Shown here one piece after another: positions 1-64,000 of a stretch of 64,000 nt of DNA. The notes beneath the pieces are model-generated. The model searched no databases and was not told the origin of the DNA. It saw only the letters and a list, made by a program, of their open reading frames with translations. This stretch comes from Fibrobacter sp. UWB11 (GTDB lineage Bacteria > Fibrobacterota > Fibrobacteria > Fibrobacterales > Fibrobacteraceae): assembly GCF_900143015.1 (NCBI RefSeq), contig NZ_FSRT01000002.1, positions 124,001 to 188,000 of the forward strand, given 5' to 3'. A program made the position numbers and the translations under genes. Position 1 is the first letter of the stretch. Each line of letters begins with the position of its first letter.

Positions 1-20
1 GTATAAAGTTTTTTGTTCAT
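1..20 (-). CDS. Start of a putative lipoprotein gene (cut by window edge)
   Basis: Only the first six codons, reading MNKKLY, lie in the window; the rest runs off the left edge. The ATG is one base beyond the TGA stop of the upstream regulator gene, and a GAGGAGG ribosome binding site sits inside the last codons of that gene, so translation is probably coupled. The opening MNKKL matches the first residues of the lipoprotein gene at 1132-2739, which is arranged in the same way behind its own regulator. I infer a secreted or lipid-anchored protein by analogy; nothing else can be read. Confidence 0.6.
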
Positions 21-21
21 A

Positions 22-855
22 TCAAACCTCCTCTTTTTTCACAATTTCCTTTGATAGCGGAAACAGCTGTAAATTCAACCTGTAAACTTGAGTGATATCG
101 CTACACTCGTTTGCAATATCAGTAATCTTTTTGCGGCACTCGTCAAGCACTGCGACAATTTTTTCGTACGCTTCACGATTCACGCCCATCGTAACCCCCG
201 TAACGTTTCGCACGTCCGGAGTAAAACGGTTCAGAGAATCCACCGCCAAATTGCCCATGGCTCGTTGCATCGAACGGATTGCAAGCGGCAAGCCCTCCTT
301 GGAGCCTTCCACAGACTTTTCGGTTTGTTCGTAAACATTTTCGCGCACTTGTTTTAAGAATCCCGCGCGTTCCAAAAACGCAAGCGACTTGCGGACATCC
401 AACGCAGAAACTTCTTGCGCGCAGGCTTTTGCAATATCACCCGGCATGGCTCCCGGCATCAACGGCGCCAACTCGCGCACCACCGGATTTTTCCAAGTAT
501 CGTAATACTCGAAAGCATCCTTATCGATAATGCGAACTTTATGATCGAGCGCAATCGATTGCATTTGTTCTAAGAAACTCTTCTTAGCATCGTCCGTTTT
601 GGCGTTATCAAATTGAACCATCGCCTCAAAATAAGTGACCTCGCGTCCAACAAGACCTATAGCCTTAGCTACACGGTCCATAGTCACCTTACTCAAATTC
701 GTCTTGCCCTCGCAAACCATCTTGAGGTACGACGGCGAAACAAACCCCGCAATTTTGGCAAACTCGCGCCATGAAAACGCAGAAGTCCTCTTGCGTTCTT
801 CATAGTAGTCGTTCAAAAAAGCGTGATAATCTTGATATTCAACTATTGGTTTCAT
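22..855 (-). CDS. TIGR02147 / DUF4423 family putative transcriptional regulator (copy 1)
   Basis: This 277-residue protein belongs to the TIGR02147 paralogous family of Fibrobacter. Residues about 25-65 (from WREFAKIAGF) read like an XRE-type helix-turn-helix: an AKIAG turn, SPSYLK in the recognition-helix position, then GKTNLS and a RVAKAIGL helix. The rest is the conserved DUF4423 region, ending in a YRLNLQLFPL tail shared by all three copies in this window. I start it at the ATG at 855, not an upstream in-frame start, because the MKPIVEY opening is common to the family and a TTGACA/TATATT promoter places the transcript start on this ATG. It is followed without a gap by a lipoprotein gene. 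DNA binding is inferred from the motif; no function is established for the family that I can cite. Confidence 0.85.
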   Translation of the reverse strand: MKPIVEYQDYHAFLNDYYEERKRTSAFSWREFAKIAGFVSPSYLKMVCEGKTNLSKVTMDRVAKAIGLVGREVTYFEAMVQFDNAKTDDAKKSFLEQMQSIALDHKVRIIDKDAFEYYDTWKNPVVRELAPLMPGAMPGDIAKACAQEVSALDVRKSLAFLERAGFLKQVRENVYEQTEKSVEGSKEGLPLAIRSMQRAMGNLAVDSLNRFTPDVRNVTGVTMGVNREAYEKIVAVLDECRKKITDIANECSDITQVYRLNLQLFPLSKEIVKKEEV

Positions 856-862
856 ACTAATA

Positions 863-892
863 AATATACTTTTCCGATTAAACACATGTCAA
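863..892 (-). promoter_or_regulatory. Sigma-70-type promoter of TIGR02147 copy 1, leaderless
   Basis: On the minus strand TTGACA (887-892) and TATATT (863-868) are separated by 18 bases. The expected start point, about seven bases past the -10, falls on the ATG at 855, and there is no Shine-Dalgarno sequence. A leaderless transcript is the natural reading. Confidence 0.75.
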
Positions 893-898
893 TATTTT

Positions 899-990
899 AT
901 AGTACATTTTCTTTAAAATTTATCAGTTTTTAGCATTTTTGTTCATGAGCAAAACGCAATTTAATTATATATAGTACACCCTGTACTGTA
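899..990 (-). promoter_or_regulatory. Paired operator-like sites upstream of TIGR02147 copy 1
   Basis: The 8-mer ATAGTACA (plus strand) occurs at 899-906, six bases upstream of the -35 box, and again at 971-978, exactly 72 bases away. The distal copy is part of an inverted repeat (AGTACA-CCC-TGTACT, 973-987). The same geometry with different sequence is found at the other two TIGR02147 genes, so I read it as an operator pair, probably for the gene's own product. Confidence 0.6.
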
Positions 991-1080
991 TAAGCCCATT
1001 TCATCATTTGCTAAGGCAGAGAAGCCTATCAAACTACCGGATTCGCACGCACAGTTTCAACACATTCCCTCCGTCATACG

Positions 1081-1106
1081 AAAAGGGCCCGGCTTTCGCC
1101 GGGTCC
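1081..1106 (-). terminator. Rho-independent terminator of the lipoprotein gene
   Basis: On the minus strand CCCGGC-GAAA-GCCGGG is followed by CCCTTTT, about 25 bases after the stop of the gene at 1132-2739. Confidence 0.7.
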
Positions 1107-1131
1107 TTCTTTTCCTCCTTACTATAATTTT

Positions 1132-2739
1132 CTAATCGCGATTCGTTCCAAGGGCCTTTATATTGAAACCGCCCTCGTTGCCCTTCTCGCCCTCGATAAT
1201 GAACCTAACCGCAACAGCCCTTTTGACAACATCTTCGCCCGATATCCTGTACTTTTCGGGATTCGGCAACTTGTCCAAATTAGGTTGGGTGAATTCATTC
1301 CATTTATAACACTTAACGATTTCTAAAGAAGATGTTTTGGGCAAGACAACAGAAGGCCATTTATAAATATCCAAGTCCGTATCTTCGATAGCGCTTCCCG
1401 AAGTCAAGGTATCCGTGCTCATTTCCAAAGACACCGGATCTAAATCCATCCTTATAGGATAATCCGACCGATAGGTAACACAGATTCCGCCCCAGTTGGA
1501 GATATCGACCGGCACACCCTGGAGAGAATCATTTTGAGCAAGCTGGAACCCAAACAACGCATACGGCTTTCTAGAAAGTTCGCCCTGGTCTAATATGACA
1601 TTGTTGCAGCACAGGCTACCGCACGCATCGATAATCACATCAAAAGGTGCAACATGCCCATCGTACTGATCGCTCCAATACCAGTCAAAAATCGAATTTC
1701 CGCCTTCATTTCGATCCGTATACTCGAACCATCGACCATTTTGCAAATGGTTCCACGAAGAATCCGCATAAAGAGTCGTTTTGACATTAGTCTCGCGAGC
1801 CTGACCATCCCACAAATCACGGGGATAATCGTCATCTGCATACAAATTCCCAGACGATTCGGTTCCCGAAGAAGAACTTGACAACGGTTCGGAATAAGTC
1901 CCTAACGACATGATATTGAATTTATATTCTCCAGGCCGCCCCGCAAATTCGATTCTAAACGCAACTAGCTGTTTCGCTGCTTTTGCTCCCACATCGGTTT
2001 TCCAATATTCCGGTACATCTCGCTTCCACGTAGGTATTCGGAAGTCACTCCATTTACGGCATACCGTCTTAGGAACACCATCCTTTGTCCTAGGCAAAGA
2101 AACAGCCGGATAAGCGAAAGTGGGCCAAGTTCTTTCATCAAGCAAATCCAACGAGTCGCGGACAGCCAATTGCAAGCTAAACGATTGATCCGATGTAAGA
2201 GTTACACAAATACCACCCCAATCAGAAACATCGACTGGAATAGGATTGCCACTACTATCCTTCGCAAGCGTAAAGCCGACATACGCAAAAGGATTTTCAT
2301 CTACATCCCAAGAAGAACTTTCTTTCAAAACGACCGTTCCACAAATGCCATTGCACGCTTCAACAATAGCCCGTTCGTCTTTCGAGCTCACATAATCCAT
2401 CGGCCAAACGACTGACGATAAGCCCCCATTTTCGGCATCCGTTGTCAAAAACCAATGGCCATCGGTTTTTGCGCCCGCCGGCAACGACGCCGCATAGCGA
2501 GCAACATTAACGGTAAAATCGCCCGCACTCGGATTCCACAAGTCGCCATCATTGAACTCATAATTCCCCGATGAAGATTCCACCACCGAGCTCGATGAAG
2601 CCCCGGGAACAGAACTCGACGAAGAATTTTGCGCCATCAACACATTGGGTTCTTCTGACGAACCCGATACGTCAACGCCCGAACAACCAAGAGCTGCAAG
2701 CGAAAATCCGGCGCATACCATATGTAGTTTTTTATTCAT
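1132..2739 (-). CDS. Ser-rich lipoprotein with two repeated beta-sandwich-like domains
   Basis: The 535-residue product begins with a signal peptide ending in LAALGC, a lipobox that makes the Cys near position 19 the likely lipidated residue. A Ser-rich linker (SSSSSVPGASSSSVV) follows. Two homologous domains, roughly residues 60-285 and 300-533, share the blocks DLWNPS/DLWDGQ, an Asn-Gly-Gly stretch, and VDVSDWGGICVTL / VDISNWGGICVTY. These blocks recall galactose-binding-like or CBM11-like beta-sandwiches, but that is an inference. A GGAGG ribosome binding site overlaps the end of the upstream TIGR02147 gene and the two genes are one base apart, so they are co-transcribed and probably translationally coupled. 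Surface exposure and carbohydrate binding are plausible in a fibre-degrading bacterium but unproven. Confidence 0.8.
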   Translation of the reverse strand: MNKKLHMVCAGFSLAALGCSGVDVSGSSEEPNVLMAQNSSSSSVPGASSSSVVESSSGNYEFNDGDLWNPSAGDFTVNVARYAASLPAGAKTDGHWFLTTDAENGGLSSVVWPMDYVSSKDERAIVEACNGICGTVVLKESSSWDVDENPFAYVGFTLAKDSSGNPIPVDVSDWGGICVTLTSDQSFSLQLAVRDSLDLLDERTWPTFAYPAVSLPRTKDGVPKTVCRKWSDFRIPTWKRDVPEYWKTDVGAKAAKQLVAFRIEFAGRPGEYKFNIMSLGTYSEPLSSSSSGTESSGNLYADDDYPRDLWDGQARETNVKTTLYADSSWNHLQNGRWFEYTDRNEGGNSIFDWYWSDQYDGHVAPFDVIIDACGSLCCNNVILDQGELSRKPYALFGFQLAQNDSLQGVPVDISNWGGICVTYRSDYPIRMDLDPVSLEMSTDTLTSGSAIEDTDLDIYKWPSVVLPKTSSLEIVKCYKWNEFTQPNLDKLPNPEKYRISGEDVVKRAVAVRFIIEGEKGNEGGFNIKALGTNRD

Positions 2740-2740
2740 A

Positions 2741-3574
2741 CTATTCCTCCGTTACACAAACGACTCTTTGAGTCAAAGGGAAAAAATGCAAATTCAACCT
2801 GCAAACCTGATCCAGTTTACCGCACTTCGCCGCTATCGAAATTATCTTCTTACGGCATGCTTCGAGTTCCTTCACAATTTCTTCGTAGCCCTCACGATTT
2901 ACACCTAAAGTAACACCTGTGACGTCACGATCTTCGGGGCCAAACTGGTCAATAGATTCTATGCCAAGGCGCCCCATTTCACGATGCATCATGCGGATTG
3001 CAAGCGTGAGGCCTTCCTTGGAACCCACAACCGCCTTGTCGGTCTGCTCATAAACATTCTCGCCGGTCTTTTTTAAAAAACCAGCCTTTTCCAAAAAGGC
3101 TAAAGACTTGCGGACTTCAAGCGCAGAGATTTCTTGGCAACACATCTTCGCCATGTCGCCCGGCATCGCACCTGGCATCATCGGAGCAAGTTCGCGCACG
3201 ACCGAATTTTTCCAACTGTCGTAATATTCGAACGCATCCTTGTCAACAACGCGCACTTGGTTCGCTGCAGAAATCGCCATCATCTTATCGAAGTAAACTT
3301 TCTTGACATCGTCTTTCTGAGCATTGACAAAGTTTACCATCGCTTCGAAATATTCAATTTCATAGCCGGCAAGACCCATCGCAACAGCCACACGATTCAT
3401 CGTCACGCGGCTCAAGCTGCTCTTGCCATCACAAACAAGTTTCAAGTACGAAGGCGACGTGAACCCCGCAATCTTCGCAAACTCACGCCATGTAAAAGCC
3501 GAAGTTCTTTTACGTTCTTCGTAATAATCCGCCATGTAGGCTCGGTAATCTTTATATTCTACAATCGGTTTCAT
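2741..3574 (-). CDS. TIGR02147 / DUF4423 family putative transcriptional regulator (copy 2)
   Basis: This 277-residue paralog is very similar to the gene at 22-855: MKPIVEYKDYRAYMADYYEE at the start, the same XRE-like helix-turn-helix (REFAKIAGFTSPSYLK...GKSSLS...RVAVAMGL) and the DUF4423 region ending YRLNLHFFPL. The ATG at 3574 is chosen because it matches the family start and lies 13 bases from the first base of a TATATA -10 box; the longer reading frame would begin upstream of that promoter. It overlaps the ribosome binding site of the lipoprotein gene that follows. I infer that it controls its own promoter and hence the lipoprotein. Ligand or signal is unknown. Confidence 0.85.
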   Translation of the reverse strand: MKPIVEYKDYRAYMADYYEERKRTSAFTWREFAKIAGFTSPSYLKLVCDGKSSLSRVTMNRVAVAMGLAGYEIEYFEAMVNFVNAQKDDVKKVYFDKMMAISAANQVRVVDKDAFEYYDSWKNSVVRELAPMMPGAMPGDMAKMCCQEISALEVRKSLAFLEKAGFLKKTGENVYEQTDKAVVGSKEGLTLAIRMMHREMGRLGIESIDQFGPEDRDVTGVTLGVNREGYEEIVKELEACRKKIISIAAKCGKLDQVCRLNLHFFPLTQRVVCVTEE

Positions 3575-3581
3575 ATTGACA

Positions 3582-3610
3582 TATATACATTCTGCAAAAC
3601 CAAATGTCAA
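3582..3610 (-). promoter_or_regulatory. Sigma-70-type promoter of TIGR02147 copy 2, leaderless
   Basis: TTGACA (3605-3610) and TATATA (3582-3587) on the minus strand are 17 bases apart, and seven bases separate the -10 box from the ATG at 3574. There is no Shine-Dalgarno sequence. Confidence 0.75.
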
Positions 3611-3615
3611 TATAA

Positions 3616-3708
3616 AATGATACAAAAATCATTAATTTTAGCAAAATACATCATTTTTTATTAAAATAAAAACGTTTTACAAGTCATAAATGATACAAAT
3701 GTATCATT
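3616..3708 (-). promoter_or_regulatory. Paired operator-like palindromes upstream of TIGR02147 copy 2
   Basis: Proximal site 3616-3633 has arms AATGAT/ATCATT. Distal site 3689-3708 has perfect 8-bp arms AATGATAC/GTATCATT around AAAT. The shared 11-mer AATGATACAAA is offset by 73 bases, and the proximal site ends five bases from the -35 box. Confidence 0.65.
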
Positions 3709-3713
3709 AGTAA

Positions 3714-3742
3714 AAAATCGCCGCAGTTTTTACCTGCGACGA
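3714..3742 (-). terminator. Terminator of the malic enzyme gene
   Basis: On the minus strand a 9-bp stem (TCGTCGCAG / CTGCGGCGA, one G-U pair) is followed by TTTTTT, about 45 bases after the stop of the gene at 3785-6106. Confidence 0.75.
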
Positions 3743-3784
3743 CTTTTAAAAAGCGACTAGAATCGCGGGCGCGCAATGCGCCGA

Positions 3785-6106
3785 TTACCACATCTTGTCG
3801 AACTTCTGGCGGTTCTTTTCTTCGTCCTTCTTTTCCTGAACGATGGCGTCGATAACAGCAGCCACCGTGAGGTTAAAGATATCGTGGACAGAAGCGTCGG
3901 AGTCGGTGAAGTGAACCGGCTTGTTCAAGCCCATCTGCACAGGACCGATAGATTCGCCAACGCCCATTTCCAAGAGCATCTTGCAAGTGGTATTTGCAGA
4001 AGAGAGGCACGGGAAGATGAGCGTGTTCACGGTCTGGCCCTTGATCTTGTTGAACGGATACTTCGTATCGCGAAGATCCTTATCGAGAGCCACGTTCACC
4101 TGCATTTCGCCATCGAGAACGTAATCCGGATACTGTTCGTGAATCGTCTTCACGGCTTCGCGGACCTTGTTCACTGTGCCGCGAGCAGCTTCCTTGTCAC
4201 TACCGAAGTTTGCGTAGCTAAGCATTGCCATCACCGGTTCGTGAGCGAAGAAACGGACAGCGTCGTGCGTAAGCTTTACGATATCGACGAGCGTTTCGGC
4301 ATCCGGGTCGCGGTTCACGAGCGTATCGGCGAGGAAGAACGTACCCTTCTTGGTGCTGAGGATATGCATGGCACCGAAGTGCTTGTATTCCGGACGAATA
4401 CCGATAATTTCCTTAGCAAGTTCAATCGTTTCGGAATACTTGGAATAGCCACCGGAAATGAGTGCATCGGCATCGCCGACCTTCACCATCATCATACCGA
4501 AGTGGTTCGGTTCGAACATGTCGTCGCGAGCTTCTTCGAAGGTCACACCATTGCGGCCGTTTTCTTCGGCATAAATTGCAGCGTAGTTGCGGCGGCGTTC
4601 GAATTCCTCCGGAGAACGCGGGTTCACAATCTTGATACCCGTGAGGTCGAGCTGTTCGCGCTGGGCAATCATCTGGATGCGTTCCGGGTTGCCAAGCAAA
4701 ATCGGGTGTGCAACGCCTTCGGCCTGAGCCTGGACAGCGGCCTTGAGCATGTTGAGGTTGCTTTCGGCAAACACGACACGCTTCGGGTTGCTGCGAGCGG
4801 TATCACTGAACTGACGGATGAGCTTGTTGTCATAACCCATCATGTCGCGGAGGCGATCGTAGTAAGCGTCCCAATCGGTAATCGGCTTGCGAGCCACGCC
4901 ACTTTCAATAGCAGCCTTGGCAACAGCGATAGAAACTTCCGTGAGGAGGCGCGGGTCAAGCGGCTTCGGAATCAAGTATTCCTTACCGAACGTGAAGCGC
5001 TGTGCGTTGTATGCAATGTTCACCACATCCGGAACCGGCTTGTGAGCGAGAGCGGCAATCGCGCGGACAGCAGCGTGCTTCATGTGTTCGTTAATCGTCG
5101 TTGCACGCACGTCGAGAGCGCCACGGAAGATGTACGGGAAACCGATAACGTTGTTCACCTGGTTCGGATAGTCGCTACGGCCTGTTGCAAAGATGAGGTC
5201 GCCACGGCTTGCCATAGCTTCTTCGTAGCTGATTTCCGGAGTCGGGTTTGCAAGAGCAAAGACAATCGGCTGGTCGGCCATGCTGCGGACCATTTCGCGA
5301 GTGAGGATGTTACCCTTGGAGAGGCCGACAAACACGTCTGCGCCCTTCATGGCATCTTCGAGCGTTTCGATGTCGGTGCGTTCCGTTGCAAAGAAAGCCT
5401 TTGCTTCGGTGAGGCCCTTGCGATCCTTGCGGATAACGCCCTTGCTATCGCACATCACAAGATTTTCTTTCTTGAGACCGAGAGACAGATAAAGTCTCGT
5501 GCAAGCGCAAGCGGCAGCGCCAGCGCCGTTCACAACCATCTTCACGTTGCGAATGCTCTTGCCTGCAACTTCGATAGCGTTCAAGAGGCCAGCAGAAGAA
5601 ATGATAGCCGTACCGTGCTGGTCATCGTGCATCACCGGGATATCGAGTTCCGCCTTGAGCGTGTCTTCAATTTCGAAGCATTCCGGAGCCTTGATATCTT
5701 CGAGGTTGATGCCGCCGAACGTCGGAGCAATGCCCTTCACGATTTCGATAAACTTCTTCGGATTCTTTTCGTTGATTTCGATGTCGAATACATCGATACC
5801 GGCGTAAATCTTGAAGAGAAGAGCCTTGCCTTCCATCACCGGCTTACCAGCAAGTGCGCCAATATCGCCGAGACCAAGCACTGCCGTACCGTTACTGATC
5901 ACAGCGACGAGGTTTCCCTTGCCCGTGTATTCGTAAGCGAGGTTCTGGTCTTTTTCGATTTCAAGACACGGTGCAGCCACGCCCGGCGTGTATGCAAGGC
6001 CCAAGTCCGTCTGCGTGCTGTGCGGCTTGGTAGGCACGATTTCGATCTTGCCTGGCTTGCCCATGGAATGGTATTGGAGAGCCATTTCCTTTAAGTCTTT
6101 TCCCAT
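3785..6106 (-). CDS. maeB: NADP-dependent malic enzyme, MaeB type (malic enzyme-PTA-like fusion)
   Basis: A 773-residue protein of the long MaeB architecture. Residues about 15-400 are the malic enzyme part ([17 protein letters not shown]-type opening as [46 protein letters not shown], and a nucleotide-binding VNGAGAAA). Residues about 430-765 form a phosphotransacetylase-like domain ([17 protein letters not shown] in family terms, ending [19 protein letters not shown]). The enzyme converts malate to pyruvate and CO2 with reduction of NADP; in this family the C-terminal domain is regulatory rather than catalytic. The ATG at 6106 has AGGAG eight bases upstream; the longer frame begins with sequence unlike the family. 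A terminator follows. It is divergent from the M16 peptidase gene. Confidence 0.93.
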
Positions 6107-6274
6107 TTCGTTCTCCTGTGAGTCATAACTTTTTTCCGCGCGAAATTTAGAAAAATTTACACAACAATAAAAGGGTGCCAAAAATGTGTTTTTTGTTACA
6201 TTTTAACCCAAATTTGCTATTGTTAAGCCGCAAACGAGACTTTTAGCTCCCATACGACGCGCATATTACAGAAA

Positions 6275-7546
6275 ATGAAACAAACCATTAAACAGACTGT
6301 ACTCGAAAACGGAATCTCCATTTTAACTGATTACATGCCGCACGCATACTCCGCCGCCGTAGGCGTCTGGATTCCACGCGGAAGCCGCCATGAAGCACCG
6401 GACGAATTCGGGCTCAGCCACTTTTACGAACATCTCGTTTTCAAAGGAACCGAAAACCGCACCGCACTTGAAATCGCGCACGCCATCGAAGACCGCGGCG
6501 GAAATCTCGAAGCGTACACCACCCGCCAAGAGACAGGCTTTTACGCGCAAGTCGAAAGCAGCGACATGCCGCTTGCTATCGATGTCATTTCGGACATGCT
6601 CATGCATCCTCGCTTCGACAAAAAAGAAATGGAAAAAGAGCGACACGTCATCATCGAAGAAGTCCATAGCTACGACGACATTCCCGAAGAACTTGTGGGT
6701 GACATTTTCAACGCCATTCATTTCAAGGGCTGTGGCATTGCACACTCCATCACCGGAAACGTCAAGCAAGTCGAGGCCCTCACGCGCAAGCAGATGCTTA
6801 AGTACGGGCACCAAGTCACTGACGAAATTCCATTATACGTTTTTGCATCAGGCAAAGTAAATCATAATGAGCTAGTAGAACTTTGTGCACAAAAATTCGA
6901 ACAAAAAAAGATTAATGGTTTCACGCCCGATGACATTTACACATCCAAAAGCAGCGTAAAGATTGTTCAGAAAAGCGACATCACACAATCGAACCTTTTC
7001 TGGGGACTCAGTTTTGACCGTTCCCTCATGAGCGATCGAGATCGCTGTGCATTTTCGATTTTCAACGTGGCGATGGGCGCCGGCATGGCATCACGCCTGT
7101 TCCAGAAAATTCGCGAAGACAAAGGCCTCGCCTACTCCGTGTATTCCACCGCAGACCTTTACAAAGACTGCGTAGACTGGGGCGTTGCCCTCGCGACTGA
7201 ACCGCACCAGCTCAAGACCGCACTCGCACTTTCTATCGCCGAAGTCAAGAAATTTCTGCGCCATGGATTCATCAAAGATGAGCTTGCACGCACCAAGACA
7301 AACATTCTCGGAAGCATGCACCTCGGCGCCGACAGCCCCGAAAAGCGTCTCATCCGCATGGCAGAGCAAACACTTCACCTCGGTGAATTCCATACAATGG
7401 AAGACGTCGAAAAGAAAATCCGCGCCATCACCGAAGACGAAGTTCTCGAAACAATCAATCGTTTGTTCAACACAGCAAAATATTCCATCGCCGTCGTCGA
7501 GCCCAAAAGCAAAAAGAAGACCGTCCTCGACGTAGATTTCTTTTAG
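6275..7546 (+). CDS. M16 family zinc metallopeptidase
   Basis: A 423-residue protease of the mitochondrial processing peptidase/YmxG type. The inverted zinc motif HFYEH is at residues 49-53 and the third zinc ligand is Glu129, 76 residues after the second His, as in the family. Domain two (about 180-400) carries the usual LFWGLSFDRS and RLFQKIREDKGLAYSVYS blocks. No signal peptide is seen, so it is probably cytoplasmic, acting on peptides or imported precursors; the substrate cannot be told. There is no Shine-Dalgarno sequence before the ATG, but CATATT lies 13 bases upstream, compatible with a very short leader. Confidence 0.9.
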   Translation: MKQTIKQTVLENGISILTDYMPHAYSAAVGVWIPRGSRHEAPDEFGLSHFYEHLVFKGTENRTALEIAHAIEDRGGNLEAYTTRQETGFYAQVESSDMPLAIDVISDMLMHPRFDKKEMEKERHVIIEEVHSYDDIPEELVGDIFNAIHFKGCGIAHSITGNVKQVEALTRKQMLKYGHQVTDEIPLYVFASGKVNHNELVELCAQKFEQKKINGFTPDDIYTSKSSVKIVQKSDITQSNLFWGLSFDRSLMSDRDRCAFSIFNVAMGAGMASRLFQKIREDKGLAYSVYSTADLYKDCVDWGVALATEPHQLKTALALSIAEVKKFLRHGFIKDELARTKTNILGSMHLGADSPEKRLIRMAEQTLHLGEFHTMEDVEKKIRAITEDEVLETINRLFNTAKYSIAVVEPKSKKKTVLDVDFF

Positions 7547-7568
7547 GTGCTAGGTTTTAGGAGATAGG

Positions 7569-7757
7569 TTATACCTTAAACTGCAAAATTTCTTCAGCAG
7601 TCAAATCTTCGATTTTCTTTCCAACACGCTGTGCATATTGCACAAGCTTTTGGATATGCAATTTACTTTTAGGAGGTTCTTTATACGGATCTGGCGTAGC
7701 CATGTATTCTTCCATAGAATCCGCCAGAATAACCGCAGGCTTTCTAATTCCATTCAT
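7569..7757 (-). CDS. Small hypothetical protein overlapping the acetyltransferase-like gene
   Basis: A 62-codon gene starting at the ATG at 7757, inside the last codons of the gene at 7744-8301 (14-base overlap). A longer frame exists but its extra N-terminus lies wholly inside the neighbour. The protein is charged and soluble, begins MNGIRKPAVILADSMEEYM, and has Lys-rich segments and a C-terminal IEDLTAEEILQFKV. I do not recognise the family. The overlap implies translational coupling and a shared role with the upstream protein; a toxin-antitoxin relation with a GNAT-like partner is possible but not shown. Confidence 0.6.
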   Translation of the reverse strand: MNGIRKPAVILADSMEEYMATPDPYKEPPKSKLHIQKLVQYAQRVGKKIEDLTAEEILQFKV

Positions 7758-8301
7758 AGGTATAGACCTCCAAAAGTTTTCGTGACGCATCCCCTTCAAG
7801 AATAAACTGGTAAGGATGCTGAGCACCCAAATAGGAAGCTCCTAGAACTTCAATATAGTGATTTAGCAATTCTTTGTTAAGGGCAAAACCATGAACAACA
7901 CCCCTATACCCCCATTGCATAGCCTTGTCAACGGCAATTGCAAAAAGATGACCGCCTACACCACTATATTTTTGACTTCCAAATGAATGTTTGTTGTTTT
8001 GCGGGGCAGAGCAAGCCCAATGTAGATAGGCAGCTTCTACATCAACATCGTTTTTCACACCCACAAGCCCCTGAATTTCGTTATTTTCCTTCAAAGCTAA
8101 AGCATATATTTCAACATTGCAAGGAACCTCAATCCAATTAATTCCCCATCCATCTTTTTCCTTGAATTTTCTCAGAAACGAACGGCTTTCGATTTTGAAA
8201 ACCACAGTTTCCTTGATTTCTCCAGTTTCGGTATCCTTGAGGCAAGGGACAATTTCGTCCAACCAAATATCAACACAACCGCTAATCAGCGAATTCTTCA
8301 T
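7744..8301 (-). CDS. GNAT-like N-acetyltransferase domain protein
   Basis: A 185-residue protein. Residues about 118-140 (KYSGVGGHLFAIAVDKAMQWGYRG) look like the acetyl-CoA-binding motif A of GNAT enzymes, and NKELLNHYIEVLGA resembles the following motif B; the N-terminal half has the mixed beta strands expected. The substrate is unknown. It starts at the ATG at 8301 with AAGGAG six bases before it, behind its own strong promoter. A 62-codon gene overlaps its end. Codon and base composition are AT-rich compared with the housekeeping genes on either side, which suggests acquisition. The GNAT call is moderately sure; it could be a related acyltransferase-fold protein. Confidence 0.6.
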   Translation of the reverse strand: MKNSLISGCVDIWLDEIVPCLKDTETGEIKETVVFKIESRSFLRKFKEKDGWGINWIEVPCNVEIYALALKENNEIQGLVGVKNDVDVEAAYLHWACSAPQNNKHSFGSQKYSGVGGHLFAIAVDKAMQWGYRGVVHGFALNKELLNHYIEVLGASYLGAQHPYQFILEGDASRKLLEVYTYEWN

Positions 8302-8361
8302 CTTTTACTCCTTCCCGCGGACATGCGTAAAACGGCGGGGCTTTAGTTTTTTATTGTAAAA

Positions 8362-8410
8362 TGAACATTTGTTCACTACTCAATATAGATTCATAAAAGT
8401 ATTTTGTCAA
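8362..8410 (-). promoter_or_regulatory. Promoter with palindromic operator for the GNAT-like gene
   Basis: On the minus strand TTGACA (8405-8410) and TATATT (8382-8387) are 17 bases apart. The expected start point falls at the edge of an inverted repeat TGAACA-TT-TGTTCA at 8362-8375. A palindrome at +1 downstream of a near-consensus promoter suggests a repressor site. Confidence 0.65.
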
Positions 8411-8423
8411 GTTTTTTTAACTT

Positions 8424-9173
8424 TTAGGGAGAATGCATGCAACTTTTAAACTTCACCTTACCCAACGCATTTACAAGCCCTGCATAATCAAGAGTTTGCA
8501 AAGGCTCTTTTTCACCCGCATAGCTGCAATGGTTCACCTTTTTATCCCATGATACCGAAACAAATTTTTCTGGAATTTCACATTTGAGCAAACAAGATGG
8601 GCTTTGAAAGGGGGCGTTTCCGGCGACGGAGGCAAGTTGTTTTGCAGTAGGCGTATTTCCGAATCGTCTAGGAATAAGAATTATCTGGTCCGGTTGCAAA
8701 AATTCTAATAATTTTGCATAGGTTTCTCGACACGCATCAATAGAATTGTCGGAAACAAGCAAATTGACACCTGGTTTTATTTTCGTTCTGGACAGTTCCT
8801 TTACTTGTTCGATAACTCGCAACACTTCACTTTGGATATTTGGATTATGTATTGTTATATGGACTTTATCTGGGCAATGCTTGAGTAGCTGTCCAAATAC
8901 AGATTGTTTCAGAAGAGGCAAGCCATTGGTCGTTACGCTCGTATAAGTTATCGGATATAGCGCATCGACAACATCAAAAATTCCATCGTATTCAAAAGGT
9001 TCTCCACCACCTAACGAAACAGCCTTGATTCCATGATTCACACAGTCTTTGCAAAAGGAGATCACTTCGCTTGGCTGCCAAGCGGTTGCACCTTCAGGAT
9101 TGCTCTGATTATAACAAAAAGGGCATCTTTTGGAGCAATAATTGGATAAATCAACCGAGAGAATCTCTTTCAT
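8424..9173 (-). CDS. Radical SAM protein
   Basis: A 249-residue radical S-adenosylmethionine protein. Cys13, Cys17 and Cys20 form the CX3CX2C motif that holds the 4Fe-4S cluster (CSKRCPFC), and SLGGGEPFEYDG (about 53-64) is the SAM-binding GGE motif. Late Cys residues (CLLKCEIPEK, HCSYAG, SCMHSP) could bind a second cluster or a metal, as in SPASM-like tails, but the domain is short. Its start overlaps the end of the gene at 9151-10497 by 23 bases, so the two form one operon. The reaction is unknown. The N-terminus does not carry the features I would need to call it a viperin or a peptide-modifying enzyme. Confidence 0.85.
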   Translation of the reverse strand: MKEILSVDLSNYCSKRCPFCYNQSNPEGATAWQPSEVISFCKDCVNHGIKAVSLGGGEPFEYDGIFDVVDALYPITYTSVTTNGLPLLKQSVFGQLLKHCPDKVHITIHNPNIQSEVLRVIEQVKELSRTKIKPGVNLLVSDNSIDACRETYAKLLEFLQPDQIILIPRRFGNTPTAKQLASVAGNAPFQSPSCLLKCEIPEKFVSVSWDKKVNHCSYAGEKEPLQTLDYAGLVNALGKVKFKSCMHSP

Positions 9174-10497
9174 TTTCTTTCACCCATTTCTCCATATCTT
9201 CTTTATCAATAGTCAGCAAGAACTTCTTACCACGATAAGGTTGTTCAGCCAATGATTCAATTTCAGTTTTTCGTTCATTTAACACGCTTAATAAATAATA
9301 CGGATATTCCATTCCTAGAATGGATATTTTTTCGCCTTTAACATTTAAATCTTGAGCAACTTTTTCATAAATCTCATCTTCAATAACCACAACATAAGGA
9401 TTAACGATGTCAAAAACCTGATCCCAATAATCTTTAAATCCCGAAAAGTATTCCCACCAATCCTCTCGCATTTTTTTTATTTGGGCGATAAAAGTTTCAT
9501 CAAGCCTCCCCGAAGATTTCCTTATAGAATCATGTTTGTCAATTCCTGTTTTTTTATAAGGAAACACGGCATTACTTTTCATACCAAGAATAGAATCCTG
9601 GGCAAACAGTTTGTCATAATCTGGTTCTTTTCCAATAAATAGGATTGTCGGTTTATCTGTATAGCACCTACAAAAACCTGCAACCGAAGGAAAATAGATA
9701 CGAACGTATTGGAATTTTCCATCAGACAAAGGCAACAGCGCAAAATCACCGCACTCAATAGAAGCGTATTCACTTCCAGTGCAACTAGATGGTAAAAATT
9801 CCGCGACTTGAAGTTTTGGAAAATCATCAAAGCTTATTGGCAAACGTAAAACTCGTTTTTGATCTCTTGGATTCAACTGTTGCAATTTGAATTTATATTT
9901 GGGCGTAAATGTCCGCTCTGTTAAATGAGCTGTCCAATAAGGTTGCTGGTATAGATAGAAAGGAAAATATTCAAAAAAAGCGTCATGGACATACTTTATC
10001 GTTTTATTTTCTTCATCATAATTATCGCTAAGATCCCACGCATCAATTCCTGCAGCTTTTAAAACAACTCCCTTTTCAACCATCTTGTTTACATGTTCCA
10101 ATGCTTCGCAAGGATCAATGAGATATAATCCTTTTGACCTAGAATAACACGCTAACAAATAGCTGTATTTTGAAGCAAATCGGACAAATTCATTCGTTTG
10201 AGAAACATCTATCTGAACAATATATCCTCGGCTATATTCATCAAACTTTTGGGCATCTTTTAGATAAGCAATTAACAAATCAGATTGATTATCATCAAAA
10301 TTGAAATTACGAATTCCCAGCTCATTTGGCAAAAGGAAATCATCTTCTAAAATGCTATCTGCACTACATTCAGGAATATCGCACGGAACAGGGCCATTTT
10401 CGTCAAAATCAAAAATGGCGACATTTCCATCCTTGTCCGCAATGAACCATGCGGTGGACATAGAATGAGTTGCAGGATATTCTTTGTCAATAAGCAT
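9151..10497 (-). CDS. Hypothetical protein, partner of the radical SAM gene
   Basis: A 448-residue soluble protein that I do not recognise. Near the start, STAWFIADKDGNVAIFDFDE resembles a short segment seen at the N-terminus of many uncharacterised bacterial proteins. A later Cys-rich part (PSSCTGSEYASIECGDF, FCRCYTDKPTILF) could bind metal. No signal peptide or membrane segment is visible. It is the first gene of a two-gene operon behind a TTGACA promoter, and its 3' end overlaps the radical SAM gene, so it is a candidate substrate, partner or sensor for that enzyme. The region is AT-rich relative to its neighbours, consistent with horizontal transfer. Confidence 0.7.
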   Translation of the reverse strand: MLIDKEYPATHSMSTAWFIADKDGNVAIFDFDENGPVPCDIPECSADSILEDDFLLPNELGIRNFNFDDNQSDLLIAYLKDAQKFDEYSRGYIVQIDVSQTNEFVRFASKYSYLLACYSRSKGLYLIDPCEALEHVNKMVEKGVVLKAAGIDAWDLSDNYDEENKTIKYVHDAFFEYFPFYLYQQPYWTAHLTERTFTPKYKFKLQQLNPRDQKRVLRLPISFDDFPKLQVAEFLPSSCTGSEYASIECGDFALLPLSDGKFQYVRIYFPSVAGFCRCYTDKPTILFIGKEPDYDKLFAQDSILGMKSNAVFPYKKTGIDKHDSIRKSSGRLDETFIAQIKKMREDWWEYFSGFKDYWDQVFDIVNPYVVVIEDEIYEKVAQDLNVKGEKISILGMEYPYYLLSVLNERKTEIESLAEQPYRGKKFLLTIDKEDMEKWVKENERDSLG

Positions 10498-10525
10498 AAT
10501 ACTGATTCACCATGATGAGAGACTT

Positions 10526-10554
10526 ATATAAATATACACTCACAGCATTGTCAA
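10526..10554 (-). promoter_or_regulatory. Promoter of the radical SAM operon
   Basis: TTGACA (10549-10554) and TTATAT (10526-10531) on the minus strand, 17-base spacer, about 20 bases before the predicted transcript start and 28 bases upstream of the ATG at 10497. Confidence 0.6.
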
Positions 10555-10588
10555 AAGATGACATTTTGAGAAATTCAACGCATTTCAC

Positions 10589-10620
10589 AAAAAAACGCCC
10601 CACTCACAAGGAGCAGGGCG
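10589..10620 (-). terminator. Terminator of infC-rpmI-rplT
   Basis: Minus-strand stem CGCCCTGCTC / GAGTGGGGCG (two G-U pairs) followed by TTTTTTT, 30 bases after the rplT stop. Confidence 0.8.
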
Positions 10621-10649
10621 AATTTCTCGCGTTTTCGCTAAGTCAGAAC

Positions 10650-11000
10650 TTAAGCAGCCTTCACGATTTCGACGACCTTAGCAAATGCTGCCGGATCGGC
10701 GACGGCCAAGTCAGCAAGAACCTTGCGGTTCATGTTGATGTTAGCCTTGGAAAGCTTGTAAATGAACTGGCTATAGCTGATGCCGAATTCACGAACAGCA
10801 GCGTTCAAGCGAGTTATCCACAGAGAGCGGAAATCACCCTTCTTGTCGCGGCGGTGTGCATAGGCATACTGACCAGCGTGGGCAACGGCTTCGATAGCAA
10901 GGCGAAGGTTCGACTTGCGGCGGCCATAGAAACCCTTGGCGGCCTTGAGGATTTTTTTGCGGCGTTCGCGGGAAGGAACTCTAGTTTTTGCGCGTGGCAT
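10650..11000 (-). CDS. rplT: 50S ribosomal protein L20
   Basis: A 116-residue protein with the full L20 pattern: MPRAKTRVPSRERRKKILK at the start, GFYGRRKSNLRLA, AGQYAYAHRRDKKGDFRSLWI and RLNAAVRE. It binds 23S rRNA early in large-subunit assembly and in many bacteria also represses its own operon through the leader. Third gene of infC-rpmI-rplT, followed by a strong terminator. Length is normal for the family. Confidence 0.98.
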   Translation of the reverse strand: MPRAKTRVPSRERRKKILKAAKGFYGRRKSNLRLAIEAVAHAGQYAYAHRRDKKGDFRSLWITRLNAAVREFGISYSQFIYKLSKANINMNRKVLADLAVADPAAFAKVVEIVKAA

Positions 11001-11011
11001 TCTTACTCTCC

Positions 11012-11209
11012 TTATGCTACTACAAGCAGACGCTTGACGTGATAGGTATCGACTTTCTTAACGAGAGCGCCCTTACGAAGGTTACGCTTACGCTTAGTGT
11101 TCATCTTAGCTTGAATGTGGCGCATACCAGCGCGCTTGAACTTGACATGGCCGGAACCAGTCACGCGGAAGCGCTTCTTAGCACCGCTGTGAGTTTTCAT
11201 TTTAGGCAT
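11012..11209 (-). CDS. rpmI: 50S ribosomal protein L35
   Basis: A 65-residue basic protein with the L35 signature [20 protein letters not shown] and a C-terminal LRKGALV...HVKRLL. Part of the large ribosomal subunit. It sits between infC and rplT with an 11-base gap to rplT, the usual order in bacteria. Confidence 0.97.
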
Positions 11210-11230
11210 TTTTACCTCGTAGGTTTAAAG

Positions 11231-11842
11231 TTAAGCCTCACCTGCTGCCTTTGGCTCGGTTACGGGCTTCGGTGCCTGGTCTTGTTTCTTACCGGCACCA
11301 CGTTTCGGACCGTAGATAGAAAGCATTGTGTTGCCTTCCACCCGCGAATCCATTTCCAAATCGCCAAACGGAGCCAAGTCTTCCTTGGCACGTTCCATAA
11401 GGCGCTTGCCGTAGTCCATGTGCGCCATTTCGCGTCCACGGAACTGCATGATAAGCTTCACCTTCATACCGTCCTGCAAGAACTCGCCCGCCTGCTTGAT
11501 GCGGTACTGGTAGTCGTTCTCGGCAGTCTTCGGGTGCATCTTGATTTCCTTGAGCTTCACCACGTGCTGCTTAGCCTTAGCAGCCTTAGCCTTCTTCAGT
11601 TGTTCGAACTTGTACTTGCCGTAGTTGATGATGCGGCAAACAGGCGGCTTAGCGTTCGGGGAGACTTCCACAAGGTCCAGTCCGGCGTCTTTCGCCATCT
11701 GCAATGCCTTGCTCGTCTCGATGATGATAGCTTCGCCATCTTCTTTCACGAGACGAATCGGAGAGATATGGATATCTTCGTTGGTACGGGTCCCATCGCT
11801 GGGACGGTTGGGCATGCGACGATCGCGCGGATTAGGGAACAA
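11231..11842 (-). CDS. infC: Translation initiation factor IF-3 (TTG start)
   Basis: A 203-residue IF-3. The N-domain holds NEDIHISPIRLVKEDGEAIIIET and LDLVEVSPNAKPPVCRIINYGKYKFEQ; the C-domain holds KEIKMHPKTAENDYQYRIKQAGEFL and KVKLIMQFRGREMAH. It ends in an Ala/Lys/Pro-rich tail. IF-3 checks the start codon and prevents premature subunit joining. The reading frame opens at a TTG at 11842 with GAGGT eight bases upstream; the first in-frame ATG (11815) has no ribosome binding site. A rare start fits the known autoregulation of infC through a non-ATG codon in E. coli, although there it is ATT. Confidence 0.95.
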   Translation of the reverse strand: MFPNPRDRRMPNRPSDGTRTNEDIHISPIRLVKEDGEAIIIETSKALQMAKDAGLDLVEVSPNAKPPVCRIINYGKYKFEQLKKAKAAKAKQHVVKLKEIKMHPKTAENDYQYRIKQAGEFLQDGMKVKLIMQFRGREMAHMDYGKRLMERAKEDLAPFGDLEMDSRVEGNTMLSIYGPKRGAGKKQDQAPKPVTEPKAAGEA

Positions 11843-11883
11843 GTATGCTACCTCGATATGATTGTTTTGTTAATGCGAGCGTA

Positions 11884-11912
11884 AATTTAGAATTTTTTTC
11901 ATATTTTTCCAA
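11884..11912 (-). promoter_or_regulatory. Probable promoter of infC-rpmI-rplT
   Basis: TTGGAA (11907-11912) and TAAATT (11884-11889) on the minus strand with a 17-base spacer, giving a leader of roughly 35 bases before the TTG start. Confidence 0.45.
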
Positions 11913-11969
11913 CAACTTTTTTTATAACCCCTTTAAAAATCGTCATATTTTTGTATAATTGTCATGCTC

Positions 11970-12041
11970 GCGGCGGTAGCTCAATGGTAGAGCCTTAGCC
12001 TTCCAAGCTAATGGTTGCCGGTTCGATCCCGGTCCGCCGCT
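11970..12041 (+). tRNA. tRNA-Gly (anticodon TCC)
   Basis: A 72-nt cloverleaf without encoded CCA. Acceptor stem GCGGCGG/CCGCCGC, D arm GCTC-AATGGTA-GAGC, anticodon arm TTAGC-CTTCCAA-GCTAA giving anticodon TCC, T arm CCGG-TTCGATC-CCGG, discriminator T as usual for bacterial tRNA-Gly. TATAAT lies at 11954-11959, about 11 bases upstream. It reads GGA codons and, by wobble, GGG. Confidence 0.97.
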
Positions 12042-12044
12042 CTT

Positions 12045-12073
12045 AGACCTCTCTTTTGAGAGGTCTTTTTTTT
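12045..12073 (+). terminator. Terminator of tRNA-Gly
   Basis: AGACCTCTC-TTTT-GAGAGGTCT followed by a run of T, starting four bases after the tRNA. Confidence 0.9.
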
Positions 12074-12092
12074 CAACAGAATCTTTATCGAA

Positions 12093-12893
12093 TCACTTTT
12101 TTTGAGGGTTGCCGATACTTTTCAAAAGTTCATACACCCCTCTTGAATAAGGCGTTGCAGGAGCAGCCTCTAGCGCATCCCCTGGGGTGCAGGAACACCT
12201 CTTATGCTTTTTAAGTTCGTCTTGAGAAGGCATTTCCAGGCCAAAGGCTTCATACATATCCTTGGACAGATTCGCCCAATCGCCATAACTAGAATCAGCG
12301 TCGTTCATCAACCCAAACGAGAAAAACGAAAAGCCAGCATTTTTAGCCGCTTGCACTAACGGCTTATAAGAACGAAGCCACTGGAGAAAATCCGCGCGGT
12401 TTCCATTCGGTTCCAACGCAAAAAGAATATCATTTGTATCTGGACGGTCTTCAGCCTGCTTGCAGAACTCAACCAAATTCCAGGCAACTTCATCAAGAGC
12501 CGACAAAGGAGCAACAACAACATTACCGCGGCGTTTTAACTTATCCCTCAACGGTGGCGGTATTATTCCCCCTTCGCCAAGCCCTACAGCCTTATACATC
12601 TCATGGTTCTTATCGACGATTACGCTATCGAGCGCGCCATTCTTTTCAGTATACAAAGCCCACATGATGCGGCCTGGGTCATCAGCGCTTTCGCGATGGA
12701 GCGTCACATAGCGCATTCCATATTGGTCCGACAATGTTGTATAGAAAATATTAGGCGAAAAGCCACCCCTAGCGCCAACGACCATAAAATCTTTTGCAAT
12801 CATTACAGAAAGATCAAGGGTATGGCAGTCGGCCCAGCAAAAAGTAAAGCAAGCCCCAAGAATCGCAATTACAAATTGAGTTATCCTGAGCAT
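12093..12893 (-). CDS. Secreted hypothetical protein
   Basis: A 266-residue protein with a signal peptide (MLRITQFVIAILGACFTFCWA) and probable cleavage after WA. The mature part has two CxC-type elements, including CSCTPG near the C-terminus, and no membrane segment. I see no family. The ATG at 12893 has AAGGGG five bases upstream; an upstream GTG is possible. It is the last of four consecutive minus-strand genes for exported proteins and is separated from the next by about 20 bases, so it is probably in one operon with them. Confidence 0.7.
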   Translation of the reverse strand: MLRITQFVIAILGACFTFCWADCHTLDLSVMIAKDFMVVGARGGFSPNIFYTTLSDQYGMRYVTLHRESADDPGRIMWALYTEKNGALDSVIVDKNHEMYKAVGLGEGGIIPPPLRDKLKRRGNVVVAPLSALDEVAWNLVEFCKQAEDRPDTNDILFALEPNGNRADFLQWLRSYKPLVQAAKNAGFSFFSFGLMNDADSSYGDWANLSKDMYEAFGLEMPSQDELKKHKRCSCTPGDALEAAPATPYSRGVYELLKSIGNPQKK

Positions 12894-12914
12894 TTCCACC
12901 CCTTGATTCTATTT

Positions 12915-13262
12915 CTAGTTTCCTTCGCAAGTCGCCTTGGCGGCACGATAAGCCAATTCCACACCAACTTCAGATTCCATATTGTACATAGAATAAGACT
13001 TGGTATCACTTGAGCCATGCGCATCCCTAATAGTCACAATCAAGTCACGTCCTTCGGCCTTGTAGATGTATTCCGCATCGTCACCGAATGCATCTTTGCG
13101 GATAAAGTGCCACGTATTCACATCTTCCTTGACCATTTCGTCGCAGGTTTTCACATTCGTGCGGTCAATACCCGCACTTGGCGAAGACGAACTATCATCG
13201 CAAGCAAAAAACAACATCGCCGAGGATGCCACAAACAACTTAATTAAACTAGAATAATTCAT
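12915..13262 (-). CDS. Small lipoprotein, hypothetical
   Basis: A 115-residue lipoprotein starting at the ATG at 13262 (AAAGGGA upstream). The signal peptide ends in MLFFAC, placing the lipidated Cys near residue 21, and a Ser-rich tether DDSSSSPS follows. The mature domain has two Cys (KTCDEM and ATCEGN) that could form a disulphide. No family recognised. It lies 15 bases downstream of the AgmX/PglI-domain lipoprotein and is probably expressed with it. Confidence 0.7.
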   Translation of the reverse strand: MNYSSLIKLFVASSAMLFFACDDSSSSPSAGIDRTNVKTCDEMVKEDVNTWHFIRKDAFGDDAEYIYKAEGRDLIVTIRDAHGSSDTKSYSMYNMESEVGVELAYRAAKATCEGN

Positions 13263-13276
13263 ACCATTCCCTTTGA

Positions 13277-13798
13277 TTAATACCATCCCTGGCTAGCGCC
13301 ATACCACGCATCTTCGGCAGGTCCCTGATTGGTCGTGCTTTTTTTAGCAGGCTTGCCATCATCGACAAACGTGAACGGAATCGTAACGGTGCAATTTGTA
13401 TAATCCCCAGCATCAAAATCCCACTGCAAAATATCATTCAGCACAGCCTTTTCAAATTCAGGGAAGTTTGTGGTTGCACTGACTATTTCGCCCGTTTCCA
13501 CTTTGCCATCCGGGAGTATTTTAAACTTCACCGTAACCTTGCCTTCAATGTTCGGATTTGTTCGCAAGAAATCATTGTACAAAGGTTTTAAACGGTTCGG
13601 GGTATTAACCTTGACAACCTCCATAATCTTTGCAGAGGAACGTTTTTTTGCAGCTGTAGTAGAATCACTCGCGACTTTATCCTGAGCACTGCTTTCTTTG
13701 GCCGGGACCTCTGAATTCGGCACGGTAGTTGTAGCCTTGGGCGCACAAGCCACCAGCATTGCAGCAGCGATAAAAAACGCAACCACTTTAAATTTCAT
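13277..13798 (-). CDS. Lipoprotein with one AgmX/PglI (TonB-like) C-terminal domain
   Basis: A 173-residue lipoprotein beginning MKFKVVAFFIAAAMLVACAP, so the Cys at about 18 is lipidated. After a Ser/Thr/Lys linker, residues about 65-155 read like the AgmX/PglI C-terminal domain, a TonB-C relative: LKPLYNDFLRTNPNIEGKVTVKFKILPDGKVETGEIVSATTNFPEFEKAVLNDILQWDF. Such domains occur in envelope complexes and gliding or secretion machinery. A GGAGG site precedes the ATG at 13798. The neighbour at 13814-14887 carries three copies of the same domain, so the pair arose by duplication. Confidence 0.8.
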   Translation of the reverse strand: MKFKVVAFFIAAAMLVACAPKATTTVPNSEVPAKESSAQDKVASDSTTAAKKRSSAKIMEVVKVNTPNRLKPLYNDFLRTNPNIEGKVTVKFKILPDGKVETGEIVSATTNFPEFEKAVLNDILQWDFDAGDYTNCTVTIPFTFVDDGKPAKKSTTNQGPAEDAWYGASQGWY

Positions 13799-13813
13799 AA
13801 CAACCTCCAAAAA

Positions 13814-14887
13814 TTACAATCCCGAACTGGGTTGGTATAAACTATTATCATTCAATCTATCGTCAGAGAAAACTGGCTGAATTTCTACGACGCTATTGGA
13901 GAACGTCCCACGACCAAAATTCCACTGCATAATATCATCGGCAATGGCCTTTTCAAACTCAGGATAATTGGTAGACGCATGAATTATATCGACTTTTTGC
14001 ACGGAGCCATCGGGATTAACCGTAGCATGCAAAGTGATTTTCCCAGAAAAACGAGAATGTTTTTTCAAGAAACTGTAATAAATCGGATATAGACGTTCTT
14101 TCTTATTCTTTTCTACAATCTCAAAGACTTTCTTTCCATCACGGGGACCTTTAGGGCCACCATTTCTAAAGCGCAAAGGCCAGCCAAGATTAAACACGTC
14201 ATATTTACCACTTTCGAATTTCCACTGTTTAATGTCATCTGCAACAGCCTTTTCAAACTCAGGATTACCGATATTCGATTCCACAATTTCAACAGAATCT
14301 ACCGCACCACTACCGGCAATCGATATATTCACAACCATCTTGCTATTGAAAAACGTATGCTTTTTCACATACTCCGCATAAATCGGCGGCAACCGGGTTT
14401 TCATAAAACCGCTAATCGCAGCCATGACTTCTTGAGGAGAGCGTTCATTTTTAAAACCAAAAACGCCCTCGTCAGAAAAAGTAATAGACGTTGTAAATGC
14501 GGGAGAACCAAAGCCCCCATGATCATGTTTCAACAGCATCAAGCTCTCCTGAATTGACTTTTCAAACTCAGGATATTTGACTGTAGATTCGACAATTTGA
14601 ACACTATCCACGTCACCACTTTTACGGAAAAATACCTGTATCTTCATATCACCGACAATACTCGCACCATTTTGGCGATATTTTTCATAAACCGGACGCA
14701 CGCATTTCAAGAATTCTGCAACAACACCCTTTTCTTCGGATGGATCCAATCGTTCATTTTCACTGGAGACATTCGTTTCTACAGGCATAGACGTTTCCGT
14801 AGACACGGGAACAGCCTTAGGCGCGCAAGCAACAAGTATCGAGACAAGAAAAAGCCCAGCGGCTTTCAAAAAAGCGGATGGTTTCAT
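13814..14887 (-). CDS. Lipoprotein with three tandem AgmX/PglI-type domains
   Basis: A 357-residue lipoprotein (signal peptide ending ILVACAP). Three repeats, roughly 55-150, 160-255 and 265-345, each run from a (R)LxPxYxxY helix through KxxVxxxIxxxGxVDSVxIVES to (N)xPEFEKAxxDDIxQWxF. The first repeat is the most divergent. This repeat is also the single domain of the protein downstream. The domain resembles TonB C-terminal regions but a lipid anchor replaces the TonB membrane helix, so energy transduction is unlikely; a peptidoglycan or envelope-complex role is more plausible. First gene of the exported-protein operon. Confidence 0.8.
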   Translation of the reverse strand: MKPSAFLKAAGLFLVSILVACAPKAVPVSTETSMPVETNVSSENERLDPSEEKGVVAEFLKCVRPVYEKYRQNGASIVGDMKIQVFFRKSGDVDSVQIVESTVKYPEFEKSIQESLMLLKHDHGGFGSPAFTTSITFSDEGVFGFKNERSPQEVMAAISGFMKTRLPPIYAEYVKKHTFFNSKMVVNISIAGSGAVDSVEIVESNIGNPEFEKAVADDIKQWKFESGKYDVFNLGWPLRFRNGGPKGPRDGKKVFEIVEKNKKERLYPIYYSFLKKHSRFSGKITLHATVNPDGSVQKVDIIHASTNYPEFEKAIADDIMQWNFGRGTFSNSVVEIQPVFSDDRLNDNSLYQPSSGL

Positions 14888-14991
14888 AAGATTCTCCAAC
14901 TCAATTATTAACTATTCGTAGATAATATAAAAAAAGACTTTAAAGTTTCTGTGAACTTTTTAAATTTGGAATTGTATAAAAAAGGGTTAAT

Positions 14992-16152
14992 ATGTTTTTT
15001 GAACAAGCCATCGCACATAACCTCCCGAATTACACGAAGGAATCCGATTCCGCTTACGGTGAGACTCTAGCTCCGCTCGATTATAAAGACGAACTCAAAG
15101 TCAAGAATGCCGCCATCCGCGAATTTTGGGAAGTCAACCGCCTTGCCCGCGGCCCGCAGCCGATTGTGGCTAGCCCCATGCCGCGCAATTACCGCACCAC
15201 GTCCAAGCGCCAAGTCGAAATGAAACCGGGCGATTTGCGTTTTAACGAATACGATAGCATTCTCGAACCTGAAGAACACAACGCAATTTACCGTCTGCTG
15301 TTCGACAAACTCATCACGCCGGCATACAAGCCGCTCGCCTACGCGCTCAACTGGATTATTATCCGCGGCACATACAAATACCGCGTCGTGATTTTCAACG
15401 TGAAAAAGCTCGATGCAAGCATCGTCCGCAAGCTCAAGCAAATTTCCGAAATTTTGCAGCAGAGCCCGTACCACGTGACCGCAGCTCACACCTACGTGGA
15501 TACAACGGAATCGAACTACTACCTCGAAGCCAAGCGCCCGACAGACGTTTTGAACTTCAAACAGCTTTATGGTCCGCGTGAACTTTCACTCGACCTCGGC
15601 CACTTTAGGCTCAAGTACCCGGTGACGGGATTCAGCCAGATCAACGAAAGCCAAATTCACAACCTTATCAAGTCCGCAAGCCGCCTCCTCGGTCTCGAAA
15701 AGGGCGACCATTTCTTGGACCTCTACTGCGGTTACGGCCTCTTCAGTTTTGCTCTCGGTGAAGCCGCCAAGTCCGTACTCGGTGTGGAATGGGAAGGCCC
15801 GTCCATCGATTGCGCCAAGGCTTCCGCAAGATTCTTGAAGAAGAACTACAAGTTCATCGCAGGCAAGATTGACGAAACGTTTGTGCAAATGAGACTTCCG
15901 CGGCCGATCCCGGGCGAACCGGAACGCATTTTGTTGGACCCGCCGCGCAAGGGAACCGAACCGGGCGTCATCCGGGCTCTCGCGATGCGCAAGCCCGTGC
16001 GCGTGTTGCACATTTTCTGCGGCACCGACGAAATCCCGGCTGCCCTCGCCGAATGGGAACGTTACGGCTACCGCGTCAAGGAAGTGTTGCCAATGGACCT
16101 TTTCCCGGGCACGCCGCACCTCGAAACGCTCATCGCACTAGAAAAGAAGTAA
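14992..16152 (+). CDS. SAM-dependent RNA methyltransferase, TrmA/RlmD-like
   Basis: A 386-residue class I methyltransferase. FLDLYCGYGLFSFALGEAAKSVLGVEWEGPSIDCA is the SAM-binding motif, RILLDPPRKGTEPGVI matches the DPPRxG motif of the RNA m5U methyltransferase family, and a late Cys in HIFCGTDEIPAAL sits where the family has its catalytic SCNP-like Cys. An N-terminal TRAM domain and the FeS Cys cluster of RlmD are not seen. The likely product is 5-methyluridine in tRNA or 23S rRNA, target unknown. The catalytic motif is altered (FCG rather than SCN/SCD), so activity should not be assumed. It stands alone between convergent genes. Confidence 0.75.
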   Translation: MFFEQAIAHNLPNYTKESDSAYGETLAPLDYKDELKVKNAAIREFWEVNRLARGPQPIVASPMPRNYRTTSKRQVEMKPGDLRFNEYDSILEPEEHNAIYRLLFDKLITPAYKPLAYALNWIIIRGTYKYRVVIFNVKKLDASIVRKLKQISEILQQSPYHVTAAHTYVDTTESNYYLEAKRPTDVLNFKQLYGPRELSLDLGHFRLKYPVTGFSQINESQIHNLIKSASRLLGLEKGDHFLDLYCGYGLFSFALGEAAKSVLGVEWEGPSIDCAKASARFLKKNYKFIAGKIDETFVQMRLPRPIPGEPERILLDPPRKGTEPGVIRALAMRKPVRVLHIFCGTDEIPAALAEWERYGYRVKEVLPMDLFPGTPHLETLIALEKK

Positions 16153-16240
16153 TTGGTCAATAGTCATTAGTTATTAGCTTCATATTCGCGACTTCGTCGC
16201 CATACTTTAGACCATTGACTACTGACTAACAACTAGTAAC
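16153..16240. repeat. Intergenic degenerate AGTCA/TTAGT repeat
   Basis: Between convergent genes lies a low-complexity stretch with the motif GGTCAATAGTCATTAGTTATTAG and a roughly inverted counterpart TAGACCATTGACTACTGACTAAC. Similar degenerate 6-7-base repeats occur at 7550, 20215, 34004 and 53602. Confidence 0.5.
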
Positions 16241-18985
16241 CTATTTCAGCGTTTTCAAGAAAGCGTCCAGCCTCTTCGAGAACTGAGCTGCCCCTAGATA
16301 GCTCACATGGTTGGGATTATTGGCCATCTCGTCTGTATAGTCGTGATGGCCATCTTTATATTCGTCGAAAATCACAATGCCCATAGCCTTAACCGCATCA
16401 ATAATCTGATGCGCCACATCCCAACTCGGGCCATACGGGTCGAACGCCTCCGTATCCTTATATCCCGGGTTACGTGGCGGAATGGCCGCAATCAGTTTGA
16501 TACCCTTCGAATCTGTAAATGCTTTTAGAGCCTTAATCTTTTTCAAGTTTTCTTGCAAGTACGGCGAATCATATGGCATTGCAGAAATATCGGCATTCAC
16601 AATCGGCACACCCCATTCACCTACAGGCAAAAGGAATGTTCCCTCTAAATACTGCTGACCGAGCAATACCTGCGGGAATTGCTGATCTTGACTTAGTGCA
16701 GCAATTTCATTTTGCGTCGACTTTGACAAATGATTTTCATCATAGCGGATGCCCGGAGAATTTTCAAGAACAGGCCCAGTCATCTCCTCATAACTTCTGT
16801 ACATGAACCCTGGCGAAAGTTCCACCACAACGTACTTCAACTTCGAGCCATACGGGACAACATAATGACGAATCAGATAATCAAACAGATGAATATCGGA
16901 CAACGTCACACCCATATTAATAGTCTTGAAAGACTTGATTGAATCTTCGATAACAGCATTCAAGAGCATCGAACTTCCAAAAGTCGCGACCTCAATTTTA
17001 TCGTTTTGATTCCAGAACGACTGTAATCTCATCCCAAGTTCTACCACAGCAAACGGGTAAGGGCTAGGGGCCTTGCTATCATAATAGGCGCCAGCGCTAT
17101 CCACATCTACAGTCGGCTTCGGATAATTTTCACCATCTTGCCAAACCCACAAGCAGGGGTGCCACAATTCTTCCCCTTCGACAAGTGGCACGACATCGCC
17201 ATTATCCAAATTCACAAGCGCCACTTGGCGATGTACACCATTGTAATCCGTGAGACTTGCAACAATTAAATTGCTAGCCTCATCCTTCAACATACCCACA
17301 GCCCATTCCGTATGGTCAAACGTGTATTTCGTTGGAGACGCCACCGTACGCACCAAATGTCCCGTGCTATCCGCCACAAGAATTCTTTCATGAACACCGT
17401 AATTTACGCCCACAAAATCACGTCCGCGCGTTCCACCAAAATCAAGGAACAACGTACGCTTCGTTCCATCTTTTGTCAAGGATGCATTGCAGGCCTGTTC
17501 TCCATTGTACCAAATCACATCTGTTCCCGTAAGCACATCCGTCAAATGAGCGCGTAAAAGCGTCGATGATGAAATTCCAAAACTATTATCCTTTTCGACA
17601 CCACCATGATAAGCACCATCAAACAGTGTTTCCGGCGCTCCAAACTTTCCTTTTGAGAACTTGATCTGCCATGTGCTTTCATTCATAAACGATTCACTTT
17701 TATTATTTGCCGCCGAAGACACATACACAATGACCGTATCGCCATTCGGGTTCACGCGCCAGCGAGGAATTGCAGCATTTTCCACCGGCAACTTTATCAA
17801 GTTACTTCCAGTTTCATTCAAGTCACGAACATAAACCGAAGACTCTTTCAAGACGCCTTCCATTGACGTGCAAAAAGCCACACGCTTCCCGTCCGGTGAA
17901 ATATCCGGATGATAGACATCTATTTTATCCTCAATTTCTACAATCTTTGCAGTTTTGGCAAAATCAACATATACGAGATTACCGCTCGCATCATTTCGGA
18001 AAGCAAGTTTGACGTTATAGGAATCCGTCAACCGTCTCAATTCAGAAGCGTCAATCAGCGGAGTAATCGGAGCAGACACAGAACCTCCGTTATCCGTAAA
18101 CCATGTCGCATCGGGAATCGAACCGCTCACCAAGCGGAATCCAAGATAATCGCCTTTTGTCGAACTCAAGATTGGGTACGTATCGCCCCTATTGTACAAA
18201 TGCATGGAAGCCGGAGAACTAAAATAGCTTCCGCCCTTTACAACGCAAGAACCAATAGCATCACCGTCAATCGAGCCTACAAAATTCAAGACAACGGTAT
18301 CCCTGAAAGAAGCATACCTATCGTTCACGAATTCAAGCATGTTCCCGGCCATGTCACAAAAAGCATTTGCCGATTCGTTCAACGAACAAACTTTATGGAC
18401 CTCATTTCCAGAGTACAATCCGTTCCAGCTCAACTCCGGATTCCAATTTTTAGAAGCCACAAAAGTCCATTCCGCTTCCGTCGGCAATCTAAAGCCATTC
18501 GCCTGCGGTTTGAACTTAAAGCTTTTCATATTGACACAGTGCTTCCCTTTATCGAATTCGGCAGAAGTGTATTCATAAGAAGTGTCAATTCCATGTTCCT
18601 TGCTCAACGCATTAGCGTACAAAACAGCATCATAAAAGGTCACATTTGCGGCAGGCAAGGAATCTTCTTTACAAGTAACCTTCACCCCCGAAACCTTACG
18701 CATGACATCGTTGAAACTCTTGCAAACAACTTCATGACGGTCCATGTAAAAGTCATAGGAAAACTCTACATTCATCTTTGGGCGTTCTAGTGTTTTTGCA
18801 GAAATATCATTTGTACCAAGCGACGTCTTTTTACCAGTCGCATTGACAAAGAGCATCCCCTCAAACCGGCCCTCCCCCATAACAGGCATGACCGAATTGT
18901 CCCCGTCGGAATGTTCGTCAGAACAAGAAATAGCTCCCAATGCTGTCAAAAAAAACAGCAATAAAACTTGATTTATTTTCTCCAT
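16241..18985 (-). CDS. TIGR02171-like lipoprotein: SUMF1-type, beta-propeller and SGNH-like regions
   Basis: A 914-residue lipoprotein with signal peptide ending LTALGAISC (Cys21). Three regions follow. Residues about 45-295 resemble formylglycine-generating-enzyme/SUMF1 domains (MDRHEV, NGFRLPTEAEWTFVA, DMAGNMLEFVND, VVKGGSYFSS, GDYLGFRLV). Residues about 315-640 look like a TolB/WD40-type propeller (YHPDISPDGKRVAFCTS). Residues about 655-912 look SGNH-hydrolase-like, with FGSSM and a late NPNHVSYLGA. This architecture matches the Fibrobacter paralogous lipoprotein family TIGR02171. I start at the ATG at 18985; a second ATG is six bases upstream. TATATT lies 12 bases before the chosen ATG. 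Function unknown; catalysis by either enzyme-like part is unproven. Confidence 0.8.
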   Translation of the reverse strand: MEKINQVLLLFFLTALGAISCSDEHSDGDNSVMPVMGEGRFEGMLFVNATGKKTSLGTNDISAKTLERPKMNVEFSYDFYMDRHEVVCKSFNDVMRKVSGVKVTCKEDSLPAANVTFYDAVLYANALSKEHGIDTSYEYTSAEFDKGKHCVNMKSFKFKPQANGFRLPTEAEWTFVASKNWNPELSWNGLYSGNEVHKVCSLNESANAFCDMAGNMLEFVNDRYASFRDTVVLNFVGSIDGDAIGSCVVKGGSYFSSPASMHLYNRGDTYPILSSTKGDYLGFRLVSGSIPDATWFTDNGGSVSAPITPLIDASELRRLTDSYNVKLAFRNDASGNLVYVDFAKTAKIVEIEDKIDVYHPDISPDGKRVAFCTSMEGVLKESSVYVRDLNETGSNLIKLPVENAAIPRWRVNPNGDTVIVYVSSAANNKSESFMNESTWQIKFSKGKFGAPETLFDGAYHGGVEKDNSFGISSSTLLRAHLTDVLTGTDVIWYNGEQACNASLTKDGTKRTLFLDFGGTRGRDFVGVNYGVHERILVADSTGHLVRTVASPTKYTFDHTEWAVGMLKDEASNLIVASLTDYNGVHRQVALVNLDNGDVVPLVEGEELWHPCLWVWQDGENYPKPTVDVDSAGAYYDSKAPSPYPFAVVELGMRLQSFWNQNDKIEVATFGSSMLLNAVIEDSIKSFKTINMGVTLSDIHLFDYLIRHYVVPYGSKLKYVVVELSPGFMYRSYEEMTGPVLENSPGIRYDENHLSKSTQNEIAALSQDQQFPQVLLGQQYLEGTFLLPVGEWGVPIVNADISAMPYDSPYLQENLKKIKALKAFTDSKGIKLIAAIPPRNPGYKDTEAFDPYGPSWDVAHQIIDAVKAMGIVIFDEYKDGHHDYTDEMANNPNHVSYLGAAQFSKRLDAFLKTLK

Positions 18986-19012
18986 ATCCATAATATACTA
19001 TTTTTTACTTAC

Positions 19013-20203
19013 ATGGAATCAAATATCGAATCTTCGAATAATACACTTTGGAGCCGCACGTTTATCACGGTCGCCGCGGCGAACTTTTTGCTTTTCTTTA
19101 GCTTTTACCAGCTATTGCCGATTCTACCGTTATATATCATCGACAAGTTCCAGACAGACAACGCCACCGCAGGTTTTATCATATCGCTATACACGATCGG
19201 CGCCCTCGCCTGTAGACCGTTCGCAGGCTTCCTTGTCGATACATTCAGCCGTAAGCCGCTTTACTTTTGGACATTCTTCGCTTTCACGCTTTGCTTTTTA
19301 GGCTACAAGACTGTAGGGCTATTGCCCATCCTTGCGGTCGTTCGCTTTGCGCACGGACTCTTCTTTGGTATTTCGAGTACAGCAAGTAATACGGTGGCCA
19401 TCGATGCACTGCCCGCGAGTCGCCGAGGCGAAGGCATCGGTTACTTCGGGATCAGCGTGAACTTAGCCTTCGCCACCGGTCCCATGACCGGTATGTTTCT
19501 TTACGAAGCATTCGGCGACGGAATCGTTTTCGCCATTTCCACCGCACTTTGCGTTATCGGACTTGTGCTAGTGCAGACACTCAAAGTAAAGCCCCGCGAA
19601 AAGAAAAAACACACTCCGCTTTCGTTAGACCGTTTTTTCCTCACACGCGCTATCCCGCAATTTGCAAATTTCATCTTCGTCGGATTTGCCTACGGCCCAG
19701 TCACGAACTATATCGCCATTTATGCAAATGAGCTCGGAATCAGCGGCACAGGCTGGTTTTACGCGCTTATTGCAACAGGGCTTATCATGAACCGCATTAT
19801 GACCGGAAGACTCATCGACCGCGGCTACCTGATTCACCTCGTCGGCACCGGCATGACTTTGAACGTTATCGCTTACTTTATCCTCGCCTTTTGCCATGGC
19901 CCCATTACATTTTTCTTGTCCGCATTCCTCATCGGTACAAGCCTAGGACTAATCTTCCCCGGTTACCAGACCATGTGCGTGAACCTCGCCCGCCACGACC
20001 AACGAGGTACAGCAAATAGTACATACCTCAGCGGGTGGGATATCGGTATCGGTGCAGGAATTCTTGTCGGTGGCGCTATGGCAAACCACTTCGGCATGCA
20101 CCAGCAAGTATTCTTTGCATGTGCAATCGCCCTCGTTATTGCAGATATCATGTACCTTGCATACACAGCAAAGCATTATTTGAAGAATAAATTGGAAGGG
20201 TGA
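19013..20203 (+). CDS. Major facilitator superfamily transporter
   Basis: A 396-residue protein with twelve predicted membrane helices. The loop after helix 2 has the MFS signature in the form GFLVDTFSRKPLY, and GRLIDRGYLIH repeats it in the second half. It resembles drug/metabolite exporters of the YfcJ or arabinose-efflux type, but the substrate cannot be inferred. Start at the ATG at 19013, only 27 bases from the divergent start of the TIGR02171-like gene, so the two promoters overlap. It converges with the diguanylate cyclase gene. Confidence 0.9.
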   Translation: MESNIESSNNTLWSRTFITVAAANFLLFFSFYQLLPILPLYIIDKFQTDNATAGFIISLYTIGALACRPFAGFLVDTFSRKPLYFWTFFAFTLCFLGYKTVGLLPILAVVRFAHGLFFGISSTASNTVAIDALPASRRGEGIGYFGISVNLAFATGPMTGMFLYEAFGDGIVFAISTALCVIGLVLVQTLKVKPREKKKHTPLSLDRFFLTRAIPQFANFIFVGFAYGPVTNYIAIYANELGISGTGWFYALIATGLIMNRIMTGRLIDRGYLIHLVGTGMTLNVIAYFILAFCHGPITFFLSAFLIGTSLGLIFPGYQTMCVNLARHDQRGTANSTYLSGWDIGIGAGILVGGAMANHFGMHQQVFFACAIALVIADIMYLAYTAKHYLKNKLEG

Positions 20204-20301
20204 TTTTCAATTCAGAATTAGGAAGTAGGAATTAGGAATTTTTTGGCGGCTCCGCCGCGATTATTTTAATTCCGAACTCCGAGCTCCGAATTCCTAATTA
20301 T
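20204..20301. repeat. Intergenic inverted repeat with TAGGAATT motifs
   Basis: Between convergent genes, AATTAGGAAGTAGGAATTAGGAATT on the left is answered by AATTCCGAACTCCGAGCTCCGAATTCCTAATTA on the right, with a GGCGG-CT-CCGCC hairpin between them. The whole can fold into one long imperfect stem and may terminate both genes. Confidence 0.55.
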
Positions 20302-21435
20302 CTACGCAAGTCTTTTGTCTTCGTACATTTTTTTGTCGGCGTTGACCATGCTTTCTTTAAAGCTTTCTGGACGACCATCCCAATGGGCAAAGCCCATGCT
20401 CGCCTCAATCGTATAAGAGCGCGGATCATCCTGTTTCGAAATTTCTTCTTGCAAACAGTTCTTAATCTGTTTCACCACTTCGTCAGGCACATCCGTCTGC
20501 GCAATCAACAAGAACTCGTCACCCCCATAGCGGCAAAGGAACATCGAATAGCTCAAACGTTCGCACGCTTTCTTTAACGCCTGCGAAACAAGCACAAGCG
20601 CGCGGTCTCCTTCGGCGTGTCCATAAGTATCGTTGATTTGCTTAAAGTGGTCCACATCCACCATAATTACAAAAGAATCTTTTTCTTCGCGCTGCTGGAG
20701 CAAAAAATGATGCAAACGATTGCGATTGTTAAGCATCGTCAACGAATCGGTCGATATCAATTGGTTCTGCAAATGCAAATAGACAAACAAAATAATAAAA
20801 GTACACCAGAAGCAGAAAATCGGGGTCGTTAGCGAAAATAAAATTTGTGCGCCACCTGCAATCATCACGCCAGGTGTATAGCTAGCCACAATCAAGTATG
20901 TTCGTAAATTTGGACTGTTTTGCAACTGACTAGCACGAATAAGCCCACGAATCGTCGCTATAATCAAGTAGACGAAGGGTAAAAACGAAAGGATAAAGTA
21001 ATACAAATCGCGAGGTTCAAGATTTTCGTCTAGCCAAAAACCCGGAGCAACAATAAACGATACAAGCAAAGCAAAAGTCTGTACAAAAATTGGGATTCGC
21101 AATTTCATCTGAAGGTGATCTATCTGCTTGCGAGTCATATCTGGCCGAGTGCTAATTTCGGCAAAAACAAAACAGCTATATATTACCATCGGCATAATGG
21201 CTGCATTTAGGAAATTTACCGTCAACACACTAAACGTATTTTTGGGAATTACACTATCGTTAACAAGAGCCCACAACGAATCATTAACAAAATAGAAGAT
21301 ATGCCATAACACCAATTTTTGGAAAAGAGGGTATTTCAGCAAAGGTGTCGGGAGTTTCTTGATACTGTATAGCAAAAGCATCAGTATACAGACGCACCCA
21401 AGATTAACTGCAGTATAGAATCCAAACACGCTCAT
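20302..21435 (-). CDS. Membrane diguanylate cyclase (GGDEF)
   Basis: A 377-residue protein with about seven membrane helices in residues 1-225 and a GGDEF domain in 228-377. The active site GGDEF is intact at 304-308 (RYGGDEFLL), and Asp260 in MVDVDHFKQIND is the conserved metal ligand, so it should make cyclic di-GMP from GTP. No RxxD inhibitory site is evident just before GGDEF. The membrane part resembles the 7TM sensing modules found in such proteins; the signal is unknown. It stands alone, convergent with the transporter gene. Confidence 0.92.
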   Translation of the reverse strand: MSVFGFYTAVNLGCVCILMLLLYSIKKLPTPLLKYPLFQKLVLWHIFYFVNDSLWALVNDSVIPKNTFSVLTVNFLNAAIMPMVIYSCFVFAEISTRPDMTRKQIDHLQMKLRIPIFVQTFALLVSFIVAPGFWLDENLEPRDLYYFILSFLPFVYLIIATIRGLIRASQLQNSPNLRTYLIVASYTPGVMIAGGAQILFSLTTPIFCFWCTFIILFVYLHLQNQLISTDSLTMLNNRNRLHHFLLQQREEKDSFVIMVDVDHFKQINDTYGHAEGDRALVLVSQALKKACERLSYSMFLCRYGGDEFLLIAQTDVPDEVVKQIKNCLQEEISKQDDPRSYTIEASMGFAHWDGRPESFKESMVNADKKMYEDKRLA

Positions 21436-21535
21436 ATTAAGAAAAATACTCTTTTTCCTAAAAAGTGTTAAAAATTTCCCTGTTTATTCTATAAAACATA
21501 GTTTTCATCACAACACTAGCAATCCTGCCCCAAAT

Positions 21536-21615
21536 GTTGCATATACAAAACTTTTTATCATCAAACGCACTCAAAAATCGTAATTTTAACACATTTTACG
21601 CAATTATCGTTGCAT
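21536..21615 (+). promoter_or_regulatory. Paired operator-like sites upstream of TIGR02147 copy 3
   Basis: GTTGCAT occurs at 21536-21542 and again at 21609-21615, an offset of 73 bases. The distal copy is in a near-palindrome TTGCATATACAA (21538-21549). The proximal copy ends seven bases from the -35 box. Geometry matches the sites before the other two TIGR02147 genes, with a different sequence. Confidence 0.5.
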
Positions 21616-21622
21616 GAAAATA

Positions 21623-21651
21623 TTGTTTTTTCGTAAAGATCTATTTATATT
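21623..21651 (+). promoter_or_regulatory. Promoter of TIGR02147 copy 3
   Basis: TTGTTT (21623-21628) and TATATT (21646-21651) with a 17-base spacer; nine bases separate the -10 box from the ATG at 21661, and no Shine-Dalgarno sequence is present. Confidence 0.6.
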
Positions 21652-21660
21652 TATTATCAA

Positions 21661-22491
21661 ATGAAAGCCATTATTGAATACTCCGACTTCCGCAAGTACA
21701 TGCGCGACTTCTACGAAGAGCGTAAGCTCCGCCATGTTTTCTCATGGCGTGAATTTTCCAAAGCAGCCGGTTTTACATCGTCATCGTACATGAAAGTCGT
21801 CTGCGACGGGAAAAGCAATTTGAGCCGAATCGGAGTCGAACGCACCGGGCAAGCCATGGGACTTGTCGGCTTCGAAATGGACTACTTCAGGGCAATGGTC
21901 AACTTCGGGCAAGAAACCGACGAAACAAAAAAGAAAGCCGCCTACGAAGAAATGCTTTCCATTGCAAAAATTCACAAAGTCAGAGTCATCGAAGGCGATT
22001 TGTTTGAATTTTACGAGAGCTGGAGAAACCCCGTCTTGAGGGAACTGGCCCCGCTCATGCCGGGCGCCACGCCGAGCGAACTCGCGAAAATGTGCTATAC
22101 AGACGTCACCGCCACAGACATCAAGCAGACACTCGATTTTTTGGTCAAAGCGGGATTTATCAAAAAGACCGGCGAGAACACATTCGTCCAAACCGAGACA
22201 TCCATCAAAGGTTCCCCCGAGGCAACAAAACTCGCTATTCGCGAAATGCACCGCGAAATGGCGAAAATTGCAGCAAATTCACTCGACCTCGCCAAAACGG
22301 AAAGAAACTTCAGCGGCATCACCATGGGTATATCCAAGGACTCTTACGAACAAATCGTAAAAGAGCTGGACGAATGTCGCCGTAAAATCGTAAGCATTGC
22401 CGCCGGCGACAAAAACATCAACCAAGTTTATAGATTAAATTTACAGTTATTCCCTCTCACGCGAAAAATCAAGGAGAATGGCAATGATTAA
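21661..22491 (+). CDS. TIGR02147 / DUF4423 family putative transcriptional regulator (copy 3)
   Basis: A 276-residue paralog of the two regulators near the left end, somewhat more divergent: MKAIIEYSDFRKYMRDFYEE, helix-turn-helix region REFSKAAGFTSSSYMK...GKSNLS...RTGQAMGL, and the tail YRLNLQLFPLTRKIKE. Its putative recognition segment (SSSYMKVV) differs from SPSYLKMV and SPSYLKLV of the others, in line with the different operator-like sequence upstream. It overlaps the following lipoprotein gene by eight bases. DNA binding and autoregulation are inferred. Confidence 0.85.
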   Translation: MKAIIEYSDFRKYMRDFYEERKLRHVFSWREFSKAAGFTSSSYMKVVCDGKSNLSRIGVERTGQAMGLVGFEMDYFRAMVNFGQETDETKKKAAYEEMLSIAKIHKVRVIEGDLFEFYESWRNPVLRELAPLMPGATPSELAKMCYTDVTATDIKQTLDFLVKAGFIKKTGENTFVQTETSIKGSPEATKLAIREMHREMAKIAANSLDLAKTERNFSGITMGISKDSYEQIVKELDECRRKIVSIAAGDKNINQVYRLNLQLFPLTRKIKENGND

Positions 22492-23371
22492 TCTGTTCAA
22501 AAAAATTTCATCCGTGGGCATAACCACCACCGCTTTTTTTTGCGCATTAGCCTGCTCCGACAAAATCGCAGGGACAGCCGAAGAACCAAACCAGGTCGCT
22601 TACGGGACTAGCTCCAGCAGTGAATTTATAAATGAAAATCCTGATGTACGCGTAAATTCATCTTCTTCCAATATCGAATACTCGAGTGGCATAATCACCA
22701 GCAGCGATACCACCCCAGTCCCAAATCCGTCAACATCATCATCTGTAGATCCGATTGGCAACCCCGGGAACTTCGGTCATAGCGAAGGATGCTACACATC
22801 TGATGGCCAAAAACGACAATGCGGCGACACCGAGACTTCATCGCGTTCTCTTAATGACTATCTCAATATGTACGGCATAACGAGAGTTGCTTTCGATACA
22901 AACGTACTTGCATACAACAAAACTTTCGTTTCCACTCAAGATACCGCCGATAACGCGACCGTCGCTGAACTCAGAACACTCGGGCTACACAAAATCACTA
23001 AAGAAAACCAAATTGGCTTAGTTTACCTTTTCAAGAAAACAACCACGTTCATGGGCGGCAAGCTCTACGAAAAAGACGGCACCATTTCATTCCAAATGGA
23101 AGGTTGCCAACTTTACATATTAAACATCGAGGAAACATCGCCAGCGGTACACGTGCTCTCCAGCATCACAAAAGACACGATTACCATCGCTGACTTTCAT
23201 GACAAATGCGATTACGAGCAGCTTCCGTACTATTTACACGTCGGATTCCTATTCGAATACTGCGGTGAGTTTTCCGAAAGCCCTGAAATCAATAGAACAT
23301 CCACGTACAAAGAAACCATAAAATGCGGTTCAGTAGAGTACGACGAATTTATCAATAAGAAAAAACGGTAA
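22484..23371 (+). CDS. Ser-rich lipoprotein paired with TIGR02147 copy 3
   Basis: A 295-residue lipoprotein. AAGGAG lies seven bases before the ATG at 22484, which I prefer to an ATG six bases upstream that would be too close to it. The signal peptide ends TAFFCALAC, and a long Ser/Thr/Pro linker (SSSSEF, SSSSNIEYSSG, PSTSSSVDP) reaches to about residue 90. The C-terminal domain of about 180 residues contains several Cys and a VAFDTNVLAYN segment; the lipoprotein at 63006-63806 has a similar SFDSHVLAVN. No recognised family. The gene starts inside the end of the regulator gene, so the two are translationally coupled. Confidence 0.8.
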   Translation: MINLFKKISSVGITTTAFFCALACSDKIAGTAEEPNQVAYGTSSSSEFINENPDVRVNSSSSNIEYSSGIITSSDTTPVPNPSTSSSVDPIGNPGNFGHSEGCYTSDGQKRQCGDTETSSRSLNDYLNMYGITRVAFDTNVLAYNKTFVSTQDTADNATVAELRTLGLHKITKENQIGLVYLFKKTTTFMGGKLYEKDGTISFQMEGCQLYILNIEETSPAVHVLSSITKDTITIADFHDKCDYEQLPYYLHVGFLFEYCGEFSESPEINRTSTYKETIKCGSVEYDEFINKKKR

Positions 23372-23403
23372 ATAACGAACAAGGAGTGGGCGTACCCACC
23401 ATA

Positions 23404-23440
23404 CAAAAAAGGGCCGCAGCATTTTATTGCTACGGTCTTT
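23404..23440. terminator. Bidirectional terminator between lipoprotein gene and carB
   Basis: Minus strand: CCGTAGCA-ATAAAA-TGCTGCGG (one G-U pair) then CCCTTTTTT, about 65 bases after the carB stop; the plus strand ends in GGTCTTT. Confidence 0.7.
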
Positions 23441-23463
23441 AATGTTTTTGACACGCTTGTAAT

Positions 23464-23493
23464 GGCGATGCCGGAACGGAGCCCGGCATGACA
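23464..23493. repeat. REP-like hairpin
   Basis: Minus strand TGTCATGCCGG-GCTCCGTT-CCGGCATC. It resembles the hairpin at 62195-62224, which also begins TGTCAT followed by a GC stem, and so may belong to a small dispersed repeat family. Confidence 0.45.
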
Positions 23494-23502
23494 CTTTAGG
23501 CG

Positions 23503-26500
23503 TTACACTTCTTCAATAGAAGCATGGTACTCTTGGAGAGACTTCACTGCACCATGGCCGTTACGAGCAGCGGCGATGCCCTTCACGGTGTTGTAGGCAC
23601 CGGCGAGGGTCGTGATGTACGGAACCTTGTACTTGATGGCGGCCTTGCGGATGGCGCTTTCGTCCTTGATGGCGTCGCGCTTTGCCCACGGCGTGTTGAT
23701 GATGAGGTTCACCTGCTTGTTCAGGATGATATCGAGAACGTTCGGGCGGCCTTCAGCAATCTTGTTCACCACTTCGCACTTGACACCGGCAGCTTCGTAG
23801 AACTTGGCGGTACCTTCGGTAGCGTAAATCTTGAAGCCGAGCTTCTGGAATTCCTTGCCGATTTCGATGGCCTGTTCAGACAAGTTAACCTTGTCGGAGA
23901 GGCTAATCAGCACGGCACCTTCGTTCGGGAGGAAGGAACCTGCGGCTTCCTGGCTCTTGTAGTAAGCGAGGGCGTAGTCGTCGGAGAGGCCGAGAACTTC
24001 GCCAGTGGAGCGCATTTCGGGGCCGAGAACCGGGTCCACCTTCGGGAACTTGTCGAACGGGAACACAGCTTCCTTGGCACCGTGGTGGTTGAACTTCTTG
24101 TCCTTGAGCTTCAAGTCTTCGAGCTTCGCGCCGAGCATGAGGCGGGTCGCGAGGCGGGCCATCTGCGTGTTACAGACCTTGGATACCAGAGGCACCGTGC
24201 GGCTTGCGCGCGGGTTCGCTTCCAGGACGAACACCTTGCCGTCTTCGATGGCGTACTGCATGTTCATGAGGCCGCAAACGTGGAGGGCTTCGGCAATCTT
24301 CCTGGTGTAATCCTTGATGGTTGCCAAGTTTTCCTTGGTGATGGTCACCGGCGGGATGATGCAGGCGGAGTCACCGGAGTGGACACCGGCAAGTTCCACG
24401 TGTTCCATCACGGACGGGATGTAAACGTGTTCGCCGTCAGAGAGGGCATCGGCTTCGCATTCCAAAGCGTTGTGGAGGAAGCGGTCGATGAGGAGCGGGC
24501 GATCCGGAGTCACGCCGACAGCCTTTGCAACGTATTCGCGGAGCATGGCTTCGTCGTAGATGACTTCCATGCCGCGGCCGCCAAGCACGAAGCTCGGGCG
24601 GATCATCACCGGGTAGCCACCGATCTGCTTGACGCAAGCGAGGGCTTCGTCGATGTTCGTGGCCATGCCGCTTTCCGGCATCGGGATGCCGAGCTGGTCC
24701 ATCATCTTGCGGAACAAGTCGCGGTCTTCGGCGATGTCGATGGAGTCGATGCTCGTACCGAGAATCTTGACGCCTTCGTCGCTCAAGGCGCGGGCGATGT
24801 TCAGCGGAGTCTGTCCACCGAACTGCACGATCACACCAGCCGGCTTTTCCTTATGATAGATTTGCAGCACGTCTTCCAAAGAAACCGGTTCGAAGTACAG
24901 CTTGTCGGAGGTATCGTAGTCAGTAGAAACCGTTTCGGGGTTGCAGTTCACCATGATGGTTTCGTAACCCATTTCGCGGAGAGCCATGGCAGCATGGCAG
25001 CAGCAGTAGTCGAATTCGATACCCTGGCCGATTCTGTTCGGGCCACCGCCGAGAATCATGATCTTCTTCGGATTATTGGAAGCGGTAGATTCGTCCTTGC
25101 AGTTGTAGGTGCTGTAGTAGTAGTACTGGTCCTTCACGCCGCTCACCGGCACTGCGCACCAGCCTTCGACCACGCCGAGTTCTGTACGCTTCTTGCGCAC
25201 GTCCTTTTCGCGGATGCCGAGGATCTTGGCGATGTACTTGTCGCTGAAGCCGTCCTTCTTGGCCTTGATGAGGAGTTCATCAGCCGGGAGGCGGCCCGGA
25301 GTCTTGAGCATTTCTTCTTCGAGTTCCACGAGTTCGCGCATCTGCTGCACGAAGTAAGCCTTTTCGTAGGTGGCGGCGAAGATTTCTTCGTCGGTAGCGC
25401 CCTTACGGATGGCTTCGTACATCTGGAAGTGGCGTTCAGAAGAAGCGGTCTTCATCATTTCGAGGAGCTCTTCCTTGCTCTTCTTGTTGAAGTCCTTGGC
25501 AAAGCCGAGGCCGGAGCGACCATTTTCGAGGCCGCGAATAGCCTTCTGGAGGGTTTCCTTGTAGGTCTTGCCGATAGCCATGACTTCGCCCACAGCCTTC
25601 ATCTGGGTGCCGAGGCAGTCATCGACGCCGCGGAACTTTTCGAATGCCCAGCGTGCGAACTTGAGCACCACGTAGTCACCGCTCGGGGTGTACTTTTCGA
25701 GGGAGCCATCGCGCCAGTACGGAATCTGGTCGAGGGTGAGGCCTGCGGCGAGCTTTGCAGAAATGAGGGCGATCGGGAAGCCGGTAGCCTTGGAAGCAAG
25801 GGCAGAGGAGCGGCTGGTACGCGGGTTGATTTCGATAATCACCACGCGGCCGGTCTTCGGGTCGTGAGCGAACTGCACGTTGGTACCGCCAATCACGCCG
25901 ATAGATTCCACAATCTTGAAGGCCTTTTCCTTCAGTTCTTCTTCGAGCTTCTTGTCGATGGTGAGGAACGGGGCTGCGCAGAAGGAGTCGCCAGTATGCA
26001 CGCCCACCGGGTCGATGTTTTCGATGAAGCAGATGGCAATCATCTGGTTCTTGGAGTCACGCACGACTTCGACTTCGAGTTCTTCCCAGCCGAGGATGGA
26101 TTCTTCGATGAGGCACTGGTGCGTCATCGAGAGTTCAAGACCGTTACTGCAAATGGTGCGGAGTTCTTCCACATTGTAGCAGAAACCGCCGCCTGCACCA
26201 CCCATGGTGTATGCCGGACGGACCACCACCGGGTAGCCGATTTCGGAAACAATCTTTTCGGCTTCTTCCACAGAGTGGCAAATGCCGGAGCGCGGGGTGT
26301 CGATGCCGAGCTTCTGCATGGTTTCCTTGAAGATTTCACGGTCTTCGCCGCGTTCGATAGCGTCGAGGTTCACACCGATGACCTTCACGCCGTACTTGTC
26401 CAAGACACCAGCCTTGCTAAGAGCAGAGGCGAGGTTCAAGCCGGTCTGGCCGCCCAAGTTCGGGAGGAGGGCCTGCGGGCGTTCCTTTTCGATAATCTGG

Positions 26501-26721
26501 GTAAGGCGGGCAACGTTAAGCGGTTCGATGTAAGTGGCATCGGCCATGACCGGGTCGGTCATGATGGTAGCCGGGTTAGAGTTCACAAGCACAATCTTGT
26601 AACCCTGTTCGCGCAGGGCCTTGCAAGCCTGGGTGCCGGAATAGTCGAATTCGCAAGCCTGACCGATCACGATCGGGCCAGAACCGATGATAAGGACTTT
26701 GTCGATGCCTTCAATCTTCAT
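23503..26721 (-). CDS. carB: Carbamoyl-phosphate synthase large subunit
   Basis: A 1,072-residue protein, close to the 1,073 of E. coli CarB. It contains both ATP-grasp halves ([24 protein letters not shown] at the start and [21 protein letters not shown] near 555), the oligomerisation segment between them and an MGS-like allosteric domain from about 935. It makes carbamoyl phosphate from bicarbonate, ammonia and two ATP, for pyrimidine and arginine synthesis; ammonia normally comes from the CarA subunit, which is not in this window. The ATG at 26721 has CGGAG upstream. A leader with a hairpin and a 43-codon ORF precedes it, suggesting attenuation. The long frame on the opposite strand is a codon-bias shadow. 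Confidence 0.97.
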   Translation of the reverse strand: [1072 protein letters not shown]

Positions 26722-26746
26722 TTTGTTTATCTCCGTTGACTAATTA

Positions 26747-26878
26747 TTAAACTCTAAAAAAAAACGCTGAACCAAACGGTCCAGCATTAAAATCAAAAAT
26801 GGAAATAGAAACAATAGCGGTTTCCGCAACATGTTGGGCGCCACAAGCGCACTTCATATTCATCGAAATTCCGTTCAT
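26747..26878 (-). CDS. Putative leader peptide of carB
   Basis: A 43-codon ORF (MNGISMNMKCACGAQHVAET..., ending FFFRV, TAA at 26747-26749) with AGGAAAG four bases before its ATG. It begins about 29 bases after the predicted transcript start, runs through a U-rich tract (about 26787-26815), through the terminator hairpin (26766-26785) and the T run, and stops 25 bases before the carB ATG. E. coli pyrBI has a 44-codon leader ORF placed in the same way. I infer a coupling role rather than a functional protein. The CACG motif leaves open a small metal-binding protein. Confidence 0.6.
   Translation of the reverse strand: MNGISMNMKCACGAQHVAETAIVSISIFDFNAGPFGSAFFFRV
26756..26785 (-). terminator. 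Terminator hairpin in carB leader, candidate attenuator
   Basis: Minus strand GCTGGACC-GTTT-GGTTCAGC (one G-T wobble) followed by G and nine T. It ends 34 bases upstream of the carB ATG and lies inside the leader ORF. Confidence 0.75.
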
Positions 26879-26913
26879 CACTTTCCTATTTCGCAAAGAC
26901 TTAAACTTGCGCA

Positions 26914-26942
26914 AATATAGAATATGTGAACGTACCTTTCAA
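26914..26942 (-). promoter_or_regulatory. Promoter of the carB leader
   Basis: TTGAAA (26937-26942) and TATATT (26914-26919) on the minus strand with a 17-base spacer. The expected start near 26907 gives a leader of about 185 bases. Confidence 0.65.
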
Positions 26943-26983
26943 CCGTCCGTATAAAAAAAACGATTTCTTTATTCTAGCGAAAA

Positions 26984-27157
26984 CTAAAAAGTTTCATTAG
27001 ATGTATCTTCTTCCACGTCATCCTGACATTCAGGAAGCGAAGGATTATCCCGGCATTTTTCGCGAAGAGTTTCATAATCGCTATCGTCGGGAGCTGCACA
27101 GCCCACAAAGCTACAAAGCGATACGGCGAGGAACATTCCCAAAAAAACTCGTTTCAT
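26984..27157 (-). CDS. Small 57-aa lipoprotein
   Basis: A 57-codon gene. The ATG at 27157 follows AGAGGT, and the product starts MKRVFLGMFLAVSLCSFVGC, a signal peptide with lipobox FVGC (Cys20). The mature part is only 37 residues, acidic, with two Cys (EKCRDNPSLPECQDD) that may form a disulphide. No family recognised. It lies between HU and the carB promoter, reads in the same direction as both, and may be transcribed from its own promoter. Its stop is about 40 bases upstream of the carB -35 box. Confidence 0.65.
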   Translation of the reverse strand: MKRVFLGMFLAVSLCSFVGCAAPDDSDYETLREKCRDNPSLPECQDDVEEDTSNETF

Positions 27158-27222
27158 ATAAGACCTCTAAGTTATTGACTATCAATATAATAAACTATTC
27201 AACATTCATTATTTGGAAAAAC

Positions 27223-27247
27223 AAAAAGGGCCGCCCTAAAGCGACCC
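27223..27247 (-). terminator. Terminator of the HU gene
   Basis: Minus-strand stem GGGTCGC-TTTAG-GGCGGCCC region followed by TTTTTG, about 40 bases after the stop of the gene at 27284-27586. Confidence 0.7.
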
Positions 27248-27283
27248 ATTCCCTTTGCAAAAAGCAAATCTAGCTCAGAGAAA

Positions 27284-27586
27284 TTACTTCTTAGCCGGCT
27301 TGTTCTTAGCAGCGGTTTCCTTGAGAGCTGCACCAGCCTTGAAGCCGACAGTCTTGGAAGCCTTGATCTTGATGGTAGCACCAGTCTGCGGGTTGCGGCC
27401 AGTACGTGCAGCGCGGGACTTCACAGAGAAAGTACCGAAGCCGATGAGCTGGACGTTGCCGTCCTTCTTGATGCCAGCAGCGATACCGTCGAGAACTGCG
27501 TCGATTGCGCGAGCAGCAGCAGCCTTGGATTCAATGCCAGCTTCCTTGTTAGCAAGCACAGCTTCAATGAGATCTTGTTTGTTCAT
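27284..27586 (-). CDS. hup: HU family DNA-binding protein
   Basis: A 100-residue HU/IHF-family protein: MNKQDLIEAVLANKEAG at the start, GFGTFSVKSRAARTGRNPQTGATIKIKASKTVGFKAGAALKE as the beta-arm and C-terminal signature. It bends and compacts DNA as a dimer. The tail is Lys/Ala/Pro-rich (AAKNKPAKK), slightly longer than the usual 90 residues. AAGGAG precedes the ATG and TATAAT is present further upstream. It is followed by its own terminator. Confidence 0.95.
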   Translation of the reverse strand: MNKQDLIEAVLANKEAGIESKAAAARAIDAVLDGIAAGIKKDGNVQLIGFGTFSVKSRAARTGRNPQTGATIKIKASKTVGFKAGAALKETAAKNKPAKK

Positions 27587-27693
27587 TTTTTAACTCCTTG
27601 AGTCAGATTTGTGAAATGTTTGGTAATATTATACTTTTTTTTTCTTAGATAAGAATGATTTTAATTGAAAAAAGTTTTTAAAACCCTATAAAA

Positions 27694-28821
27694 TCAAGCC
27701 TTGGGAGCCAGTCTGCCCGATTCTTCAACATATTGGTCTGCCTTAGTCCTAAGTTTTTCAATATAAACAAGACAGAGACAAGTGAATGGAATCGCGACCA
27801 AGAGCCCCAAGAATCCAAGCAGCTTGCCCCAAATCGAGAGCGAGAGAAGGATCCCCACCGGCGGGAGGTTCATTGACTTACCGACAATGTGCGGCACCAA
27901 GAAGAAGTCCTGGATAATCTGCACGACAAGGTAAATTGCAAGGATGATAACGGCCACTTCCCAGAACGGCATTCCCTTGTCTAGAGCGTAAACCACCGCT
28001 AGTAGTAGGGCCAAAGGAATCGTCGTCAACTGCATATAAGGGATCATGTTGAGAGCCCCAGAAAAAAGTCCAAAGGCAATCCCCATCGGGAGTCCCATCA
28101 CGCTAAAACCGATTGCATACAAAACGCCAACAGTAAAGGCAACCATAGATTGAGCACGGAAGTACGTGCCCATAAATTTGTCTGTAGCGCTTGCAAATTC
28201 ACCCGCTTCGCGGCGGTAACGGCGAGGAATCAAACGACGAATACCCTTCCTTATTTTATGCATATCAAGCATAATGAAGACAAGGTACATAAACACAATC
28301 GCCGCACTCGAAATGCCCACCAAGATTGTAGACGTCTTCGAAAGAATATCCCAAGCACCAGGAAGAATGCGGTCCGAAACAGTCTGGATGACGCTCCACA
28401 CGTCAAGCGATTCCATAGCTTCAGCAATGCTATTCCAAGAAATCATCGTCTTCACGGAAGCCCACATATCCGCAGGCAAGAACGTCATAATTCGATCGCT
28501 CCAAGTCGAGTCCGTAAAAATTCTCGAAATAAGCGTTCCCAAATATTGGACTTCGTGCACGACTTTCGGAACAAAGAAATACATACACCCACCAATCACG
28601 ACAGCGCCTCCCAAAAGCACGAGCACCACCGCAATCACACGGTATCTAAATTTTATCTGCAATCTACAAACGAGCGGGTCCATGATATAGGCAATCAGGA
28701 ACGCTGCAAAAAACGGAAACAAGACTCCGCTCAAATAATTCAATACGACAAGCGACACTGCTACCGCTACGGCAATCAGCACGTAGCGCATCACCCTATC
28801 AAGCGTCCAATTTCTCTGCAT
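27694..28821 (-). CDS. AI-2E (PerM/YhhT) family membrane protein
   Basis: A 375-residue integral membrane protein with about eight helices. The pattern (FFAAFLIAYIMDPLVCRL at the start, and GLPMGIAFGLFSGALNMIPYMQL with LVPHIVGKSMNLPPVGILLSLSIWGKLLGFLGLLVAIPF near the end) is that of the AI-2E family, whose members export small molecules or exchange ions. Substrate unknown. It is the last of four minus-strand genes that overlap or abut, the preceding gene overlapping it by 23 bases. Confidence 0.9.
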   Translation of the reverse strand: MQRNWTLDRVMRYVLIAVAVAVSLVVLNYLSGVLFPFFAAFLIAYIMDPLVCRLQIKFRYRVIAVVLVLLGGAVVIGGCMYFFVPKVVHEVQYLGTLISRIFTDSTWSDRIMTFLPADMWASVKTMISWNSIAEAMESLDVWSVIQTVSDRILPGAWDILSKTSTILVGISSAAIVFMYLVFIMLDMHKIRKGIRRLIPRRYRREAGEFASATDKFMGTYFRAQSMVAFTVGVLYAIGFSVMGLPMGIAFGLFSGALNMIPYMQLTTIPLALLLAVVYALDKGMPFWEVAVIILAIYLVVQIIQDFFLVPHIVGKSMNLPPVGILLSLSIWGKLLGFLGLLVAIPFTCLCLVYIEKLRTKADQYVEESGRLAPKA

Positions 28822-29593
28822 GTTTTCCCCTACTTGTTTTTAACACATATACTAAAAATACAACAAGTCCAAACAAAATGGAACCCAAGCGCAAATACAA
28901 AGTTTTCTTTTGAGCCTCATTATCGCTCCAAAGGCGTACATAGCGGATTTCAATTTCATCCGGGATACCGCGAAGCGTTGAGCCGCCGCTCACAATTTCA
29001 AAAAATTTGGCTTGATTCAAATGGGTCTTGCCATCATCTTTTTCAAGCCCCACCGAAGAAAGCCACCATTCAGGAACCCTGAATTCGCTCAGCGAGAACC
29101 GGCTCACGGCAAAGCGTTCCTTCGAGCCTCCCATCAGCATATACGGTGCCGACGGAATTTCCTTTTCCAAAACGCGGAGAGTTGCATAATTCCCCTTGCG
29201 CGTATAAACCGGGTCTTCCGTCAAGATGCGGAGTTTCATGGAGTTCATCCGTTTTGATGCAACTCGCACTTCAATGGAATCGAACTTCGTCAAGTCGAAG
29301 GGTTCAAGACGTTTATCCAAAGATTTCAGCTTAAAGCCTACACCGGCATACGTAAAAGCCTTACCGGAATGGATATTGACCGAAGCGATGAGGAGCGTAT
29401 CCGTCATCTGAACTTCACTTGTCGAAAATCCTCCGACAGCGCTATCGTTCAACGGGAATATTTCAAACGTCTTCTGCGGAAACAATTCGATATCCGCATC
29501 GCCGCTTTTGGAATATTCAATCCACCAAGCAAGTAGCAAGGCGGAAAAGACAAGCACCCCCAACCATTTGCCTATCCTATCCATTCTTTTCAT
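28799..29593 (-). CDS. Membrane-anchored protein with beta-sandwich-like ectodomain (paralog A)
   Basis: A 264-residue protein with a membrane helix at about 9-25, an extracytoplasmic domain, and a second helix at about 232-250 (LGSILFGLVVFLVYVL) before a short Lys-rich tail. The ectodomain (FDLTKFDSIEVRVASKRMNSMKLRILTED) resembles CIA30/CBM11-like galactose-binding folds by pattern only. AAGGAG precedes the ATG. It is paralogous in layout to the next upstream gene and overlaps both neighbours. Function unknown; a pairing with the AI-2E-type protein encoded downstream is suggested by the overlaps. Confidence 0.65.
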   Translation of the reverse strand: MKRMDRIGKWLGVLVFSALLLAWWIEYSKSGDADIELFPQKTFEIFPLNDSAVGGFSTSEVQMTDTLLIASVNIHSGKAFTYAGVGFKLKSLDKRLEPFDLTKFDSIEVRVASKRMNSMKLRILTEDPVYTRKGNYATLRVLEKEIPSAPYMLMGGSKERFAVSRFSLSEFRVPEWWLSSVGLEKDDGKTHLNQAKFFEIVSGGSTLRGIPDEIEIRYVRLWSDNEAQKKTLYLRLGSILFGLVVFLVYVLKTSRGKHAEKLDA

Positions 29594-30311
29594 CGTACTC
29601 CTTCACAGGGTGGCTACGCCCAATCGCAACAATCATAAGGCCAAGTATTATGAACAAAAATATTCCATAAGCCCTATTGCTTGTTCCGCTCACAGAAATT
29701 TCCCTGACATTTACGCCAAAGTTCTTTCCGCGAGGCTGATTCCACCCTGCCGAAATTTCTACACGAGCGACACTTTCATGATGCGGACGGTTGCGTGAAC
29801 GTTTTACGCCCAAATTATCGTACCAAAAATCGGGAATATAAAGTTGTTCAAAAGGAAGCGCAATCTTATTGCGACCCGGCTTAACAGGAACTTCCTTCAA
29901 AAGCATTCTGAACGAGCTCGGATTCGACAAATCAGTCACATCAGGGTCGTAAGTCCACGTCTTGACATTGATTTCAGTCGTTCCCGAAACATCGATGTCC
30001 AAATAAAGTGTATCAACATTTTTCCAGTTATGGTAATTCTTTTCACCCTTCGGGTCAAAGTCAAACACCAAACCGCACCATGCCGATTTCTTTTCGTCTG
30101 CACCAAGCGCACATTGGAACGAAACAAGCGAATCCGACGATTTAAACTGGACCGCCGACGTTCCCCCATCTGCATTATCATCGTAAGCAGAAGCTTTTGC
30201 ACCATCCCCTAGTGGAAATACACTTTCAGCAAACCGCTCTTTTGGAAGCATTACATAGATGGCAACAACAATAACCGCAATGATTGCTAAAATCGTATAT
30301 GATTTTTTCAT
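29577..30311 (-). CDS. Membrane-anchored protein with beta-sandwich-like ectodomain (paralog B)
   Basis: A 244-residue protein with the same layout as its neighbour: N-terminal helix (TILAIIAVIVVAIYVML), ectodomain with WKNVDTLYLDIDVSGTTEINVKTWTYDPDVTD, IPDFWYDNLGV (compare VPEWWLSSVGL in paralog A) and REISVSGTSNRA, then a C-terminal helix (YGIFLFIILGLMIVAI). The two arose by duplication. Its ATG directly follows the stop of the zinc-ribbon gene, and its end overlaps paralog A by 17 bases. No function is known to me. Confidence 0.65.
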   Translation of the reverse strand: MKKSYTILAIIAVIVVAIYVMLPKERFAESVFPLGDGAKASAYDDNADGGTSAVQFKSSDSLVSFQCALGADEKKSAWCGLVFDFDPKGEKNYHNWKNVDTLYLDIDVSGTTEINVKTWTYDPDVTDLSNPSSFRMLLKEVPVKPGRNKIALPFEQLYIPDFWYDNLGVKRSRNRPHHESVARVEISAGWNQPRGKNFGVNVREISVSGTSNRAYGIFLFIILGLMIVAIGRSHPVKEYDEKNG

Positions 30312-30815
30312 TTACTCAAAAAATTTCCTTAAAGTTCTATTGTACTGGATTAAATCAAGCGGGTCTTCTTCAACAGGCTTTTCGCCAAACAGCTTAGACA
30401 CAAGAGAATCAATCCAATGGATAAAGAAGAAATGATGTTTGCCTTCCTTTGCCTGCGGAGCAGCCTTAATATCCAAGGACCACTGCAAAAGCTGTTTCAC
30501 CGTCGAAGGCGGCATATGGAACGTTTCGCAGCAAGTCGTCACGTAACCATCAAAACCGTAATGCGGGAGCTTTCCCTTCACAAGCGGTTTGCCATGATCG
30601 ATGCACACCGGATTTTCGCAAGGTGGATCCTGCACGTTTTTCTTATTCAAGTCGTTAAGCCACAATTCCCGCGTTTTGTCAGAAAGTCCGCCGTAAAAAG
30701 CAAACGTCTGGTCGCACGGGAAATAAATGGAATAACACTTCGGGCAAATCCTCAGATCAAGATTGACAATTCTGAGGGACTCGACTTCTGAACCGCAAAA
30801 AGAACATTTACACAT
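30312..30815 (-). CDS. Small zinc-ribbon protein
   Basis: A 167-residue cytoplasmic protein. The N-terminus has MCKCSFCGSEVESLRIVNLDLRICPKC, a zinc-ribbon arrangement of CX2C pairs, and a second Cys/His group lies at about 90-125 (CENPVCIDHG, CCETFHMP). The longer frame upstream runs across the divergent gene, so I start at the ATG at 30815; TATATT is 12 bases before it and no Shine-Dalgarno sequence is present. First gene of the operon ending with the AI-2E-type protein. Family unknown. Confidence 0.7.
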   Translation of the reverse strand: MCKCSFCGSEVESLRIVNLDLRICPKCYSIYFPCDQTFAFYGGLSDKTRELWLNDLNKKNVQDPPCENPVCIDHGKPLVKGKLPHYGFDGYVTTCCETFHMPPSTVKQLLQWSLDIKAAPQAKEGKHHFFFIHWIDSLVSKLFGEKPVEEDPLDLIQYNRTLRKFFE

Positions 30816-30848
30816 ACTTTGAATATAGTTAATTCTATATTTACCCGC

Positions 30849-31673
30849 ATGGCTAAAGTAGTTCAAATTACAGCAGAAAATTTTGAAGAAGAGGTCATCA
30901 AGGCCTCCGAAACCCGCGCAGTCGCGATACTTTTCTCTTCCGCAGAATACCCAGATTGCGCCCCCTATTCCCAATTGCTCGGGCAACTCTCTACAAGCAT
31001 GGACTTTACGCTCGGTGTCGTAAGCTGCGATGACCGCGAAAACATGCGCCTCATCCAGATGTTCCGCGTGCAGTCCGTCCCCGAAATTCACGTCGTCGAA
31101 AAAGGACAAATCGCAGACGTCATCCAAGGCGTTCTACCCGAAGCCGACATCAAGAAGCGTCTTGAAAAGTTCTATGTCTCCGAAGAAGCCCGTTTCCAAA
31201 CCGCTCTCGAAGACGCCATCGCACAAAAGAACTTCGATCAGGCACTCCCGATGCTCGACGAAGCACTTTCCAAGAACCCAAACGACAAGAAGCTCCAGCT
31301 TCTGTGGGCCAAAGCAAGTCTAGGCATTGGCGATACTGCAAAGGCTAAAGAAATTCTCTCCAAGTTTGTCGAAAGTGACGACCAGTACCGTGAAGCAAAA
31401 TCGCTCCTGGAACTTCTTGATTTCCATGCCGAAATTGCAAAAAAGGACGTTCAAGGCAAAGAAGCCATCGTCTATCACGAAGCTTGCAAGCTCGCCTGCG
31501 ATGAAGATTTCGAAAGCGCACTCCAGGCATTCCTGAACCTCTACGTCGAAGCACCCGAATGGAACGATGGAGCTGCCAAGAAGGCAATGCTCACGCTCTT
31601 TGGCGTCCTAGGTCCCAAGCACGAACTCACTTGGAAATACCGCGCAAAGCTCAACACGATGATGTTCATCTAA
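30849..31673 (+). CDS. Thioredoxin-like TPR protein, CnoX/YbbN type
   Basis: A 274-residue protein with a thioredoxin fold at 1-110 (VAILFSSAEYPDCAPYSQLL, VQSVPEIHVVEKGQ) and a tetratricopeptide region at 115-250 (FDQALPMLDEALSKNPNDKKLQLLWAKASLGIGDTAKAKEIL), ending YRAKLNTMMF as in YbbN/CnoX. The usual CXXC is YPDC, leaving only Cys37, so it is not a dithiol oxidoreductase; E. coli CnoX is similarly reduced to one Cys and acts as a holdase or mixed-disulphide chaperone. Start at the ATG at 30849 with TATATT 13 bases upstream. Divergent from the zinc-ribbon gene, 33 bases away. Confidence 0.82.
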   Translation: MAKVVQITAENFEEEVIKASETRAVAILFSSAEYPDCAPYSQLLGQLSTSMDFTLGVVSCDDRENMRLIQMFRVQSVPEIHVVEKGQIADVIQGVLPEADIKKRLEKFYVSEEARFQTALEDAIAQKNFDQALPMLDEALSKNPNDKKLQLLWAKASLGIGDTAKAKEILSKFVESDDQYREAKSLLELLDFHAEIAKKDVQGKEAIVYHEACKLACDEDFESALQAFLNLYVEAPEWNDGAAKKAMLTLFGVLGPKHELTWKYRAKLNTMMFI

Positions 31674-31726
31674 GGAAAGACTGGGCTTTCAGCCCTCTTA
31701 GAACTTCGTTGGTAGAACTTAGACAA

Positions 31727-31758
31727 AAAGCGCAGCTCAATGAGCTGCGCTTTTTTTT
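31727..31758. terminator. Bidirectional terminator
   Basis: AAAGCGCAGCTCA / TGAGCTGCGCTTT with T runs on both sides, between the convergent CnoX-like and FISUMP-OmpA genes. Confidence 0.85.
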
Positions 31759-31778
31759 GCATTAAGCAAAAATCTACT

Positions 31779-33737
31779 TTATTTGCACTTCGTATTTGCA
31801 AGGTTCAGCAAGTTCTTGTATGCAGCCATGCAACGTCTGTGGTCCTTAGTACCATCCGTGTAGGAATAGCATTCGCCAAGCTTTGCGTTAGCCATGTCAC
31901 GTTCCTTGCACTTCTTCGGAGCCGGTTCAGATTTCTGCACGTTGTTCTGATTCTGCTTCGGAGCAGCAGATGCAGCCTTACCCGGCTGATCATAAGAATA
32001 CACGAACACTTCAATACGGTTATTCTTCATGCGGTTATCCGGAGTCGTATTCGGGACGAGAGGTTCGTCACCGCCCTTGCCCGTTGCAATAACGTCTTTA
32101 GCTTGAAGGCCTGCATTCACCAAGTAGCTCTTCACTTCTTCAGCGCGCTTCAAGGCAAGTACACGGCTTCTTTCCGGACGATCAAGGTTATCCGTATGAG
32201 AGACGATTTCAATCGTCTTTCCCTGATAGTTTCTCAAATGGTCAGCAAGTCTTCTCAAGCCTTCCGAAGATTCCTTCGTAAAGCGAGACTGTCCCACACC
32301 GAACGTCACACCCTGCAAAATGAACTTTTCCAAGACAGTCTTGTTTGCATAATTTGCGGGAGCAGAAGAAGCCGGAGCAGCCTGCGTATTGGTAACAGTC
32401 GGCTTCGGAGCTGCATAAGAAGGAGCGTTTTTCACACAGCGAAGCTTATTCGTATAAGCGTCACCATGTTTAAAGTACGGGCTACCCTTTTCGCGGATTG
32501 CATTGTACTTCCAATCGACATAAGTCATTTCGTTACCATTCTTCGAAGCAGTCCAATAGCCACGCTTGAAATCAAAATTCAAGCTGCACGGATTTTCCTT
32601 CGTATCACGGTTGCTTCTCATGCGCTTGTCATTTGCACGAATTTCAAATTCAGAAGCCTTCGAGAAAAGCTGTTCATACTCGTATTGTTCCGGAACATGC
32701 CAACCACGCGGGCAAGCGCGATTAAGATTGCGGGCTTCCATTTCATCCAAACGGTCGAGAATCACATCTTCGGCCATCCATGTCTGGTCACCAATCTTAA
32801 GTGTTCTATAGGTCTTTCCGGCATTGTCCATCACGCCACCGAGACGCTCCTTACAGGCGGCTTCCCAATTTTGGATGCAACGGACAGAGTAACCATTCGC
32901 CTTGCGTCCCTGGAATGCAAACGTTTCGAGATTCGTACCTCTAAAGCTCATCGCATCGGCACGATCACCGCCCTTGTCATCGCCAAGCCAGAAGAAAGCA
33001 CGATTGCCCAAGTCAATGTAACGTTCGCCATCGACATAATAACCACCATCAAGCACTCTAAAGCTATTCAAGTTAAAGTCCTGATAGTTGAGATCGTCAC
33101 CCATCGGCAAGCTCCATCCATCAGGGCAAGCCTGCTTTGCTGCATTCCACGTATAAAGTCTTCCGTACGTCTCGCAATTTTGGGTAACGCCATCATAGCA
33201 ATAGCTTTCCGGCAAACGGAACTTCAAGTTTTCGGCCATCCAAACACGGCCACCAATCTTCACCGTCATATAGCGTTCGCCATCGCGGTTATCAATCAAG
33301 AGATTCTTCGATTCGTCATACGTCGAAGTATTCTGATACTTGTTCGCAGCATACGGATTTGCCGGAGGCGGCTGTGTCGGGCGCGAAGACATCGCAGCAC
33401 GTTCTTCTTCAGAAATACTGCAGTCATATTCCTGCGGAAGCTTGCCAAAATAATAGTTGTATTTATCAGGAGTGATCCAGATTTCGCTGCTACCTACAGA
33501 AGAACGCATAAAAGAACGCGGATAATTGGCGCATCTGAAAAGCACATTGGCGCAACGATCGTCCTTCTTTTCCGTTCTAAACGTATCCTCCATATCCGGA
33601 CAACGCCAATAGCACGAATTACCGAACATATCGTCAAAGCCACAAGCAACCACAGTTTTGTCGCCAGACGGATCGGCAAATACCGATTCAGCAGCCAAAA
33701 GTGAAGTAGCTATAGCAAGAGCATACTTTTTATTCAT
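31779..33737 (-). CDS. FISUMP-domain protein with C-terminal OmpA domain
   Basis: A 652-residue exported protein. Signal peptide MNKKYALAIATSLLAAESVFA. Two FISUMP (TIGR02145) segments follow: about 160-300 (MTVKIGGRVWMAENLKF, LYTWNAAKQACPDGWSLP, VRCIQNW) and about 305-440 (YRTLKIGDQTWMAEDVI, CPRGWHVPEQYEYEQL, LRCVKN). Residues about 480-590 are an OmpA-like peptidoglycan-binding domain (FILQGVTFGVGQSRFTKES, IEIVSHTDNLD, SRVLALKRAEEVKSYLV, NNRIEVFVY). This layout would tether FISUMP modules to the cell wall. FISUMP function is not established. GGAG precedes the ATG at 33737. The product continues about 60 residues past the OmpA domain in a Cys-containing tail. Confidence 0.85.
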   Translation of the reverse strand: MNKKYALAIATSLLAAESVFADPSGDKTVVACGFDDMFGNSCYWRCPDMEDTFRTEKKDDRCANVLFRCANYPRSFMRSSVGSSEIWITPDKYNYYFGKLPQEYDCSISEEERAAMSSRPTQPPPANPYAANKYQNTSTYDESKNLLIDNRDGERYMTVKIGGRVWMAENLKFRLPESYCYDGVTQNCETYGRLYTWNAAKQACPDGWSLPMGDDLNYQDFNLNSFRVLDGGYYVDGERYIDLGNRAFFWLGDDKGGDRADAMSFRGTNLETFAFQGRKANGYSVRCIQNWEAACKERLGGVMDNAGKTYRTLKIGDQTWMAEDVILDRLDEMEARNLNRACPRGWHVPEQYEYEQLFSKASEFEIRANDKRMRSNRDTKENPCSLNFDFKRGYWTASKNGNEMTYVDWKYNAIREKGSPYFKHGDAYTNKLRCVKNAPSYAAPKPTVTNTQAAPASSAPANYANKTVLEKFILQGVTFGVGQSRFTKESSEGLRRLADHLRNYQGKTIEIVSHTDNLDRPERSRVLALKRAEEVKSYLVNAGLQAKDVIATGKGGDEPLVPNTTPDNRMKNNRIEVFVYSYDQPGKAASAAPKQNQNNVQKSEPAPKKCKERDMANAKLGECYSYTDGTKDHRRCMAAYKNLLNLANTKCK

Positions 33738-34105
33738 AGTGACTCCGTATTCCAACACAATAAACGTGTTTACATTATAATGATTAGACCAAAGATACAA
33801 ATTTCAAACATCACCTCTTTAGATGAACTAGCCAATCAAAGCGTTTCTTATTCACCACATTTTTCTTTTGAAAACTTCCATTTACAAAAGTGTCTTTTTT
33901 TAGCATTAACTTACCGCAATTCATACGGCTAGCCATGACAATTGCGGTCTACAGCTCCACAGCCAGCATTCAACAAACCTCCGAGTTCTAAATTATCCCG
34001 CATTTCTAAGTTCTAAGTTCTTAGTTCCAAGTTCTAATTGCTATCTTTGACCCCGTATTTTATTGTACAGTAAAACACAGGGATTCTATCCCACAGGAAA
34101 ACATT
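33738..34105. other. Gene-free divergent intergenic region with hairpin and degenerate repeat
   Basis: This 368-base gap contains an inverted repeat ACCGCAATT / AATTGCGGT with 18 bases between the arms (33913-33948) and a degenerate heptamer array TTCTAAG TTCTAAG TTCTTAG TTCCAAG (34004-34034). AGGAA at about 34096 serves the carboxyltransferase gene. No ORF with a ribosome binding site is evident. Confidence 0.6.
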
Positions 34106-35683
34106 ATGAAAAAGATTCTGTTCCAAGACACCTCGTTCCGTGATGGCTTCCAGTCCATCTTCGGCGCACGCGTGTTCATGAAAGACTTCATGCCTGCAGT
34201 TGAAGCAGCCGTCAAGGCTGGCATCACCCACTTCGAAGCAGGTGGCGGCGCCCGTTTCCAGGCTCTCTATCAGAACTGCGGTGAAGACGCATTCGACATG
34301 ATGGATGAATTCCGTCGCGTTGTTGGTCCGAAGATCCGCCTCCAGACTCTCGCTCGTGGTATCAACGTGGTGGCTCTCGCTCCGCAGCCGCGCGATATGA
34401 TCAAGCTCCATGCCGACATGTTCAAGAAGCACGGCATGACCCGCATCCGTAACTTCGATGCTTTGAACGACGTCAACAACCTCATCTACTCCGGTAAGTG
34501 CATCACTGAAGCCGGTCTCGAACACGAAGTCGTCGTTACCATGATGGAACTTCCTCCGGGATGCGACCTCAACGCCGCTCACAATCCGGAATTCTACGAA
34601 CGCATCCTCCGCAACATCTTGGACGCAGGTGTTCCGTTCGCTTCCGTCTGCTTCAAGGACGCTTCCGGTACGACGAACCCGACCAAGGTCTACGAAACGT
34701 TCAAGCGCGCTCGTAAGCTCCTCGGTGACAAGGTCGAACTCCGCATCCACAGCCATGACACCTGCGGTACCGGTGTGGCCCAGTACAAGGCTGCTATCGA
34801 AGGTGGCGCAGATGGCGTCGACCTCGGCCGCAAGCCGCTTTCTGGCGGTACGGCTCAGCCGGACCTCTTCTCCATGTTCCACGCCCTCAAGGGCACGGAA
34901 TACAAGCTCGCCCTCGGTGAAGACAGCATCGTCGACGATCACATTCCGGAACTCATGGAAGCTAACAACGTCGCTGTTGAATGCCTCAAGGACTACAACT
35001 TCCCGCCTGAAGCACGTCAGATTACGACCGACGTTATCTTCAGCCCGATGCCGGGTGGCGCTCTCACTGCAAACACCCTCATGATGCGCGAAACCAAGAC
35101 CTTCCACCTCTTCCCGAAGGTTATCGAAAACATGAGTGAATGCGTACGCCGCGGTGGCTTCGCTTCCTCTGTGACGCCGGTTTCTCAGTTCTACTTCCAG
35201 CAGGCTTACATGAACACCTTGAACCAGGCTGCCGGTCGCGGTACGTGGTTCAAGATGACCGAAGGCTACGGCAAGATGCTCCTCGGCTACCAGGGTAAGA
35301 CTCCGTGCGAACCGGATCCGGAACTCGTGAAGATCGCAGCCGACCAGTTCAACATGAAGCCGTTCAAGGAAGCCTATCCGGGCGTCCAGTGCGCAGAAGA
35401 AATTCTTCCGCCGGGCATTCCTGCTGCTAAGAAGCTCCTCGAAGAAAATGGTCTCCCGGTCAACGACGAAACCATCTTCATCACGGGCTGCCTCCAGACG
35501 AAGGCTGGCAACAAGGGTATCGAATTCCTCAAGGGCAACCGCCACATTGGCGTGCCGAAGAAGGACCCGAACGCCGCTCCGGCTGTCGACACCAAGAACA
35601 TGAAGGCTGGCGCTGCAAGCACCTACCGCATCGCTCTTGGCAACCAGAGCTGGGACGTCCAAGTTCAGACCCTCAGCAAGTAA
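34106..35683 (+). CDS. Pyruvate carboxylase subunit B / oxaloacetate decarboxylase alpha-type carboxyltransferase
   Basis: A 525-residue biotin-dependent carboxyltransferase. FQDTSFRDGFQS holds the metal-binding Asp, FKDASGTTNP holds the carboxylated Lys region, and HSHDTCGTG holds the two His metal ligands; the PYC_OADA region follows to about 450. It would transfer CO2 between carboxybiotin and pyruvate/oxaloacetate. The protein lacks the MKM biotin-attachment domain that OadA and PycB usually carry at the C-terminus, so a separate carrier protein must exist. Codon use is strongly biased to C-ending codons, a sign of high expression. A hairpin terminator follows. Confidence 0.88.
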   Translation: MKKILFQDTSFRDGFQSIFGARVFMKDFMPAVEAAVKAGITHFEAGGGARFQALYQNCGEDAFDMMDEFRRVVGPKIRLQTLARGINVVALAPQPRDMIKLHADMFKKHGMTRIRNFDALNDVNNLIYSGKCITEAGLEHEVVVTMMELPPGCDLNAAHNPEFYERILRNILDAGVPFASVCFKDASGTTNPTKVYETFKRARKLLGDKVELRIHSHDTCGTGVAQYKAAIEGGADGVDLGRKPLSGGTAQPDLFSMFHALKGTEYKLALGEDSIVDDHIPELMEANNVAVECLKDYNFPPEARQITTDVIFSPMPGGALTANTLMMRETKTFHLFPKVIENMSECVRRGGFASSVTPVSQFYFQQAYMNTLNQAAGRGTWFKMTEGYGKMLLGYQGKTPCEPDPELVKIAADQFNMKPFKEAYPGVQCAEEILPPGIPAAKKLLEENGLPVNDETIFITGCLQTKAGNKGIEFLKGNRHIGVPKKDPNAAPAVDTKNMKAGAASTYRIALGNQSWDVQVQTLSK

Positions 35684-35732
35684 GCTTCCGCGAAAGTCTA
35701 AAGACTTCGCCCAAGCCCAAGGCTTTAAAAAG

Positions 35733-35761
35733 GACTTCGAGCTTTGCTCGAAGCCCTTTTT
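35733..35761 (+). terminator. Terminator of the carboxyltransferase gene
   Basis: CTTCGAGC-TTT-GCTCGAAG followed by CCCTTTTTA. Confidence 0.75.
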
Positions 35762-35783
35762 ACATTCAAACACAAATATTAAA

Positions 35784-35820
35784 CGCAGAAAGGGCTCCAA
35801 GAATAAACTTGAAGCCCTTA
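35784..35820 (-). terminator. Terminator of the barrel-like lipoprotein gene
   Basis: Minus-strand AGGGCTTCAAG...TTGGAGCCCT stem followed by TTCTGCGTTT, about 75 bases after the stop of the gene at 35894-36658. Confidence 0.55.
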
Positions 35821-35893
35821 TTTAATAAGGATTTATATGAACAAAAATCAATCTAAAACAAACTAAACGCAATAACGGTCGGCAAACGAATCG

Positions 35894-36658
35894 CTAAAAG
35901 CTGAACGTTTTACCCAAATTCACACCATAGCCAACTTTTTCCGCAGCAAAAACGCCACCATGGAAACCCGACGGGTGGAAATAATTCAGCATAAGACCGA
36001 CATTCATCGTTTTTAACCACATGAAGTCCGCATCCACAGCTACAACGCCATATCGCCCAAGCCTAGCACCAACGCGAGCCGTAGAATAAAACTTTACGCC
36101 ATACCCTTCGTCATCGTTTTCTGCAAGACTCTTCCCGAGATAGTCGCGAATATCATCAAAATCGCCACCACCTTCGAAAAGTTGAACGCCAGCACCAAGG
36201 CCTAAAATCATGGGACCAACGTCGAAATCAGCACCGACAGCCATACGTTCCTGTAAATTCCAGAACGAATATTTTTTCCGTCCTTTCGAAGTTTCAAGCC
36301 ACGCATTATAACCATCATTGCACTTTCCACTTTCCGAACATTCAAGTGAAGCATTTCCGCCTTTGCCGCCAAAAGCAGCCTGCACATACAAAGGTGAGGA
36401 GATTCCAAAAGGTCTGTAATTCAAAGCAGCCGATGCGCCCGCAGAAAAACCATCTTTGATATTCCGGCCGGTCATTTTCGTACCGCCAAAAACATCAGCA
36501 GATACCGTTATTGCAGACGAATCCCCGTTAACAGCTAAACGCGGCTGATGAGCGACAACCATTGTAGATGCTCCCATCGAGCTCAAATGCGGATTGAGGC
36601 AACCGCACAAAGAAAACGCTGCAACTAATAAAAGGCCCCAAAGAATCGACTTTTTCAT
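35894..36658 (-). CDS. Lipoprotein with outer-membrane-barrel-like pattern
   Basis: A 254-residue protein with signal peptide ending FSLCGC (Cys20). The mature part alternates short amphipathic strands rich in Gly and aromatic residues (SAGASAALNYRPFG, YVQAAFGGKG, MILGLGAGVQLFEGG, VGLMLNYFHPSGFHGGVFAAEK) and ends in Phe (LGKTFSF), features of outer-membrane beta-barrels. A lipid anchor on a barrel is unusual, so it may be a periplasmic beta protein instead. AGGAG precedes the ATG. Monocistronic. Confidence 0.65.
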   Translation of the reverse strand: MKKSILWGLLLVAAFSLCGCLNPHLSSMGASTMVVAHQPRLAVNGDSSAITVSADVFGGTKMTGRNIKDGFSAGASAALNYRPFGISSPLYVQAAFGGKGGNASLECSESGKCNDGYNAWLETSKGRKKYSFWNLQERMAVGADFDVGPMILGLGAGVQLFEGGGDFDDIRDYLGKSLAENDDEGYGVKFYSTARVGARLGRYGVVAVDADFMWLKTMNVGLMLNYFHPSGFHGGVFAAEKVGYGVNLGKTFSF

Positions 36659-36726
36659 AGAAAACTCCTACTTATTTGTAATGTACAACCAATATATTTT
36701 AATTCTAGAAACACAACAAGAGGTCG

Positions 36727-39219
36727 TTATTCCAGCATGATGGACTTTATGATGCAACGATCCGAAGAACCGACAGACTGCAGATTCAGACGATGAGCGG
36801 ATTTAGATCCTTGCGGAGTCGTGTTCAAATCAATTACTTCATGCAAAGGTAAAACTTTTCGAATGAAGCCATTTTGAGACAAGCCATTTGCAAGATTTGC
36901 GTTTGTCAGCTTTTTTGAATCAAAATAAACAAGCGTATTTTGGCAAGTTCCCGGCCAATGTTCCACAATCAAATTACTGTAACCTTCCATAGAAACCATT
37001 TGCCCCATTTCGATATGCATACCACGCTGAGCCCTATCGAACTTGAGTTCAAGTCCTACGCCAAGTCCATCCGTATACGTTTTAACTTGAGTTCCATTGT
37101 CCCACGGGAAATACTCATAACGGCTCGGATAAATACTTGCAGAACTTATCTTGGGCGGAACAACAGCATCACCGCGCGTATTCAAAACGAGTTGAACATT
37201 CGACACAGTCACGTCCCCGCCATCCGAATTAAGCACCAAGCGGAACCAACGCATTCCATTAAGTGCACCTCCGTTCGCAGGCATCTGCCAACGCAATGTA
37301 TGCGAACTTCCATCTACCGGAACCGACATTTCATTCAATTGCAGGCTACCCGAACAGAACTTTGTACGGCAAACGAGAAGTTCCGCCTTCATCCAATTTC
37401 CCTTCGGATTTTCGACTTTGATATTCACCTCGAAAGTGGTATTTGCCTGGACATCGCTACCATAGTTCCACGCGGCAACCTTTTTCCAGCCCGCAGGCAC
37501 CTTAAATTTTACATCTGAATTTTTTTCCGTTGCATTTGCATTATAATCATAGCGCGCATAAGCAAACGGAATTGTTTGAACAACACCTGCATTGCGAATG
37601 ATATCAGGCATTTTCTCTAAATCCATGCACTTCGTATTGGGAGAAAAATAACCAATCAACTTCGGATTTCTGAATTGCCCCACACTATAGTCATAATCGT
37701 ACTTCGCGACTTCGCACAAAATTCGCCAAAAATCTACCTGCATGCCATTCAAGACAACAGCATTCAAAGTATCATTATCGAAAGGCATTTCGATATGGCG
37801 ACCGCTAATCGCTTCAGCATAACGCGGATGTGTCGGATCCACAGCAAACGCAGCTGTTGCCGTACTCCTAGCCCCAGGATTTTCAAACGGGAAACCATTA
37901 TAAGACTGAGTAAAGCCACAATTCGAACGAATCGCCAATTCGCCATTGCATTTCATGTCCATTGCGCTCGCCGTCGGAATGAATGTACTGCGATCCTGCA
38001 CCAATTCATCCCTACCCCACGATGTATAGACATCAACATCCCAAAATAGAATTCCTTTTTTCATATCATCAGGCATTGCATCTAAAAAGCCCTGACGCAA
38101 AGAGTTATAAATCGTAGCCGCAAAAGGATACGTCGATCCCTGAATAAAATCATAGCGAGATGTTCCCTTGAAATCGTCCAAAACCGCATCATCCGTCGTT
38201 TCTTTTATACGGTTGCGAGCAACAGTTCCATTATTGTCCGAATAATGCATATGGCTTACGGCAGAGCCAAGCGTAGCAGGGCCTTTCTCCGCATGACGTT
38301 CCAAAAGGTAATAATCATTGCTATGAACAGGATCACGGCCCTTCAACTGTCCCTGCGCCACAAGCACTGTCGGAAACTTTTTGTATTCAGCCGCATAACG
38401 ATAATCTTCATAGAGGAACCTTCCCTTTGTTTTCGCTGTAGACTTACAGGAACCTTCGCATGAGTTTTCATAGACTAAAAGATCTGCGGCACCTTTTGCA
38501 AGCAACATATCCTTAAACATTTCCGCAGCCGAGGAACCGCCCTTTTCACTCCAGAATGCAACCGTGTTAAAAAGACCCATCGGCATAACAGCCCCCTGAT
38601 GAGGAGAATCAAGCGAAGCAAAAAGCCGGATCGGAGCATCGGATTCGCTACGGTGCGTGTCATAAAGGTACGCGCCATAACGCCCAATAACGCCACCTTG
38701 ACTTATCCCCATAACGACAAAGCCGTCTTGCACAGCTCCTGGAAACGGGATATGCTCATTATCACTCAAAAAAGAAAACAGTTTGCTTAGCGTTTTAGAG
38801 TTTTCTTGAAGAGATGTGCGCACAGTCTCCGTAAACTGGACAAGAACAGGCGTATATCCAAGACTTTTCAGAGTCAGCGGCAAGCCAACCTGCTGCACAT
38901 CCCCTTCCAAGTCCGTCAGAGTTTTCTTTTCATCAGGATTCAAGTCAATCCCGTCAACAATCATGAATGGGCGTTCCAAATAAATTCCAGTCGAGGAATT
39001 TTCATCTGCAGGAGCATCCATAATGCGAATACGCACAGACGGGGCCGTACCTACACACATATTTCCTGTTCGATCAAGACCTTTTAGATTAAAAAGAGCC
39101 TTGCCCTTTTCTACGCAAAGATTGCCTTTACGATCCAGAAAGAATGTATAGTCCATATTTTTCGCCATAACACTTGTAGCGAAAATCGTTACAAAAGCAA
39201 GCCATAAACAACGCTTCAT
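36727..39219 (-). CDS. Secreted alpha/beta-hydrolase (lipase/esterase-like)
   Basis: An 830-residue exported protein with signal peptide MKRCLWLAFVTIFATSVMA. Residues about 85-300 have the pattern of a lipase/PGAP1-like hydrolase: RPFMIVDGIDL, then GFVVMGISQGGVIGRYGAYLYD with the GXSXG nucleophile (GISQGG), and LDSPHQGAVMPMG. About 400 further residues end in a region resembling carbohydrate-binding beta-sandwiches. An esterase on plant polysaccharide is plausible in Fibrobacter but unproven. GGAGGT stands four bases from an ATG at 39222 and seven from the ATG at 39219; I use the second. The stop of the upstream gene overlaps the start. Confidence 0.75.
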   Translation of the reverse strand: MKRCLWLAFVTIFATSVMAKNMDYTFFLDRKGNLCVEKGKALFNLKGLDRTGNMCVGTAPSVRIRIMDAPADENSSTGIYLERPFMIVDGIDLNPDEKKTLTDLEGDVQQVGLPLTLKSLGYTPVLVQFTETVRTSLQENSKTLSKLFSFLSDNEHIPFPGAVQDGFVVMGISQGGVIGRYGAYLYDTHRSESDAPIRLFASLDSPHQGAVMPMGLFNTVAFWSEKGGSSAAEMFKDMLLAKGAADLLVYENSCEGSCKSTAKTKGRFLYEDYRYAAEYKKFPTVLVAQGQLKGRDPVHSNDYYLLERHAEKGPATLGSAVSHMHYSDNNGTVARNRIKETTDDAVLDDFKGTSRYDFIQGSTYPFAATIYNSLRQGFLDAMPDDMKKGILFWDVDVYTSWGRDELVQDRSTFIPTASAMDMKCNGELAIRSNCGFTQSYNGFPFENPGARSTATAAFAVDPTHPRYAEAISGRHIEMPFDNDTLNAVVLNGMQVDFWRILCEVAKYDYDYSVGQFRNPKLIGYFSPNTKCMDLEKMPDIIRNAGVVQTIPFAYARYDYNANATEKNSDVKFKVPAGWKKVAAWNYGSDVQANTTFEVNIKVENPKGNWMKAELLVCRTKFCSGSLQLNEMSVPVDGSSHTLRWQMPANGGALNGMRWFRLVLNSDGGDVTVSNVQLVLNTRGDAVVPPKISSASIYPSRYEYFPWDNGTQVKTYTDGLGVGLELKFDRAQRGMHIEMGQMVSMEGYSNLIVEHWPGTCQNTLVYFDSKKLTNANLANGLSQNGFIRKVLPLHEVIDLNTTPQGSKSAHRLNLQSVGSSDRCIIKSIMLE

Positions 39220-40496
39220 CATTTTACCTCCACAAAGAGTTTCTGTTCAACATTTCGGTCTCCGCTTTTCATTTTTACGACAATCGTCTGCAATCCTGTT
39301 GACGGGAACTCCAGTTCCAATCGCGCCCCAGGTAGAATTATCTTACACGAGCCGGAAACACAAACTGAAATAGACGGCAGTTCCCTTTGTTTTGTCACAA
39401 CAAAATACGAATCTAGTATCAGGCTTACTTTTGACCCCCGCACAAACGAAGTCGGAAGTCCAGCCGTCAGCAGATGCGCTTTAATAACGTTATTCGTGTT
39501 GCATGCCGAATCCGCACACGCATTGTACGCATAATCCAAATCAGCAACAAGCAGAGGTATCACCGTATAATCAGAATTTGCAGCAACCGCTTCCGCTTCA
39601 AAGTAAAGCTGTTTGGGGTTAGCAACAACATTTTCTCGAAGACGGTTTCGGACAATCGTGTACATGTTATCGTACCACGTCAATCGCGATTTTTTAGCGG
39701 TCATTTCGGGAGCACGAATACTATTCACAATTTTCAAGTGTTCTAGTTCGCTCACAAGAAAATCCGCATCAGTCTTTGACATAAGCAAATTTTTCTTTTG
39801 CAGAGAATACGCAGCACTAAACTCCGATTCTAATGCAGGCAATAGCCGTTCTTCACGTGACGAAGACCATGCTTCAGCATTGGAGAATTCATATTCCCAC
39901 GGAACATCATTTGCATTTCCAAGCGACACAGATGACGATGGTTCAACGCTGTTTTTCACACAGCTAAACCCAACATCGTCAATAAAGAGAGTCGTATATT
40001 GATATTGCGGAACTTGGAAAAGCCCCACACCCACATTCGCGACATCAAACGCACCCGTCACACCAAGATTTGCAAGAGGGATTTCAAGTGAATGAGTTTT
40101 ATCCGCAGTCAATTCTGCGTAATAAATTCCACTCTCCGATGTTGCGCTCTTTAGCCAAACACCAAACCTTACGTTTTGTGTAGACCGAACTTTTAAGCGG
40201 AGCACTCCCCCATCAACGTGTAACGGAAGCGATGGAAACGAAAGCAATCCCTTCCAATCGCCTTGCACATTCTTGATGCCAGACAAGCGAATATACGGAG
40301 AAACCATGTTACCAAAGTCTCCCCAATTCGCCTTCCATTCAGGCTGTTCCGGGAAAGTTCTCCCCGTTTCAATCATTTGACCATTGTCGTTACCGTCAGA
40401 ATACAGTACGACGCCCTTACATTCCTCGGCAAAGCCATTGAGTGCCCACAAGGCACCACACAAGGCAACGCCCTTAAACATCCTATTAATAACCAT
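39219..40496 (-). CDS. Secreted protein with CBM-like N-terminal domain
   Basis: A 425-residue exported protein (signal peptide MVINRMFKGVALCGALWALNGFA). The N-terminal 160 residues (VLYSDGNDNGQMIETGR, GGVLRLKVRSTQNVRFGVWLKS, HSLEIPLANLG, TTLFIDDVGFSC) look like a galactose-binding-like or CBM fold with a conserved late Asp. The middle is helical and the last 80 residues appear beta-rich. Its TGA stop overlaps the ATG of the lipase-like gene, so they are made together and may act together. AAGGA precedes the start. The exact family is not clear. Confidence 0.7.
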   Translation of the reverse strand: MVINRMFKGVALCGALWALNGFAEECKGVVLYSDGNDNGQMIETGRTFPEQPEWKANWGDFGNMVSPYIRLSGIKNVQGDWKGLLSFPSLPLHVDGGVLRLKVRSTQNVRFGVWLKSATSESGIYYAELTADKTHSLEIPLANLGVTGAFDVANVGVGLFQVPQYQYTTLFIDDVGFSCVKNSVEPSSSVSLGNANDVPWEYEFSNAEAWSSSREERLLPALESEFSAAYSLQKKNLLMSKTDADFLVSELEHLKIVNSIRAPEMTAKKSRLTWYDNMYTIVRNRLRENVVANPKQLYFEAEAVAANSDYTVIPLLVADLDYAYNACADSACNTNNVIKAHLLTAGLPTSFVRGSKVSLILDSYFVVTKQRELPSISVCVSGSCKIILPGARLELEFPSTGLQTIVVKMKSGDRNVEQKLFVEVK

Positions 40497-40591
40497 AGGA
40501 TTTCCTTTATATTGATTTTAAGATAAATAGGCTTATTCAGCCATAACCATAAAAGGAACGATGTAGGAAAGAATGTAAGTAAAGATAAAAG

Positions 40592-40620
40592 AAACCGCCA
40601 CGACTAACATCGAGGCGGTT
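40592..40620 (-). terminator. Terminator of the LytS-type kinase gene
   Basis: Minus-strand AACCGCC-14 bases-GGCGGTT followed by TCTTTTAT, 49 bases after the stop. Confidence 0.7.
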
Positions 40621-40668
40621 ATTAAACTACAATAATTTTTTGAATGTGTAAAGGGGTTAATTAAATTT

Positions 40669-41892
40669 TTATGAATTTTCTTTTTTCAAGTGAATTGTCA
40701 AATCACTGATATACGCACCATCGACAATATTCACAGAATACTCATAAGAATCCAGATATATCAAGTCCAATCGCTTTTCAAAAGTAGAAAGTCCTAGCCC
40801 ACTTCCCTTGCGGCTCGACTTTCTCGGGAAATTGGAATTTTCAGAATGGAAATGAAGTTCATCGCTCTTCTGCGTAATGGTGATATGCGCAAAGCTCTTG
40901 CCATTTGGATTCACGCAATGTTTCATCGCATTTTCCATCAAAGGCATCATCAGCAAAGGTTCTATCATCAATTTCGGATTTTCAAGTTCTACTTTAAAGA
41001 CAAAGTCAAAACCTTCATCAAGACGGAGTTTTTCCAAGTCCGCATACTTTTGCAAAATATCCACATCTTCTTGTAACGTGATATACTTGTCCTTGACTTG
41101 GTACAGCATCATTCTCAAAAGTTGCGAAAGTTTATTCATGGAACTTTCAGCACGTTTCGGATCAATCTGGATTAAAGCAGAAATGTTATTCAACGTATTA
41201 AAGAGAAAATGCGGACTCAACTGGTTCTTCAAAAAATCCAGTTCATACTGCAACTCCGAGCGTTTCTGTTCGCGCAAAATAAACGCACGCACAATCTGGC
41301 GGAACATCACATGATATAACACGCAAAGAACGCAAACAAACACAACTAGGATAGTAAACGATATAACGGGCCAAACGCCAAAATGTCCTTTAACAAACGA
41401 GAAACAATAGGAACTAAAGAAGTCTCCAACGCCTTCGTTGGGAGAACGTTCCATCACAAAGAACGCCACTTCTCTAAAGAACAGTGTCGCCACCACCAAT
41501 ATCGAGTTACACACGAAGTAAAGTGCATAACGTTTTTTAAATACAAGTTGCGGCACCAAAAACCTTTGGTTCAAAATAAAAATGAAAACCGTACTGAGCA
41601 TGGGCAAATAAAAGCCCACAAGCCCTTTAATGTCCACACTCATTTTCAATGCATTTGTCGGGTCCAGAATAAGCACCAACGGAAACAAAAGCATGAACAG
41701 CCAAACTAAAAACGCCGGCAAGAATAGCGGAATCGGGAACTGCACTAGGTCTCGTTCGTCTTTCAGCAGCTCCCGTAGTTTGTTTTCATTGCGTTCAAAA
41801 CCAATTTCTTGCAAAACGGCAAATTTGTTACGAGTTCTTTGGAAAAATCCCAAGCGGTTGTCTGTACGATTTGTAGAAGAATTGTCATTCAT
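40669..41892 (-). CDS. LytS/YehU-type sensor histidine kinase
   Basis: A 407-residue protein with four membrane helices in residues 55-205 and a His_kinase domain (PF06580 type). The phosphorylated His is His228 in LKNQLSPHFLFNTLNNISALI; the ATP-binding region has MEPLLMMPLMENAMKHCV-like residues (IEPLLMMPLMENAMKH) and KGSGLGLSTFEKRL. Such kinases normally act with a LytTR response regulator, but none is next to it here, so it is an orphan in this window. The ATG at 41892 has no ribosome binding site; TAAATT lies 13 bases upstream. Confidence 0.88.
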   Translation of the reverse strand: MNDNSSTNRTDNRLGFFQRTRNKFAVLQEIGFERNENKLRELLKDERDLVQFPIPLFLPAFLVWLFMLLFPLVLILDPTNALKMSVDIKGLVGFYLPMLSTVFIFILNQRFLVPQLVFKKRYALYFVCNSILVVATLFFREVAFFVMERSPNEGVGDFFSSYCFSFVKGHFGVWPVISFTILVVFVCVLCVLYHVMFRQIVRAFILREQKRSELQYELDFLKNQLSPHFLFNTLNNISALIQIDPKRAESSMNKLSQLLRMMLYQVKDKYITLQEDVDILQKYADLEKLRLDEGFDFVFKVELENPKLMIEPLLMMPLMENAMKHCVNPNGKSFAHITITQKSDELHFHSENSNFPRKSSRKGSGLGLSTFEKRLDLIYLDSYEYSVNIVDGAYISDLTIHLKKENS

Positions 41893-42042
41893 ACTAAAAA
41901 ATTTAGTCAAAAACCACTATTTTGGCTCATCATGACAATTCTGTGACAAAAATCACGAACTTTTTTAACAAAAACTCAATTTAACTTTTGCACGCAGCAT
42001 TCTAAGTAATGACACAAGGAATTCAAACTGGAGGTAAATTTG

Positions 42043-42071
42043 ATGATGTAAAAATGAGGAGGTCACCATGA
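42043..42071 (+). other. Two minimal upstream ORFs in the sigma-factor leader
   Basis: GGAGGT at 42030-42035 precedes ATGATGTAA (42043-42051). A second ATG at 42054 reads MRRSP and stops at TGA 42069-42071, overlapping the sigma-factor ATG at 42068. The tandem AGG AGG codons of that ORF are also the sigma gene's ribosome binding site. A regulatory role is speculative. Confidence 0.3.
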
Positions 42072-42919
42072 AAACCCTTAACAATCGAGATCAAAAAGAC
42101 ATTTACATGCAATATCTGAACGACATTTCCCGTTACCCGTTACTGACAAGAGAACAGGAAACGATATTGCTCCAGAAGTCTGCACAAGGCAACAAAGCGG
42201 CCTTGGATATGTTAGTCAACTCCAATCTCCGTTTCGTCGTGAATATCGCAAATCTTTACAAAGGCCGCGGTCTCGACATCATGGAACTGATCAATGAAGG
42301 GAACATGGGTCTCATTGAAGCCGCACGCCGCTTTGACCGCTCCCAGAATATTAAGTTTATCAGCTACGCTGTATGGTGGATTCGTCAGAACATCACCCGC
42401 GCACTCGCTGAAAAGGGTCGCATGATCCGCATCAGCGCCGAAAAGGAATTGATGTTGCGCCGTTTTGCCCGCCACGCAAAGGATATGCACCAGGTGATTG
42501 GCGGAACATTCACCATCAACACTCAGAATCTCGAAGGCCTTTCCAAGTACAAGGCAAACGAAATTGAAAAGATTTTGATGATGGGTTCTACCGCTTCTTC
42601 CCTCGATGCCCCGGTCAACGAAGATGGCGACGCAACGCTCGGCGATACCATTTCTGATTCTCAGAGCCGCACCGACGAACTTGCCAATGAAAACAACCGC
42701 GCAGAAGTGTTTAACAAGGTAATGGACAAGAACCTCTCCAGCCAAGAAAAGGAAATCATCAAGCTCTATTACGGTTTCAAGATGGATTCCGACTTGAACT
42801 TGAAGGAAATTGCTCCGATGGTGGGTCTCTCCAAGGAACGCGTCCGCCAGCTCAAGGAAAACGCTCTGAACAAGCTCCGCGATGCCGAAGTCGAACGCCT
42901 CCTCTGCGAAGCTGCCTAA
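42068..42919 (+). CDS. rpoD: RNA polymerase sigma factor, RpoD/SigA type without region 1.1
   Basis: A 283-residue sigma-70 factor. Region 1.2 starts at DIYMQYLNDISRYPLLTREQE; region 2 is intact (NLRFVVNIANLYKGRGLDIMELINEGNMGLIEAARRFD, KFISYAVWWIRQNITRAL); region 4 has NLKEIAPMVGLSKERVRQLKENALNKLR. It lacks the long acidic region 1.1 of E. coli RpoD, as do the short primary sigmas of Bacteroidetes. Promoters in this window are of TTGACA/TATATT type, consistent with a conventional primary sigma. GAGGAGG precedes the ATG and a terminator follows. It could instead be a second RpoD-like factor. Confidence 0.88.
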   Translation: MKTLNNRDQKDIYMQYLNDISRYPLLTREQETILLQKSAQGNKAALDMLVNSNLRFVVNIANLYKGRGLDIMELINEGNMGLIEAARRFDRSQNIKFISYAVWWIRQNITRALAEKGRMIRISAEKELMLRRFARHAKDMHQVIGGTFTINTQNLEGLSKYKANEIEKILMMGSTASSLDAPVNEDGDATLGDTISDSQSRTDELANENNRAEVFNKVMDKNLSSQEKEIIKLYYGFKMDSDLNLKEIAPMVGLSKERVRQLKENALNKLRDAEVERLLCEAA

Positions 42920-42965
42920 TATCAAGATTTATTGCTCCTAACAACTTCATACTCTCTCCTTTCGT

Positions 42966-42996
42966 AAAAAAACCGGCTATTTATGGCCGGTTTTTT
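42966..42996 (+). terminator. Terminator of the sigma-factor gene
   Basis: AACCGGC-TATTTAT-GGCCGGTT followed by TTTTTCC, 47 bases after the stop. Confidence 0.85.
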
Positions 42997-43040
42997 CCGT
43001 TAAGGTGGTGATTTTTTATAGGAAATTGTATTTTTATCGC

Positions 43041-44825
43041 ATGATGTTCAAATTTTTTAGTTTCCGCACTGTATGTATGGCTACGCTGTCCGCGCTTTGC
43101 ATCGCGAACGCAGCTACCGACAAGAAAACTCCTCCTGGAGATTTTTACGACGAAGTTTCACGATTGAACAAGGTTCTTTCCGAAGTCAACCGCAAGTACG
43201 TTGAAAACGTAAATCCGACTGAACTTACGGATGCTGCCATCAATGGCATCAGAAACATTCTGGACCCGCACACGACAGTTTTCGCCCCCAAGGACTACGA
43301 AAGCCTCCGCGTTTCGATGGAAGGCAAGTTCGGTGGCGTCGGCATTACCATCAGCCTGCGAGACAACATCCTTACGGTTATTTCACCGCTTTCCGGCACG
43401 CCGGCATTCAAGCTCGGCATCCGCGCTGGTGACCGTATCCGCAAAATCGACGGTAAAGAAACAAAAGGCATGTCACTTGACGACGCCGTCAACAAGCTCC
43501 GTGGTAAAATCGGTACGGACGTAACCGTCGCCATTGAACGCGAAGGCGTTCCCGACCTCATGGACTTTACCATCACCAGAGCAGAAATTATCGTGCACGC
43601 CGTTCCGTACTACGGCATGGTAACTCCGGATATCGGCTATATCAAGCTTGCCACCTTTAGCGACAAGACCACAAGCGATGTCGAAAACGCTATCCGTGGC
43701 CTCCAGAAGCAAGGCATGAAAAAGCTCATCCTCGATATGCGCTACAATCCGGGTGGACTTTTGAACCAAGCTATCGAAATCAGTGAACTTTTCTTGAAGC
43801 CGGGTAATGTCATTGTAAGCACTCGCGGACGCACCCAAAAAACAGAAAGCGCCTCCCGCAGAAATCCGATGCTCAAGTCGGACGTGCCGATGGTCGTTCT
43901 CGTGAACCAGGGTTCTGCTAGTGCCGCAGAAATTGTCTCCGGTGCACTTCAGGATTGGGACCGAGCCCTCATCGTCGGTAAGACTTCTTTCGGTAAGGGT
44001 TCCGTGCAGACAATCTTCCCGCTCGACAATCAGGGCAACGCGCTCAAGCTTACCACCGCATTCTATTACCTCCCCTTCGGCCGTTGCATCAACAAGCCTG
44101 AAAACGGCATCAAGGGACTCAAGCTCCAGGAAGAAGAAGACATTGATGAAGAATCAGAAACTGCAAAGACTGATTCTGTAAAGACCGACACCGCAAAGCG
44201 TGACACATTCTACACGAACAATGGCCGTATGATGTTTGGCGGCGGCGGCATTACGCCGGACGTTGACGTGGAACTCGATCCGATGCCTTGGGTTGTCCAG
44301 GTGCAGGAACGTATGGCCATGTACTTCAAGTTTGCAGTCAAGATTCGTCCGAGCCTCGAAAAAGCAGGCGTCAAGATGAACTCCGAATGGGTTGTGCCGG
44401 ATTCGCTCTTCACACAGTTCAAGGCTTTCTGCAAGAAAGACACGAACTTCATGAAGGTCAAGAGCAACGCTCTCGTTGGCGTGGATCAACTTGAAAAGAG
44501 CATCATCCGCGAACAGAACTACATGGGCGACAGCGCAAAGACCATTTCTGATTCTACGCTCGTGAAGCGTATCAGCGAAATGCGCAAGGCTCTTGAAGAT
44601 AACCGCGATGCCCAGTTCGAAGCCAACAAGGACTACATCAAGGACGGCATCAAGCGAGAACTTCTCACCGCTTTTGTGAACGACTCCGTCAGCACAGCAT
44701 TCTCGCTCAAGCGCGACAAGCAGTTGAACGAAGCCATCAAGTACTTAAGCGACATGCAGCTCTTCAAGAAGTCTATCAGCGCACCGCCAAAGGCTAAGAA
44801 GAACACCGCAAAAGCAAAGAAGTAA
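43041..44825 (+). CDS. S41 family C-terminal processing protease (CtpA-like)
   Basis: A 594-residue periplasmic protease. A signal peptide (about 1-25) leads into the N-terminal NRKYVENVNPTEL region, a PDZ domain at about 95-170 (GGVGITISLRDNILTVISPLSGTPAFKLGIRAGDRIRKIDG), and the S41 core with YIKLATFSD, LILDMRYNPGGLL, the nucleophile in NQGSASAAEIVSGALQD and the Lys in VGKTSFGKGSVQT. The C-terminal 200 residues are helical and charged. The family trims exported proteins and peptidoglycan enzymes. I start at the ATG at 43041, with TATTTT 12 bases upstream. First gene of a run with the MlaE-like permease, DUF721, gyrB and polyprenyl synthase. Confidence 0.9.
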   Translation: MMFKFFSFRTVCMATLSALCIANAATDKKTPPGDFYDEVSRLNKVLSEVNRKYVENVNPTELTDAAINGIRNILDPHTTVFAPKDYESLRVSMEGKFGGVGITISLRDNILTVISPLSGTPAFKLGIRAGDRIRKIDGKETKGMSLDDAVNKLRGKIGTDVTVAIEREGVPDLMDFTITRAEIIVHAVPYYGMVTPDIGYIKLATFSDKTTSDVENAIRGLQKQGMKKLILDMRYNPGGLLNQAIEISELFLKPGNVIVSTRGRTQKTESASRRNPMLKSDVPMVVLVNQGSASAAEIVSGALQDWDRALIVGKTSFGKGSVQTIFPLDNQGNALKLTTAFYYLPFGRCINKPENGIKGLKLQEEEDIDEESETAKTDSVKTDTAKRDTFYTNNGRMMFGGGGITPDVDVELDPMPWVVQVQERMAMYFKFAVKIRPSLEKAGVKMNSEWVVPDSLFTQFKAFCKKDTNFMKVKSNALVGVDQLEKSIIREQNYMGDSAKTISDSTLVKRISEMRKALEDNRDAQFEANKDYIKDGIKRELLTAFVNDSVSTAFSLKRDKQLNEAIKYLSDMQLFKKSISAPPKAKKNTAKAKK

Positions 44826-44834
44826 CGGTCCAAC

Positions 44835-45620
44835 TTGATTTCGTTATTGAACAAAATGGCCGAAGGCCTTGGACGTGCGGTCCGACGCTTCCTGAACAAG
44901 GTTGTGGGTTACCTCGTGTTCATCTGGGAATTGTTCAAGAACATTCCCGGAGCCTTTACCAATTTTCACACGACTGTTGAACAAATGCACCACGTCGGGA
45001 TTACAAGTATTCCCGTGGTGTTTGCAGCGTCGCTTGCAACAGGCGCCATCATGTCATGGCAACTCGCATACCAGTTTGGCGACATGATTCCCATGATGTT
45101 CGTGGGAATGGCAGTCGGTAAATCCGTGATGGTAGAACTCTGCCCGATTCTTACGGCAATGGTTCTTGCAGGCCGTATCGGCGCTTCGATGTGTTCGGAA
45201 CTAGGCACCATGGCTGTTACAGAGCAGCTTGATGCGTACAAAGTATTGGGCCTAAACCCTTACAAATACTTACTTGCACCAAGACTTATCGCAACGGTCA
45301 TCATGCTTCCGGTCCTTACCATTTTGAGCATTTTCATCGGTATTGTCGGCGGTTACGAAGTGGCCCACCTTTACAAAGAAGTATCGTTCTCTGTGTTCTT
45401 CTACGGTGTGCGCATGTTCTACCAGAACTGGGATTTGGTCGTTGGCTTAATCAAAGCGACACTTTACGGATTTTTCATTTCGAGTTACGCTTGCTTCTTC
45501 GGTTTCTTTACCCACAGCGGTGCAGAAGGCGTAGGCAAGAGCACCAAGGCAACCGTTGTTGCCGGCATGACAAGCATCTTGATTGGCGGGTTCACTCTTT
45601 CCAAACTACTGCTTGTTTAA
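44835..45620 (+). CDS. MlaE family ABC transporter permease
   Basis: A 261-residue membrane protein of the MlaE family, permease of phospholipid/lipid ABC transporters. Signature elements: PGAFTNFHTTVEQMHHVG, FAASLATGAIMSWQLAYQF, ELCPILTAMVLAGRIGASMCSELGTMAVTEQLDAYKVLGLNP and PRLIATVIMLPVLTI. The frame opens at a TTG (44835); the MISLLNKMAEGLG opening aligns with the MLLNALASLG start of E. coli MlaE, which favours it over the ATG at 44856. No ATPase (MlaF) or MCE (MlaD) gene is adjacent, which is unusual. It lies nine bases after the protease gene. Confidence 0.88.
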   Translation: MISLLNKMAEGLGRAVRRFLNKVVGYLVFIWELFKNIPGAFTNFHTTVEQMHHVGITSIPVVFAASLATGAIMSWQLAYQFGDMIPMMFVGMAVGKSVMVELCPILTAMVLAGRIGASMCSELGTMAVTEQLDAYKVLGLNPYKYLLAPRLIATVIMLPVLTILSIFIGIVGGYEVAHLYKEVSFSVFFYGVRMFYQNWDLVVGLIKATLYGFFISSYACFFGFFTHSGAEGVGKSTKATVVAGMTSILIGGFTLSKLLLV

Positions 45621-45637
45621 CACGATAAAACTTGCAA

Positions 45638-47924
<2,287 letters not shown>

Positions 47925-48929
47925 ATGAGTCCGACGAAAGCCGACTTCAAAGCAGTCTTATCCCAAGCACGTGACTTGGTAAAAACGGAACTGAATCAGA
48001 TGGAACAAGTCATTATGCAGGTGGCCAAGAACGCCCCCGCCGGGATTTCTGACCGCCTTATGACATTGTTTAGCCGCAAGGGTAAACGCATCCGTTCAAC
48101 ACTCCTTTGCCTGCTCGCCAACTGCGGATCACAAAAGCCAGACATTGACCGCGTCGCTCACGCCTGTGCAGCAGTAGAACTGCTGCACCTCGCAAGCCTC
48201 GTCCACGATGATATCATCGATGGTACAGACGTTCGCCGCGGACAAAAGACAGCCCACCGCGAATGGGGCACGCAAGTAGCCGTGCTCATTGGCGACTATG
48301 TGCTTTCGCAGTCCATGCGTTGTGTCATCAACGAAAAAGTTCGTAACGTACCGCTGATTATTTCGGATGCCGCCGACAAACTGATTATCGGTGAAATTCA
48401 GGAACTCGACCATTGCGGAGACATGAGCCTTTCGCGCAAAGCCTATAACGAAATCATCGACGGAAAAACAGCAGCCCTCATTGACGCAGCAGCCCGCATC
48501 GGAGGCATCATGGCAGGCTTTGACCAGCCTATGGTTGATGAATGTGCCAAGATGGGAACGCATTTTGGAATTGCATTCCAAATTATCGATGACCTGCTCG
48601 ATTACGGCTATGGTTCCGTGAACATGGATAAAGCCAAGTTCACAGACCTTTCGAACGGGCTTATCACGCTCCCGTTGCTTTACTACTTCGAAGATTGCTC
48701 CGCTGAAGAACGCATCGAAATGGAAGGCTTCATCGCAAAAGCTTCTGAAGAAGGCATCCCGGAAAAAATCCAAGACCGTCTGATGGCCAAAAAGAGCTTT
48801 GCAAAGGCTAAAGCCGAAGCTCAGGAACACTTGGAACAAGCGCTCGCCATCGCTGACAAATTCCCCAAGAGCAATTTCACCGAAGAAATTTTCGCCATGT
48901 TCTCGAGCATGTCCGATAGAGGAAATTAG
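47925..48929 (+). CDS. Polyprenyl diphosphate synthase (IspB/HepT type)
   Basis: A 334-residue trans-prenyltransferase. The first Asp-rich motif is in LVHDDIIDGTDVRRGQKTAHREWG and the second in IAFQIIDDLLDYGY, with GDYVLSQSM between. It elongates allylic diphosphates with isopentenyl diphosphate, giving the long side chain of menaquinone or similar; the chain length cannot be told. Its ATG follows the gyrB stop directly, so it is translationally coupled with gyrB, an unusual pairing. A strong terminator follows. Confidence 0.9.
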   Translation: MSPTKADFKAVLSQARDLVKTELNQMEQVIMQVAKNAPAGISDRLMTLFSRKGKRIRSTLLCLLANCGSQKPDIDRVAHACAAVELLHLASLVHDDIIDGTDVRRGQKTAHREWGTQVAVLIGDYVLSQSMRCVINEKVRNVPLIISDAADKLIIGEIQELDHCGDMSLSRKAYNEIIDGKTAALIDAAARIGGIMAGFDQPMVDECAKMGTHFGIAFQIIDDLLDYGYGSVNMDKAKFTDLSNGLITLPLLYYFEDCSAEERIEMEGFIAKASEEGIPEKIQDRLMAKKSFAKAKAEAQEHLEQALAIADKFPKSNFTEEIFAMFSSMSDRGN

Positions 48930-48955
48930 CTTTACAGCAGAAAGTATAATTAGTT

Positions 48956-48988
48956 AAGCCTGCGAGATTCGCAGGCTTTTCTTTTTAT
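48956..48988 (+). terminator. Terminator after the polyprenyl synthase gene
   Basis: AAGCCTGCGA-GAT-TCGCAGGCTT followed by TTCTTTTTATTTT. Confidence 0.88.
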
Positions 48989-49037
48989 TTTATGCTATAT
49001 TTCGAGCAAAAACAAAACTTTAAAAAGGAGAAATGGA

Positions 49038-49724
49038 ATGAAACTCAGAATTCTTTTGCTTGCAGCCTTCGCTATGATTTTCGCAGGCTGTGCCAAGAAA
49101 GCCCCCACATTTTCGGTCGCACAAACATGGACCGAAAAGCCGACAAAGCTCACAGTCGTCTTCACGGAGCCGGTCGTTGAAAATCAGGATGACCTCAAGG
49201 ATGACATTGAAGAATATGCAGACAACTTTGGCGAATGGTTCAAGCTCGAACTCAAGAAAGACTACGAGACCTACATCAAGAATTCCATCGCCATGGATTA
49301 CCAGAAAGTTGACTCTACGGGCATGATTATCGAAACGGACCACGTAGATACCACAGAATTCAAGACCCCGAAACCGGCTTCTATGGAACAGGGCAACGGC
49401 TACTACTTGGCAATCTCCAATGTACTCTTTAGCCGCAGAGAAGATGCTCACGCCAATCAAGCCTATTATTCTTCAGGTGCCGCATTTGGTGCAAACGTCA
49501 ATCCTGGGCAAAACAGCATGGCATTCGCAGGCGAAACCATCGTTCAGAAAGGCCTCTGGATTTACGCAGACTACGCTATTTATAACCAGTCTGGTGAACG
49601 CGTAGCCTTCGGTCACGAAGAAATCCGCAGTTCCTTCACCTACGCCATGACCCGTTCTGACTGGGAAAAGTGCGTCTTGGCATTCGTCAAGAGAAGCATC
49701 GCCAGAACGCCAATTCTGAAGTAA
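49038..49724 (+). CDS. Lipoprotein, hypothetical
   Basis: A 228-residue lipoprotein with signal peptide MKLRILLLAAFAMIFAGC (Cys18). The mature protein has VVFTEPVVENQDDLKDDIEEYADNF and GNGYYLAISNVLFSRREDAH; the layout recalls small periplasmic lipoproteins that precede efflux or cell-wall systems but no family is certain. Strong AAGGAG six bases before the ATG, and TATATT about 45 bases upstream. Monocistronic, with a terminator after it. Confidence 0.75.
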   Translation: MKLRILLLAAFAMIFAGCAKKAPTFSVAQTWTEKPTKLTVVFTEPVVENQDDLKDDIEEYADNFGEWFKLELKKDYETYIKNSIAMDYQKVDSTGMIIETDHVDTTEFKTPKPASMEQGNGYYLAISNVLFSRREDAHANQAYYSSGAAFGANVNPGQNSMAFAGETIVQKGLWIYADYAIYNQSGERVAFGHEEIRSSFTYAMTRSDWEKCVLAFVKRSIARTPILK

Positions 49725-49777
49725 CATAAAAAGTCTGCCATTCATCAGCGACGGACTAATTACCTTTCAAACAAAAA

Positions 49778-49804
49778 GCGCGGCCACAATGGTCGCGTTT
49801 TCTT
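49778..49804 (+). terminator. Terminator of the lipoprotein gene
   Basis: GCGCGGCC-ACAAT-GGTCGCG (one G-U pair) followed by TTTTCTTG. Confidence 0.7.
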
Positions 49805-49842
49805 GTTACTAGTAATGGGGGCGGCATGCGCAAAGCGCAAAA

Positions 49843-50775
49843 CTACTTCTTGCGCATCCAAACAGCAAGGAAAACAAACACAGAGAGGAAGCAAATTGCG
49901 ATGATGATCCAGAACGCCACCGGGGAGCCTACGGTCGCATCGCCATTCATACCAAACGGGAGTTTCACGTTCATACCGAACAAGCTGGCGAAGAACGTCG
50001 GGAGCGATATAGAAATCGTCACGATAGTCAAGTTTTTCATCAACTGGTTCACGTTGTTATTGATCACGCTTGCGCGGGCATCCATCATGGATGTCAAAAT
50101 GTTGGCGTAGATGTTAGCCTGTTGCAAGCTCTGTCCGTTTTCAATCTGGATATCTTCGAGAAGTTCTCGTTCTGCTTCGGTCCAGTTGAGGCTACGGCCC
50201 AGCTGAAGCTTGCGCAACAGCGTATCGTTACTGTTCAAAGCGCTCACGTAGTAAATCAAGCCCTTGTTCAAGCTGAACATCGAGAGAAGGTACTTGTTTT
50301 CCATCGAGGTGTTCAGGCGCTGTTCCAAGTCATCATTGATGCGGTTGATAATCTTCAAGTGTTCGTTGAAGTGTGCAATCGCAAAGCTCAACACGCGGAG
50401 CACAAATGTATTCAGGCTATCGATTTTAGAGAACTTGCGTTCGTCCATCACCGGAATATCGCTGTCCGTAAGGAGCAAGACCCAATCCTTGAAAATGAAT
50501 ATGCCAAAAGATTCCACACGGAATTGGAAATTATCTTCGGCAGAATAATTCTTGGGCTTTTTAAACACGATGGTCGTAAAATCATCGTCGTATTCGATAC
50601 GGGAAAGTTCGTCCGAGTCAAATGCGGAGGCAATCGTATGTTCCGTTATCTCATATTCCTTAACAAGGATGCTGCGCTGTTCCTGGCTTAAAGAACCCAT
50701 CATAACGATGTCAGCAGCTTCTTCGTTCGGAGCTACTGAGAGACGACCGGATTCGATTTTGTAATACTTGAGCAT
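49843..50775 (-). CDS. CorA family magnesium/cobalt transporter
   Basis: A 310-residue CorA-like channel. Cytoplasmic N-domain, a long coiled helix (DDLEQRLNTSMENKYLLSMFSLNKGLIYYVSALNSND), and two C-terminal membrane helices. The GMN selectivity motif is present in FASLFGMNVKLPFG. It imports Mg2+ or other divalent ions. The ATG at 50775 has a GGGGGCGG purine-rich stretch before it; the longer frame has no such site. Single gene. Confidence 0.92.
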   Translation of the reverse strand: MLKYYKIESGRLSVAPNEEAADIVMMGSLSQEQRSILVKEYEITEHTIASAFDSDELSRIEYDDDFTTIVFKKPKNYSAEDNFQFRVESFGIFIFKDWVLLLTDSDIPVMDERKFSKIDSLNTFVLRVLSFAIAHFNEHLKIINRINDDLEQRLNTSMENKYLLSMFSLNKGLIYYVSALNSNDTLLRKLQLGRSLNWTEAERELLEDIQIENGQSLQQANIYANILTSMMDARASVINNNVNQLMKNLTIVTISISLPTFFASLFGMNVKLPFGMNGDATVGSPVAFWIIIAICFLSVFVFLAVWMRKK

Positions 50776-50875
50776 ACCGCCCCCTTTATCGAACATGGGC
50801 AATATAGAAAAATAGACGATAGACGAAAGACTAAAGATGAAAAAATTCCATTAAAAAAAGCAGATAATAGCAATA

Positions 50876-50900
50876 GAAAAGCCCCGGCTTAGCCGGGGCT
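50876..50900 (-). terminator. Terminator of secDF
   Basis: Minus strand AGCCCCGGC-TAA-GCCGGGGCT followed by TTTTCT, 20 bases after the stop. Confidence 0.88.
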
Positions 50901-50920
50901 CAGAATATCACATGTGTAAA

Positions 50921-53548
50921 TTACACACCCTTCTTGAACTTCTTGCTCCACCAGAGAACGATCGGAGAGCAGACGCACACAGAAGAGTAAGTACCGATAA
51001 GGATACCGAAGCACTGAACGAGACCGAAGTCGCGGATGGAGGAACCACCCTTAACAGCGAGGACCACGCAAACGAAGAGAGTCGTGAGAGAGGTAATCAC
51101 CGTACGGCTAAAGCACTGGTTCAAAGAGCTATTGACGGTCTGTTCATACTTAGCAGAACCGAAGAGAGCGGTATTTTCACGGATACGGTCGAAGTTCACG
51201 ATGGTATCGTTGACAGAGTAACCAATCATCGTGAGGAGCGAAGCGATCAAAGCACCATCGAAGGAAAGGCTGAATGCCGAGATAAAGCCGAGCGTAATGA
51301 TAGTATCGTGAATAAGGCCGAGCACAGCAGCAACACCAAAGCCAAGGCCAAGCTTGCCGAATCGGAACCACACATAGAGAGCGATGCCGAGCCATGCGAG
51401 AATCACAGACAAAATAGCATTGAAGCGGAGTTCCTTACCGATGGTCGGCCCCACAGTGTCCTTAGCCACGATTTCGCACTTCTGATTTGCGGCTTCGAAA
51501 GCCTTAGCCATCGTGAGTTCGAAATTAGCGTCATCAGCATGGAGGCTGATCTGGTAAGAGTTAGCAGAAGTACCACCGAGAGAACGAACGCGAGCACCCT
51601 GGATGCCAGCCTTGCTCAAAGCCTTGTTCAAGTCGGTTTCGTGCTTGGCATCATCCTGATACTGGATTGTATAGACCTGACCACCCGTGAAGTCAATGCT
51701 AAAGTCAAAGCCCTTCACAGCGATGCATGCGATACTTGCAATAATGAGAATCCAGGAGAGAACCTTGAACTTGCCACGGTTCTTCATAATCTGAAGGTTA
51801 GCATTGTTCAAAGCCTTGAAGCCAGAACCGATAGAGAGCGTCGTTCTGTCGCGCTTAGCAAGTCTCCAATCGAGAATTGCACGGGAAATCGTGATAGCGC
51901 AGAAGAGAGAAGTGAGGATACCGATCGTAAGCGTAAGACCGAAACCCTTAACAGAACCCGTACCGATTTTGTACAAAATAAGACCCGTCAAAACGGTCGT
52001 CAAGTTGGAGTCCAAGATGGCGCTGAAAGCACGTTCGTAACCCTTAGCAACAGCGGCACGAGCGGTGAGGCCGTTCTTGAGTTCTTCACGGATACGTTCG
52101 AAAATAATCACGTTCGCGTCGAGAGACATACCGACAACGAGGATGAAACCAGCAATACCCGGGAGAGTAAGCGTTGCGTTGAACACGGACATCACAGCGG
52201 CAGTCACGAGAGCGTTGACCATCACGCCAATACTTGCGATGAAACCACCGAGGCGGTAGTAAGCAACCATGAACACCAAGCAGAGCAAAAGGCCGATTGC
52301 ACCGGAACCGAAGCCCTGGACGATGTTTTCTTCACCGAGGGTAGCACCAACGCTGCGGCTTTCGATGATCTGCATCGGAGCCTTGAGAGCACCAGCCTTC
52401 AACACAACAGCGAGACGGTTTGCTTCAGCCATGTCTTCGAGACCTGTAATCTGAGCTTCGCCGTTCGGGATACGGTCACGGATAACCGGAGCGCTAATGA
52501 CCTGGTTATCAAGAACGATAGCCATCTGCTTGCCAACGTTGGCAGCAGTCACAGCAGAGAACTTCTTAGGACCAATGCCACCGAACTTGAGGTTCACGGC
52601 AACTTCACCAGCACTCATACCATCGCTTACGCGGTACGGACGAGCATCCGTGATATCGTCACCGCCCATTTCTGCACGGCGCTTGAGGAGGTAAAGACGC
52701 TTGGCCTTGATGTTAGAATCGCGGCGGAGCTTTTCGAGACCGCTACCGAAAGCGAAAGCGACATCGCGCGGGATGAGCTTCTGAACCCCTTCAGTGGCGA
52801 GGAGTTTCTTAACCTTTTCGATGCTTTCTTCAGCAATGAAACCGCCATTGCCGAAAGAGAGGAAGAAGGAAGAAAGGGACTGTCCGACCACGTCTGCCGG
52901 AGCGGCTTCTTCAGCAGCAGCAGAATCCTTCTTTTCTTCGGTCTTGGCAACGCCACCAGCAAGAAGTTCTTCATCGGACAAAGCCTGTTCCTTAGCTTCC
53001 GGAGCCTTCTTGGCAGAATCAACCTTTGCGGAATCGCTTACCGTAGAATCAGCGATAATGTCGGTCGTCTGACGGGTGAGGTACTGGTCGATAAGGCCAA
53101 CAACCTGCGTAAACTTTTCAGATTCAGCGAGAATCTTGAATTCAAGCTTTGCCGTAGAACCCACGAGCGACTTTGCCGTAGAGTCATCCACACCAGCCAG
53201 TTCAACGACAATACGGTCGTCGCCGGTCGGAGAAATCTGCGGTTCAGAAAGACCGTACTGGTCAACACGGTTACGGATGATTTCGAGAGACTGAGCCTGA
53301 ATATCCTTGATATCTTCGCCATCCTTGAGGCCAGACTGGTCAATCTGAAGAGTAATGCTTGTACCACCGGCAAGATCCAAACCGAAGTTGATGGACTTTG
53401 CGCCCATCTTCGGATTTTCCTTGAGGAACGTCTTTTGTTCTTCACCCTTCTTGGTGTGAACCTGGATAGAAGGCCATACAGAAATGGCTGAAATAATGAT
53501 GACTGCGAGAATTACAAGTTCTCGAAGACCGAATTTATGTTTATTCAT
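50921..53548 (-). CDS. secDF: Protein translocase SecDF fusion
   Basis: An 875-residue fusion of SecD and SecF. SecD half (about 1-570): FGLDLAGGTSITLQID, the NRVDQYGLSEPQISPTGDDRIVVELAGV P1 region, VVLKAGALKAPMQIIESRSVGATLGEENI and ANVIIFERIREELKNG. SecF half (about 600-875): FDFSIDFTGGQVYTIQY, GPTIGKELRFNA and YSVNDTIVNFDRIRE. It helps SecYEG export proteins using the proton or sodium gradient. An Ala/Glu/Lys-rich insert (about 165-225) is longer than usual. AAGGGA precedes the ATG at 53548. Confidence 0.95.
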   Translation of the reverse strand: MNKHKFGLRELVILAVIIISAISVWPSIQVHTKKGEEQKTFLKENPKMGAKSINFGLDLAGGTSITLQIDQSGLKDGEDIKDIQAQSLEIIRNRVDQYGLSEPQISPTGDDRIVVELAGVDDSTAKSLVGSTAKLEFKILAESEKFTQVVGLIDQYLTRQTTDIIADSTVSDSAKVDSAKKAPEAKEQALSDEELLAGGVAKTEEKKDSAAAEEAAPADVVGQSLSSFFLSFGNGGFIAEESIEKVKKLLATEGVQKLIPRDVAFAFGSGLEKLRRDSNIKAKRLYLLKRRAEMGGDDITDARPYRVSDGMSAGEVAVNLKFGGIGPKKFSAVTAANVGKQMAIVLDNQVISAPVIRDRIPNGEAQITGLEDMAEANRLAVVLKAGALKAPMQIIESRSVGATLGEENIVQGFGSGAIGLLLCLVFMVAYYRLGGFIASIGVMVNALVTAAVMSVFNATLTLPGIAGFILVVGMSLDANVIIFERIREELKNGLTARAAVAKGYERAFSAILDSNLTTVLTGLILYKIGTGSVKGFGLTLTIGILTSLFCAITISRAILDWRLAKRDRTTLSIGSGFKALNNANLQIMKNRGKFKVLSWILIIASIACIAVKGFDFSIDFTGGQVYTIQYQDDAKHETDLNKALSKAGIQGARVRSLGGTSANSYQISLHADDANFELTMAKAFEAANQKCEIVAKDTVGPTIGKELRFNAILSVILAWLGIALYVWFRFGKLGLGFGVAAVLGLIHDTIITLGFISAFSLSFDGALIASLLTMIGYSVNDTIVNFDRIRENTALFGSAKYEQTVNSSLNQCFSRTVITSLTTLFVCVVLAVKGGSSIRDFGLVQCFGILIGTYSSVCVCSPIVLWWSKKFKKGV

Positions 53549-53601
53549 TTGTAATCCCTTAAAAGGCATTAAACATACTAGTTGCGGGACAAAGATAGAA
53601 A

Positions 53602-53640
53602 AGTAGGAAGTAGGAAGTAAGAAGTAAGAAGTAATTTTAG
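53602..53640. repeat. Tandem AAGTAGG/AAGTAAG heptamers
   Basis: Five near-identical heptamers in a row (AAGTAGG AAGTAGG AAGTAAG AAGTAAG AAGTAAT) lie between the amylase terminator and secDF. This is the clearest array of a degenerate intergenic repeat seen at several places in the window. Confidence 0.7.
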
Positions 53641-53644
53641 GCTC

Positions 53645-53664
53645 AAAAAGGGGGATGTTCCCCC
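53645..53664 (-). terminator. Terminator of the GH13 gene
   Basis: Minus strand GGGGGA-ACA-TCCCCC followed by TTTTT, about 70 bases after the stop; a second hairpin (ACGGGCT/AGCCCGT) precedes it. Confidence 0.75.
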
Positions 53665-53735
53665 TGATTGCAGCCCCTACGGGTCTTCCATCACCCCTTC
53701 AAACGGGCTTCAGACGCCAGCCCGTAACGCCTGGC

Positions 53736-55031
53736 TTATTTTATCTCAAACAAAGGATCGGTTTTTGCGGTCGAAACAACAAGAGTCATCTTCTTCTTGC
53801 CGAGGGTACGGATAATTTCTAGGCGACCTGCACGATAGGCAATCTCAAGCGAGCCATCGCGCAGCACGCGTTCCTTATTGCGGAGCGCAATCAAGCTTTT
53901 TAAATAGTCATAGACAGGCGCCATCTGCATTTCCGGGAATTTATCCCACGGGAACGTCCTGCGATTATCGGGATCCTTCCCTCCGACCATACCGATTTCG
54001 TCACCATAATATATACAGGGAGCCCCCGGCAAAAAGAACAAAAGTGCAAGCGCAAGTTTCACCCGCTGCAAATTTGAGCATGGAAGCGAAGCAAGTCGAA
54101 TCGTATCGTGGCTTCCGAGCAAGTTCATCGGCACGCCAAAACGATTCTTAGGGAACGCCTCTTGCAAGCGATTCGCAAACTCGTCAAGTTCTATAGCCTT
54201 TTCCTCGAAAAGATAAGCCAAAACCGCCCTGCGCAACGGATAATTCATCACGCCATCGAACTGGTCGCCCTGCAGCCAGCGCGAAGGCTCATCCCAAATT
54301 TCACCGACAATATACGCATCCGGGTTAATCGCCTTGATGCGGCGACGGAATTCCTGCCAGAAGCTATCATCGTCAATTTCGTTCGGAACATCGAGGCGCC
54401 AGCCGTCAATGTCACGCTTCATCCAGTACTCGCCCACCGAGAATAGGTAATCGCGGACGTCGGGATTATCAGTATTAAACTTCGGGAGCGCGGGGTAACC
54501 CCACCAGCAATCGTAATTGGGCTTGCCCGAATACGCGTGGAGCGGCCAGCCGTGCACATGGAACCAATCCACGTACGGGGAATTCTTGCCGAGTTCCATC
54601 AAGCTGTTGAACTGGAAAAAACCACGCGAGCAATGGTTGAACACGCCGTCCAGAATCACACGAAGCCCAAGCTTGTGCGCGCTTTTGACCAATTTATCGA
54701 AATCCTTGAGCGTCCCCAAAACAGGGTCTATTTCAAAGTAATCGACCGTATGGTAGCGATGGTTGGAATTGCTCTTGAATATCGGGCAAAGGTAAATTGC
54801 ATTTACGCCAAGAGACGCAATGTACTTCAGCTTTTCGCAAATGCCTGCGAGGTTTCCGCCGAACATGTTTTCACGGGTCGGGAGCGTATCCCAATCCACA
54901 AACTTCCCGACCGCCTTGTACTTTGCACTACGGCAAAAGCGGTCCGGAAAAATCTGATAGAAAACAGCGTCCTTGACCCAGGCGGGAGCGCTAAATCTTC
55001 CAGAGGGCACGGGACTTACGTTCTTCGACAA
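53736..55031 (-). CDS. GH13 alpha-amylase family enzyme (cyclomaltodextrinase/neopullulanase-like)
   Basis: A 431-residue glycoside hydrolase of family 13. FYQIFPDRF opens the barrel, GVNAIYLCPIFKSNSNHRYHTVDYFEIDP is conserved region I, DGVFNHCSRGF the second, DGWRLDVPNEI holds the nucleophile Asp, IVGEIWDEP the acid/base Glu and NLLGSHDTIR the third Asp. No signal peptide, so it acts on intracellular maltodextrin or glycogen. The frame opens at a TTG (55031) inside the end of malQ; a GTG lies 21 bases later. It shares an operon with malQ, consistent with maltodextrin or glycogen turnover. Confidence 0.88.
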   Translation of the reverse strand: MSKNVSPVPSGRFSAPAWVKDAVFYQIFPDRFCRSAKYKAVGKFVDWDTLPTRENMFGGNLAGICEKLKYIASLGVNAIYLCPIFKSNSNHRYHTVDYFEIDPVLGTLKDFDKLVKSAHKLGLRVILDGVFNHCSRGFFQFNSLMELGKNSPYVDWFHVHGWPLHAYSGKPNYDCWWGYPALPKFNTDNPDVRDYLFSVGEYWMKRDIDGWRLDVPNEIDDDSFWQEFRRRIKAINPDAYIVGEIWDEPSRWLQGDQFDGVMNYPLRRAVLAYLFEEKAIELDEFANRLQEAFPKNRFGVPMNLLGSHDTIRLASLPCSNLQRVKLALALLFFLPGAPCIYYGDEIGMVGGKDPDNRRTFPWDKFPEMQMAPVYDYLKSLIALRNKERVLRDGSLEIAYRAGRLEIIRTLGKKKMTLVVSTAKTDPLFEIK

Positions 55032-56964
55032 GTTTGCTAATCTCCGAAATCAAGCCCGCATTGGCAAGCAGGTCCTCGACACTGCACGGCGTACGATACG
55101 TCCAGTTCTTGCCACCGACCGTTCCCGGAATGTTGACACGCTCTTCCTTCGGGTCGCAATCAGAAAGCGAAGCCGAAAGCGCAAAGTAATCCTGGATGGG
55201 CGGAATGCAGAACAAACTATTTGCAGTAAACACATGCGAAAGAATGTCGTGCACCACAGGCGGCGTGAGCTTTTCAGGAGCAACACCTGGCAAGCCGGCG
55301 TGAGACCAGTAGAAACCCTTGTCAAAATCAGGTTCTTCCCACAAGCCGCGGAGCGTCGAAGTATCGTGGCAGCTCGTTGTGCAAACGGAGAGGCGCGGAT
55401 AATCTTCCATGCTGTAATACGGAGAATACGGCACGTTCCAATCGCGTGCCCAGCGTTCAATGCGGAGCGACATGATATCGAGCTTTTTCAATACAGTCGG
55501 CACGCAAGGCGGCACAGCGCCAAGGTCTTCGGCACAAACAAGCATATCCGTTTCGCCAGCAAGTACAGACAAAAGCTTCATTGCATTCTGTTCCCAAAGT
55601 GCATTCTGCGCCTGTTCATTCTGCCCAATCAATTCACGGAGCTTATCTTGTTCGTTCTGCGGAAGCGTAAAGAGCACCGGCTGGTTGTACCAGTACCAAT
55701 ACGGATAGTACGTATTTTCGTCACCTGTCGGGATGAACACGCGGTCCCAGTAAACGCGGAGCATGGAATCCTTGACTTCTTGCGGTTCGTCAAGAGAAAG
55801 AATTGCGCGTTCCGACAAGTATTCCGGCTTGACGACAAAGCGGTCGAACTTGCCCGGCAGATTTTCAAAATACAGAGATATAAGCCTGTCCGTTTCGTTG
55901 CCGAGGAATTCGCGCAACTGGTCCACACCGAAATTCGGACGGCGCAAATATTCCAGCGTTTCACGGCAGAATCCCGCATTGCGCAACACATCCCACGTGA
56001 GCGGGATAGACGGCTGGAAACGGCCCAAGATACCCGTCGATTCAGATTCAGGAATGGCCCAAATGCGGAAGAATCCGAGCACATGGTCAATGCGGTAAGC
56101 ATGATAGAACTTGCTTGCCTGTGCTAAACGGCGGCGCCACCATCCAAAATCATCGGCCTCGAGAACGTCCCAGCGGTATGTCGGGAAGCCCCAGTTCTGG
56201 CCACCATAGCTGAACATGTCAGGAGGTGCACCGGCGCGGTCCGCAAGCGAGAAATACTTACGGTCAAACCAGACATCGGCACTGTCTTCGTTGATGAGGA
56301 TAGGAACATCGCCCTTCAAGCGGAGCCCGAGCTTGGAAACTTCGTTCACGGCAGCGGTAAACTGGCCTTCGGCGGTGTACTGCATCCAGGCCTGGAACAG
56401 CACGTCCCTGTAATTTTTCATCCAAAGTTTGTCGACATCGGCAGCAGAGGGATTCTGGAACTTTTTCCAATCCTTCCAACTGGCTTCGTTGTTCTGCGCC
56501 TTGAGCGTGCAGTAAACGCAATACGATTTAACCCAGGAATTTTGATCAATCCAAGCAAGCAGTTTCTTCGAAGACTTGAGGACATCGTAACGGGAATCAT
56601 AAATTTTGCGGAGAATGGAGCGCTTCCAAGTGGTAATGCGGTAGTAGTCTACACGTTCAATACCAGCAAACTGGGCACGGGCCTTTTCGATTTCGTGTTC
56701 AAAAGCAGAAGCACCTTCGACAGACTGCACATTGATGAATACCGGGTTCAACGCAAACGCACTGCGAGCGCTATAAGGACTCGGTTCAGAACCCGTATCG
56801 TTTACAGGCAAAAGTTGAATGATATTAAATCCGCAAAATTTGGACCATTGGGCAAAAGGAATCAAATCCAAAAATTCGCCAACGCCAATGCTGTGTTTGC
56901 TGTGAAGACTGAAAAGAGGAACGGCTACGCCGGTTTGGAAAGAAGTTAAATCACCATATCGCAT
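54991..56964 (-). CDS. malQ: 4-alpha-glucanotransferase (GH77)
   Basis: A 657-residue amylomaltase. Family elements: IGVGEFLDLIPFAQWSKFCGFNIIQLLPVNDTG at the start, the nucleophile Asp in YRIDHVLGFFRIW, the acid/base Glu in VCAEDLGAVP and the third acid in CHDTSTLRG. It moves alpha-1,4-glucan segments between chains. TATATT is 12 bases before the ATG and no Shine-Dalgarno sequence is present, so the transcript may be leaderless. The end overlaps the GH13 gene by 41 bases, making one operon for maltodextrin metabolism. Confidence 0.93.
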   Translation of the reverse strand: MRYGDLTSFQTGVAVPLFSLHSKHSIGVGEFLDLIPFAQWSKFCGFNIIQLLPVNDTGSEPSPYSARSAFALNPVFINVQSVEGASAFEHEIEKARAQFAGIERVDYYRITTWKRSILRKIYDSRYDVLKSSKKLLAWIDQNSWVKSYCVYCTLKAQNNEASWKDWKKFQNPSAADVDKLWMKNYRDVLFQAWMQYTAEGQFTAAVNEVSKLGLRLKGDVPILINEDSADVWFDRKYFSLADRAGAPPDMFSYGGQNWGFPTYRWDVLEADDFGWWRRRLAQASKFYHAYRIDHVLGFFRIWAIPESESTGILGRFQPSIPLTWDVLRNAGFCRETLEYLRRPNFGVDQLREFLGNETDRLISLYFENLPGKFDRFVVKPEYLSERAILSLDEPQEVKDSMLRVYWDRVFIPTGDENTYYPYWYWYNQPVLFTLPQNEQDKLRELIGQNEQAQNALWEQNAMKLLSVLAGETDMLVCAEDLGAVPPCVPTVLKKLDIMSLRIERWARDWNVPYSPYYSMEDYPRLSVCTTSCHDTSTLRGLWEEPDFDKGFYWSHAGLPGVAPEKLTPPVVHDILSHVFTANSLFCIPPIQDYFALSASLSDCDPKEERVNIPGTVGGKNWTYRTPCSVEDLLANAGLISEISKLVEERKSRALWKI

Positions 56965-57016
56965 GCTTCAAATATAACTCCAAATTTTTAAAAGAATCTT
57001 TCAAATTATTTGCAAA

Positions 57017-57041
57017 TAAAAAAAGGCTCGGAAACCCGAGA
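57017..57041 (-). terminator. Terminator of 20-aa peptide gene 1
   Basis: Minus strand CTCGG-GTTT-CCGAG followed by CCTTTTTTT, about 35 bases after the peptide stop. Confidence 0.8.
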
Positions 57042-57073
57042 CCAATTCTTATTCTTAATCGTTCTTTATAGAA

Positions 57074-57136
57074 TTAGGCACGCTTTGCGTACTTCTTAAA
57101 GCTCTTGATCAAGAGGGCGGCGAGAATGCAATACAT
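57074..57136 (-). CDS. 20-aa hydrophobic/cationic small protein (copy 1)
   Basis: A 20-codon gene reading MYCILAALLIKSFKKYAKRA: a short hydrophobic N-terminal half and a Lys/Arg-rich C-terminal half. AAGGAG lies nine bases before the ATG, a TTGACG/TAATAT promoter precedes it and a hairpin terminator follows. A second copy at 57597-57659 encodes exactly the same residues while differing at several third-codon positions, the pattern expected of a translated, selected gene. It is probably membrane-associated. Small size and charge pattern recall type I toxins and small regulatory membrane proteins, but nothing here proves either. Confidence 0.75.
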   Translation of the reverse strand: MYCILAALLIKSFKKYAKRA

Positions 57137-57167
57137 TGTTTTAGACTCCTTGTTTTTGACGGCGCCA

Positions 57168-57196
57168 ATATTAACAAATTTTTACTACCACGTCAA
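57168..57196 (-). promoter_or_regulatory. Promoter of 20-aa peptide gene 1
   Basis: TTGACG (57191-57196) and TAATAT (57168-57173) on the minus strand, 17-base spacer. The leader then begins around GGCGCCGTC, a sequence kept in both copies. Confidence 0.75.
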
Positions 57197-57295
57197 GGGA
57201 TTTTAGTATATATTTCCGCGACTTTTTAGATAAATCGTCCATGAAACTTTTACAAGATTCCCTTCAAAAATGAAACTTGCAAAGTTTCGAAAAAA

Positions 57296-57440
57296 AACGC
57301 TCCATCGCACTGCACGCGGGCGGGGCCCCAGCTCGGAGTTTTTCACCCATCCTGGCGCAAGCGCCAACCTTACGGCTCAGCAATGGGGCTGCAAGCAGCC
57401 CCGCTGCGTTCGCCTTTTAAGGTTGTGGCCGACGCTTCCA
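57296..57440. other. GC-rich structured element between the two peptide genes
   Basis: In an otherwise AT-rich gap, this stretch has several strong hairpins: GGCGC-AA-GCGCC (57355-57366 region), GGGGCTGC-AA-GCAGCCCC (about 57386-57403) and GGGGCCCC. There is no convincing ORF. It may be a dispersed GC-rich repeat or a structured RNA. Confidence 0.4.
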
Positions 57441-57525
57441 TTCTCTCAACAACAGTCTACATTCCCTTTAAATAAGCCAATCAACTCGCTATCACGCAAT
57501 GATAAAAAGGAAAAGCCTTTTCATA

Positions 57526-57555
57526 AAACAGGCAAAGCCACGGGAAATCCGTGGC
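57526..57555 (-). terminator. Terminator of 20-aa peptide gene 2
   Basis: Minus strand GCCACGG-ATTTC-CCGTGGC followed by TTTGCCTGTTTT, about 40 bases after the stop. Confidence 0.7.
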
Positions 57556-57596
57556 ATCGCGTTCAGTTTGATTGGAGAGAGAAAATCTTTTTTCGA

Positions 57597-57659
57597 TTAA
57601 GCACGCTTTGCGTATTTCTTAAAGCTCTTAATCAAGAGGGCGGCGAGAATGCAGTACAT
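57597..57659 (-). CDS. 20-aa hydrophobic/cationic small protein (copy 2)
   Basis: Encodes the same 20 residues as the gene at 57074-57136. Codon differences are silent (TAC for TAT, ATT for ATC, AAA for AAG, GCT for GCC). The leader (GGCGCCGTC, AAGGAG) is kept with a two-base deletion near the start codon, and the promoter has the same 17-base spacing. The two copies lie 523 bases apart in the same orientation, each with its own terminator, so they are separate transcription units. Confidence 0.75.
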   Translation of the reverse strand: MYCILAALLIKSFKKYAKRA

Positions 57660-57689
57660 TGTTTTGACTCCTTGTTTTTGACGGCGCCA

Positions 57690-57718
57690 ATGATAACAAA
57701 ATTTTACTAACGTTTCAA
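57690..57718 (-). promoter_or_regulatory. Promoter of 20-aa peptide gene 2
   Basis: TTGAAA (57713-57718) and TATCAT (57690-57695) on the minus strand with a 17-base spacer, aligned base for base in position with the promoter of copy 1. Confidence 0.7.
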
Positions 57719-57889
57719 GGGTAAAAAGTATATATTCGCGAAAATTTTTCAAAACCGACACAGAGGGCGCGCGCCACTAACGTTGTCATGATCCGCGTAT
57801 GGGGACGACATCGCCATTCTCGCAATCAAATCCACGATTTCACCTATTATATTGCAATCTCCAGGGTGGAAATTTGATAAATTGCCTAC

Positions 57890-59098
57890 ATGAAACGTTT
57901 TTTGATTTTATGTCTCGGTTCAATAGCATTTGCAAACGCAACGCATAAGATAACGATAAAAGAGGACCGCGTCGAAGCCGGCCAGATATTCCATTTGCAA
58001 CTGCAAATCCCATTAAAAGAACTGCCCCAAAATAGAAGTACACCGAGGCTCAAAACCCGCAACGACTTTAAACTTCTTGGACTCGACAGTGCAAAAAACC
58101 CGATGACATACGAGGCTCTGACAACCGCTCATGCCGGTCACAGAATAACCGTCGATACAGCACAAATCTATACATTCCAAGTGAAAGCTCCGCAAAAAAC
58201 AGGACAATTCGACCTCGGGTCACTAAGTTGGAAAGTCAATGGCAAGCAAAGTATCATCAGCGACAAATACCAAGTAACCATATCCCGCCCTTACAGCGCG
58301 CCAGCCTTAGAAGCAAGCATGACTTCAAGCAAGCAAAGAGTTTATGAAGGCGAACAATTCGGCATTAGCTTCGAGTTGCATTCATACGAGAACTGCATGG
58401 GAGTCTTGGGTTCTGACAGTGTTGACTTCGGCAATAATTTCACCTCTTACCGCAACGACAATCTTAAAACGGAAAGCAAAAGCTTCGGAAATCATGAAAG
58501 TCTGACAACGATTCCTTTTGCATGGTGGCTCATCCCGAACAAAAGCGGAACGCTCGAAATCCCGGCCTACAAGTTCAAATACACCTCAAAAAGTGAACCA
58601 AAGACGGTTAAAGAAGAAAAACAAGTGAACGGCCATACGTACACAAGCACCCGCACCACACAGGAACACGTCGAAAAAGAAGCCTTTACCGCCCCCATCT
58701 TCATTACAGTTCTCCCGCTCCCGACTAGAAGCAGGCCTACGGATTTTTCAGGAATGGTCGGCTCTTACAAATTTAAAGTCTCTTTCGACCGTACAAAAAT
58801 TAAAATCGGCGAATCCCTTACACTAATCATCAACATCAGCGGTGACGGCGCGATAGGAAAAATTACAAACCCGAAGCTCCCCGACCTAAGCGATTTCCGT
58901 TGGGAACTCCCCGAAATAGACATTAACGAAAGAATCGAAGACACAAAAGTTATTACCACCAAAGACATCAAAATGGCACTCTACCCGAGAAACGCGGGAA
59001 CCTTCAAAATCCCCGCCATTACATATTCCTGGTTCAATCCAAGCAAGAAAAAATACGAAAAGGCATCTGCAGGCCCGTGGACCATCGAAGTCGAATAG
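57890..59098 (+). CDS. BatD-like protein, short form without membrane anchor (copy 1)
   Basis: A 402-residue exported protein: signal peptide MKRFLILCLGSIAFANA, then the BatD ectodomain (QIFHLQLQIPLKELPQNRSTPRLKTRNDFKLLGLDS, KAPQKTGQFDLGSLSW, FSGMVGSYKFKVSFDRTKIKIGESLTLIINISG, AITYSWFNPSKKKYEKASAGPWTIEVE). It stops exactly where the full-length neighbour at 60366-62183 goes on to its linker and membrane helix. BatD belongs to the Bat (aerotolerance) operons, usually with vWA proteins. Without the helix it would be free in the periplasm. First of three tandem copies. Confidence 0.82.
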   Translation: MKRFLILCLGSIAFANATHKITIKEDRVEAGQIFHLQLQIPLKELPQNRSTPRLKTRNDFKLLGLDSAKNPMTYEALTTAHAGHRITVDTAQIYTFQVKAPQKTGQFDLGSLSWKVNGKQSIISDKYQVTISRPYSAPALEASMTSSKQRVYEGEQFGISFELHSYENCMGVLGSDSVDFGNNFTSYRNDNLKTESKSFGNHESLTTIPFAWWLIPNKSGTLEIPAYKFKYTSKSEPKTVKEEKQVNGHTYTSTRTTQEHVEKEAFTAPIFITVLPLPTRSRPTDFSGMVGSYKFKVSFDRTKIKIGESLTLIINISGDGAIGKITNPKLPDLSDFRWELPEIDINERIEDTKVITTKDIKMALYPRNAGTFKIPAITYSWFNPSKKKYEKASAGPWTIEVE

Positions 59099-59109
59099 GA
59101 TCTAACAAC

Positions 59110-60312
59110 ATGAAACGATTTTTCCTTTTATTTTTCAGTCTCGCCGCATTTGTAAACGCAGAGCCCCATTCGAACATCGTCAATGACGTCATTCAAGCCG
59201 ATGAAACATTCATTTACGAACTCATCGTCCCGCACAAGGATCTTCCCAAAAACAGAAGCGCACTCCGACTGGAAACACGCAACAACTTTAAACTTCTTAA
59301 AATCGACAGTACAGACGAATTAAGGCCTCTAGACAAAAACGACGCTTTTACCATGTTTTTCGGTGGGTCCCAAGCACAAAGAACACGCATTTATTCATTC
59401 CATATCAAAGCTCCGGAAAAAACAGGAAAGCAGGTTCTCGGATCGCTCTACTGGGATGCCGATGGAAAAACAACGGCTATCGAAAGCAACATTTCGGTTT
59501 ACGTGCATCGACCCTACAGTAAAGATGCTATCGATATAAGTCTCGTTCCGAGCAAAACAACCGTTTACGAAGGAGAAACCTTCAGCATCACGCTCAAATT
59601 CCATTTATACGATCATTTCCACACGCCCTTGCAACAACCCGTCATAGACACAAACAGCAATTTTAACATCACTCTCATTGAAAAACCAAAAACAGACTAT
59701 AAGCCCGTCGAAGACACCAACAACGAACTCGAAGCGTCCATGTTATTCGCTTGGCTCAGTCCGACCAAGAGCGGAAAACTCGAAATTTCGCCCATTAAGG
59801 TCAACTATACACAGAGCACTAAAGATGAAGTCGTCAAGACAAAAACACTAAATACCGTATCTTATGAAATCAAAACTGATTCCATTTCAAAGGTAGCCAC
59901 AGCCACCCCGCAATCTATAACGGTTATTCCGCTCCCAGCCGACAACAAGCCCGTAAACTTTTCGGGAATGGTCGGAGAGTTCCGTTTCGATGCAAACTTT
60001 GACCGTACACACTTGAAAATCGGTGATGCACTCACGCTCAACATAAACATCAGCGGAGATGACATTTCAGGAATCATCGCCAACCCGAAACTCCCCGACT
60101 TGATAGGTTTCCGCTGGGAAATTCCTGAAATAAGTACCGTCAAGAAAAACGAAAATTCTAAAACCATCACGTCAAAAAATATCAAGGTGATTCTTTATCC
60201 TAAGGAAAAGAAAGTCTTCGAAATCCCCGCTATTACATATTCCTGGTTCAATCCAAGCAAGAAACAATACGAAACAGCATCCGCAGGCCCGTGGACCATC
60301 GAAGTCGAATAA
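59110..60312 (+). CDS. BatD-like protein, short form without membrane anchor (copy 2)
   Basis: A 400-residue paralog of the preceding gene, starting at the ATG at 59110, 11 bases after its stop. Signal peptide MKRFFLLFFSLAAFVNA, same ectodomain blocks (ELIVPHKDLPKNRSALRLETRNNFKLL, FSGMVGEFRFDANFDRTHLKIGDALTLNINISG) and the same ending SAGPWTIEVE with an immediate stop. The N-terminal part is more diverged than the last 30 residues, whose DNA is nearly identical to the other copies, suggesting gene conversion. Function as for its neighbour. Confidence 0.82.
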   Translation: MKRFFLLFFSLAAFVNAEPHSNIVNDVIQADETFIYELIVPHKDLPKNRSALRLETRNNFKLLKIDSTDELRPLDKNDAFTMFFGGSQAQRTRIYSFHIKAPEKTGKQVLGSLYWDADGKTTAIESNISVYVHRPYSKDAIDISLVPSKTTVYEGETFSITLKFHLYDHFHTPLQQPVIDTNSNFNITLIEKPKTDYKPVEDTNNELEASMLFAWLSPTKSGKLEISPIKVNYTQSTKDEVVKTKTLNTVSYEIKTDSISKVATATPQSITVIPLPADNKPVNFSGMVGEFRFDANFDRTHLKIGDALTLNINISGDDISGIIANPKLPDLIGFRWEIPEISTVKKNENSKTITSKNIKVILYPKEKKVFEIPAITYSWFNPSKKQYETASAGPWTIEVE

Positions 60313-60365
60313 AAATCCGACCATAGACCCCATCTCGCCCGCTAAAATTTGGTAAATTATGAGGC

Positions 60366-62183
60366 ATGAAACGATTTTTGCTTTTATGTCTCGGTTTAAC
60401 AGCATTTGTAGGCGCAGAGCCATCTCTTCAAGTCGATAGCGACCGCATCGAAGCGGGTCAGACATTCAATTTGCAGTTCATCGTTCCGATTCAAGAACTG
60501 CCACAAAACAGAGGCGCACTCCGCCTCGAAACACGCAACAACTTTAAATTCCTCGGGCTCGACAGTGCCGATCAGGTAATGCGCCCGGGCATGGAAGACC
60601 TTTTCAATTCATTCTTCGGCGGTGGCGGAAGAGCTTACAAGGCCCGTGTCTATTCTTTCAAAATTAAAGCCCCGAAAAAGACAGGCACGCAAGAACTCGG
60701 AACGCTCACATGGATGATTGGCGGCGAAGCCAACACCATCAGTAACAAAATTCCAATCACCGTGCAACGTTCCTACAACGACGATGCTCTCGCCGTAAGC
60801 CTTACCCCGAGCAAAAAGTCCATTTACGAAGGTGAACAGTTCAGTGTCACCCTCAGTCTCCACACTTTTGAGCATTTCCAGGGCGGTCTCCAGGCCACCG
60901 ACATGAGCACCGGCAACGATTTTATCGTCCACCGCAACGACCTCTCGAATCTGGACTTCAAACCGGTCGAAGGTGCCCGCCGCGAAATGAAGGCTTCCGC
61001 CAAATATGCATGGTTAAGCCCGACCAAGAGCGGCACGCTCCAAATTCCATCTTTCAAATTCAAGTACACCAAGCTTGGCGAGCCCAAAGTCGTCGAAGAA
61101 AAGAAGCAGATGGGCGCCATGTCGTTCTCAAGCCGTAGCGTCAAGCAGGAATCCATCGAAACGGAAACCTCCACCGCCCCGCTTTCCATCACCGTTCTCC
61201 CGCTCCCGACTGAAGGCAAGCCCGAAGACTTTTCGGGAATGGTCGGTAACTATAACTTTAGCGCGAACTTCGACCGCACAAACCTCAAGGTCGGCGAAGC
61301 CTTAACACTCGCGATTAGCATCAAGGGCGACGGCACGCCGGGTACGATTACCGATCCGAAACTCCCCGACTTTAGCGATTTCCGCTCCGTGCCTCCCGAA
61401 AACAGCATCGACAAGAAAGTCAAGGGCAACAAGGTCATCACCTCGAAGGATATCAAGGTGTTCCTCTACCCCAAAAAGAAAGGCACCTTCGAAATTCCTG
61501 CCATTACATATTCCTGGTTCAACCCAGCCAAAAAGAAATACGAGACAGCATCGGCAGGCCCGTGGACTATCGAAGTTGAAAAGAGCGATGCCCCCGCAGA
61601 ACCTGTCTACCAGGCGCCTGTTGCAACGACACCGGGCTCTTCTACCCCAGTCGTTCAAAAGCAAGAAATTGAATTTCTCGGCAGCGACATCCGCTTTATC
61701 CACCCGATTACGGACAAGTCCGAAACCGTCGCACCGCACAGGAGCGCATTGTTCTGGATTCTTTTCCTCGCTGCAATTCCGTTCTACCTGATTGCAAACT
61801 TCGCCATTGCAAGAAAGCGCAAGCGCAACAGCAACACGGCGCTCGTCCGCAAGGGCAAGGCAAACAAGTTGCTCAAGGAAAAGTTCGCAAACGCCCGCAC
61901 CGCCCTCAAGAACGGCGACGGCAAGGCATTCTTTGCAGCACTTGAAAACGGTCTTATCGATTACCTCAGTAACTTGACAAACGTCGAGTTCAAGGGCATG
62001 ACTCGCCCGCAAATGAAGCAGGAACTTTCAAAGCGTGGCGTCAAGGATGAAACGATTGAAGCCATCAACAGTTGGCTTGAAAAATGCTCGTTTGTGCGTT
62101 TTGCTCCGGTCACAGCTTCGACCGAAGAACAGTCCCAAATGCTCGCAGATGTCGAAAAACTTTGCGAGGCGCTGAAGCTATAA
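60366..62183 (+). CDS. batD: BatD family protein, full length
   Basis: A 605-residue BatD. Signal peptide MKRFLLLCLGLTAFVGA; ectodomain to about residue 405 like the two short copies; a Pro/Thr/Val-rich linker; membrane helix at about 463-480 (ALFWILFLAAIPFYLIANFAI); and a cytoplasmic helical domain (KGKANKLLKEKFANARTALKNGDGKAFFAALENGLIDYLS...VDVEKLCEAL-like). BatD anchors Bat complexes with vWA and MoxR-type proteins. None of those partners is in this window. BatE follows at once. Confidence 0.87.
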   Translation: MKRFLLLCLGLTAFVGAEPSLQVDSDRIEAGQTFNLQFIVPIQELPQNRGALRLETRNNFKFLGLDSADQVMRPGMEDLFNSFFGGGGRAYKARVYSFKIKAPKKTGTQELGTLTWMIGGEANTISNKIPITVQRSYNDDALAVSLTPSKKSIYEGEQFSVTLSLHTFEHFQGGLQATDMSTGNDFIVHRNDLSNLDFKPVEGARREMKASAKYAWLSPTKSGTLQIPSFKFKYTKLGEPKVVEEKKQMGAMSFSSRSVKQESIETETSTAPLSITVLPLPTEGKPEDFSGMVGNYNFSANFDRTNLKVGEALTLAISIKGDGTPGTITDPKLPDFSDFRSVPPENSIDKKVKGNKVITSKDIKVFLYPKKKGTFEIPAITYSWFNPAKKKYETASAGPWTIEVEKSDAPAEPVYQAPVATTPGSSTPVVQKQEIEFLGSDIRFIHPITDKSETVAPHRSALFWILFLAAIPFYLIANFAIARKRKRNSNTALVRKGKANKLLKEKFANARTALKNGDGKAFFAALENGLIDYLSNLTNVEFKGMTRPQMKQELSKRGVKDETIEAINSWLEKCSFVRFAPVTASTEEQSQMLADVEKLCEALKL

Positions 62184-62194
62184 AAACTTTAACA

Positions 62195-62224
62195 TGTCAT
62201 TCCCGCCACCGCGCGGGAATCTCC
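62195..62224. repeat. REP-like hairpin at the batE leader
   Basis: TGTC-ATTCCCGC-CACCGC-GCGGGAAT-CTCC, a perfect 8-bp stem lying just upstream of the batE start. It resembles the dispersed GTCATTCCCGC/GCGGGAAT elements of other bacteria and the hairpin at 23464-23493. Confidence 0.55.
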
Positions 62225-62237
62225 AATGGACGCTTTT

Positions 62238-63005
62238 ATGAAACTGAATAGAATTATTTTGACGATCGCCATGGCGCTCCTCCTTACCTCAGCAGCAAGC
62301 GCCTCCGAAAAATGCGCCGGCATTGACGCCGGCACCAAAGCGTATAACGAAAACGACTTTGAACGCGCAATTGACGAATGGCGCACCTGCGTTGACGAAG
62401 GCCTCGTCAATGCGGACCTCTATTACAATCTGGGTAACGCCTACTACCGCAGCGGCAAACTCGGCTTCGCCATTTTCTACTACAAGTCCGCACTCCGTTT
62501 GCATCCAAGCGATGACGATATCCAGCACAACCTGAATTTCGCACAGACAAAAACTCGCGACAAGGAAGGCGACGAAGAAGAGAACCCGATTCTCGAAGGA
62601 CTCATGGATCTGCACCACGCGCTTTCGCTCAAGAGCCAGATGAACATTTCCCTCGTACTCTTCTGGGCAATTGCACTCGTGATTCTCGCCCGCCGTTTCG
62701 TGAACAGCAGCCGCGGCAAGAACATCTGCACAGGCGTCGTGTTCGGTATGAGCGTCATTCTCTGCACCATTGGCGCAAGCGCTCTCTACAAAATGTACAC
62801 GCTCGAAACAGACATCACGGGCGTCGTGACCGCCTCTAGCGCCGACGTGACAAGCGCCCCGAGCGACAAATCTCAAACGCTCAACACGCTCTCCGAAGGC
62901 ACAAGCTTCGAAGTCATCGGTGAACAAGGCAACTTTGCAGAAATCCGCCTCGGCGAAAAAATCCGCGGTTTTGTAAAGCTCAGCGAAGTCGGGATTGTAA
63001 AGTAA
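62238..63005 (+). CDS. batE: BatE-like TPR protein with SH3-like C-terminus
   Basis: A 255-residue protein: signal peptide MKLNRIILTIAMALLLTSAASA, a TPR pair at about 30-105 (AYNENDFERAIDEWRTCVDEG, ADLYYNLGNAYYRSGKLGFAIFYYKSALRLHP), two membrane helices at about 137-185, and a bacterial SH3-like domain at the end (NTLSEGTSFEVIGEQGNFAEIRLGEKIRGFVKLSEVGIV). This matches BatE, the TPR component of Bat operons. An ATG 12 bases upstream is an alternative start. The last 109 bases including the stop are repeated at 63860-63968. Confidence 0.82.
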   Translation: MKLNRIILTIAMALLLTSAASASEKCAGIDAGTKAYNENDFERAIDEWRTCVDEGLVNADLYYNLGNAYYRSGKLGFAIFYYKSALRLHPSDDDIQHNLNFAQTKTRDKEGDEEENPILEGLMDLHHALSLKSQMNISLVLFWAIALVILARRFVNSSRGKNICTGVVFGMSVILCTIGASALYKMYTLETDITGVVTASSADVTSAPSDKSQTLNTLSEGTSFEVIGEQGNFAEIRLGEKIRGFVKLSEVGIVK

Positions 63006-63009
63006 TTAC
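62901..63009 (+). repeat. 109-bp direct repeat, left copy (3' end of batE)
   Basis: Begins ACAAGCTTCG and ends GTAATTAC. It matches 63860-63968 at 105 of 109 positions; the four differences are all silent third-codon changes within the batE frame. Confidence 0.95.
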
Positions 63010-63806
63010 AGCAACGAATCGTTATACCATTCGCCTAAGTTTTTTACTGAAGGTATGTGACGCCCAGATTCGTCACATTTCCAAATATCGCTTCGGAAAA
63101 GTTTGCCTGTATAAGGAGGCATTTTTCCATCTTTTATAATTCCATCCGTATCAGCAATCAAAAAAATCGTTTCTATCACCCATGTGGACAAAATGCAGCC
63201 ATTGCCACCTGGGTGTACTTCAACAAAGCTTATTTCATCATTTGTTAATTTATTCAGTATAACAAACAAAGGATCAGCCCCAACCTCAACAAGAACGGCA
63301 TAGAATTTCACATTAGACGAAAACTTATTTTTTAAAAGTGGCGCAGTCTTGGGAAAACATTCTGCAATGCTCTCTTCAGAAATAGAGTTCAAAAAAATCA
63401 TATCATCTTCTTCATCTAACCGAACCATAACATCGGCACATTTACTAGAAATACTATATGCATTTACTGCCAACACATGACTATCAAAACTTACGGAACT
63501 TTCGCCAGGCGCGGCAAACTGAGATATGTATTTTGAAAATGTAGGTTGATCAGTTCCCGCAGATGAAGAAATTGCACTTTCTGATGATGACGAAGCCGTT
63601 TCAACAGACGATGAGGAAACATCATTTGTTGACGAACTAACAGGATTATCGGTTTCAGAATACGCAACATCCGAGGACGAACTTATCAGCGAACTGGACG
63701 AAGTGCTCGTGAGAGTCGGAGCAAAATTTACGCTAGAATCTCCGTCATCGGAGCATGCGCAAAACATCAATGAAGTAATCAAAGAGACTATAGATAATCT
63801 TTTCAT
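63006..63806 (-). CDS. Ser-rich lipoprotein in the inserted cassette
   Basis: A 266-residue lipoprotein starting at the ATG at 63806: signal peptide ending LMFCAC, then a Ser-rich linker of about 65 residues (SSSSLISSSSDV, SSSTNDVSSSSVETASSSSE). The C-terminal domain (about 90-266) contains SFDSHVLAVN, several Cys and WYNDSLL at the end; the SFDSHVLAVN segment resembles VAFDTNVLAYN in the lipoprotein at 22484-23371. No family recognised. Its stop abuts the batE stop, tail to tail, and uses bases of the repeated GTAATTAC. The gene is AT-rich compared with the Bat genes. Confidence 0.8.
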   Translation of the reverse strand: MKRLSIVSLITSLMFCACSDDGDSSVNFAPTLTSTSSSSLISSSSDVAYSETDNPVSSSTNDVSSSSVETASSSSESAISSSAGTDQPTFSKYISQFAAPGESSVSFDSHVLAVNAYSISSKCADVMVRLDEEDDMIFLNSISEESIAECFPKTAPLLKNKFSSNVKFYAVLVEVGADPLFVILNKLTNDEISFVEVHPGGNGCILSTWVIETIFLIADTDGIIKDGKMPPYTGKLFRSDIWKCDESGRHIPSVKNLGEWYNDSLL

Positions 63807-63859
63807 AAACACACTTCTCTCTTCAGAAAATGTTTATAACCTTTTATAAATATAAATAA

Positions 63860-63968
63860 ACAAGCTTCGAAGTCATCGGTGAACAAGGCAACTTTGCAGA
63901 AATCCGCCTCGGCGAAAAAATCCGAGGTTTCGTCAAACTCAGCGAAGTCGGGATTGTAAAGTAATTAC
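63860..63968 (+). pseudogene. Displaced 3' end of batE (right copy of direct repeat)
   Basis: These 109 bases encode the last 34 residues of batE and its stop, with no start and no upstream part. They differ from the intact gene only at four silent positions. They are best read as a remnant of the batE end left beyond an inserted lipoprotein gene, or as the original end displaced when a cassette brought its own. Confidence 0.85.
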
Positions 63969-64000
63969 TTGAAGGGTTTGTCCCAGGGACTAACCCATGT
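63969..64000. other. Right edge of window
   Basis: The last 32 bases after the displaced batE end hold no readable feature. Confidence 0.6.

Follow-up and report, generated by a model that had tools for sequence, protein, structure and literature searches.

What controls transcription of the carB gene that lies on the minus strand of the window (the whole 64-kb stretch of DNA analysed here)? A sequence-only reading had listed the parts of an attenuator in front of it: a promoter, a Shine-Dalgarno sequence with a 43-codon ORF, a T-rich tract within that ORF, an 8-bp hairpin followed by nine T, and an ORF stop just past the T run. Each of these parts is present, and the locus is laid out as follows.

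26914-26942, minus strand: promoter TTGAAA-17-TATATT of carB (TTGAAA 26942-26937; TATATT 26919-26914), read from the sequence
26879-26886, minus strand: Shine-Dalgarno AGGAAAG of the leader ORF, likewise read from the sequence
26878 (ATG) to 26749-26747 (TAA), minus strand: leader ORF of 43 codons that reads through the terminator hairpin and is stop-free over it in 52 of 52 leaders
26823-26863, minus strand: candidate pause hairpin(s), GCGCTTGTGGCGC and adjacent ones, 5' of the T tract, weakly predicted by folding
26789-26816, minus strand: T-rich tract by T content, presumed UTP-sensitive slow zone of transcription
26785-26778 and 26773-26766, minus strand: 8-bp stem of the intrinsic terminator (GCTGGACC, loop GTTT, GGTTCAGC), followed by G and T9 at 26764-26756
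23503-26721 (ATG 26721), minus strand: carB, carbamoyl-phosphate synthase large subunit, above cut-off for NCBIfam PRK05294 and TIGR01369

The leader ORF encodes the peptide MNGISMNMKCACGAQHVAETAIVSISIFDFNAGPFGSAFFFRV, the leader folds at -49.8 kcal/mol (z -2.7), and TATATTTGNNCAAGTTTRA, at the promoter, has a single exact match in the genome. The segment TATATTTGCGCAAGTTTAA (window 26901-26919) surrounds the likely transcription start; it is conserved throughout the genus, and the genome has no second copy of it. A CAAG...CTTG hairpin is possible at the 5' end of the carB RNA.

We consider it highly probable that the carB leader is a UTP-sensitive, translation-coupled transcription attenuator working like that of E. 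coli pyrBI, a proposal of the sequence-only reading that is supported by about 50 genomes and by recurrence of the arrangement at other pyrimidine genes. Polymerase would initiate a little past the promoter (26914-26942), with a ribosome starting on the 43-codon ORF. At low UTP, polymerase would slow in the T-rich tract right before the terminator, the ribosome would catch up and sit on the hairpin sequence, and the hairpin would be kept from forming, so that carB would be transcribed. At high UTP, polymerase would outrun the ribosome, the hairpin would form and transcription would end at about 26756-26764. We infer that termination actually takes place here, that transcription and translation are coupled and that UTP is the signal.

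A chance rate for this anatomy was obtained by scanning both strands of the 64-kb window for an intrinsic terminator no more than 250 nt before a gene start, together with a short ORF that has a Shine-Dalgarno sequence and that covers the terminator or comes close to it. The carB leader was the single match to this pyrBI-style rule, which recovered pyrL from a control stretch of E. coli K-12. The window has 22 terminator-like sites, of which 9 are located no more than 250 nt ahead of a gene start, and only that of carB has an ORF with a Shine-Dalgarno sequence over it. At 0.50, T content in the 42 nt preceding its stem is also the highest of the 22 (mean 0.28, sd 0.08). The anatomy of the carB leader is not due to chance. 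Because the rule demands a Shine-Dalgarno sequence, it missed the carA leader of the same genome, whose ATG lies near the likely transcript start.

We then compared 52 carB leaders (loci) from about 50 genomes of Fibrobacter and sister genera, which are related by descent and so are not independent. They were collected by anchoring on the conserved -10 region with TTTG..CAAGTTT and on a terminator stem of known shape, so that leaders that have lost these would be missed. The leader ORF spans the entire hairpin in 52/52, with frames +1 and +2 open in none. The distance from start codon to stem ranges from 87 to 124 nt. All but one of its 14 values are divisible by 3; in the one genome that provides the exception (L082/L158) the hairpin is entered in another frame, so that the end of the peptide is completely different, and the ORF is still open. 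Across the 358 substitutions in these ORFs no stop was gained, against 8.4 expected under simple substitution rates (P about 2e-4), whereas the ORF stops at no fixed place, 13-178 nt past the stem. Selection on the peptide is not visible, with pN/pS about 1 (0.89 over all pairs; 1.20 over 18 disjoint pairs). Each of the 39 distinct stem sequences is fully paired, and 5 of the 8 pairs covary, with 24 two-sided changes, a count reached in 0 of 500 shuffles. T makes up 49% of the 42 nt immediately preceding the stem versus 23% of the earlier ORF, and a candidate pause hairpin is often predicted upstream, weakly better than shuffles (mean z -0.73 over 43 leaders). The expectation that ORF, T tract and hairpin would be kept while the peptide drifts was thus borne out, but ORF length, also expected to be constant, varies, and only the frame over the hairpin is fixed. 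Taken together, the open frame over the hairpin, the drifting peptide and the covarying stem point to ribosome-dependent release of the terminator, for which frame and position alone count.

These data bear on the view that the hairpin is a plain terminator of an upstream gene, overlapped by a chance ORF, with carB unregulated at the leader. A small lipoprotein-like ORF (26984-27157, minus strand) does lie upstream in the same direction, but a promoter-like site separates it from the carB leader, and an ORF kept free of stops over the hairpin in all 52 leaders and found at only one of the 22 window sites makes this view very improbable. The leader is missing in two other genera of the family, in three genomes of one (L162, L164 and L166; L132 is the same contig as L162) and one genome of the other (L165), where a promoter-like sequence after the upstream gene's terminator leads directly into carB. 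In many relatives (L013, L027, L034 and others) repeat-like inserts (GTCATCCTGAGCG.. and GTCACCCTGGAGCG..) lie between the terminator and carB, and the leader ORF is thereby longer.

Other forms of leader control would leave different marks on the same sequences. Attenuation by arginine, in which a ribosome stalled at arginine or other codons decides between terminator and antiterminator, is conceivable in that CarB also feeds arginine synthesis and that a leader peptide and a terminator exist. However, upstream complementarity to the terminator arm is at chance level in the carB leader, the peptide drifts freely, and arginine makes up 1.5% of the residues in the 52 leaders with no run of its codons. 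We rejected arginine leader-peptide attenuation on this scarcity of arginine codons and give it very little credence. A PyrR-bound attenuator, or another RNA switch that binds a protein or metabolite, is hardly more credible; the genome encodes PyrR, together with pyrB, which means that another pyrimidine control exists in this organism, but no conserved antiterminator is found in the carB leader. Searches against Rfam returned neither the PyrR element (RF00515) nor any other credible family at carB (E up to 10) or in the scanned relatives (E up to 1), and a known Rfam element at carB was set aside.

A harder question is what the leader senses. The anatomy itself speaks for ribosome-dependent release, and it is T content and gene function alone that tie the signal to UTP; a coupling-dependent attenuator that answers to ribosome supply, purine/ppGpp state or overall coupling, with the T tract as a generic slow zone, would therefore look much the same. 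We judge such a signal unlikely, since the anatomy recurs before carB1 (the window copy), carA, carB2 and pyrG, all of them genes of pyrimidine synthesis, and since T enrichment is seen repeatedly and exceeds that at other terminators. The T-richness at carB could nonetheless come in part from general slow transcription or coupling rather than from UTP. Given the T-rich tract and the pyrimidine genes that follow, the simplest account is attenuation that responds to UTP, as in pyrBI.

The sister leaders reproduce the anatomy in other sequence. In UWB11, carA-carB2 is preceded by a 60-codon leader ORF (L050, about 8030-8250) that ends 3 nt before carA and covers both a T-rich tract and the terminator GGCAAAGGC...GCTTTTGCC, a pyrBI-like arrangement unrelated in sequence to the carB1 leader. 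The hairpin is covered in 13/13 carA leaders, whose start-to-stem lengths are all 2 mod 3, and in one of them (L055) the middle of the ORF is absent with the frame retained. A second cassette (MKISESIEAHLS.AVA.ISQRNQ...) is found before carA (often as carA-pyrG-carB2), before carB2 alone or before pyrG, the gene for CTP synthase; its pyrG copy in UWB11 lies at G000:C2:318036 (L208, G000:C2:317600-321000, about 430-720). Across the genus (L178-L217), the T-rich tract and terminator of this SIEAH..AV..IS.RNQ cassette are read over in all cases. No pyrBI-like leader was seen when the sequences upstream of the pyrR-pyrB-pyrC operon, pyrE and pyrF of UWB11 were inspected.

Unlike the carB1 leader, the SIEAH cassette has a peptide under purifying selection: pN/pS is 0.28-0.46 in frame and at least 0.8 out of frame. 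This supports the view that leaders of this class are translated. Given that leader peptides exist and that those of the sister carA and pyrG leaders are under purifying selection, the carB1 leader might likewise encode a sequence-specific arrest peptide that senses a metabolite. At carB1, however, pN/pS stays near 1, and in the one genome where the hairpin is read in a shifted frame the end of the peptide is replaced completely; we find an arrest peptide here highly implausible. It was ruled out as a candidate by the absence of purifying selection.

The putative UTP-sensitive attenuator at carB1 may have relatives that sense more than UTP. The tracts of standalone pyrG leaders contain 24-29% C versus 14% at carB1, a hint of CTP sensing drawn from four related pyrG sequences. 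Tentatively, the pyrimidine regulon of Fibrobacter may comprise several translation-coupled attenuators with exchangeable leaders, in which the SIEAH peptide (before carA, carB2 and pyrG) would act as a nascent-peptide sensor added to UTP/CTP sensing by a T/C-rich tract, with the carB1 leader using the tract alone.

The gene downstream was expected to feed pyrimidine synthesis. It does encode a full large subunit, but a second copy, carB2, which is 51% identical to it, directly follows carA on another contig, and this carA is the only one found in the genome; the window carB therefore codes for a second, orphan large subunit. Outside Fibrobacteraceae, the homologues most similar to it come from rumen Treponema (up to about 92%, N-terminal part), followed by those of Kiritimatiellae and Verrucomicrobia, which suggests that the window carB was acquired by horizontal transfer.

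The carB leaders of 24 rumen Treponema genomes hold a short ORF of 13-37 codons (one is longer, an earlier ATG having been picked). This ORF stops after a T-rich stretch, between 11 nt before and 7 nt inside the terminator stem. In about half of the Treponema leaders (L083-L129) the start codon lies within an inverted repeat, AGTATGAA/TTCATACT, and many leaders have ATTCTCAA in their middle.

Attenuation of the pyrBI type is a textbook case that was worked out in enterobacteria. The mechanism is already known, and Fibrobacter carB would be a phylogenetically distant instance of it, with unusually strong comparative support; the sister loci (carA, carB2 and pyrG) possibly hold a new peptide element. 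The full anatomy at three pyrimidine loci of one Fibrobacterota genome, together with the related layout in Treponema, suggests that repressor-free nucleotide sensing through transcription-translation coupling is more widespread and has arisen repeatedly. It would also imply tight coupling of transcription and translation in Fibrobacterota, which to our knowledge is untested. Dozens of natural leader variants are available for testing which parts matter. Our literature search found no paper on Fibrobacter carB or its leader, in agreement with the sequence-only reading, or on carB attenuation in Treponema, and Naville and Gautheret 2010 do not refer to either genus in their main text.

Known systems resemble these leaders to different degrees. 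The Treponema carB leaders resemble E. coli rph-pyrE in layout, where an ORF likewise ends near the terminator, so that a ribosome positioned at its stop codon keeps the hairpin from forming. In Treponema, a ribosome that has reached the leader stop would lie over the hairpin's foot in the same way, although the ORF concerned is a complete gene in E. coli and a short leader ORF in Treponema. The Fibrobacter carB leader differs from rph-pyrE in that its ORF runs through the hairpin. In E. coli carAB, the car genes also answer to UTP, but at P1 this control works by reiterative initiation (PMC6245113) and involves no attenuation. For carAB of P. aeruginosa, a study cited in PMC4997734 already reported a leader peptide, with attenuation as the proposed means by which pyrimidines control this car operon; the P. 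aeruginosa leader precedes carA of a carAB operon and not an orphan carB. The leader of E. coli pyrBI, pyrL (PMC4824070, PMC5021804), shares with that of Fibrobacter carB the promoter, the Shine-Dalgarno sequence, the T-rich tract, the hairpin covered by the ORF, the T run, the stop shortly past it and a pyrimidine gene downstream, and the two ORFs have 44 and 43 codons, respectively. They differ in that the Fibrobacter leader precedes a second carB and not pyrBI, in that leader peptide and hairpin sequence are unrelated, and in the T content of the tract, which is 0.50 in Fibrobacter carB versus 0.33 in pyrL.
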